Virus record (IMG/VR): IMGVR_UViG_3300009157_000035
Coordinates: 1-32,700 of that record
DNA: 32,700 bases
From: a virus
Direction: 5' to 3' (one strand)
Below, piece by piece: positions 1 through 32,700 of this stretch. Position numbers and translations under genes: made by a program. Under the pieces are notes generated by a model, which saw only the letters and a list, made by a program, of their open reading frames with translations, was not told where the DNA came from and did no database searches. Position 1 is the first letter of the stretch. The number at the start of each line of letters is the position of its first letter.

Positions 1-366
1 AAAGGCCAAGATGTGTACAGAAAAGAAATGCTTGAAATTGAAGTCATTAAAAAAGATAAGTATGGCAATAAATACATGGAGACTTCAAAAGTCGAGGTGG
101 AAAGATTTGGGCCGAGAACATTTGGGCTTGAAGATGACTCGCTTTATGAGTTTCTCGATATGCGAAACATTGAGGAGTTCAATGATGGTGAACTTTATGG
201 AATCGAGATTCTTGATACGGGATCACACCGTCATGATGGAACATACGCGTTAATAGATACCGAGGCACTCGACAAAGGGCTTTATAAGGCGAAGAAGGTC
301 TTTTCAGACATTGGAATAAGCGACGAGAAGGTAAAGCTCTATCTTGTTAATGAACTTTCATATTAA
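1..366 (+). CDS. Hypothetical protein, 5' end outside window
   Basis: The frame is open from base 1, so the true start probably lies upstream; an internal GTG at 13 is the first start-like codon inside the window. The visible part is about 120 residues, acidic, without membrane segments, signal peptide or cysteines. It ends LYLVNELSY. The next gene starts within about 10 bases of its stop, and the ribosome site for that gene overlaps this stop codon, so the two are probably cotranscribed and coupled. I do not recognise the family; it is probably a small early phage protein. Confidence 0.7.
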   Translation, partial: KGQDVYRKEMLEIEVIKKDKYGNKYMETSKVEVERFGPRTFGLEDDSLYEFLDMRNIEEFNDGELYGIEILDTGSHRHDGTYALIDTEALDKGLYKAKKVFSDIGISDEKVKLYLVNELSY

Positions 367-375
367 GGAATGATG

Positions 376-648
376 ATGACTGAGGATCAACGAAAACAAT
401 TAAATAAGTTATTGGCGTTGAAGGATCAAACATTTGTATTTACGCCAAGCTTAGACGACTTTTTTGACGATGCTGAAATTGATAAACGCTTTTATTGTGG
501 GGAATCCCATAGTGACCTAATAAAAACCCAGTCTAAGCATCCAACTTTTGAAGAATGTCTGAGGGAAGAATTTAAGAACGTGCCGCTTGGTAAAAGATTT
601 TGGAAGAAAAGAGAACTGACACGAATTAAAAGGAGCAACAATGTTTGA
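376..648 (+). CDS. Hypothetical early phage protein
   Basis: Three ATG codons stand in a row at 370, 373 and 376. The AAGGA at 365-369 gives sensible spacing only to the third, so I take 376 (90 residues). The protein is highly charged, with an acidic patch (LDDFFDDAEIDKRF) in the first third and a strongly basic C-terminus (GKRFWKKRELTRIKRSNN). No family is recognised. The gene end carries the AGGAG (631-635) that serves the small reading frame at 641. It lies just before the IS605-type insertion and belongs to the same + strand early transcript. Confidence 0.65.
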   Translation: MTEDQRKQLNKLLALKDQTFVFTPSLDDFFDDAEIDKRFYCGESHSDLIKTQSKHPTFEECLREEFKNVPLGKRFWKKRELTRIKRSNNV

Positions 649-739
649 AGACACCATTGACATTGTCCTACGACTTCCTAATTCATTGAGAACTGCTTGC
701 ATCAAGGGACGCAAGACTAACACTCTCTCCAAAGGCTAA
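641..739 (+). pseudogene. Possible small gene interrupted by the tnpB element
   Basis: An ATG at 641 follows a good AGGAG (631-635) and starts a frame reading MFEDTIDIVLRLPNS. The frame then runs into the 3' end of the opposite-strand tnpB gene and stops at 737-739. The expected right-end cleavage motif TCAA (- strand) lies at 686-689, so only the first 15 codons would be original phage sequence. The original tail may lie just after the other end of the element, where all frames close within about 20 bases before the next ribosome site (1868-1874). It could therefore have been a very short peptide, or lost sequence when the element arrived. Confidence 0.35.
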
Positions 740-790
740 CACCGCGAGCCCCGCGGCTAAAACATTTTTTGCTGCATTAATATCACGATC
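641..790 (-). ncRNA. Predicted omega (guide) RNA region at the tnpB 3' end
   Basis: TnpB guide RNAs usually overlap the last part of tnpB and run into flanking DNA. Two short hairpins are visible here: CCGCG/CGCGG (742-746 with 752-756) and CTTGC/GCAAG (696-700 with 711-715). On the - strand a TCAA motif follows at 689-686, resembling the right-end cleavage site of IS605-type elements. Sequence below 686 would then act as guide (beginning TGAATTAGGAAGTCG). The hairpins and motif are seen directly; function and exact ends are inferred from the family. Confidence 0.4.
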
Positions 791-1825
791 ATGAGAAGCC
801 ATGCACTTTGGACATAGCCATGATCTAATATTAAGCGGCAAAGTATCTACTATAAATCCACAGCAATGGCATCGCTTTGAACTTGGGAACCATTGATCAA
901 TTTGAACAAATGTGCGTCCAGCCCATTTAGCCTTGTAGGTTAACTGTCTACATAATTCGGACCATGACGCATCAGCAATATGTTTACTTAAACGATGGTT
1001 GCGTATCATATTTTTAATGCGTAGAGTCTCGGCGCAAATAACTTGGTTTTCGTTTATCAATTTGCGGGATATCTTATGTAAGTTATCAATTCGAGAATCT
1101 GCGATTTTTGCGTGAATCTTAGCGACTTTAAGTTTTGCCTTAGTACGATTGGCGGAACCTAATTTTTTACGGCTAAGATTGCGCTCTGCTTTAGCAAGTT
1201 TACTTGCATATTGTTGGGTAAAATGCTTATTTTTGGTTTTTTCACCATCACTAGTTATCAATAAATTTTCGATACCTAGATCGATGCCAATCTGTTTGTT
1301 GATAATTGGTAGAGCAATAGGTTTAAATTCACAAAGACAAGAGACAAAATAGCGCCCTGAGAAATCTTTAGTAATGGTTATATGTAATGGATAAGATGGT
1401 ATTTCTCTAGTTACTTTTAACAATAAAGGATCGTTGTTTTTGGCCATATACAAATTGCCAGATTTAAACCTGAATGAATTTCTACCAAAAGTCGCTGATT
1501 GGCGATGGCTTTTTTTCTTAAATGTTGGGTATCGAGCTTTATGATTAAAAAAGTTCTTGAATGCAATCTCTTGATGGCGTAATGTTTGTTGCAACGCAAC
1601 GGCAGATGCATCATTAAGCCATTTATATTCATCTAATTTTTTGATCAAAGTTAATTGCTTGTGCGCGGCAAGATACCCAATTTTTTCTTTGCGCTCATAA
1701 TAAGCATCTGTGCGCCATTTAAGAATATGGTTATAAACAAAGCGAACGCAGCCAAATGTTTTTGCCAATAGTTCTTTTTGTTTGCAAGTCGGATAGAATC
1801 TGTACTTGTAAGATTTGTATTCCAT
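683..1825 (-). CDS. tnpB: TnpB, RNA-guided nuclease of an IS200/IS605-family element
   Basis: This 380-residue protein has the family N-terminus (KYRFYPTCKQ near residue 7, then TFGCVRFVYN). It has a complete RuvC-like nuclease site: D182 in QIGIDLGIEN, E266 in ICAETLRIKN and the HDRDINAAKN motif at 345-354. A zinc finger with C319/C322 and C338/C341 sits before the last motif. Family members use an RNA made from the 3' end of their own gene to cut DNA and so keep the element in place. All key residues are present, so the enzyme is probably active. No TnpA transposase is next to it, so mobility would need help in trans. It lies against the direction of the surrounding + strand early genes, as expected for an insertion. 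Confidence 0.93.
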   Translation of the reverse strand: MEYKSYKYRFYPTCKQKELLAKTFGCVRFVYNHILKWRTDAYYERKEKIGYLAAHKQLTLIKKLDEYKWLNDASAVALQQTLRHQEIAFKNFFNHKARYPTFKKKSHRQSATFGRNSFRFKSGNLYMAKNNDPLLLKVTREIPSYPLHITITKDFSGRYFVSCLCEFKPIALPIINKQIGIDLGIENLLITSDGEKTKNKHFTQQYASKLAKAERNLSRKKLGSANRTKAKLKVAKIHAKIADSRIDNLHKISRKLINENQVICAETLRIKNMIRNHRLSKHIADASWSELCRQLTYKAKWAGRTFVQIDQWFPSSKRCHCCGFIVDTLPLNIRSWLCPKCMASHDRDINAAKNVLAAGLAVLAFGESVSLASLDASSSQ

Positions 1826-1827
1826 GC

Positions 1828-1854
1828 TTTACAGAATACACGCTTTTCTGTAAA
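1828..1854. repeat. Perfect 9-bp hairpin at the left end of the tnpB element
   Basis: TTTACAGAA (1828-1836) and TTCTGTAAA (1846-1854) form a perfect inverted repeat with a 9-nt loop, only two bases upstream of the tnpB start codon. IS200/IS605 elements carry subterminal hairpins recognised by TnpA, so this is the likely left-end hairpin. It could also be an operator for tnpB. Confidence 0.55.
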
Positions 1855-1879
1855 ATGCAAATGATATAAAGGAGTAGTT

Positions 1880-2134
1880 ATGATGAATGATGTGAACAAT
1901 GGAACCACAATGTACGATGAGAAGCTCGAAGCGATGGCCTCCGCGGATGTGAAGGCGTGCGGGAAATTTTTGTATAACCGGCTATTCAAGCTGTATTCGC
2001 GCATGCACAAAGAGTATGAAAATATTGATAACGCTGCCTGCCAGCAGTTTCTGGAGGAGATGTTTGATGAGTTTTATGCGGTGATGGAGAAGAAGGGCAT
2101 TACATTGCCTGAGGAGAAGGAAGTTGGAAAGTAA
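1880..2134 (+). CDS. Hypothetical early phage protein
   Basis: AAAGGAG at 1868-1874 precedes ATG codons at 1880 and 1883. The protein has 84 residues and is helical and acidic; the central part (FLYNRLFKLYSRMHKEYENI) looks like an amphipathic helix. The last codons read LPEEKEVGK, and the same bases form GAGGAG-type ribosome sites for the next gene, so translation is probably coupled. The almost identical ending recurs in the following gene. Family not recognised. Confidence 0.65.
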   Translation: MMNDVNNGTTMYDEKLEAMASADVKACGKFLYNRLFKLYSRMHKEYENIDNAACQQFLEEMFDEFYAVMEKKGITLPEEKEVGK

Positions 2135-2144
2135 GGCTATTGAT

Positions 2145-2615
2145 ATGAATGTGTGTGCTTGTGGTAGTGAAATAGAAAAGCCGCATGTTGGGCATTGGTC
2201 ATGTATGATGCGCTATTGCGAAGAACTGCCATTAGAACAAAAGTTAGATCTTTGTTGGAAGGGATGGGAGCAAGCGCGACATCTGCATGAAATGCATGCT
2301 TTTATGGGCATTCGTAACCATAAGTTAGAAGAATTATTACAGCCAATTGACTTTGAAAAAAAAGAACGCTACAAGATCAAATTCGTATGTATTGACCAAG
2401 AAGAGAAAGAGCTTTCTCAGAAGATAGCGGATATTTTAAATGGCAGAGAAGGCGTTAACAAAATAATAGAATTGATCGCCAAGAAGCATAAAAAGTTTAA
2501 AGAAGTGGAACGATTGATCAGTGTCATAGGCTACGTACGTCCATCATGTTTGACCCACGAACCAGAGGGAGTTGTATGTTTAATGGATGGCATGTTGCCT
2601 GAGGAGAAAGAGTAG
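2145..2615 (+). CDS. Hypothetical protein with cysteine-rich N-terminus
   Basis: I chose ATG 2145 (156 residues) because AAGG at 2133-2136 fits it; a TTG at 2124 is an alternative that overlaps the previous gene. The first 30 residues contain CACGSE, then HVGHWSC and RYC, a possible metal-binding knuckle. The rest is a charged helical segment (residues about 75-125, rich in E and K). It ends MLPEEKE, like its upstream neighbour, and the codons for this ending again supply the ribosome site of the next gene. Function unknown. Confidence 0.65.
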   Translation: MNVCACGSEIEKPHVGHWSCMMRYCEELPLEQKLDLCWKGWEQARHLHEMHAFMGIRNHKLEELLQPIDFEKKERYKIKFVCIDQEEKELSQKIADILNGREGVNKIIELIAKKHKKFKEVERLISVIGYVRPSCLTHEPEGVVCLMDGMLPEEKE

Positions 2616-2622
2616 GCGATTT

Positions 2623-3444
2623 ATGGCAATTAATAATGAATATTACGTATTACGGAAACACGAAATTATCCATCAAATAAATTGCCATAAGAGAGATATT
2701 GGTTATTTAGAAAAGGAATTAAATCGGTTCTCAGAGATTGAAAATGGTGCAGCGATTACCGATTATGAGCGATTGATATTTGATGCTGATATAAGAATGA
2801 GGGCATTGCGCTGTGGAGATATAGAAGGTAAGGAAGCAATTTCGAGGGAGTTTAATCAATCTCTTCGTCAATTATCTAAGCCATCACCCGAAGATTTATT
2901 AAAAGTTGCCTTAACGCTTGCTCAAAAAAATCATCTTGATAAAGAGGTAGGCTGTGTGTACATTTCATCGGTATTTGCGAAAAACGATGATATATATTTT
3001 ATAGGCACTTGCCAAAGGTGCAGCGAAACTGCGGAGTATGATTATGACACGGTTCTAGGGAGAAATAGAGAAAAAAAGATTCGCCCTGGCTCGTGTCCTT
3101 CTTGTTATATAACGTCCCATGAAAGATGTAAGCTTAGATCTTCATTCCCTGGAACATATACTTCTTGGTTGGGGGCAATCGATAGATGCACTAACCCTAA
3201 TAATGCCAATTACAAGCATTATGGTGGAAGAGGTATTAAAATCTGCGATGAATGGAAAAATGATTTCAAAATATTTTTACAGGACATGGGACCGCGTCCT
3301 GATGGATTATCCATAGATCGAATTAATGTTGATGGTAACTATGAGGCGTCAAATTGTCGTTGGGCAGACTGGAAAACTCAGGCCAATAACAAAAGAACAA
3401 ACAAATGGTATAAAGAGAAACATCAACTAACGATTAAGGATTAA
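2623..3444 (+). CDS. Homing-endonuclease-like protein with YGGRGI module
   Basis: ATG 2623 gives 273 residues; the longer frame from 2587 would overlap the previous gene. Residues 130-161 form a zinc ribbon (CQRC ... CPSC). Residues 178-258 match the common phage module that runs Y..W...I.RC.NP.N ... YGGRGI ... W..F..DMG.RP ... DRIN..GNYE..NCRW ... QANN.R. It is usually annotated as HNH or homing endonuclease. The first 125 residues are helical and unlike the second copy of this module at 7151. Such proteins are selfish genes between phage genes that copy themselves by cutting related genomes. Function is by family resemblance; activity is untested. Confidence 0.75.
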   Translation: MAINNEYYVLRKHEIIHQINCHKRDIGYLEKELNRFSEIENGAAITDYERLIFDADIRMRALRCGDIEGKEAISREFNQSLRQLSKPSPEDLLKVALTLAQKNHLDKEVGCVYISSVFAKNDDIYFIGTCQRCSETAEYDYDTVLGRNREKKIRPGSCPSCYITSHERCKLRSSFPGTYTSWLGAIDRCTNPNNANYKHYGGRGIKICDEWKNDFKIFLQDMGPRPDGLSIDRINVDGNYEASNCRWADWKTQANNKRTNKWYKEKHQLTIKD

Positions 3445-3488
3445 AAACACTAGCCGAATAAGTGAAAAAATAGTATTTTGTTGCTTCA

Positions 3489-3517
3489 TTGAGATTTTTC
3501 AAAACATAAAACAAAAT
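3489..3517 (+). promoter_or_regulatory. Candidate promoter of the replication gene
   Basis: TTGAGA (3489-3494, five of six matches to the -35 consensus) is followed after 17 bases by CAAAAT (3512-3517, four of six to the -10). It lies in an AT-rich gap of 125 bases upstream of the initiator gene. A perfect inverted repeat overlaps its -10 end and expected start site. Confidence 0.35.
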
Positions 3518-3548
3518 GACGGGTTTCCCTAGAAAAGTAACCCGTCAT
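3516..3548. promoter_or_regulatory. 10-bp inverted repeat, probable operator or leader hairpin
   Basis: ATGACGGGTT (3516-3525) and AACCCGTCAT (3539-3548) are perfect inverted repeats separated by 13 bases. No T-run follows, so this is not an intrinsic terminator. Its place at the -10 and start region of the candidate promoter, 22 bases before the replication gene, suggests a repressor site or an mRNA leader hairpin. Confidence 0.5.
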
Positions 3549-3569
3549 CTGTTCATAAAAGAGGTAAAT

Positions 3570-4757
3570 ATGATACTACAGAAAACTGTATCATGTCAAG
3601 CAAATAAAAAAACTGCCAAGCAGATTAGACAAACCAATATAAATAATCAACTTGAATCAATTCCCAAAGATAAAGCCTTTTATATTTTATTTGAAGAAGA
3701 TGAGTCGGTTCAGTATTTAATGTTTGATTTATTGCAGTGCGGAATCAAGTTTCCTGCTATACGATTCTCAATGCGTAATGTAATAGCCCCCTGCCATTAT
3801 AATTCGCTTTATAGGGCAAGTGCGCGATTGGCGCAACTTAAACTTATATCAAGAACAAGGCGATTAAGAAGGCGCGCTTTTACTTACCAACTTTCACCAG
3901 TCTTTAGCGATGCAAATTTTGTCAACGAAGTGATGTGTTTTTTGGGGTCAAAGTTCGCAGATTTTACTGCGGAGAAATTTGCTGAAAAGCAAGATTTAGA
4001 TGGTGATACGAACTGTGATACACATAGTGACACAGACTGTGACACGAATAGTGACACTATACCTTTTAACCTTTTAACCAATAAATTTAAAAAACCTTTT
4101 AATAGTATTACTCATGAGAAAGACGCGCGCGAGGGAAACGAGCAGCGTCGTACATTGCAAGAACAAGTGACACAACAACAGCGCTCAGGGATGCTTGCTA
4201 CTCCTAAGGAGCAGCACCCTTCGCGGTCATTTCCTGTGTATAATGGTCAAACTGCGGCACAGCCGCCCCATGACGTACAAAAAACACAAGGCCGACCCCC
4301 AACCCCTCCAGGGGAGAATCCCATAAAGAGGCAAATTGCAACCGTCTTTCTGTCTGAACTCCACCCAGATCGCCTAGACGTTCTCGATTTTGTGAAGCTA
4401 TCTTCTAAGGGCTATTATCTCACGCTTGAAGCTCGTTGTTTTTTGGCTCAATACCCTCGCCACATTTTGGAGTCAGCGCGCCGACAGTTAGAATGTGAGC
4501 CATATGGCATAAAAAATCCGTGGCTTGTGTTTCTTGATCATTGCAATTCTGGTGGCAACTGGTGCAAGAATATCAATATTGCAAACGATCTCTTGCGAGT
4601 TATAGAAGCACCTCAATGCTGGACACCCTATGTAAACGGGGATGTTTTTAGATGGCGCGTATTTCCGACACGCAAAGCAACTAGACTTGTGTCAGGATTG
4701 CGCGACAATGTGGCAAGGTGGAAAGAAATGCAGTACGCCAATGGTATGACAGCATAG
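3570..4757 (+). CDS. Replication initiator candidate (lambda O-like layout)
   Basis: The start at 3570 follows GAGG; an upstream in-frame ATG at 3516 lies inside the operator-like hairpin and has no ribosome site. The product has 395 residues. Residues about 35-110 look like a winged-helix DNA-binding domain (SLYRASARLAQLKLISRTRR, then a basic wing RRRAFTYQLSP). Residues 145-162 are a four-residue D-T repeat encoded by five 12-bp DNA repeats. A Q/P-rich linker follows (about 190-265), then a C-terminal domain. N-terminal DNA binding, iterons inside the gene and an AT-rich stretch after them mirror lambda O with its internal ori. No sequence match to a named family is claimed; a different DNA-binding protein remains possible. 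Confidence 0.6.
   Translation: MILQKTVSCQANKKTAKQIRQTNINNQLESIPKDKAFYILFEEDESVQYLMFDLLQCGIKFPAIRFSMRNVIAPCHYNSLYRASARLAQLKLISRTRRLRRRAFTYQLSPVFSDANFVNEVMCFLGSKFADFTAEKFAEKQDLDGDTNCDTHSDTDCDTNSDTIPFNLLTNKFKKPFNSITHEKDAREGNEQRRTLQEQVTQQQRSGMLATPKEQHPSRSFPVYNGQTAAQPPHDVQKTQGRPPTPPGENPIKRQIATVFLSELHPDRLDVLDFVKLSSKGYYLTLEARCFLAQYPRHILESARRQLECEPYGIKNPWLVFLDHCNSGGNWCKNINIANDLLRVIEAPQCWTPYVNGDVFRWRVFPTRKATRLVSGLRDNVARWKEMQYANGMTA
4003..4062 (+). repeat. Five 12-bp direct repeats (iterons) inside the initiator gene
   Basis: Units start at 4003, 4015, 4027, 4039 and 4051, each exactly 12 bp. The first seven bases are GTGAYAC in all five; the last five vary (GAACT, ACATA, AGACT, GAATA, TATAC). Direct repeats of this kind bind replication initiators in phage lambda and many plasmids. 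They also encode the D-T peptide repeat, so protein-level selection is an alternative. Confidence 0.75.
4062..4112 (+). other. AT-rich stretch with three CCTTTTAA repeats (candidate unwinding element)
   Basis: Directly after the iterons comes AT-rich DNA holding CCTTTTAA at 4062-4069, 4070-4077 and 4095-4102. Iterons next to an AT-rich stretch with short repeats are the standard layout of an initiator-dependent origin. Location and repeats are seen; origin function is inferred. Confidence 0.5.
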
Positions 4758-4814
4758 AGATTGAAAACGTTCGTCCTGGTTGATCGTCGTTTGAATTTGT
4801 ACAAAGGTTGAAAA

Positions 4815-5315
4815 ATGAAGTATTTAGAGCGGTTAAACAAGTATAAGTTTACACAGGTTCAAATGGACGCACTGCTTGGCTTTGGTGGGGAGATATTAGA
4901 AACCGTGTTTGAACGTTTTGACAGTCGGGGCGAGGTGCCAACGGGCTTACAGCTTTATGGGGAGTGTGAGAAAGAGCAAGCCAGTCCGTCTAGTGATCTT
5001 ATGAAAAAGAAGATTGCGGCACAATTGCCATCTGTCAAAGAGATGGTAAAGCACATTAACCAAGAAGAGCATAGACCGCACAAGCCCTATTTTTATGGAG
5101 ACCATCCGCATGCGCGGTTTGATTTCTATCACACGGGTCGGCGTGATAAGGGTACGCGCGAGGGTTGGTGCGCTTACCGGATGCGTCTTTTAAGTCATTC
5201 TCTCGAGCATGTGGCAACTGATGAAGCGCGCTCAAAGCTTGAATTTGAGTATGCTGAGTGTGTGGCGGAGTCAAAAGATTATAATCTTTCTGAGTTTAGT
5301 TTGCCGCATGAGTAA
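4815..5315 (+). CDS. Hypothetical early phage protein
   Basis: ATG 4815 follows AAAGG at 4802-4806. The 166-residue protein is soluble and charged, with no signal peptide or membrane segment. A histidine-rich stretch lies at about residues 79-106 (HINQEEHRPHKPYFYGDHPH). I do not recognise the family. It follows the initiator candidate by 58 bases and is the last gene before a regulatory gap with a large inverted repeat, so it probably ends the replication operon. Confidence 0.65.
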   Translation: MKYLERLNKYKFTQVQMDALLGFGGEILETVFERFDSRGEVPTGLQLYGECEKEQASPSSDLMKKKIAAQLPSVKEMVKHINQEEHRPHKPYFYGDHPHARFDFYHTGRRDKGTREGWCAYRMRLLSHSLEHVATDEARSKLEFEYAECVAESKDYNLSEFSLPHE

Positions 5316-5319
5316 ATTA

Positions 5320-5399
5320 GTGGCGGGCTCTTGTCTGATCGTTCTTTTTTGGGTGGTATACATTGGACAAGAGCCCGCCACCCCCACACCAAAAAGAAC
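5320..5399. repeat. Interlocking inverted repeats (A-B-A'-B')
   Basis: Arm A (5320-5335, GTGGCGGGCTCTTGTC) is perfectly complementary over 16 bases to A' (5366-5381). The loop between them contains B (5341-5349, GTTCTTTTT), which pairs with B' (5391-5399) beyond A'; with a bulge the B pairing can be extended by several more bases. The order is that of a pseudoknot, but only a few bases separate A' and B', so both full stems could hardly coexist and the two are more likely competing structures. No T-run follows stem A. It starts five bases after the stop of the preceding gene. Confidence 0.7.
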
Positions 5400-5475
5400 T
5401 CTCTTCCATAAACCCCTATTTGCTGACGCATTAGTCGGCTCCCCTAGAGATCTTTAAACATCTTTTCATAATTGC

Positions 5476-5504
5476 TTGACATTGCAAGAAGTTAGTTGTA
5501 ATCT
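5476..5504 (+). promoter_or_regulatory. Candidate promoter for the 5.5-6.5 kb operon
   Basis: A perfect -35 TTGACA (5476-5481) is followed after 17 bases by TAATCT (5499-5504), a weak -10; TATAAC at 5504-5509 is a poorer-spaced alternative. It sits 36 bases before the start codon of the next gene, in a 224-base gap. Confidence 0.45.
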
Positions 5505-5539
5505 ATAACCATGATACGAAAAAACCTTAGGAGTTAAAG

Positions 5540-5731
5540 ATGGAACTGACACAATTCGACATAGCAGCAACCGAGCAAGCAGTAGAAACGTTCAAGCAAC
5601 AAGCGCGCGAAGAGTTCAAGAAGTGGATACTTGAGTTCTACCCAGAAGACTACGCACGGGAGCTGTGCAAAGAAGTCGCTACTTCGCTAAAGCTACGAAG
5701 CGCAAGTAAAGCACGACAAGCAAAGAACTAA
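5540..5731 (+). CDS. Small helical hypothetical protein
   Basis: TTAGGAG (5527-5533) gives a strong ribosome site for ATG 5540. The 63-residue protein is charged and predicted helical throughout, ending in a basic tail (RSASKARQAKN). It is the first gene after the TTGACA promoter and sits 9 bases before its neighbour, so it is the leader of a short operon. Family not recognised. Confidence 0.6.
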   Translation: MELTQFDIAATEQAVETFKQQAREEFKKWILEFYPEDYARELCKEVATSLKLRSASKARQAKN

Positions 5732-5740
5732 GGGGAAGCG

Positions 5741-6205
5741 ATGGAAATCACCAGCGAAATGATTGAACAAGCAAAACAAACAGCAGCGAATATGACCGCA
5801 GAACAAACAGCCAGCATGAAGCGCGATCCCTTTTATTGGCAAATGGTTATGTTGAAAAACGATGATTTGGATGCGAAACAGTTATGGGAAGCTACCAAGA
5901 AAGTGCTACGGGAATTTAAGAAGGTTAACAAGCTTGATATGAAAATTAAAATGCACAAAGATGGTTATGGCTTGGTGCAGGTGATTCTTGATGCTGAGCG
6001 TTCTAAGTTATTGATTGAAGAACAATACAAGCCTGTTGAAGACAATAAACTTTTATATAGTAGCGCGCGTTCATATGTTAAAAGCTTGCGCGCTTGTCTT
6101 GATGGAATATTGGCATATTACAACGCGTTAGATCAGCGATTGAAGCCAGATCGCGGTTGTGGCTTAATGTATCACTGCGAGCTAATCATAAACATTCGTC
6201 CTTGA
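5741..6205 (+). CDS. Hypothetical early phage protein
   Basis: AAGGGG just upstream supports ATG 5741. The product has 154 residues, is mostly helical, and has no signal peptide or membrane span. The N-terminus (MIEQAKQTAANMTAEQ) looks amphipathic. No catalytic motif is visible and I do not recognise the family. It is cotranscribed with the small genes on either side (gaps of 9 and 10 bases). Confidence 0.65.
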   Translation: MEITSEMIEQAKQTAANMTAEQTASMKRDPFYWQMVMLKNDDLDAKQLWEATKKVLREFKKVNKLDMKIKMHKDGYGLVQVILDAERSKLLIEEQYKPVEDNKLLYSSARSYVKSLRACLDGILAYYNALDQRLKPDRGCGLMYHCELIINIRP

Positions 6206-6215
6206 AAGGGAAACA

Positions 6216-6467
6216 ATGAGCGCACCACTACAACCACTATGGCACGATTACGATCAGGAACCAGAGATTGCAGCTTATGACACCGACGAGAAGGGAGACT
6301 ATACAGTGTCTAAAGTTGTCACCGTGCTTGATCAAGACGGCAACGAAGCAGAAGGCTATCTATTTTTAAGGATTGATCCAGATGGCGAGGTTCTAGAATC
6401 TGACTGGAGAGACGCGCGAACGCACAGAGTTATAGAGAATATGGATAAGTGGTGTGAAAGTCTTTGA
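6216..6467 (+). CDS. Small acidic hypothetical protein
   Basis: AAAGGG about 7 bases upstream supports ATG 6216. The 83-residue protein is acidic, with a middle part (SKVVTVLDQDGNEAEGYLFLRIDPDGEV) that reads as beta strands with two DxDG turns. No known function. It ends the operon; a G/C hairpin and a new promoter follow within 60 bases. Confidence 0.6.
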   Translation: MSAPLQPLWHDYDQEPEIAAYDTDEKGDYTVSKVVTVLDQDGNEAEGYLFLRIDPDGEVLESDWRDARTHRVIENMDKWCESL

Positions 6468-6482
6468 CCACCTAGCGATGTA

Positions 6483-6509
6483 GCCCCCCAGCGTCAAGCA
6501 AGGGGGGGC
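6483..6509. other. 7-bp G/C hairpin between operons
   Basis: GCCCCCC (6483-6489) pairs perfectly with GGGGGGC (6503-6509) around a 13-base loop. There is no T-run, so intrinsic termination is doubtful; it may still slow polymerase or separate the operon from the promoter that starts at once after it. Confidence 0.4.
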
Positions 6510-6510
6510 G

Positions 6511-6519
6511 TGCTATACT
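6511..6519 (+). promoter_or_regulatory. Extended -10 promoter of the lipoprotein gene
   Basis: TG (6511-6512) one base before TATACT (6514-6519) is a good extended -10 element, which can work with a poor -35 (only GCGTCA is found at about the right distance). The start codon of the lipoprotein gene lies 30 bases downstream. Confidence 0.5.
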
Positions 6520-6548
6520 GCAAGCAACAACCAGTTCAAGGAGCGTAC

Positions 6549-6701
6549 ATGTTCTTACTTCTTTTGTTGCTGTTAATCCCCTCATGCGTGCCACACAAGC
6601 GAATAGTCACCCTTCAACGCAATGATGAGATATACAAAGTTCACTGGGAACACTCACACGCAGCTGATCAAAAAACACTTGCCAATACGCCACCCAATTA
6701 G
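6549..6701 (+). CDS. Tiny phage-encoded lipoprotein
   Basis: AAGGAG (6538-6543) fixes ATG 6549; the longer frame from 6510 would start inside the promoter. The 50-residue product begins MFLLLLLLLIPSC, a short signal with an IPSC sequence resembling a lipobox, followed by a polar tail of 37 residues. It is probably lipid-modified on C13 and anchored in a membrane. It has its own promoter and ribosome site and looks like cargo rather than part of the replication operon. Superinfection exclusion or an Rz1-like outer spanin are possible roles; no partner spanin is seen next to it, so neither is claimed. Confidence 0.6.
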   Translation: MFLLLLLLLIPSCVPHKRIVTLQRNDEIYKVHWEHSHAADQKTLANTPPN

Positions 6702-6741
6702 GTACGCTATTCTTTTGGGGTGAACGCAAAAAGGAGTAAGC

Positions 6742-7143
6742 ATGCAATGGACTTATCGCATACCACTCACCCCCCTTCCCCTTCAGCGCGCGCGGCATTG
6801 TTGGCGCAATTTAAAGCCGTTTGACAGTCAAAAAGAAGAAAAATTGGCATTCGGAATTTATTTACAGCAGCAAAAACCAGACATTCCCCCGATTTCTAAA
6901 CCGATTAAGCTTGAGGCTTATTTTTATTTCAAAATAGCTGAATCAAGAAAGCGCCAAGCAATAAAGGAAAATTGGGACATGCATATATTTAAGCCTGATA
7001 TTTCAAATCTCATAAAATTTGTTGAAGATGTTGCTGTTGATGTTGGTATCTTGCGAGATGATTGTATAATCTGTTCAGAATTGGCTGAGAAACATTGGAC
7101 ACTTGATAGTTCTTACACTGTATTCACTTTAACGGAGTTATAA
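6742..7143 (+). CDS. RusA-like Holliday junction resolvase
   Basis: ATG 6742 follows AAGGAG (6729-6734). The 133-residue length fits the family. The signature is KPDISNLIKFVEDVAVD at residues 84-100, then LRDDC (D106/D107) and the late lysine in AEKHW (K117). RusA enzymes are dimers that cut four-way DNA junctions made during replication and recombination, and phages use them to clear branches before packaging. The usual motif is KPDxDN, with both aspartates important for metal binding; here the second is serine (S88). The enzyme may be altered or use D86 with D106/D107. It lies shortly before the terminase genes. Confidence 0.75.
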   Translation: MQWTYRIPLTPLPLQRARHCWRNLKPFDSQKEEKLAFGIYLQQQKPDIPPISKPIKLEAYFYFKIAESRKRQAIKENWDMHIFKPDISNLIKFVEDVAVDVGILRDDCIICSELAEKHWTLDSSYTVFTLTEL

Positions 7144-7150
7144 AACAATA

Positions 7151-7999
7151 ATGATTGGCGAACGCTACGGTCATTGGACTATTGTTTCTGATATTCCAAG
7201 AAAAGGAAAAGATAGAAGGTATTCGTATTTGTGTCAGTGCGATTGCGGCGAACAACTTTATTTAAGATTATACGTTTTGCAAAAAAGAAACCAGTGTAGA
7301 AAATGTAGCAATAGATCGCGATTGCGTGATTATACGGGTGAGAAATGGGGGAAATGGACTTTTATTGAAAAGTTACCAAAAAAAAAGAAATCCCACTTTT
7401 TATATAGAGTTCAATGTGATTGTGGAACTGTAAGAGAATGTCTAGCAACTGATTTAAAGTACCATAATCAATATGGTTGCGTAAAATGCTTTATTAAATC
7501 GAAAACCACACATAATATGTCTTATCACCCACTGTATAGGGTTTGGTCAACGATGATCGAGCGATGTACAAACGAAAACAATAAGGCCTATAAATGTTAT
7601 GGTGGTCGTGGTATATCTGTTTGTGAGGCTTGGGTTAATTCGTTTGAACAGTTCCATAAAGATATGGGAGAGCGCCCGAAAGGCTGCTCGCTTGATAGAA
7701 TAGACAATAATGGGAATTATGAACCCAAAAATGTTCGTTGGGCGACGCCAAAAGAACAAGCAAATAATCGACGCATTTTAAAAGATATTGCGGGGCAAAT
7801 ATTCGGCTCATTTAAAGCTTTAGAGTTGGTGCCAAACTTTAAATATGGAAATACGTATTATAAATGCTTGTGTAAATGTGGAAATATAGAAATTAGAAAG
7901 GCCGCTGATTTAAGAAGAGGACGAACTAAGTTTTGTAAAGTATGTTTACTTGAGCAACAATCAAAGAGGTTTGTTCATGAAACGACGCAAAAACATTGA
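7151..7999 (+). CDS. Second YGGRGI homing-endonuclease-like protein with three zinc ribbons
   Basis: The 282-residue protein carries the same nuclease-like module as the gene at 2623, at residues about 129-208 (YRVWSTMIERC ... YGGRGI ... DMGERP ... SLDRIDNNGNYEP ... RWATPKEQANNRR). Around it are three copies of a zinc ribbon with a CxCG knuckle and a later CxxC: residues 28-52, 89-113 and 239-265. The first two are preceded by a G..G.WT.I strand, the third by FGSFKALE. Such ribbons likely bind DNA and set target specificity. It sits between RusA and terminase and overlaps the small terminase start by 23 bases. It is probably a free-standing homing gene. Confidence 0.78.
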   Translation: MIGERYGHWTIVSDIPRKGKDRRYSYLCQCDCGEQLYLRLYVLQKRNQCRKCSNRSRLRDYTGEKWGKWTFIEKLPKKKKSHFLYRVQCDCGTVRECLATDLKYHNQYGCVKCFIKSKTTHNMSYHPLYRVWSTMIERCTNENNKAYKCYGGRGISVCEAWVNSFEQFHKDMGERPKGCSLDRIDNNGNYEPKNVRWATPKEQANNRRILKDIAGQIFGSFKALELVPNFKYGNTYYKCLCKCGNIEIRKAADLRRGRTKFCKVCLLEQQSKRFVHETTQKH

Positions 8000-8513
8000 G
8001 CCTAACACACCCAAGTCAGAGGCGCAGCAAAAACCGATGAAGAAAAAACGCTCAATACTTCAGTGTGAAACACTTGAAACACTTGAAGATAAACGTAAAC
8101 GCATCGCCAACGAATTTAATGAATGGTCTGCAAATTTAAGAGAGACGTATATTGATAGTGACAATAAACGAGCAAGGCGTATGCGTGATTTTAGGCGTAA
8201 ATTCAAGGTTTCTGAAGAGGCATGGCAAGATTGGTACACAGATAATGCAGATGGATTTGCTGACAGGATAAGAGAAGGCAAAGAAGATTTAGGCACGCAT
8301 TTATGGGCAGGCTGGGCCGAAGGTATCTTACAAGCCGGTGCAGTTGCGCCTTACCTTCACAACTTTTCTGATGAATTTAAAAAAAATGACGATTATCAAG
8401 ACCAGCGCGAAATCAAAAAGATTGAGGCGCGCGCAGCCGCAACTGAAGCAAGTCAAAAGCCTCAAAACATAACTATTAATCTGGCTGATGGACAAAAACA
8501 ATCTGATAGTTGA
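7977..8513 (+). CDS. terS: Probable terminase small subunit
   Basis: GAGG (7965-7968) supports ATG 7977 (178 residues); a longer TTG start at 7950 is less likely. The protein has a basic N-terminus, a central helical region and an alanine-rich charged helix near the end (IKKIEARAAATEASQ) followed by QNITINL, typical of the tail of small terminases. It overlaps the start of the large terminase by 26 bases. The small subunit recognises the packaging site and feeds DNA to the large subunit. The call rests mainly on position and general shape. Confidence 0.65.
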   Translation: MKRRKNIEPNTPKSEAQQKPMKKKRSILQCETLETLEDKRKRIANEFNEWSANLRETYIDSDNKRARRMRDFRRKFKVSEEAWQDWYTDNADGFADRIREGKEDLGTHLWAGWAEGILQAGAVAPYLHNFSDEFKKNDDYQDQREIKKIEARAAATEASQKPQNITINLADGQKQSDS

Positions 8514-9843
8514 TGTACCGCCCTTTTATGCCCGTGATTATCAATGGCCCCTTGTTGAAGCATTTCAAACAGGTAAAGCTAAAAACTTTATAGCTGTTTG
8601 GCCTCGCCGAGCCGGCAAGGATTATATCTGTTTTAATCTGATAATACGTGAAGCACTCAAGAAACCAGGTGTGTACTTCCTGATATATCCCACCTATGCC
8701 CAAGGAAAGAAGATTTTGTGGGATTCTATGACCAATGACGGCAAACGCTTCCTTGACATGATACCAGCCCAGGCTATTGCACAAACTAATAGCCAAGAGA
8801 TGAAAATACGCCTGATTAACGGTTCCCTTTTGCAAGTGATAGGGTCAGATAATATAGATTCTATAGTCGGTACAAATCCGATCTGCATTCTCTATTCAGA
8901 AATGGCTTTGCAGGACGAACGTGCGTTTCAGATGTTGAGGCCGATTTTAGCAGCAAATGACGGCAAGTGTATTATGATAAGCACACCGAGGGGTAAAAAC
9001 TTTTTCCACCAAATCTATTTAGTTGCCAAAGAGTCGTCTAAGTGGTTTGTTTCTTATCTTACCCTTGATGATACTAAGCATATTCCACTTTCTGAAATTG
9101 AACGAGACAGAGAAGAGGGCCTTCTTTCTGAATCGCTTATCAGGCAAGAATTTTGGTGCGACTGGAATATGGGCGTTCAGGGTTCATACTATGGCAAGAT
9201 TTTAGACAGGATGCGCGTACGCGGTCAAATTGGCAAGGTTATGTACGATCCTACGCATTTATGCCATGTTAGCGTTGACATCGGTTGGAATGATCCTTTT
9301 TCCGTAATTTTTTTCCAGACAATCGGGAATGCTATTAATATTATTGACTATCACGAGTCTGATCATGAGAAGCTAGAGTTTTATGTTGATCTTATTAAAA
9401 ACCGCGGTTATCGCATTGGAACATGTATCGGTCCGCATGATTTGCGCAAACATTCGTTAGAGACCGGAAACACTCGCTGGATGGTGCTAAATCAACTTGG
9501 TCTAACGTTTGAGGTTGCGCCAGACATTGGAAGAGTCGAGGGAATAACAAAAGCACAATCAATCCTTGATCGCTGCTGTATAGATGAAACAAGGTGCGCG
9601 CGCCTTATTAAGTGTTTAGAAAATTATCGCGCACAATATAACCCAAAAACAGAAGCTTACAGTTATGAGCCGCTTCATACATGGGCAAGCCACGGCAGCG
9701 ACGCTTTTCGGTATCTTGCGATTTCACTTGATCTCATTCAAACAACCAACTCAACACCTGAGCAACTAGACAAGCGCTACAGGGACACTGTCTACGGTCC
9801 AGATCAAACGTTTTCACCTTTCAATCATGGCCAAAGATTCTAG
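8488..9843 (+). CDS. terL: Terminase large subunit (packaging ATPase and nuclease)
   Basis: The 451-residue protein has a Walker A variant WPRRAGKD (38-45), a Walker B ending ICILYSE (132-138), a coupling motif STPRGK (165-170), and an RNase H-fold nuclease with D264 (VSVDIG), acidic residues near 287-290 (IIDYHE) and D405 (HGSDAFRYLA). It pumps DNA into the procapsid through the portal and cuts concatemers. It is followed by a strong promoter for a separate small-gene operon. Portal and capsid genes lie 12-18 kb away on the other strand, an unusual separation. Confidence 0.95.
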   Translation: MDKNNLIVDVPPFYARDYQWPLVEAFQTGKAKNFIAVWPRRAGKDYICFNLIIREALKKPGVYFLIYPTYAQGKKILWDSMTNDGKRFLDMIPAQAIAQTNSQEMKIRLINGSLLQVIGSDNIDSIVGTNPICILYSEMALQDERAFQMLRPILAANDGKCIMISTPRGKNFFHQIYLVAKESSKWFVSYLTLDDTKHIPLSEIERDREEGLLSESLIRQEFWCDWNMGVQGSYYGKILDRMRVRGQIGKVMYDPTHLCHVSVDIGWNDPFSVIFFQTIGNAINIIDYHESDHEKLEFYVDLIKNRGYRIGTCIGPHDLRKHSLETGNTRWMVLNQLGLTFEVAPDIGRVEGITKAQSILDRCCIDETRCARLIKCLENYRAQYNPKTEAYSYEPLHTWASHGSDAFRYLAISLDLIQTTNSTPEQLDKRYRDTVYGPDQTFSPFNHGQRF

Positions 9844-9846
9844 AAC

Positions 9847-9874
9847 TTGACACAATCTGTGCACTTGTTACAAT
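9847..9874 (+). promoter_or_regulatory. Strong promoter of the small regulator/membrane operon
   Basis: TTGACA (9847-9852) is a perfect -35, followed after 16 bases by TACAAT (9869-9874, five of six), with TG at 9866-9867 forming an extended -10. It is the best sigma70-type promoter in the window and starts in the gap right after the large terminase stop. Confidence 0.75.
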
Positions 9875-9880
9875 GTTACA
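9850..9880. promoter_or_regulatory. Operator-like repeats in the promoter
   Basis: TGTTACA occurs twice in tandem (9866-9872 and 9874-9880), across the -10. A small inverted repeat CACA-ATC-TGTG lies just inside the -35. Ribbon-helix-helix repressors bind closely spaced short repeats, and the first gene of this operon encodes such a protein, so self-repression is likely but inferred. Confidence 0.45.
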
Positions 9881-9890
9881 GAGGTGTTTA

Positions 9891-10061
9891 ATGAAGAACG
9901 ATAATAAAGCGCGCATTGTATTTGATACAACGCCTAAGTTTAAGAAGAAGCTTAAGCAAAAAGCCTTGGACAATGAAATGTCGCTCAGTAGATACATAAA
10001 GATGATTCTGTGGAACGAGATTACTGATCTTTCGGAGATGGCTGACCATGAAGAATACTGA
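9891..10061 (+). CDS. Ribbon-helix-helix (Arc/CopG-type) regulator
   Basis: ATG 9891 follows GAGG (9881-9884); an upstream ATG at 9873 lies in the promoter. The 56-residue protein has the small family layout: a beta strand (ARIVFDT, 7-13), a lysine-rich first helix (about 15-29) and a second helix (SLSRYIKMILWNEI). Such proteins dimerise through the strand and insert it in the DNA major groove. Being first after a strong promoter with tandem TGTTACA repeats suggests it represses itself and the three genes after it. It resembles P22 Arc in size and fold type, but no orthology is claimed. Confidence 0.65.
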   Translation: MKNDNKARIVFDTTPKFKKKLKQKALDNEMSLSRYIKMILWNEITDLSEMADHEEY

Positions 10062-10224
10062 GATTATTGCGCTTGTTATTGCTCTTTTGTGCTTCGTTTG
10101 CTGTGCTGGTGGTTTGTACACCTGTGGCTTACAAGTGTGCATGACGTCGTGGCCATTTCTTGCCTTGCTTATCATTGGCTTCGGCTCCTTCTTTGTGTTC
10201 CTTAACAAAATGATGGGCCTGTAA
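10048..10224 (+). CDS. Tiny two-span membrane protein (holin candidate)
   Basis: This 58-residue gene overlaps the regulator end by 14 bases. Two hydrophobic stretches can be read, about residues 5-22 (IIALVIALLCFVCCAGG) and 36-52 (PFLALLIIGFGSFFVFL), joined by a short cysteine-containing turn, with a basic C-terminus (NKMMGL). GGAG at 10034-10037 is about 10 bases upstream. Size and two spans fit class II holins or antiholins, but no endolysin gene is visible next to it, so this is only a candidate. The stop overlaps the next start as TAATG. Confidence 0.5.
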   Translation: MKNTEIIALVIALLCFVCCAGGLYTCGLQVCMTSWPFLALLIIGFGSFFVFLNKMMGL

Positions 10225-10379
10225 TGAAACTGAGCTGCAAGAAATGCAAGAAGAAGTTTGAGCATGCCTCTAGGCGCAAGCATTGTATTGAGTGTCATGT
10301 TTATACATCCCGAAATAAAACGAGCGTTATAGTGAAGCCTGATTGGTGGGAACGAATTAAATCTTGGCTAGGGAGATAA
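10224..10379 (+). CDS. Tiny zinc-ribbon peptide
   Basis: The start overlaps the preceding stop (TAATG), implying coupled translation. The 51-residue basic peptide has C5-x2-C8 and C21-x2-C24 with lysine-rich sequence between them, a short zinc-binding ribbon. A tryptophan-rich tail follows (DWWERIKSWLGR). It could bind nucleic acid or act as a small inhibitor. It belongs to the four-gene operon starting at 9891. Confidence 0.5.
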   Translation: MKLSCKKCKKKFEHASRRKHCIECHVYTSRNKTSVIVKPDWWERIKSWLGR

Positions 10380-10380
10380 T

Positions 10381-10530
10381 GTGTCAGTCGGATTTCTTAT
10401 TTGCTCAACCGGTTTTATGCTATGGCTCATACTTGCAGGCGTAGCTATTCAAAGAGACCTTTTTGTGTTTTTTCTGTTGCTTGGCGCGACATGGCTAGGC
10501 TGGAAAATGATTACCGGCGAAATTAGATAG
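10381..10530 (+). CDS. Second tiny two-span membrane protein (GTG start)
   Basis: GTG 10381, one base after the previous stop and preceded by GGGAG, gives 49 residues. Two hydrophobic stretches, about 3-22 and 28-41, are separated by a charged turn (QRD); the tail is polar (KMITGEIR). With the protein at 10048 it could form a holin/antiholin pair. A shorter ATG frame starting at 10379 encodes only about 20 residues and is less likely. Its last bases overlap the end of the convergent - strand gene by 8 bases, so the two operons meet tail to tail without a visible terminator. Confidence 0.45.
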   Translation: MSVGFLICSTGFMLWLILAGVAIQRDLFVFFLLLGATWLGWKMITGEIR

Positions 10531-11848
10531 TTGAGTATAGCCAAGTTTTTCCATCCTCTTTGCGAATATCTTCTTTTTGTGGTGCCTTAATGCCCGCTTT
10601 TTCTGCTTCTTTGCCTAGCTTTGTAAGATTATTTGCAACACCGGGAATGTATCCTTTGGCGGCATTTCCCAATGTAGCCGTATAATGACGTTTAGCTATT
10701 GGGTTGTCTTCAAGAAGTTTCTTGAACGCGGAGAGTTCGCCGCCAAGACGTTTTGCTGCTGCTTGGCCTGGGTACAGATAAGCATAACCGCCAAGGTTGT
10801 TGATCATACTTGATGCTAGCTTTGCTGCTGCGCTTTTAGCAATTATTTTGCTTAATGAATCATTAGTTCTAATAAACTCAGATGCTTTTTCGTATTTTTT
10901 CCAGCCTCTATAAAGATCACGCGCATCGCTAAACTTGTTATACAGATCTGGATTCGCCGTCTTCATGTCTAATTCTATGGCTTTTTTAAGCTCTGATATG
11001 TAATGTTGACCTGTTGGCGTCAAACGATCTGCCATTTCGTTTAAGTCGGTAATGATATTCTTGCCCTCTTCAAATGTTAATTTGCCATCGCTAAATGATC
11101 GTTCAACTTCACCTAGCTTTCTGCGTATAACATCAGAGTCCTCAAATGTTGGCCTAAGTTCCGCATCGATATCAAATAGCTTTTTATGGGTATTGCCAAC
11201 AGCCATTTGTTCACTTGGCGCTGTCTTCTCAAACTCTTCATAGGCAGGCTTAATCTTCTCTTCGATTCTTTTGGGGCTTAAGCCAGGCTCAAAAGCGTGT
11301 GCACCCAACATAAATGCAGTGTTTTCAAGCAATGGGCCAACACGACCTGTAATAGGCTTGAACTGCTCTACGCCCTTTTTTGCCGTTGTTGCCGCCAAGG
11401 CTTTACCGCCAGCGCGCAAAAGATCTGGAATCTTTGTAACGCCGCTGCCTGCAATAAAAGCGGGTGCCACCTCCGCGACTTCTTCTGCAAAACTCTGGCT
11501 TCCGGCTCGTTGGCCAAATAATTGTTCTTGAGTTTGCGGTGGCAAATGTCGCTCGCCAACTCGCTCAGCAAGGCGGCCAACGCTCGTAGGTGATGGAATA
11601 CCAAGAGACTCTGAAAGAATGTTTTGTGGTATTGGAATATCTTTGCCTGTTGCAGTATGGTAGAGCAAATTTGCTGCTTGCACTGGTAAATCAACAATAG
11701 CACCGGGCAAGCCAATGGTCCCCTTTAAGGCAGCAAGTCCAATTCTTCCCGTGCGCATCCCTGGTGACAACTCTTGGGTAGGCACGCTTGATGGCTCCGG
11801 ATTATATAACTCATTGGTTGTCGAATACTTCCAGTTTTTTTCTTCCAT
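10523..11848 (-). CDS. Probable virion-internal/ejection protein
   Basis: The second ATG (11848) fits the AGGG ribosome site best; 11854 is an alternative. The 441-residue protein is rich in alanine, lysine and glutamate. A hydrophobic glycine-rich patch lies at about 35-65 (LAALKGTIGLPGAIVDLPVQAANLL), and long charged helices follow. It is the last gene of the morphogenesis block, where P22-type phages keep ejection proteins gp7, gp20 and gp16 that enter the host cell with the DNA. Composition and position support this; sequence recognition does not. Confidence 0.5.
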   Translation of the reverse strand: MEEKNWKYSTTNELYNPEPSSVPTQELSPGMRTGRIGLAALKGTIGLPGAIVDLPVQAANLLYHTATGKDIPIPQNILSESLGIPSPTSVGRLAERVGERHLPPQTQEQLFGQRAGSQSFAEEVAEVAPAFIAGSGVTKIPDLLRAGGKALAATTAKKGVEQFKPITGRVGPLLENTAFMLGAHAFEPGLSPKRIEEKIKPAYEEFEKTAPSEQMAVGNTHKKLFDIDAELRPTFEDSDVIRRKLGEVERSFSDGKLTFEEGKNIITDLNEMADRLTPTGQHYISELKKAIELDMKTANPDLYNKFSDARDLYRGWKKYEKASEFIRTNDSLSKIIAKSAAAKLASSMINNLGGYAYLYPGQAAAKRLGGELSAFKKLLEDNPIAKRHYTATLGNAAKGYIPGVANNLTKLGKEAEKAGIKAPQKEDIRKEDGKTWLYSTI

Positions 11849-11857
11849 CTTCATGCC

Positions 11858-12955
11858 CTAAAATGGTAGCCATACGTTTTTGTACTGTATTTCGCGCTCA
11901 CCCGTATCGGCTTCTCTGATGTTGAACTTCTCGCCCCGTATAATGCCAGTGATTATCTTTGAATAGAGCTTTTTTTTGTTTCTTGCCGATTCGCGAGCAT
12001 CGTCCTGAATGGTAAGTGGTATCTTGTTTTTGTTTTTAATCAGACCTAGCGCCTCTGTATAGGGCAGCCGGTTCATTTGCTCATTCAATGTACCAATTGT
12101 GGCTAGTTTACTAATGCCTGCAGGCGTGTTTACAAGTGATGGAACAGCCTTGTCCAAAAACCTTATATCTTTATCAGATGTATTGCCTTTAAGATTTTTA
12201 GCAAGATTCAAAATCATCTTATTGAGTGTGGATTTATAACCCAGTGTTTCTGGTTCCAACAATGATTCCCAGCCCACTTTTTCTAATAAACTAGGCCCCG
12301 CACCTGTTTGCAGGTTGCCAGTTTTAGCATAGGCTGCTAGCTCGTTATAACTGTTTATCATTGTGTCTGCGGCATCAGCTGCCTCGCGCATTGGCTTCAA
12401 TTCCTCGGCTCCGGCTTTCTGTTCAGTAAATGCTTGTTTGCTCTTGCCCAGTTCTATTTTCTCTTCCGCCTGCTGGGTGCCGATCTGCTTGTACCAATTG
12501 TCTGCATACTCCTTGTATAGATTTTTTCTAATTGTAGGAGCGTAATTTCGAGCACTAGGATTATTGCGCAACCATTCAGCTTCACTTTTTGGTTGTGTTT
12601 CTCTTGCTGCGCCGCCGACCATCTGAGGCGTTACAACGCTAGCCTTAGGGCTTGGTTGTGCTCCGGGAGCAACTCCGGGAGTAACACCGGGAGTTGGCAT
12701 GCCCTCTGGCAATACCATTGGGCCTTGTTGTTCTGGCAGCGCATACTGACCAAGATAAGCCGGTAGCGCTTGAGGGTACCGAGCTAGCCATGTTGGCAAG
12801 CCCGCCTTTTGAAGTGATGATTCGTCTTGCGCAAGCTGTCTTTGAAGTTGCATTTGCTGGAGCTTATCCTGAGCCATTGTTTGCAGAGCTTGTGAGAGCT
12901 TTTCGCCTGATATATCAAACGATGATGTGCCCGTGGGCAAAATTTGAACAGCCAT
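11858..12955 (-). CDS. Probable virion-internal/ejection protein
   Basis: ATG 12955 overlaps the stop of the preceding gene (TAATG) and follows GGAGGGAAT. The 365-residue protein has a glutamine-rich helical start (residues 20-50), a proline-glycine linker with repeated P-G-V turns (about 80-105) and a helical C-terminal half. The middle gene of three at the end of the structural block, it is probably an internal head protein delivered during ejection. The linker codons form short repeats (GGGAG/CCGGGAG) near 12660-12690. No family is recognised. Confidence 0.5.
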   Translation of the reverse strand: MAVQILPTGTSSFDISGEKLSQALQTMAQDKLQQMQLQRQLAQDESSLQKAGLPTWLARYPQALPAYLGQYALPEQQGPMVLPEGMPTPGVTPGVAPGAQPSPKASVVTPQMVGGAARETQPKSEAEWLRNNPSARNYAPTIRKNLYKEYADNWYKQIGTQQAEEKIELGKSKQAFTEQKAGAEELKPMREAADAADTMINSYNELAAYAKTGNLQTGAGPSLLEKVGWESLLEPETLGYKSTLNKMILNLAKNLKGNTSDKDIRFLDKAVPSLVNTPAGISKLATIGTLNEQMNRLPYTEALGLIKNKNKIPLTIQDDARESARNKKKLYSKIITGIIRGEKFNIREADTGEREIQYKNVWLPF

Positions 12956-13611
12956 TATCTATTCCCTCCAGTCATATAAGGCGAACCGTACATTTGTCCT
13001 TGGCCGCCTACAGGGCTTACTGGATAGCCTTGAGCAGTAGTATAACCACGCCAATTTTTCATGAACTTGTCGTATTCGCTTTCTTGAGGCGCACCCATGC
13101 CAGCCATTCCTAACCCCATCATTGACCCGCCGACTTGTCCAGCCCAGCGACCAAAAGCATTTGGATGCTCTGGTATGTACATAGTCTGGAATTGTGGCGA
13201 TAATCCAGTATGCAGTAGATTGGTAAGCGCACCAAGCCTTTGTAGGTTATATTGACCGTGTTGTGCCGCTAAACCCTCCTCAAACTCGCGACCTGAGCCT
13301 AAGAGCGCAGCTCTAGCTCCACTGGATAGAGATGTATCCCCTCCACCGAAACGTTCCATTAAACCTGGCACTGTTCGTGTTTCAAAAAGTCTGCGCGCTC
13401 GCGCTTCGATAGGGGCGAAGCCGTAAGGTCCTTGTTCGCCACGAAGGCCACCCATAACTGTTTGTAATGCTTGGTTTTGTGCCGATATTTGTTGTGGTGA
13501 AAGCGTGGGAAGTTGTTTTGTCTCCGCTTTTTCTTGGCCAAAAAGACCGCCAGCACCACTTAAAGCAGCACCACCCCCAGCCAGCAGCAATGATAAAGTT
13601 ATTGGATCCAT
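12955..13611 (-). CDS. Probable small ejection/internal virion protein (gp7- or gp14-like)
   Basis: The 218-residue product starts MDPITLSLLLAGGGAALSGAGGLFG, a hydrophobic, glycine-rich membrane-active segment seen in small ejection proteins of podoviruses. The middle is helical with charged residues, and the end is rich in glycine, tyrosine and proline. AAAAGG lies before the start. It opens a three-gene set on the same transcript as the two downstream genes, and a terminator separates it from the gene upstream. Confidence 0.55.
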   Translation of the reverse strand: MDPITLSLLLAGGGAALSGAGGLFGQEKAETKQLPTLSPQQISAQNQALQTVMGGLRGEQGPYGFAPIEARARRLFETRTVPGLMERFGGGDTSLSSGARAALLGSGREFEEGLAAQHGQYNLQRLGALTNLLHTGLSPQFQTMYIPEHPNAFGRWAGQVGGSMMGLGMAGMGAPQESEYDKFMKNWRGYTTAQGYPVSPVGGQGQMYGSPYMTGGNR

Positions 13612-13705
13612 TGTTAACCTTTTCTACTTCGCTCTTCGAGCTACGAAGAACGGGTTACGTAAATGACATGTCTAACTAAGCATAATTAATGGCGGTATCG
13701 ATGAC

Positions 13706-13733
13706 AAAGAAAACCCCATGGCTTTCCATGGGG
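13706..13733 (-). terminator. Intrinsic terminator
   Basis: On the - strand CCCCATGG (13733-13726), loop AAAG and CCATGGGG (13721-13714) are followed by TTTTCTTT (13713-13706). It follows the stop of the gene at 13761 and lies about 95 bases before the gp7-like gene. Confidence 0.8.
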
Positions 13734-13760
13734 AGAAGGAGAGTAGTAATGAAGCAGACT

Positions 13761-14309
13761 TTAGGTCTTTAGGTATTCAAGAACAATGTAGGTTTCGGTA
13801 AAGGCCGTGCGGTTACTACCGGTCTCTATAACAATGTTGGCGCCCTCAACAGATAGCTTGATATTGTTTGCTAGCGTTGGAGAAGCAAAAGGGAGCGGTA
13901 ACCATATGCCAGCACCTGTGGAGTTGCGGGTTACGCCGTAAATGTGGGTGAACATAAGATCATTATTTAAAGATATGTTATGAGGTATCGTATCTGAGGC
14001 TGCATTAGGCAACGGCTTTCCCCAGTTGAACACCTTCCTAAAGGCTTGTCGGCGCTGATCGCCTGTTTTAGGAGAAACAACACCCCCTGTGATTGTGGTA
14101 TCCATAAACCATTTTTGGGCATTCATGGCTTCTATAAGCGCATATTCTCCAGACTGTCGCGCGTCAACCGAGAGCGCCATTCTGTTGAGGTTTTGGTACA
14201 TGCGAATAAGCAGTTCTTTGAGTGCCTTATTATCAATGTTTGCACTTTGAACTTCGCCAACGTCCCATACTTGTGTTGTTGGTGTAAATACACCCTTAGA
14301 TTGAGCCAT
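13761..14309 (-). CDS. Virion structural protein, unknown role
   Basis: AAGGAG upstream supports the start. The 182-residue protein has a helical first half (KALKELLIRMYQNLNRMALSVDARQSGEY) and a beta-rich second half ending in EYLKT. It is the gene after the tail stabilisation/nozzle gene, with a 3' terminator. The first residues (MAQSKGVFTPTTQVWDVGEV) do not look like a signal. It could be a tail needle, plug or receptor-binding accessory; none can be chosen from sequence. Confidence 0.6.
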   Translation of the reverse strand: MAQSKGVFTPTTQVWDVGEVQSANIDNKALKELLIRMYQNLNRMALSVDARQSGEYALIEAMNAQKWFMDTTITGGVVSPKTGDQRRQAFRKVFNWGKPLPNAASDTIPHNISLNNDLMFTHIYGVTRNSTGAGIWLPLPFASPTLANNIKLSVEGANIVIETGSNRTAFTETYIVLEYLKT

Positions 14310-14317
14310 TATGCTCC

Positions 14318-16867
14318 TTATTGTAGGTAATACCCCGAAGCGCGTGTATTTAACACAAGCCCTTGTAGTTCAAAATCGTCAAACGCTATCGCTGGCAACT
14401 TAATCTGCTCGTCACTATAGTAAAAGAACAACTGAATACATTCGCCATCGCCCTGGAAGTATACGGGGTGCCATAACCTTGTTGATTGTGCTTCAATGTT
14501 GTTACCAGGATAGGGCGATGTCTCAAGGATATTAGTGCCCAGTATCGCCCCCGTTACCGTTCCGTCGTCAATCAGCGAGATATTACTTGCTGAAGATGGC
14601 GAATAGTCTACAGTTATCTGGCCATTACTTGTTTTGGTGACTGCAAAGTCTACCCTGCCAAGAAATACGTTGCGCCCTTTATCAACATAAGGGTTCCATT
14701 GGCGCGAGCGTATATTGATGTTGGATACTCGTCCAACCGTTCCGCCGCCACGGTAAGTCCCTGTGATGATTACTTCATCTACTATGAATTCAAACGTATC
14801 TTTACTTGTGACGGTTATGGATTGAATCTTGCCGTTGAGTGTACTGCCAATAATGCCTGTATCCTGTATTGAATCTATATAGATATAGTCTGTTTCTGCA
14901 TTGCCAGGAATGGTCGACATAAGGCCATGATCGATAATGGTGCAGGTTACAAGCGTGTCTGTTCCAATCGTTGTCAATGCAATGTCGGTGATTTGCATGA
15001 CAGCTTCGTTTTGGCTGCGCCCAGGCAATACCATAAACACATAGCCTTGTTGGTTGCCTGCTATTATTTGCCTAAAACGGGGCTGAATAGTGCCCGAATC
15101 CCAGCTTACGTTGTACGTTGACCACGCATTCTTAGCAGCAGCCCATGTTAAACCGGTTTGCTGTTCAAAGTAGCCAAAACACGTAATACAATCGGTATTG
15201 AACGCCCAGGAATGATTCTTGTAGTTATACACCAACACCCTTAATGGGTAGGGACGATCATTTTTCTGCAATGTACTTGGAAAGCACCAATAAACCATCT
15301 CGGTAAAGTAGTCACGGATACCATGCACTCGCTTGGTGCCATCTGTTTCATTCTTGACCTTGAAGACTTCGTCAGGAATCTTGGTGTCTATACGTTCAAC
15401 GTTTGAACCATTGCAGGCATGAACACCCGTTTGGCCAACGCTTAAAATAAACTGGTCGAACGGTACTGAAGAAAATTCAGCCTCACAGCCAAGCTCTGTG
15501 TTAAGTTTCTGCCATAAGAACGGCATCAAGTCGTTGTCGGTATAGGCAAGTTCCCACGTGCTTCGCTCAAAGAATACAATTAATCTATCTTTTATGAATT
15601 CGGCGCTGACAATCTCTTCGTCAGTTGCCGCATCTACAAATCCGCCGCCATCGCCATACAATGTTCCATCAGTTGTGTCCGATTCATACCATGCGTTATC
15701 AGCAAATACATCATTCTTGTGGGAATAGCGAAATCTATTTACGCGTGGCGTATTAACGGTGCCCGCAGCATTGGTTTCAACGGGCGCCAACAATCCCATG
15801 TGTCCCTTAAAAGAAACAATGAGTTTGGCAGTACTTACATAGGGGCCAGTATGAAGACCCCCTAGCGGCGCAAAATAAGGATAAAAATCAGTCCAAGCCG
15901 TGCCATTATAATAGCGAATTGGATCATCAGTGAGTGCAGGGATAGCTGTATAGCGATAATTAGTCACAAATAAGTTTTGTTGTCGGGCTCCACTCACTTG
16001 ATCAAAGGCGTTCCAGTTGCATGTCCAAAAAAACTGCGAATTAGTGCTGTGCCATGTCGTTACAACGGGCATTTCTGCGCTAAGCCATGCAGCCCCAGAA
16101 AATACATAAGCAAACTGTGTATCCCATGCATAAGCAGGCTTGTTGTTTATGGCAGTATCAATGCCCCATTGAGTAAGCCCCATAACCGATTCGCCAGGAT
16201 AAAAATAGATTGCCGTTGTCGCTTCCGCCCCTGAAAAAACATACGCACCATTGGTAGTCGAATAGGTACCCGTTGAATTCGTTTCAAAATACACAGAGGT
16301 TGAAGGATTGAGTGGTGACGATATAACAAGGGCGCCAGTCGCAGTGTTGAACGTGCCTGATCCTGTGCCGCTTGCCGTTAAAGCTGCTAGGCCAAGAGCT
16401 GAAATAGTAAATGTTTCGGTGCCAACAATAAATACTTGTCCAATTGAATAAGGACCAGACCATAGACTACTAATGTTTATAGTCAAAGCGCCTGTGCTGT
16501 CGGTAGTGCTAATGAATGGCAGTGTTTTAAGCATGGGCTGAGCTACACCAGCGGTCACTACGGTGAACATCTCGGCGCCAACAGAGAACGCCTGGCCAAT
16601 CTTGAAGATTGCTCCTGGCACTGTGTCTGTGCGGTCACCGCTGCCATCAGTTGTTTGAACTTGAAGCCTGATCCTAGAAGACAATTGAGCTAGGCCTGGA
16701 GCTAAACTAGTACCTGTGTACCCGCTGCCAAATCTCTTTTTTAAGCGTCCCCTGAACATATAGGCATTAGTTAATTCTTCGTAAGCCGAATCCGCAATCA
16801 GCCATGGTTTCACGTCTAATTGCAAGCCTTCATTAAGTGGTGCGATAAGAAAACGGTCAAAAGCCAT
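14318..16867 (-). CDS. Tail stabilisation/nozzle protein (P22 gp10-type)
   Basis: The 849-residue protein begins MAFDRFLIAPLNEGLQLDV, then NAYMFRGRLKKRFGSGY at about 34-50, the typical opening of phage stabilisation or nozzle proteins that close the tail tube below the portal. It is far longer than P22 gp10 (472 residues). Extra material includes a duplicated segment near residues 90-105 and 142-156 (IGQxFxVGxExFT), and a beta segment near 625-700 like the FCCH-type repeats of the capsid-associated protein. It begins two bases after the stop of the gene before it, so the two are coupled. Name by resemblance; the long insertions may be receptor- or surface-facing. Confidence 0.65.
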   Translation of the reverse strand: MAFDRFLIAPLNEGLQLDVKPWLIADSAYEELTNAYMFRGRLKKRFGSGYTGTSLAPGLAQLSSRIRLQVQTTDGSGDRTDTVPGAIFKIGQAFSVGAEMFTVVTAGVAQPMLKTLPFISTTDSTGALTINISSLWSGPYSIGQVFIVGTETFTISALGLAALTASGTGSGTFNTATGALVISSPLNPSTSVYFETNSTGTYSTTNGAYVFSGAEATTAIYFYPGESVMGLTQWGIDTAINNKPAYAWDTQFAYVFSGAAWLSAEMPVVTTWHSTNSQFFWTCNWNAFDQVSGARQQNLFVTNYRYTAIPALTDDPIRYYNGTAWTDFYPYFAPLGGLHTGPYVSTAKLIVSFKGHMGLLAPVETNAAGTVNTPRVNRFRYSHKNDVFADNAWYESDTTDGTLYGDGGGFVDAATDEEIVSAEFIKDRLIVFFERSTWELAYTDNDLMPFLWQKLNTELGCEAEFSSVPFDQFILSVGQTGVHACNGSNVERIDTKIPDEVFKVKNETDGTKRVHGIRDYFTEMVYWCFPSTLQKNDRPYPLRVLVYNYKNHSWAFNTDCITCFGYFEQQTGLTWAAAKNAWSTYNVSWDSGTIQPRFRQIIAGNQQGYVFMVLPGRSQNEAVMQITDIALTTIGTDTLVTCTIIDHGLMSTIPGNAETDYIYIDSIQDTGIIGSTLNGKIQSITVTSKDTFEFIVDEVIITGTYRGGGTVGRVSNINIRSRQWNPYVDKGRNVFLGRVDFAVTKTSNGQITVDYSPSSASNISLIDDGTVTGAILGTNILETSPYPGNNIEAQSTRLWHPVYFQGDGECIQLFFYYSDEQIKLPAIAFDDFELQGLVLNTRASGYYLQ

Positions 16868-16868
16868 G

Positions 16869-17423
16869 TTAATAGCCTATTGCTTGATAAAAAATGTACT
16901 GATTTGGGTCTGATGGATGAGTTGCCGTTGTCCAGTTTGATTTAAAAGTGAAGCCGCTTGTGCTCTTTGCGGTTACAAGCAGATTGAGTTTATAGGTCAA
17001 ATCTCCGCCAGCGCCAGCTTGATATTGGCTAATGACAAGCGATGTTATGGCTGTAGGGAATGTGAGCGCAAACGTTACCGCTTGAGAATCGCTAGAAATC
17101 TTTACCATGTCCCATTGTGTTATAAAGCCTGATGCTAAATACGAATAGCCATTTGTAGCGGTCGTGCTGCCCCATTTATTGATAGGGACGGCAGCGTCAG
17201 TACCTTTTTTGATAAAGAACCAATCATCGGGCGCCGTTTTGCTAAGCATGTAATAATTACCTACCAAGAACGGGCTTGGCAATGCGCCACCAATAGGAAC
17301 CTGGAGGAACGTAGCAAGTGGTGGTATCAGCTGGCTGAGGGCTGTATTATTATTAAGAAGATCCGCTTGCGATTGTGATAGTAGGTCACTGGCTTGCGGG
17401 ATAAGTTTATTAAATGTTGCCAT
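16869..17423 (-). CDS. Virion structural protein, unknown role
   Basis: GGGAGA upstream supports the start. The 184-residue protein has a helical N-terminus (residues 1-45) and a beta-rich remainder with many threonine, serine and tyrosine residues, like a small tail appendage or decoration protein. It directly precedes the nozzle gene with a coupled stop/start. The homing endonuclease gene sits just upstream of it, separating it from the adaptor gene. Confidence 0.6.
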   Translation of the reverse strand: MATFNKLIPQASDLLSQSQADLLNNNTALSQLIPPLATFLQVPIGGALPSPFLVGNYYMLSKTAPDDWFFIKKGTDAAVPINKWGSTTATNGYSYLASGFITQWDMVKISSDSQAVTFALTFPTAITSLVISQYQAGAGGDLTYKLNLLVTAKSTSGFTFKSNWTTATHPSDPNQYIFYQAIGY

Positions 17424-17432
17424 GTTCTCTCC

Positions 17433-17945
17433 CTAGATGTTTTTCCAGGTTTTATGTTTAACGATTTTTCTGACACAATCATAGCCAACCTTGAACTTGC
17501 GAGCGATTTCTCTCTGATTAAGGCCTTCAGCAAATGATTGCCTAATTTGTGGGACAACTTCTGTTGTAACTGTGCAATAAGACAATCTACCTTTCCCTAG
17601 CGCATCTATTATGTTTTCTTGATGTGAGCCTAGCCAAAGATGTTCAGGGTTTACGCATGGAGGATTATCGCAACTATGACAAATTTCTTTGCCTTCTGGA
17701 ATTGTTCCATTATAAAGTTCCCAGGATATGCGGTGGGCTCGAATGCCTTTGTTTTTAATATACATTCGTCCATAGCCTTTATCGTCTTTTGCTCCCTGCC
17801 AAACCCAACAATTGTCGGTCATTTTTACATGTGATAGAAATCTGCAAATTAAAGAACAAAATGCTTTTTGACCAGGAATATCTATTCGTTGACATGATTT
17901 ATGACATGTTAGGCATTTGTCGTCGACAATGTTATATCTTTTCAT
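17433..17945 (-). CDS. HNH homing endonuclease (HNH_3 type) with C-terminal helix-turn-helix
   Basis: I chose ATG 17945 (170 residues), preceded by AAGGAT; the longer frame from 18161 lies inside the adaptor gene. Residues 11-34 have CxxC and CxxxC pairs (a zinc knuckle). Residues 47-120 form the HNH_3 domain: CWVWQG, then AHRISWELYNG (H71), ICHSCDNPPCVNPEHLWLG (H90, N99, H102) and ALGKGR. Residues 143-162 read as a helix-turn-helix (NQREIARKFKVGYDCVRKI). It is a free-standing mobile gene between structural genes. It could also help spread the nearby group I intron, which has no endonuclease of its own. Confidence 0.88.
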   Translation of the reverse strand: MKRYNIVDDKCLTCHKSCQRIDIPGQKAFCSLICRFLSHVKMTDNCWVWQGAKDDKGYGRMYIKNKGIRAHRISWELYNGTIPEGKEICHSCDNPPCVNPEHLWLGSHQENIIDALGKGRLSYCTVTTEVVPQIRQSFAEGLNQREIARKFKVGYDCVRKIVKHKTWKNI

Positions 17946-17955
17946 TGAATGATCC

Positions 17956-18972
17956 TTATCCATTGACCCACCATCCAAATGGTCCGGGCCATCCAGAGCC
18001 AAATCCCGATTGTTCGGTATAGATGGTAGCTGATCTTTCATTGGCCTGTTGAACAAGTGTTCTGCGTTGTATAAGTTCTTCTTGTTTGATGAATTCGGGC
18101 ATGATCTGCTGGATATCATCAAATTGATTTCTGTCTTCAAAGACCTTCTTGGCTGCGCCATAAGCTATGTACTGAAACCATTCATTATATTGTGGGGCTT
18201 GGCCAGATGCTATTAATTGAGTGGGTTGTGCATAAGCTTCCATGTTTATGGCATAAGCTTGGTCGGGTACTGGTCGTACCGTGAATGTGTCCTGGTAGAA
18301 CAACAGTGCAACTGGCCGAGCTGCTTGATAGGGAACTGTTTGCGCATTAACCTTGGCGTTGGCAGCTGGTGCAGATTCAAAATCTATAAGAAACCCGCCT
18401 GTTATATAGTTGATTGTGCCGCGTGGGACTAATGTTTGAGTGTTAACAAGATTGCCAGCATAGGGCAATCCAGCAACGGGCTCGTCTTTATATGAAATAC
18501 TATTACCACTTGCGTCAATGGCAGATATTAAGACGTTGTTTTGCAGAAAAGGGTGTTGGTTTATTGTGCCCGTAAAAACCGTTAATCCGCCCGCCGTCCC
18601 AAGCCCTATTTGCTGGATATACGTTATAAATGGATAGATATTAAAAAATTGTTCCCTGCTCTGCGAATAGAATGAGCGATAACCGGCTATATAGATCGGT
18701 TCATGTATGCTTATGTATTTATTCTTAAAGTCATAGAGTGGGCTTAAAGTATCTGTGGTGTTTGTTGAATATGTATCAATATTTGCGGTTGTATAAAAAG
18801 TGAGAGTAGTTCTTAAGCTTTTTAGGCGTAAATGCTCAGGCATATCATATGCAATAAACGTATTTACATACTGATCAATATCATTATCAGACAATTGATT
18901 GGTTGAAGGGTTTCTGGTAAGACGCCGTACTTTGATGCGTATGTCGTTGAGGGTTGATGTTGCTAGAGGCAT
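17956..18972 (-). CDS. Probable head-tail adaptor/tail accessory protein
   Basis: AAGGA supports the start. The 338-residue protein starts with a helical segment (TLNDIRIKVRRLTRNPSTNQLSD) and ends with WFQYIAYGAAKKVFEDRN followed by long charged helices (QEELIQRRTLVQQANERSATIY). The latter pattern is common in podovirus adaptor proteins that sit under the portal. Its end overlaps the ribosome site region of the HNH gene. It lies between the short adaptor-like gene and the nozzle gene, matching a connector role. Assignment is moderate. Confidence 0.6.
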   Translation of the reverse strand: MPLATSTLNDIRIKVRRLTRNPSTNQLSDNDIDQYVNTFIAYDMPEHLRLKSLRTTLTFYTTANIDTYSTNTTDTLSPLYDFKNKYISIHEPIYIAGYRSFYSQSREQFFNIYPFITYIQQIGLGTAGGLTVFTGTINQHPFLQNNVLISAIDASGNSISYKDEPVAGLPYAGNLVNTQTLVPRGTINYITGGFLIDFESAPAANAKVNAQTVPYQAARPVALLFYQDTFTVRPVPDQAYAINMEAYAQPTQLIASGQAPQYNEWFQYIAYGAAKKVFEDRNQFDDIQQIMPEFIKQEELIQRRTLVQQANERSATIYTEQSGFGSGWPGPFGWWVNG

Positions 18973-18980
18973 GGTAATCC

Positions 18981-19328
18981 TTAGTTGGTAAGTACGTTTC
19001 GTACGGCTGCATCCAGAATGCTATTAATTTCGCCCACGGGAACAACCTGACATGTTTGTGGAGTTGAAGATGGCGTGGTATACGGGTCAAAATAGGTTGT
19101 ATCAATATCCACATAAAAGGAAACAGCATCGTTTGTCGTCGCAGTGCCTACGAGCTGGTTTGCTTGTTGCATACCATATCCAGGAAATATAACGAGCCGA
19201 ACAATAAGCCCATCAATATAGTTATGATCCGTTTCCGTTGTTACAAGCGCTGGAAAACCGTTTGTAATGTTGGCAATGGCTCTCATGGCGGGTTTATAGA
19301 CCGGTGTTGTAACAAGCGGTAACGTCAT
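18981..19328 (-). CDS. Small structural protein, head-completion candidate
   Basis: GGAG with a six-base gap supports ATG 19328 (115 residues); a TTG at 19355 is less likely. The protein is beta-rich, with a C-terminal helix (EINSILDAAVRNVLTN). It sits between the lysine/glutamate-rich protein and the adaptor, where small head-completion proteins are common. No family is recognised. Confidence 0.6.
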   Translation of the reverse strand: MTLPLVTTPVYKPAMRAIANITNGFPALVTTETDHNYIDGLIVRLVIFPGYGMQQANQLVGTATTNDAVSFYVDIDTTYFDPYTTPSSTPQTCQVVPVGEINSILDAAVRNVLTN

Positions 19329-19372
19329 ATTCAACTCCACAATTTTACTTATCAATAGCCTAACAATAAGGG

Positions 19373-19903
19373 TTAGCGTTGATAAGAAGCACTCGCTACT
19401 TGAGATTCGCCGAGTGCTTTTTGTATGTCCTCATCCGCAACAAAATCAAATGGTGCAAAGCTATAGCGGTGCATCCATGAGCCGACAACCGTTGCTGCTG
19501 GCGCATCTTCACCAAGCACACGTTCATGCTTGTAGACCGGATACCGCCCGCTTGTCATAAGATGCCGTACAACGCCAAGTGGCAGCGTGGTTATCTCGCC
19601 ATCGCGCAGTTTGTATTTGGCGACCGGGTCATCTTTGTATTGTTTAAAGACAAACTCAAGCGTCCCGCCTCTTACCTCATGAAAGTGAAACTGGCCACGG
19701 ATAGGCGTTTGATCTTTGAGCCTCCGCGCTTTCATGGGGTCTACCTTTTCAACAACTTCTTCTTTATGCTCTTCTTCAGCCTCTGGTGCAGCCTCAACAG
19801 TCTTTGGCTTTCTGGTGCGCTTGATCTTTTGTGGCTCTACTTCAGTTGCTGGGTTTAAGATCTCTGGGGTTGCCTCTGTTGTTTGCAATAATTCATCTGC
19901 CAT
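19373..19903 (-). CDS. Hypothetical structural-region protein with charged N-terminal tail
   Basis: AAGGAG supports the start. The first 60 of 176 residues form an alternating acidic and basic tail (QKIKRTRKPKTVEAAPEAEEEHKEEVVEK), probably disordered. The remainder is a compact domain with HFHEVRGGTLEFVFKQYK and a histidine/tyrosine-rich end (GSWMHRYSFAPFDF). Proteins of this kind occur next to capsid genes in several podoviruses, but the role is unknown to me. Confidence 0.6.
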   Translation of the reverse strand: MADELLQTTEATPEILNPATEVEPQKIKRTRKPKTVEAAPEAEEEHKEEVVEKVDPMKARRLKDQTPIRGQFHFHEVRGGTLEFVFKQYKDDPVAKYKLRDGEITTLPLGVVRHLMTSGRYPVYKHERVLGEDAPAATVVGSWMHRYSFAPFDFVADEDIQKALGESQVASASYQR

Positions 19904-19920
19904 ATAGTTCTCCTTAGTGC

Positions 19921-19942
19921 GGAGGGGTCATGTGACCCCTCC
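19921..19942. other. Near-perfect G/C hairpin after the capsid-associated gene
   Basis: GGAGGGGTCA (19921-19930) and TGACCCCTCC (19933-19942) form a ten-base palindrome arm pair. On the - strand no T-run follows, so it may be an mRNA processing or stabilising hairpin, or a partial terminator tuning the ratio of capsid-associated to later proteins. Confidence 0.5.
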
Positions 19943-19955
19943 TTTATGAATGTCC

Positions 19956-21017
19956 TTAAATTAAGTAGTTCTTGCCAGCCATCCAGAACACAAGATCGCC
20001 AGGCGAGCCGGCTGTCTTTCCAGCTGGACCCGAGATGGTACCGTTGCCTGTTCCAAGTACGAGATTGATAGCGGCGGTATTGCGCGTTGCATCATCAAGC
20101 AGATTTGGGTTGAGAGGGCCTGTGTCTACGCCAGCTGCCGTTGCTCCATGGATTGTCGCATCCACGTTTTCACCGACGGGAACAATTTCTGCGTAGGTGA
20201 AAGGCATCAGTGTTGAAACTGGCCATGCAAATGTACCACTCCATGACGATGTTGGAATATCAAGAGTTATGGTGTTTGTGTAGCCATTGCTATCAGCTTC
20301 GCCAATCGCGCGAATGACGCCAAGAACCCCATAAAGCCCAGAAATACCCCATACCGAAGGAATGTTAACGCGAACCTCTTGGCCTACCGTATATCCATGC
20401 GTGACAGACATTGTGACCAATGTTTGTGTGGTCAAGACCGTTCCCGCTTGAACAGCAGTGATGACACGACGACGTGGATAGTAGATAGGATTGAATGGGA
20501 TGCGACGAACGCTAAATGCGGTAGCATTGACGAAGGCAGCGGGTGTTGTAAGCAAGTTTGTCAAACTAAATGTATTTGCGCCAAGACGGGTGATTGTGAA
20601 ATCAATCCCTTGGACTTGATACATTCCTGTTGTAGTTCCCGTAACTCTTACAACGTCGCCCGTCGCGTAACCATGGCTGGCAGCGGTAAATATACCGGTT
20701 GCGTGATCAATGGTTGTTCCAGTTACGACTGTTTCAGGCGTCTGCACAGAAGTGTCTTGATAGTAAATACCACCTTGGTTCAGCGTAAACAATGCGGACA
20801 ACATTGTTGTACTTGAGTTGTGATATTTTACTATGGCAGAACCTTGCGGCATGCCTGTTTGCCAGAAGAACTCAATACCAGCATTAGCGCTTGTGGCTCC
20901 ATATTCTGTGTAGTTGACTACTTTTACCCAGTCAAACCCAGCGCGCACAGGAATGATGCGTTGAGCAAGAGTAGCGCCAACGTTAAAATAACCTTGTTGA
21001 ATTAATGTGTTATCCAT
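19956..21017 (-). CDS. Capsid-associated beta-repeat protein (head decoration or fibre candidate)
   Basis: AAGGAGG upstream fixes ATG 21017 (353 residues); the longer frame runs back into the capsid gene. Two beta repeats resemble the FCCH-type fold found in phage proteins: residues about 98-157 (ASHGYATGDVVRVTG, ... FTITRLGANTFSLTNL) and 195-255 (VTHGYTVGQEVRVNIP ...). It directly follows the capsid gene in the - strand operon, so a decoration protein or head fibre is most likely. The same type of repeat appears in the nozzle protein. Confidence 0.6.
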   Translation of the reverse strand: MDNTLIQQGYFNVGATLAQRIIPVRAGFDWVKVVNYTEYGATSANAGIEFFWQTGMPQGSAIVKYHNSSTTMLSALFTLNQGGIYYQDTSVQTPETVVTGTTIDHATGIFTAASHGYATGDVVRVTGTTTGMYQVQGIDFTITRLGANTFSLTNLLTTPAAFVNATAFSVRRIPFNPIYYPRRRVITAVQAGTVLTTQTLVTMSVTHGYTVGQEVRVNIPSVWGISGLYGVLGVIRAIGEADSNGYTNTITLDIPTSSWSGTFAWPVSTLMPFTYAEIVPVGENVDATIHGATAAGVDTGPLNPNLLDDATRNTAAINLVLGTGNGTISGPAGKTAGSPGDLVFWMAGKNYLI

Positions 21018-21027
21018 GATGGCCTCC

Positions 21028-22235
21028 TTATGATACCAACAGGGTTGCACGCAGAGACAACAACCACGCGTCATTCAATAGACGTGGGACCATTGCCGTT
21101 ACGTACGCCGCTGTTGCGTTAAGCATTAATGGACCGCCAGCAATTTCTTTAGGTGCATACCTAAATTGTTGTGGATAACCATCTTGATCGACAATGCCGT
21201 AAGCCTCTAAGCCAGTGACAAAAATGTTGTAAACATTGTTGCCAAGAGCAGAAGATGTAGGAAGAACGGAACCAGCAGATGATATCCAGAAGCGGACATT
21301 GCCAATGTTCCCAAACTCGCTTTCTCCAATTCCTTGCTGGGCTGGATACTCAGCAGTTGGTCTGAATCCATTAACATTCTGCATATCTGGTGTTAAATCG
21401 CTATGACACATTGCCAAGAAGCAATTTCTCACCGGGGCTGTTCCAAATTTATTGGTGCCATCGATCATTTGAGCAATAGTTTTAGCATTATTGCCAACCA
21501 ATGTGCGATAGATCAAATCAATGTCAGAACGCGTTAGATTTGTAGGCGTGTCTCCATTGGTTCCATGTGTACAGTTAACAACTGAAGCTGTTGCTGCAAG
21601 CATGTCACGAGTCAATTGATCTTCCGTTTCACGAAGGTCCATACCAAGAAGTTTTGCGGCCTCTGTAAGAACTGGATCTTGTGCTTGACAATTAGAAATT
21701 AATACTTCTAATTTCTGTTACTTTTTTGACCTACTTCTAGGCGGGAAGTCTTGTTATTCCTTCCTCCAATTCTTTCGAATTGGTTCAGACTATCACATAA
21801 CTCATTGCTGAGCTCCAAAGGGGTTAGTCGTTGCGGCTGTGCGTTCCATACGGAATACTTGCCTCTGGTTACCATGCTCATTATAGAGTTTAGGCTTTCC
21901 ATGTAATTACCTTCGGTTTATTGACCCCTCAAATTACCAAGGGTCACTTGTTCGTTAATGTACAGCCACGTCCCGTAGAAATCCATTTTAGAATCGATGT
22001 CGATCGCGCTCAGGGTTTTCGAAGGCGGATTAACGCCTGAATTTCCTAAAGGAACTGGCGATGTACCTAGACGATTGTAGCGACGCATACGAAGCGTAGT
22101 ACCGCCATTTTTTGGCATCCTAAACTTCAATGCAAAAAGATTGTGGATCAGTGTTGGAAAGGGGACCGAAAGAAGCATCTGGGAAAAGCTTTGCTGGATC
22201 GGCGCACTTAACACTGACGTAGTTGTTAATGCCAT
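21028..22235 (-). CDS. Major capsid protein, split by a group I intron (two exons)
   Basis: Exon 1 is 22235-21940 and exon 2 is 21688-21028; joined they total 957 bases (318 residues plus stop) in one frame. Residues 30-60 (NLFALKFRMPKNGGTTLRMRR) and 66-98 (SGVNPPSK ... FYGTWLYINEQVT) match the start of N4-gp56-type HK97-fold capsid proteins. After the junction Leu99 the sequence continues QAQDPVLTEAAKLLGMDLRET, then CHSDL ... GFRPTAEYP. Unspliced mRNA would give a 107-residue truncated product ending in the intron. AAGGG supports ATG 22235. It follows the scaffold gene, a terminator and a 190-base leader. This is the main shell protein and should be the most highly expressed. Confidence 0.88.
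21689..21939 (-). ncRNA. Self-splicing group I intron in the capsid gene, no internal endonuclease
   Basis: Length is 251 nt, numbered on the - strand. P1: exon GACCCT pairs with intron GGGGTC (nt 12-17) with the expected U-G wobble at the splice site. P10: exon 2 TCAA pairs with intron TTGA (nt 8-11). P7: GACTA (111-115) with TAGTC (148-152), in the usual contexts GCAACGACTA and GATAGTCTGAAC. P8: CTCA-GCAA-TGAG (128-139). P9: CCAATTC-GAAA-GAATTGG (157-174). A last hairpin AATTAGAA/TTCTAATT precedes the terminal G (nt 251). Excision restores the capsid frame exactly. Group I introns splice themselves using guanosine. Confidence 0.93.
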
Positions 22236-22371
22236 AAGCATCCCTTAAAGTTTGCCCATCAAAAAGGTGATGGATTCCTTTAAGCCGAGACGAAGCTTGG
22301 TGTACGTCTCTTGCCTGGCGGGGGCCAATACGCCGTTGTGTTTGCGAAACACGTACGCATGACCAGTGTAT
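22236..22371 (-). promoter_or_regulatory. Capsid mRNA leader with hairpins
   Basis: This gap has no gene. On the - strand it holds GTGTTT-CGC-AAACAC (22338-22352) and CCATCA-CCTTTT-TGATGG shortly before the ribosome site AAGGG. Such hairpins could protect or tune the capsid message. TATACA near 22365-22370 could be a -10, but no convincing -35 goes with it. Confidence 0.35.
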
Positions 22372-22404
22372 AACAAAAAGATACCGCCTTAAAGCAAGGC
22401 GGTA
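22372..22404 (-). terminator. Intrinsic terminator after the scaffold gene
   Basis: On the - strand TACCGCCTT (22404-22396), loop GCTTT and AAGGCGGTA (22390-22382) are followed by TCTTTTTGTT. It lies 23 bases after the scaffold stop, between scaffold and capsid, so the capsid is probably expressed partly from its own start or by read-through. Confidence 0.85.
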
Positions 22405-22426
22405 CCCAGGAAAAAGGGGAAGAGAT

Positions 22427-23143
22427 TTATTCTTTGTTTTGAAGAATTTGTTGCATGTTGGCCCAAATATCTCGTTTTCGGGTATCTGTTAAAGGACCAT
22501 CTGCATAGAGAGTGGCGCTTGCCAGGGGCGATTGTACTGCGCTTGAGCCTGGGCGAGGTTTTGCAAGATTGCGTTGTACTTTCTCTTTTTGAGCTTCGAT
22601 AGCTGGTGACTGTTCAAGCCCCAGATTCTTTATGGCTTCATAGGTGCCGGCCATTTGAGCATAGTGATCTTTGGTGTTATAGAGCGTCTCTGTTAGCGCT
22701 GGGGCGTGAAGCTTAAGAGCTTCTACTGCTTTTGGCGTAACAACCTCAGAGAAATCAGGATACTTGTTTTGAATTTGGAGTTGCGTGAGCATCGCTTTAA
22801 GCTGTTTTGTCTCTTCTTTGGCTTCTTGTGCGTCTTTTTTGACCGCCTTTAGATGTTTATATTCTGTAATATCGTTATCGTCTGGTTCTTCAGAAGGCTT
22901 CTGCACTTGCTGCTGTTGCTGGCGGATATAGGCTTCCATCTCAGCCGCTCTTTTTTCTGCCGCTATGGCGCGTTCAGCCTCACGTTCTGCTTTCTCCCTT
23001 AAGAGGCGCATGTTCATGGTCTTGCTGTCTTCAACCTCAGACTGAACGACCTTTTGAGGTTCTTGTGCCTCTTCTGGCTGAACCTCTTCAAGAACTTGCT
23101 CTTCTACCGGTTCTACTACTTCAATGTTTTTATCATCGTCCAT
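22427..23143 (-). CDS. Scaffolding protein
   Basis: AAGGAG supports the start. The 238-residue protein is strongly acidic at the N-terminus (repeated E-V-E-E-P), then a long coiled coil (about 40-125, including REKAEREAERAIAAEKRAAEMEA and a glutamine run). A basic, helical C-terminal part follows (EKVQRNLAKPRPG ... DTRKRDIWANMQQILQ). This layout and the position directly upstream of the capsid gene are typical of scaffolding proteins, which guide shell assembly and leave before DNA enters. The basic tail would bind the capsid protein. Confidence 0.78.
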   Translation of the reverse strand: MDDDKNIEVVEPVEEQVLEEVQPEEAQEPQKVVQSEVEDSKTMNMRLLREKAEREAERAIAAEKRAAEMEAYIRQQQQQVQKPSEEPDDNDITEYKHLKAVKKDAQEAKEETKQLKAMLTQLQIQNKYPDFSEVVTPKAVEALKLHAPALTETLYNTKDHYAQMAGTYEAIKNLGLEQSPAIEAQKEKVQRNLAKPRPGSSAVQSPLASATLYADGPLTDTRKRDIWANMQQILQNKE

Positions 23144-23670
23144 TAAGTCTCCTTCCCATCGAGTATCAACTTATTTTTGCTGCTTGTTAATTGATCATCA
23201 GCAGGCTTATTATAGATCAGTGTCATTTGATTATAGAGTATATCAAGCTCGCCGCTGGTGAACTTGAGAATATTGTTCAATAACGCCTTTTCTGATTCAT
23301 CAACCTCAAGCACGTGCTCCATATAATAGACACATGTTTCTTGATCCGGGATCGTCCACAGTTCTTCAACGGCATCATGCTGGCGTACATAGCGCCATAC
23401 GGTTTGCCCCCAAGACGGGCGTATGCACGTCTGCCGGGGTATCATAATGGCTGCCACCTTTTTAGGGAAAACCCTATCACGCCACGTAAGATATACAATA
23501 AAAAAATCGCCTGGGTATTTCTTTTTGCCTGCTTCTACGCGCTGCCAGAAAGCCGCTTCAAACTTCTCCTTGTTCTGCATCTCCCGTTGAAGTTCTATGG
23601 GGTCATAAAGAACAGTGTCCTTTTCGTGAAGATCAAGGGCAATCTGCCCTGCTGTCTTTTTTTCTGCCAT
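23143..23670 (-). CDS. Conserved-looking phage protein, unknown function
   Basis: The stop overlaps the scaffold start (TAATG), implying coupling. The 175-residue protein has a helical start and a central region reading YLTWRDRVFPKKVAAIMIPRQTCIRPSWGQTVWRYVRQHDAVEELWTIPD, a pattern I associate with an unnamed protein found between portal and scaffold in several podoviruses. No catalytic motif is visible. The ribosome site is weak (GAGA). It probably belongs to head assembly. Confidence 0.6.
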   Translation of the reverse strand: MAEKKTAGQIALDLHEKDTVLYDPIELQREMQNKEKFEAAFWQRVEAGKKKYPGDFFIVYLTWRDRVFPKKVAAIMIPRQTCIRPSWGQTVWRYVRQHDAVEELWTIPDQETCVYYMEHVLEVDESEKALLNNILKFTSGELDILYNQMTLIYNKPADDQLTSSKNKLILDGKET

Positions 23671-23679
23671 AATCTCTCA

Positions 23680-23716
23680 GGAAAATGCCCATAGAGCGTC
23701 ATCTACTATGGGCATT
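23680..23716 (-). terminator. Intrinsic terminator
   Basis: AATGCCCATAG (23684-23694) and CTATGGGCATT (23706-23716) form an 11-bp stem around an 11-base loop; on the - strand TTTTCC follows. It lies just after the stop of the small gene at 23731 and just before the start of the gene at 23670. Confidence 0.65.
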
Positions 23717-23730
23717 CACCAAGGAACGTC

Positions 23731-23925
23731 TTATTGTGCTGGTGTTTCTACTACAATTTCAGGCGACACTGCTTCAGGTTGTTGAGCCGCTGGGTTGATT
23801 CCAATAAATGGAACGTCAGCAACTTTTACCTTAAACAGAGACCAGTTATTTTTTTGTTTTTGCGTGAATACAAAAACGATGCCATCTTGCTCAGTTTGAT
23901 ATCCGCTTACAAAATTAATCTCCAT
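23731..23925 (-). CDS. Small hypothetical structural-region protein
   Basis: AAGGAG fixes ATG 23925 (64 residues); a longer start at 23946 is unsupported. The first 40 residues are beta-rich (INFVSGYQTEQDGIVFVFTQKQKNNWSLFKVKV); the tail is proline- and glutamate-rich and probably disordered. A hairpin terminator follows. Family not recognised. Confidence 0.55.
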   Translation of the reverse strand: MEINFVSGYQTEQDGIVFVFTQKQKNNWSLFKVKVADVPFIGINPAAQQPEAVSPEIVVETPAQ

Positions 23926-23958
23926 CGTGCTCCTTGTAGGTGTCAATATAGTCAGAGT

Positions 23959-24114
23959 TTATTTCTTTTTCTTTGGCTTGGGAATCTTTGCGCCTGATTT
24001 TCTAGCCTTGTTCAAGGCTATAGCGATTGCTACTTTCGGCTTTTTGCCACTGGCAATTTCAGTTTTTATATTGCTAGAGATAACCTTTTTAGATTTCCCT
24101 TTAGCGAGAGGCAT
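23959..24114 (-). CDS. DUF6496-like tiny basic protein
   Basis: This 51-residue protein reads MPLAKGKSKKVISSNIKTEI, then KPKVAIAIALNKARKSG and a lysine-rich tail (KPKKKK). The kGxSKKViSxNI and AIAIALxKA pattern matches a small phage protein family annotated DUF6496, of unknown function. The start overlaps the stop of the upstream tiny gene (TAATG). It may bind DNA or be packaged in the head. Confidence 0.7.
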   Translation of the reverse strand: MPLAKGKSKKVISSNIKTEIASGKKPKVAIAIALNKARKSGAKIPKPKKKK

Positions 24115-24239
24115 TATTTTTTACCTTTTTTGTTCTTCTTTTTCTCTACTTTTTTCTCTTTTTTATCAATCTTGATCGAACCTTTATGGCATGGTTCTTT
24201 TGCTTCTTCTTCGTAAAACTTCTTCTTGTCAATCTTCAT
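24114..24239 (-). CDS. Tiny lysine-rich protein
   Basis: The 41-residue product starts MKIDKKKFYEEEAKEPCHKG and ends in an almost pure lysine/glutamate tail; KIDKK occurs twice. Its stop overlaps the next start as TAATG, so translation is coupled. With 19 lysines it is extremely basic and resembles DNA-binding peptides, but nothing more specific can be said. Confidence 0.5.
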   Translation of the reverse strand: MKIDKKKFYEEEAKEPCHKGSIKIDKKEKKVEKKKNKKGKK

Positions 24240-24248
24240 CGTATCCCT

Positions 24249-24270
24249 AAAAAAGGGGCCGGAGCCCCTT
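24249..24270 (-). terminator. Intrinsic terminator with UCCG-type loop
   Basis: On the - strand AAGGGGC (24270-24264), tetraloop TCCG and GCCCCTT (24259-24253) lead into a run of Ts down to 24249. It follows the stop of the gene at 24275 by four bases and precedes the tiny basic genes. Confidence 0.85.
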
Positions 24271-24274
24271 CTGT

Positions 24275-24433
24275 TTAAACACCATATGTTCTGCGATATT
24301 GATCGCTCATTTCAGCCTTTTGAGCCTCGACCTTTTCTGTCTTGGTCTTTTTCTTGCGCTTCATAGCGTCAGGCTTACCAATGATGGCATACAAGATCTT
24401 CTGAGCTTTCTTTTCACGGATCATTGTTGGCAT
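24275..24433 (-). CDS. Tiny basic protein
   Basis: The 52-residue product starts MPTMIREKKAQKILYAIIGK, continues with a lysine run (KRKKKTKTEK) and ends SDQYRRTYGV. It begins one base after the stop of the 67-residue gene upstream, implying coupled translation, and is followed at once by a strong terminator. Function unknown; it is one of four small charged proteins in a row. Confidence 0.55.
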   Translation of the reverse strand: MPTMIREKKAQKILYAIIGKPDAMKRKKKTKTEKVEAQKAEMSDQYRRTYGV

Positions 24434-24434
24434 G

Positions 24435-24638
24435 TTAGACCTTGCGAGGTTTCACAATAACATCTGACCTGTCTTTTCTCATTTGTTCATCAATTGAGGC
24501 AAGTGAATCATCATAATAATGATCAAATCCGCCAACAGCCTTGCTATCCCAATCAGTCATAATGACTTTGTTTGGTAATCCTGTTGAGTCAAGGCTTCCG
24601 AGTGGTGCGCTTTTTGAATTGTGATAACGTTTTGCCAT
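24435..24638 (-). CDS. Small hypothetical protein
   Basis: AAGGAG directly upstream supports ATG 24638. The 67-residue protein is hydrophilic (MAKRYHNSKSAPLGSLDSTG ... DHYYDDSLASIDEQMRKDRSD), with no membrane part. It opens the short operon that ends at the UCCG-loop terminator. No family is recognised, though similar short proteins occur between portal and scaffold genes in other podoviruses. Confidence 0.55.
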   Translation of the reverse strand: MAKRYHNSKSAPLGSLDSTGLPNKVIMTDWDSKAVGGFDHYYDDSLASIDEQMRKDRSDVIVKPRKV

Positions 24639-24742
24639 GGGGCACTCCTTAGAAATTGCAGACCATCATAGATGCTGCAAGGTTTAAAACTACCTCTAAC
24701 TTAGAGGACCCAATAAGTTTTGAACTTCTTTACTGTGATGTC

Positions 24743-24782
24743 AAAAAAAAGGGATTGAGAACCGCACGTACTCAATCCCTTT
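24743..24782 (-). terminator. Strong intrinsic terminator
   Basis: AAAGGGATTGAG (24748-24759) pairs with CTCAATCCCTTT (24771-24782), a 12-bp stem; on the - strand eight Ts follow. It closes the portal-to-DUF5661 transcript. Confidence 0.88.
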
Positions 24783-24875
24783 CCCTTGTAGGACCACAAG
24801 GGAATACCTTTATTTAAACGAGGTTGGTATATGCATAATTTATCTTAATCGCTACCCTAAAGATCCCAACCTCGT
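24781..24875. repeat. Two more inverted repeats in the 24.64-24.90 kb gap
   Basis: TTCCCTTGT (24781-24789) pairs with ACAAGGGAA (24796-24804). ACGAGGTTGG (24818-24827) pairs with CCAACCTCGT (24866-24875) around a 38-base AT-rich loop. With the terminator these make three hairpins in a gene-free gap of 259 bases. They may act in mRNA 3' end formation or as binding sites. Confidence 0.5.
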
Positions 24876-24897
24876 ACCCTTAGTTTACTATCAATCG

Positions 24898-25110
24898 TTA
24901 TTTCTTCTCAACTTTCTTGAGCTTAGTATAATAATTCGGAACTTCTTTCAGATGCGCCACTACTATCTTGGCAGTTTTCACCGGATCGCCCTTGGTAACG
25001 TCAGAGTGTTCTTTTTCAATGACCATCCCGGCCTTAAATTGCTTAAAATCATACTTTTTAGCGTACTTTTCGTGTAATTCTTCCATTCTGGTTGTCATGC
25101 GATTAGACAT
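24898..25110 (-). CDS. DUF5661-like protein
   Basis: AAGGA supports the start. The 70-residue protein has the pattern GMVIEKEHSDVTKGDPVKTAKIVVAHLKEVPNYYTKL, matching a small family (DUF5661) found in phages and bacteria, in which a conserved EH and the AHLKE..YY motif recur. Function is unknown. It follows the membrane-protein gene by three bases and ends the portal transcript at a strong terminator. Confidence 0.7.
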   Translation of the reverse strand: MSNRMTTRMEELHEKYAKKYDFKQFKAGMVIEKEHSDVTKGDPVKTAKIVVAHLKEVPNYYTKLKKVEKK

Positions 25111-25113
25111 CTT

Positions 25114-25605
25114 TTATTCCTTACCTCCACTTGTGCTTGCAAGCCATGTAAACATTCCGGTTATGATTGCCGTAGCCAGATTAGCCGCAATAGCACAACG
25201 TGTCTGCTTGGCTTTCTCTTCAGCCTCTTTTTTAATCTGCTCAATCTCTTTGTCTTTTGCAGCTATAGCCTCATCAAATGCCCGTGACACAATTGCACAG
25301 ATCTTTTCAGCGTGAGGACTTGCACACGCTGCTGGTGGCGTATTACTTGGCGGCGTTGTGCGTCTCATCGTTTGATACTGATGCAAGGCGTGTACACCCT
25401 CATCGTTTGGCATAAGTTCTAATTGCCTATGCACATATGGTATGAGCTGACTATAAAAAGGTGCTTGATCGCCAAAACAACACTCAAGCGCTAGTTGGCA
25501 CAGCCCCTCAGGGTCGATTGTAGTAGTGTCAACAATCACCGTTAATGTAGGTGCTTCACCAGCATGAAGAGCCATAAAGAGAATGAGGGGTATAAAGCGC
25601 TTCAT
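25114..25605 (-). CDS. Secreted/membrane protein with coiled coil, unknown
   Basis: The start overlaps the portal stop (ATGA). The 163-residue protein has a signal-like N-terminus (MKRFIPLILFMALHAGEA), five cysteines in the middle region, a charged coiled coil at about 105-135 (DEAIAAKDKEIEQIKKEAEEKAK) and a hydrophobic span near 137-157 (CAIAANLATAIITGMFTWLAS). A protein anchored or exported this way is unusual right after a portal gene. A spanin-like or membrane-associated assembly role can be imagined, but no lysis gene is adjacent. Confidence 0.6.
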   Translation of the reverse strand: MKRFIPLILFMALHAGEAPTLTVIVDTTTIDPEGLCQLALECCFGDQAPFYSQLIPYVHRQLELMPNDEGVHALHQYQTMRRTTPPSNTPPAACASPHAEKICAIVSRAFDEAIAAKDKEIEQIKKEAEEKAKQTRCAIAANLATAIITGMFTWLASTSGGKE

Positions 25606-27650
25606 GCCATTTGTCCTGCTTGTTGAGGCTGCCCCGCGAGCATTGGTGGAGTTTCGGGGATGTTTTTTGTAGTAACGGTTTCGGCGGTCTTAAGTAATTG
25701 ACTCATGGTAATCAATTTATGAACATTGTCGAAATCGACGGATTCTAACTCCTTGATTGCTTTCACAAGATTGAGCAGCGCCACGTCATCTTCTTTGGCA
25801 GCTTCATGCTTGCGTTCTTCGGCTGCGGCTATGTTTTCATGCACGCGAGAATTGCGCTCATTTCCCTGCGCAGTCTCCGCATAGGCTAACGCATGACTAC
25901 GTTCAGCGCGTGCTGCAAGTTCCTGCATGGCCACCTGTTGCTGTTGCTGCTCCATTTGAGAGCGTTGTTCGTTTTGCTTCTGGATTGCTTCAATGAGCTC
26001 TTTTTTGTTCTGAATGGTTGCTGATTCAAGAAGTTGATCATCAGGAATTGGCACTCCTGCCTCACGAAGCTGTAACAATTGTGCAAACTGCATTTGTTTC
26101 TGAGTTGAGGTATACATACCTTCTTCAATAACGCAGTCATAGCGGCCAAAGTTCTTGTTGTAGAACTCAGGCGATGGCTCTCTTTGCAATATAGTTTTGA
26201 CCTTGCCGGGCGCGAAGTTGTTCTGAATAGTCTCAAGCTGTATATGCCCCAGAAGCTTCTGGGCATAGTCAAGCTGATCAAATATTTTCTGAAGCAACGT
26301 TAACCCGGCTCCTTGTCGAAGCATGCTGAGAATTCCAGCCTTGTCGTCAATAGCGCTACCCAGCAACTCTTCGTTAACTCCTGATATCTCTTGTACTTCT
26401 TTGGCAAGCAATTCTGAAAGCTGTGTCATAGATTGAGGAATTTGTGGCGGCTGTATTTGCTGCACATCGGTCATTTGAGCGCTGCTTTTTAACGCTATAC
26501 CTTTACCTTGACCAGTCATAAAAACATCGGCTGGATTAACGAGAGCGTTCTCTTTATATATGAATCCACTTGTGGTTTGAGACTCTAGAATATCAAGCTC
26601 AATAATGCGGCGCCTATTATAGAGGTATTGCGCATCGCGCATACCTCGCGTCATGCCCTGTACGCGCCATGCAAAGTCTGGCATTTCTGGGTGATAGTAG
26701 CACAGCACAGGCACAAATGGATATTTATCAATACCTAGGGGGTTGGGACCCGAATACATCACGCGCTCTTGCAAGAATATATCGCATGATACGGTTGGTA
26801 TGCTCTGTTCAGATACTGTTACTGTAGGATATTGCTGGAGATAGTATCTAAGCGCTTCTTTATCCTCAGATTTCCATTCCATCGTTTCACCAGTTTGGGT
26901 GTCAATGAGCATGGTTGCCTTGCGGAAATCTTTGTAATAAAACTCGTCGTGCATGAGTAGATTTTTGGGGCCATACGCATAAGCCTCAGGAAGCAGGTTA
27001 AACTTTCCGTCTCGCCAGTCGCCGCTTGGAAGTCCTAGAATTTCATCTTCGCGGCCAGGGAAAAGTGACATAGCAGAAAGCTTGGTGATAGGTGTACGCA
27101 TCAAGATGCCGTTGCAGTCAGAAAGGTCTGTCTTTCTAAAGTAAGGGTCAATAAGAAAGGTGTTGTAGGGCTTACTATCTACCTTAATGTTTCCCGATAT
27201 GGGATCTGATCTAAAATCAAGCCACACATGTAACAAGCTCATGCCGGTGACAAGGGATGAAAGAAAGGCGTCGGAGATTGTTTCAAGGATGCCTTCTTGG
27301 TTATTGTTCCACATGATAACTTTTGTGAAATCATCTGCCGTTTGATTAGAGGCGTTTTCAATAGGCACTACAATAGTTGATTTCCGGTTTCTTCTTTGAT
27401 GTCCACCTACCATATCAATGGAACGTCTTATCCTATTGAATGCAAACTGCTTACGGCGATTAACTGGAACTTGCCCATAATAGTTCGTAAGTACTGATTG
27501 CTCACCAGAATAAAACCGCATATCAGTATCGGCTTCTGACCAGAAAAGCTGATTTATCATTAAACACTGGGTATAAAACGATTCTTTACGCTCTATAAGT
27601 GATGCGTCCTGGTCTGCGTAGTAGACAGGATTCAAATTGGGAAACAACAT
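25602..27650 (-). CDS. Portal protein (P22 gp1-type)
   Basis: AAGGG supports ATG 27650. The length (682 residues) fits large podovirus portals. The N-terminal third contains FAFNRIRRSIDMVGGHQRRNRKS and FLSSLVTGMSLLHVWLDF, the middle MTRGMRDAQYLYNRRRIIELD, and the last part is a glutamine- and alanine-rich helical barrel (residues about 540-650). Twelve copies form the channel through which terminase packages and the tail receives DNA. It is the first large gene of the - strand block; the membrane protein follows with a four-base overlap. Confidence 0.88.
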   Translation of the reverse strand: MLFPNLNPVYYADQDASLIERKESFYTQCLMINQLFWSEADTDMRFYSGEQSVLTNYYGQVPVNRRKQFAFNRIRRSIDMVGGHQRRNRKSTIVVPIENASNQTADDFTKVIMWNNNQEGILETISDAFLSSLVTGMSLLHVWLDFRSDPISGNIKVDSKPYNTFLIDPYFRKTDLSDCNGILMRTPITKLSAMSLFPGREDEILGLPSGDWRDGKFNLLPEAYAYGPKNLLMHDEFYYKDFRKATMLIDTQTGETMEWKSEDKEALRYYLQQYPTVTVSEQSIPTVSCDIFLQERVMYSGPNPLGIDKYPFVPVLCYYHPEMPDFAWRVQGMTRGMRDAQYLYNRRRIIELDILESQTTSGFIYKENALVNPADVFMTGQGKGIALKSSAQMTDVQQIQPPQIPQSMTQLSELLAKEVQEISGVNEELLGSAIDDKAGILSMLRQGAGLTLLQKIFDQLDYAQKLLGHIQLETIQNNFAPGKVKTILQREPSPEFYNKNFGRYDCVIEEGMYTSTQKQMQFAQLLQLREAGVPIPDDQLLESATIQNKKELIEAIQKQNEQRSQMEQQQQQVAMQELAARAERSHALAYAETAQGNERNSRVHENIAAAEERKHEAAKEDDVALLNLVKAIKELESVDFDNVHKLITMSQLLKTAETVTTKNIPETPPMLAGQPQQAGQMA

Positions 27651-27706
27651 TTATTAGCCCTTAGCGTTAAGAAAGCCTATTGATACAGATAGCCTACAAA
27701 AAAGAG

Positions 27707-27901
27707 CTAACGATTAATATTGTTTGTTTCGTGTTTCAAGAGCAAAACAATGCCCCGAACAACAAGCTTGGTCATTGTGCAGTTATGATTGCGCGAGCTT
27801 GTCTTTAAAAGATTGTATACCCATAAAGGGATGTCGATTGATAAGCGAACGCGTCCCGGGCGCCCCATCTTTTCATGTTTGTGTGGACATTCGCTTTTCA
27901 T
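27707..27901 (-). CDS. Probable ribbon-helix-helix DNA-binding protein
   Basis: The 64-residue protein reads GRPGRVRLSIDIPLWVYNLLK, then a second helix (TMTKLVVRGIVLLLKHE), a strand-helix-helix pattern like CopG/Arc regulators. The short head contains a cysteine and histidines. The ribosome site is weak (AGGT), and a start at MGRPGR is possible. It is the first - strand frame after the divergent intergenic region at 27902-27962, a natural place for a regulator of the morphogenesis or fibre genes. Confidence 0.5.
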   Translation of the reverse strand: MKSECPHKHEKMGRPGRVRLSIDIPLWVYNLLKTSSRNHNCTMTKLVVRGIVLLLKHETNNINR

Positions 27902-27911
27902 CGCAACCTAA

Positions 27912-27942
27912 ATGACAGATAGTGGTGATGACATCTTATAGT
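27912..27942 (+). promoter_or_regulatory. Candidate promoter of the tail fibre operon
   Basis: ATGACA (27912-27917) and TATAGT (27937-27942) fit -35 and -10 elements but with a long 19-base spacer. The region separates divergent operons, and the -10 read on the other strand (ACTATAA) may also serve the - strand genes. Confidence 0.35.
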
Positions 27943-27962
27943 TTACTTTTAAGGGTATTCAT

Positions 27963-28799
27963 ATGGCAAATTATTACGGCAAGCAAAACCGTGCCTATAG
28001 TGTCGGACAGCCATTGTCCGGCATATTCCCTGCGCCGATTGTGGTGTCAGGGGCAACAAACACGCCCAAAACCACAGACCATGCTGAGGTGGGCCAAATG
28101 TGGGTTAATACGACGCTTGATTCGTTTTATGTATTAACAAGCGATGCTGGCGGGACCGCAACATGGCTTCCTATGTCAACGGCTAGCGGTGCTATTACGG
28201 GTACGCAGCTTACCATTACCCCTGGGCCTACCTCAATAACGGGCACTATTGTTTTTCCATCTATTCTTAATAAAGTTCTTGTCACGAATGGAACAGGTAC
28301 GGTAAGTGGAACAGCGGCCACGGATGGCCAGGTTCTGGTCGGCTCTACCGGCGGCGCGCCAGCGTGGACAACAATTACTGCAGGAACTGGAATAGTTGTG
28401 ACCAATGGTGCTGGCACGGTTACCATTTCGTCTCCAGATAGCGGAATCACCTGGGAATCAAAAGCGGTAAATTTCGCGGCTCTATCTAACTATGGCTATC
28501 GCATAACGGCCGCAGGTGTCACGGCCACTCTGCCTGCGTCACCAACGATAGGCGATGTTGTGGTAATCACACAAGATGTAGCTTCGGGAACGGTGCTCAA
28601 TGTTAGTCCAGATGCAGCAGATACAATCAACTGGGGTGGGGCTGCTCTCGCGGCAGGTGTTGGCTTAAAAACGACAGCGCTAACAACTGTGGGAACTGGG
28701 CCTACAGATCAAATTGGTTGTTATCTTGAATTTGTGGCAACAAGTGCTTCAAATTGGAACGTTGCTGCAGTTCAAGGCAACTGGGTTCCTAACGCTTAA
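27963..28799 (+). CDS. Tail fibre/appendage protein
   Basis: AAGGG supports ATG 27963. The 278-residue protein has an N-terminal segment GATNTPKTTDHAEVGQMWVNTT and beta-repeat sequence such as GQVLVGSTGGAPAWTTITAG, common in phage fibres, with a C-terminal domain ending NWNVAAVQGNWVPNA. Threonine, glycine and alanine dominate. It is the first of four fibre-type genes on the + strand and may connect the others to the tail. Confidence 0.68.
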   Translation: MANYYGKQNRAYSVGQPLSGIFPAPIVVSGATNTPKTTDHAEVGQMWVNTTLDSFYVLTSDAGGTATWLPMSTASGAITGTQLTITPGPTSITGTIVFPSILNKVLVTNGTGTVSGTAATDGQVLVGSTGGAPAWTTITAGTGIVVTNGAGTVTISSPDSGITWESKAVNFAALSNYGYRITAAGVTATLPASPTIGDVVVITQDVASGTVLNVSPDAADTINWGGAALAAGVGLKTTALTTVGTGPTDQIGCYLEFVATSASNWNVAAVQGNWVPNA

Positions 28800-28810
28800 A
28801 GGATATTATT

Positions 28811-31432
28811 ATGGCATTAAATACTTCAAACCCCATCGAATTAATGAACTCATATTTTTGGTCGGGTAACAATTCGGCAGCAGCAACAGGCCCGTATGTT
28901 ATCTTCCAAAAGTCACATGGACCTTTCCAAATTGCGGGTTCTGCAACGCAACAAAATGACGTGCTCGGCTATTTAAGCTTTGCAGGTGATGATGAATCAG
29001 CATCTATACCCGCAGCGCAGATTAGCGCAACATGTATGGACAACACCGTTGCCGCTTCAGGTGTTGTAACATCACAGCTTGGGTTTAGCACATTCAACAC
29101 CTCTCTTGCCGAACGTATGACCATCGGCAAAGATGGAGCCGTAACCATTAACGCTCCGGACGGTGCTGCTGTTGGTCTTACCATTGCAGGCGGTGGTCTT
29201 TCGGTTACCGGTGCAATTACATACACCACAACAACGTATACCGTTACTGCTTCAGCAGCCTCTGCAACGGCAATTTCGTTTGATGCAACCAATGCTGCCG
29301 GTGGAATCACCATGGCAGCGGGTACAGGCGGTCTTAACTTGGGCAACCAAGCAGACTGCACAACGATTGGCATAGGCGACTTTGCTCCAACGGCCTCACG
29401 TACAACTACAATCGGTGGTGGAACGGTTATAACCGCTGCTGTCACAGATACAGTTGATATCGGCCCCGATGGCGCAACGACAAACGCCAACTCGGTAAAG
29501 ACAGTCAATATCAACACTGGCGGCGTAACGCTTGGCCAAGTACTTACTAACATAGCTTCAGGTACAGTCACCTCAGGCACGCATACCACAGGCATTGCTT
29601 CTGGCAACCGTGCTGCTGGTACCATGGCCTTGAACGTAATGACTGGTACGGGCACAAAGACAACCAATATTGGTAACGCTGATGGCCTAACGACCGTCAA
29701 TATTGATGCGATCACGCTCATAAACGACAGCATCAACGTGCAAACCTCAATCAACACCGGCACCTCAACAGGCGCAGTTGTTATTGGTAACGCACTGGCT
29801 GGGGCAATGTCTATCGATACAGCGGCTGGTATATCCCTTGATGGCGCAACAGCTTCTAACTTTACTGTCACAGGCGCCGGCGCAGATCTCACATTGGCAT
29901 CTGTTGGTGGCTCAGTTCTTGTTTCATCTACAGAGAATGCTGCCCAAGCAATTCGTTTATATGCTAATGGCGGCATACTAGAAACTATTGAACTCCATGT
30001 AGATCAGGGTACTGACGTAGCTTCGATTAACTTGCTATCTGACCTTGGTGGTATAGCTTTAACGGCAACTGGCAATGCAACGGCAGACGCAATCAACTTG
30101 AATGCAGTCGCTGGCGGCGTTGATATCGATGCAGCACTTGCTGTAGATATTGATTCTTCTGCGGCTGGTATTGAAATTGATGGCGTGCTTGCAAGTAACT
30201 TTACCGTAACAGGAGCGGGACAAGATTTAACGCTTTCTTCTGTTGGCGGTTCTGTTCTTGTGGAGTCTACTGAGAACGCCGCACAAGCCATTCGCTTACA
30301 TGCCAATGGTGGCGTGCTAGAAACCATCGAACTCCATGCTGACCAGGGTACGGACCCTGCTTCTATCAACTTGCTTTCTGATCTTGGTGGTATCACCTTG
30401 ACCGCGACAGGCAATGCAACGGCCGATGCCATTAATCTAAGCGCAGTTGCTGGTGGCGTTGATATTGATGGTCAAACAGGCGTCACGATTGATTCAGCTG
30501 CAGGTGCGGTATCTATTGATGCTGCTAACGCATCGAATCTTACCGTTTCAGCAGCGGGCCAAGATCTAACGCTTGAATCAACGCTTGGTACGGTTATTGT
30601 AAATTCTGGTGAAGATACTGCACAAGCGATCTATCTGCATGCCAATGGTGGTGTAACAGAAACAATCCAGATCCATGCTGATCAGGGTACCGCAGCAACA
30701 TCGGTCTATCTCTTGTCTGATGCTGGTGGCATTACCGCAACAGCAACCGCAGGGGCAATTGATGTCAATGCAAGCACAGGAATCACCATTGATTCTGCAA
30801 CGGCTGGAGTTTCTGTTGATGGCGTAACGGCTTCTAATTTCACCGTCACAGGCGCAGCCGCTGATTTAACGCTGTCTTCTGTCGGTGGTTCGGTTATTGT
30901 TGCAGCTTCGGAAGCTGCGGCAGATGCTGTGCAGATTACCGCATCAGATGCTGGCGGTGGCATCGCCTTCTCAGCAGGCGCAGGCGCATGTCTTGGCACC
31001 TTGGATGCTGATGGCCTTCGCGTACAAAGCAACTATCGTGTTAACGCGGTACGTACTGGCGGCTCTCAAGCAGTTGGTGCAGCAAATATCGTGATCTTCA
31101 ACACCGAAGGATTCGACCCAGGCAACGACTACAACGATGCAACGGGCGTATACACTGCCCCTGCCTCAGGCATATATCGCATTACAGCGGTTGTTTCTTG
31201 CCTTGATGGTGTAGGTGGTGGAACAAAGACGCTGACGCTTCGTGATGGCGGTGCTGGCACGAACTATGTAGCAACTGCAACGGTGGCGAATGCTGAGCGT
31301 GGTATCTTAACGCTTTCTGTTTTGTATGAACTGACAGCAGCCGACACGATTGATATATACTACGCAGGTGGTGCCGGAGACACAGTGCTCAACGGTGCTC
31401 ATTTGATGGTTGAGTTCGCTTACATTAATTAA
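28811..31432 (+). CDS. Large tail fibre with tandem repeats and C1q/TNF-like tip
   Basis: The 873-residue protein starts with a short attachment region, then beta-rich repeats. Four tandem units begin at about residues 351, 464, 577 and 677 (113, 113 and 100 residues apart), each with FTVTGAxxDLTL, GGSVLV and, in the first three, ANGG..ETI..H.DQGT. The C-terminal 130 residues (from about 745) resemble a C1q/TNF jelly roll: FNTEGFDPGNDYNDATGVYTAP, SGIYRITAVVS and GAHLMVEFAYIN. Such trimeric tips bind host surface receptors. The repeats probably form a long triple beta-helical shaft. Confidence 0.8.
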   Translation: MALNTSNPIELMNSYFWSGNNSAAATGPYVIFQKSHGPFQIAGSATQQNDVLGYLSFAGDDESASIPAAQISATCMDNTVAASGVVTSQLGFSTFNTSLAERMTIGKDGAVTINAPDGAAVGLTIAGGGLSVTGAITYTTTTYTVTASAASATAISFDATNAAGGITMAAGTGGLNLGNQADCTTIGIGDFAPTASRTTTIGGGTVITAAVTDTVDIGPDGATTNANSVKTVNINTGGVTLGQVLTNIASGTVTSGTHTTGIASGNRAAGTMALNVMTGTGTKTTNIGNADGLTTVNIDAITLINDSINVQTSINTGTSTGAVVIGNALAGAMSIDTAAGISLDGATASNFTVTGAGADLTLASVGGSVLVSSTENAAQAIRLYANGGILETIELHVDQGTDVASINLLSDLGGIALTATGNATADAINLNAVAGGVDIDAALAVDIDSSAAGIEIDGVLASNFTVTGAGQDLTLSSVGGSVLVESTENAAQAIRLHANGGVLETIELHADQGTDPASINLLSDLGGITLTATGNATADAINLSAVAGGVDIDGQTGVTIDSAAGAVSIDAANASNLTVSAAGQDLTLESTLGTVIVNSGEDTAQAIYLHANGGVTETIQIHADQGTAATSVYLLSDAGGITATATAGAIDVNASTGITIDSATAGVSVDGVTASNFTVTGAAADLTLSSVGGSVIVAASEAAADAVQITASDAGGGIAFSAGAGACLGTLDADGLRVQSNYRVNAVRTGGSQAVGAANIVIFNTEGFDPGNDYNDATGVYTAPASGIYRITAVVSCLDGVGGGTKTLTLRDGGAGTNYVATATVANAERGILTLSVLYELTAADTIDIYYAGGAGDTVLNGAHLMVEFAYIN
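29861..30950 (+). repeat. Four diverged tandem repeats in the fibre gene
   Basis: The FTVTGA-type segment begins at 29861, 30200, 30539 and 30839, giving periods of 339, 339 and 300 bases. Third-codon positions differ widely while the protein is conserved, so the duplication is old and under selection. Units can recombine and change fibre length. Confidence 0.8.
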
Positions 31433-31440
31433 GGAATTAT

Positions 31441-31460
31441 GGGGGGGGTTATTCCTCCCC
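31441..31460. other. Weak G/C hairpin between fibre genes
   Basis: A run of eight Gs is followed after eight bases by a C-rich stretch (CTCCCC), able to fold into an imperfect hairpin. No T-run follows. It may limit transcription between the large fibre and the next gene. Confidence 0.25.
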
Positions 31461-31479
31461 TCAACCTTGAAAGGACGCA

Positions 31480-31872
31480 ATGGCAAATCGAATAATATGG
31501 TTACCGATGCGCGAAAACCTTGTTTCGCCTGTGGGTGCCACATATCAAGCGCTCGTCGACCCAAATAATGCAGCAGCATTGGGAATAGAGAGACCAGCGC
31601 GGCAGTTCATTGTCATAAATAATACAGACAATTCGGTCTTTGTTTCTTTTATAGCGCCTATTGGCGAAGATGATACTGGAATAACGTATCGCAATTTAAT
31701 TTTGGTTGCTGGTGCTCATTTTGTATCGGATATTGCCACAAATAAAAATGCATCACTCAAAGATGATGGAGTTGCCCTTGCTAAAGGTACCATAGTAACA
31801 ATCCGTCAGGTATCTGCAGCTGCAGCCGGAACTGTATATTTCTCATATTGGTGTTCGGCGGGAGATAGATAA
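31480..31872 (+). CDS. Small tail appendage protein
   Basis: AAAGGA supports ATG 31480. The 130-residue protein is beta-rich (QFIVINNTDNSVFVSFIAPIG, GTIVTIRQVSAAAAGTVYFSYW), similar in composition to phage fibre-associated or decoration proteins. Its stop overlaps the next start (TAATG), so the two are made together. No family is recognised. Confidence 0.6.
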   Translation: MANRIIWLPMRENLVSPVGATYQALVDPNNAAALGIERPARQFIVINNTDNSVFVSFIAPIGEDDTGITYRNLILVAGAHFVSDIATNKNASLKDDGVALAKGTIVTIRQVSAAAAGTVYFSYWCSAGDR

Positions 31873-32570
31873 TGAGTCAAATTTATAAGGTTGCAACCGG
31901 CGGCTCTGGAGGCTCCGGTGTCATCACGCTGTCTGACAATGCGGGTACGTTAGTATCGCCAGGCGGTACCGGCAATATTCAGCTTGAGGGAATTGCGGGC
32001 TTAGTCTTCACCGCTGGTGCTAACAAGTTAACGCTGACAGATACATCGTTTACCAAATTGATTGGCAACGGTGGAACATTCGCCACGGCCGATGCCTCGC
32101 GACAAGGTAATATTGTTGGGTCTGGCGCAGTTGCGGTAACGGGCGACAATATTGATACCCTAACCGTAAGCGTATCTGGTGGTGGTTTGGTATGGGAATT
32201 TGTGACAACTGCCACAAAACAAATGGAACCAAACCATGGGTATATTATTCAATATACGGCCGGTACAAAACAATGCGAACTTACGCTACCAATAACTGCT
32301 GATTTAAAGTTAGGTGATATTATTCGTGTTGTTGGGTGTTCTCAGGGTGGCATTTATAAGTCCTGGAAGATTAAGCAACAAGTAGATCAACGTATCCATA
32401 TTAGTAATCTTGCAGATGGTACAACCGTTAATACCACTATTGGCGCAACTCATGGATTAGAGTCAAGCAAAACTCAAGACACGGTTGAACTTGTTGTTAT
32501 ATCTGCAACACCTCCAGCTTCTACGCAGCTTGAAGTTATATCCTATATTGGCAATATATTGACGTTTTAA
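31872..32570 (+). CDS. Tail fibre/appendage protein
   Basis: The start overlaps the preceding stop. The 232-residue protein begins MSQIYKVATGGSGGSGVITLSDNAG, then LVSPGGTGNIQLEG, a pattern common near the N-terminus of fibre proteins. A beta-rich C-terminal domain (from about residue 110) resembles that of the gene at 27963 in style (QYTAGTKQCELTLPITADLKLGDIIRVVG). It probably forms a further part of the adsorption apparatus. Confidence 0.65.
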   Translation: MSQIYKVATGGSGGSGVITLSDNAGTLVSPGGTGNIQLEGIAGLVFTAGANKLTLTDTSFTKLIGNGGTFATADASRQGNIVGSGAVAVTGDNIDTLTVSVSGGGLVWEFVTTATKQMEPNHGYIIQYTAGTKQCELTLPITADLKLGDIIRVVGCSQGGIYKSWKIKQQVDQRIHISNLADGTTVNTTIGATHGLESSKTQDTVELVVISATPPASTQLEVISYIGNILTF

Positions 32571-32582
32571 AGGAGTCTTAGA

Positions 32583-32700
32583 ATGGCTATCATAGCATCA
32601 AACCCAATTGGTTCTGGGATTCTCAATGATACGTTGATTATTGAACAGCAGAATCTAGGCCTTGGTCCAACAATAGTTGGCATTAAGAACAATAATGGTG
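32583..32700 (+). CDS. Start of a further fibre-region gene (truncated by window)
   Basis: AAAGGAG (32569-32575) precedes ATG 32583. The 39 visible residues read MAIIASNPIGSGILNDTLII and continue with EQQNLGLGPTIVG; the gene continues beyond the window. The opening is similar in style to MALNTSNPIELMNSYFW of the large fibre at 28811, so it may be another fibre or appendage. Confidence 0.6.
   Translation, partial: MAIIASNPIGSGILNDTLIIEQQNLGLGPTIVGIKNNNG

Follow-up and report, generated by a model that had tools for sequence, protein, structure and literature searches.

A compact putative group I intron in the major capsid gene of a metagenomic phage belongs to a family found almost only in that gene

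A group I intron in a phage capsid gene is in itself already known. The major capsid gene of mycobacteriophage LittleE (Cluster J) contains an intron whose splicing was shown by RT-PCR and from the protein N-terminus, and Tuc2009 is cited in the same paper as another phage with a capsid-gene intron (PMC3706429). In the Bastillevirinae up to three group I introns occur in the polymerase, terminase and ribonucleotide reductase genes, and that paper raises the question why core genes of this kind alone harbour introns (PMC11878797). Among the giant viruses of amoebae, the faustovirus major capsid gene has 13–18 group I introns per isolate, some with homing endonucleases; kaumoebavirus capsid introns are treated alongside (PMC9116030), and the transcriptome is the subject of a further paper (PMC6247863). 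Removal of a separate, core-less insert by a group I core has been engineered in the laboratory as trans-excision-splicing and spliceozyme ribozymes (reviewed in PMC6155759).

In the present study we analysed a window of 32,700 nt, the whole stretch of viral DNA from record IMGVR_UViG_3300009157_000035, whose capsid gene and intron both lie on the minus strand (Table 1). As in LittleE, a group I-type intron is found in a phage major capsid gene, with U at the exon end and G at the intron end. LittleE differs in having an 819-nt insertion, a different capsid family and host group, and one intron only; moreover its intron carries a bottom-strand LAGLIDADG gene (PMC3706429), whereas the window copy has no endonuclease gene. 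The window also contains apparently free-standing HNH-type endonuclease genes at 2587–3444 (+), 7151–7999 (+) and 17433–18161 (−), an IS605 OrfB/TnpB-like gene at 683–1825 (−) and, at 28811–31432 (+), an 873-aa repetitive protein with a weak, sub-cut-off C1q-like end, which is probably a fibre or spike.

Table 1. Features of the interrupted capsid gene and of the putative intron in the window
Feature	Coordinates	Strand	Remarks
Exon 1, major capsid gene	21940..22241	-	ends ...GUGACCCU; spliced protein is the phrog_1357 match
Group I intron (putative), 251 nt	21689..21939	-	RF00028; exact in-frame removal; core covariation with 38 related introns; same-site homologue L019
Exon 2, major capsid gene	21028..21688	-	begins UCAAGCACAAGAUCC...
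P1 exon strand GACCCU	21940..21945	-	last U is in the splice-site U.G pair; partner GGGGUC 21928-21923
Internal guide sequence	21923..21933	-	P10 strand UUUGA (21933-21929), then P1 strand GGGGUC (21928-21923)
P3 5' strand CCGAAGG	21910..21916	-	partner CCUUUGG 21821-21815
P4-P5 region and P6 5' strand	21861..21903	-	RF00028 match; family core alignment
P7 5' strand GACUA	21825..21829	-	partner UAGUC 21792-21788; forms the core pseudoknot with P3
P8 hairpin AGCUCA-GCAA-UGAGUU	21799..21814	-	GNRA loop
P9 hairpin CCAAUUC-GAAA-GAAUUGG	21766..21783	-	GNRA loop
P9.1 (GGAAG/CUUCC) and P9.2 (CCUA/UAGG) hairpins	21730..21764	-	common to related introns (44-intron alignment)
3' tail AAAAAAGUAACAG (conserved), terminal hairpin AAUUAGAA/UUUCUAAUU, terminal G	21689..21727	-	

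Removal of the insert, whose 251 nt are not a multiple of three, joins ...YINEQVT-L-QAQDPVLTEAAKLLG... with the frame open; the spliced junction would be AACGAACAAGUGACCCU followed by UCAAGCACAAGAUCC, and the predicted junction peptide is ...INEQVTLQAQDPVLTEAAK. The product has 320 aa from the first ATG of exon 1 (22241) and 318 aa from the ATG at 22235, which agrees with the start of relatives. The sequence-only reading had thus placed the interruption and its length correctly, and its splice points, after GACCCT and after the terminal G, restore the 318-residue frame. The spliced protein matched the profile of the phrog_1357 major head protein over residues 3–269 (E 4.4e-30), and Pfam Phage_capsid_4 gave a sub-cut-off match (23 of 27 bits). 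The comparison with intronless capsid genes suggested by that reading was run, and related proteins have no insertion at the junction site: the junction is gap-free against uninterrupted relatives, with 47–60% identity across the protein. Such relatives are plentiful, six in the first search plus the 80 ranked best in a profile search, which puts uninterrupted genes first and so provides empty-site controls, not the fraction of genes with introns. These 80 align across nearly the whole capsid protein as one unbroken stretch. Both exons of the window gene retain conserved protein sequence.

Every structural element named in the sequence-only reading is present: P1 with U-G at the splice site, P7 at the computed positions, the GNRA loops of P8 and P9, and P10, in which the guide strand UUUGA pairs with the exon 2 start UCAAG (21688–21684) and adjoins P1 on the guide. 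That reading had also called the intron ORF-less. This is right as to a homing endonuclease, which was sought in the window intron and is not encoded there; a 64-aa open frame does exist within it (21902–21708, minus), for which a Pfam search gave no match. After the conserved tail AAGUAACAG come an additional terminal hairpin and then the final G. Only two related introns, L019 and L098, which lie on one contig, share this hairpin, and a pattern search for further introns with it found only L098.

The covariance search with the Rfam group I model RF00028, proposed earlier as a check, gave a match over 21949–21766 with E values of 2.2e-6 (901-nt search) and 1.9e-8 for the record, at a score of 32.7 bits, under the curated gathering score of 50 bits; a default Rfam scan of the window at the gathering score reported nothing. 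Thus a group I model does match, although weakly, and the relatives lack the insertion, so neither of the sequence-level outcomes named beforehand as counting against an intron was found. Minimum-energy folding of the intron was only mildly unusual (z −2.3), and because of the pseudoknot it did not recover the core. The strong evidence for the putative group I intron is comparative, rather than coming from folding or the Rfam score. Across 39 introns that lack an endonuclease, taken from many sites, the bases of the 35 named pairs in core helices P3–P9 were paired in 96.0% of cases compared with 71.7% after shuffling, and their covariation was 0.645 compared with 0.190 in shuffles. When the partners were slid by 1–3 columns, pairing fell to 35–43%. 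Within the family the window intron diverges most, and its row is partly misaligned at P3 in alignment A2. A model of the family core built here (R1) finds one intron in the window, a match that is not independent since the window intron is in its training set.

A homologue occupies exactly the same insertion site in L019 (IMG/VR 3300044796_000040, intron 5186–5999), which comes from a different metagenome. Compared with the window, P1 of L019 reads CACGCU/GGCGUG instead of GACCCU/GGGGUC and its P10 reads CUGA/UCAG instead of UUGA/UCAA, and in both helices the changes are compensated. Between its two P6 strands L019 has an antisense LAGLIDADG_1 gene (PF00961, E 1.4e-5), in the manner of the LittleE capsid intron; at this place the window intron has a short UUCC/GGAA hairpin. 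The window intron is therefore an endonuclease-free version of an apparent homing intron. The same-site copies with and without the gene point to one of two probable routes: spread by homing followed by loss of the gene, or spread assisted in trans.

Could the gene be expressed without splicing? In the unspliced sequence one open frame (22241–21918) stops inside the insert and a second, with its own ATG, starts at 21642, so separate N-terminal (107 aa) and C-terminal (204 aa) pieces of a split capsid gene could in principle be made. However, the exon-2 residues QAQDPVLTEAAKLLG preceding the second ATG, conserved in relatives, would then be in neither piece, and the group I structure would be left without explanation; we consider a split gene very improbable. 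We give equally little weight to an artefact of assembly or sequencing, or to a capsid gene that is dead, readings for which the single metagenomic record might speak: the catalytic core of the insert covaries, its removal restores the frame exactly, another metagenome has a homologue at the same site, and the conserved protein sequence is kept in both exons. The least probable account is an insert of another type, which nothing beyond the interruption itself favours. An intein is excluded by internal stops and the out-of-frame length, no group II family was among the Rfam matches, and against programmed translational bypass stands the group I core of the window insert, a structure absent, to our knowledge, from the known bypass gaps.

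The 251-nt insert is therefore almost certainly, judging from the sequence comparisons, a compact group I self-splicing intron in the major capsid gene, although its splicing is something that we infer. The insert interrupts the gene in codon 101. In the folded capsid transcript the guide would pair with the exon 1 end in P1 and with the exon 2 start in P10, and a guanosine bound in P7 would attack after the U of GACCCU. The freed exon 1 would then attack after the terminal G of the intron, joining the exons and restoring the capsid frame. Because the intron breaks the reading frame, capsid output would depend on this splicing.

The family to which the window intron belongs is nearly confined to this capsid gene. 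Among 20 capsid relatives from the protein search, 14 were interrupted one to four times, at differing places. A search of IMG/VR with the 3' motif, blind to the gene, returned 75 stretches, of which 70 contained the same capsid gene; the other five matches (L079, L104, L128, L076 and L086) were in a gene taken, from its translation read by eye, to be the portal gene. All are metagenomic contigs, several of them near-identical copies, and this motif sampling does not give a true intron frequency. Combined automatic and manual junction finding placed introns at no fewer than 20 distinct codons of the ~316-codon capsid gene, and the family would have entered it repeatedly, at many sites. Nearly all of the introns, with few exceptions, have U before them, a terminal G and a P1, and this adherence to splicing rules supports the group I reading. 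In loci checked by hand, removal of the interruptions gave intact capsid proteins. The extreme case is L059 (8387–11195), with five full group I introns and one short insert of the kind described below: the intervening sequence of 1,867 nt is approximately twice the coding length, and once all six are taken out the capsid protein is intact, with 316 residues. The first automatic junction finder misplaced several boundaries beside such short inserts, and the argument uses hand-fixed boundaries. R1 gave one to seven matches in each of 30 records, those placed being in the capsid or portal gene. RF00028 found only one intron in the records of the first 20 relatives; Rfam alone would thus miss nearly all of the family, and R1 was needed.

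This concentration resembles that in faustovirus and kaumoebavirus, where many group I introns likewise crowd into the major capsid gene; those are not phages, and the available portions of these accounts describe no core-less mini-inserts (PMC9116030; PMC6247863). Multi-intron phage genes, one with a small exon between two introns, are also found in the Bastillevirinae, but there only in replication and packaging genes (PMC11878797).

Two further observations concern the relatives. In L075 (9552–9556), and also in L089, L137 and L143, a 5-nt insert UAAUG lies at or next to the site of the full introns of L017, L038 and L105, which start with UAAU and end with G. It looks like a fossil of an intron deletion that left an overlapping stop-start, and in such a lineage the capsid protein may be made as two pieces, or the 5 nt may be removed. 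Furthermore, three of seven genome-bin matches of the capsid gene (L226, L231 and L232) fell in Chlamydiota bins (Simkaniaceae, Parachlamydiaceae and Parachlamydia), the genes of L231 and L232 being interrupted; this is a possible hint of the host, binning of phage contigs being unreliable.

In the relatives, and not in the window capsid gene, we observed a different kind of interruption. At 34 loci (24 distinct sequences) an insert of 28–59 nt follows the Gly codon of FYG, entering after UUUUACGGU and ending in G before ACN, and breaks the capsid frame or introduces stops; examples are L007 974–1003, L009 5169–5197, L010 6265–6302, L018 487–545 and L059 9075–9105, with others in L062 and L118. 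These mini-inserts are too short for a catalytic core. They nevertheless have a P1 of their own, formed by exon UACGGU and guide GCCGUA with U.G at the junction, a terminal G, and a P10 made by the guide N'GU, which directly precedes the P1 strand, and ACN, the opening codon of exon 2. By inspection, N' is complementary to N in 24 of 24 sequences; the count for the larger group is 17 of 17 and comprises four pair types (GC 8, AU 3, CG 3, UA 3). On the exon side this base is the third, silent position of a Thr codon, so that the match cannot come from constraint on the protein.

A full group I intron lies just downstream in all 34 loci by inspection, at a distance of 9–17 codons (9 or 17); 24 capsid loci were found by the mini-insert pattern, in a search that did not require a downstream intron. 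None of 86 uninterrupted capsid genes had a mini-insert, which is so by construction, as a gene with such an insert would not have matched unbroken. A tether is formed by the 3' half of the mini-insert, which pairs with exon sequence ending right at P1 of the full intron. In 20,000 permutations, the loci's own pairing beat re-paired loci every time in the larger group (17 sequences) and in all but 9 in the smaller group (7 sequences), figures that kinship among the loci inflates somewhat; compensating changes are visible in the alignment.

Translational bypass was considered as an explanation of the mini-inserts. It was set aside because no landing codon matches the GGU take-off (resumption follows AAG, TTG, UAG and others), while the two exons are brought together by P1 and P10 in the manner of group I splicing. 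Most simply, the mini-inserts may be splicing substrates served by the core of the neighbouring intron. We therefore lean slightly towards a second intron class, 28–59 nt long and confined to one fixed codon, with its own P1, P10 and terminal G, tethered to the downstream intron and excised by its core. The proposed route is like that of the trans-excision ribozymes in that a group I core removes a separate core-less insert; in the engineered systems the ribozyme holds the guide, while each natural mini-insert has a guide of its own. In the searchable subset of the literature we found no report of natural excision of one intron by the ribozyme of another. Separately, a second, differently ordered insert of ~40 nt, with approximate boundaries, is present near the same place in another capsid clade (L083 ~6520–6650 in minus-strand coordinates, L125 7083–7200, L133 and L138); in L083 a helix beside the downstream P1 (UUAGUGAU/AUCACUAA) seems present.

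Taken alone, the window adds one more phage in which the supply of capsid protein should depend on splicing by a ribozyme. The wider picture, a capsid intron hotspot together with core-less mini-introns, appears to be new for phages, as judged from the relatives and covariation. The family points to a phage lineage in which the capsid gene has become a hotspot for introns, much as in faustoviruses, and this runs against the view that phage introns favour replication genes. It is also a warning that metagenome annotation misses or truncates capsid genes. The mini-introns, if truly spliced, would be a natural counterpart of the engineered trans-excision ribozymes: natural excision by another intron's ribozyme, in capsid genes with up to five full introns. 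Introns that depend on the catalyst of another intron would then exemplify a stage that accounts of how trans-acting splicing machinery arose often invoke.
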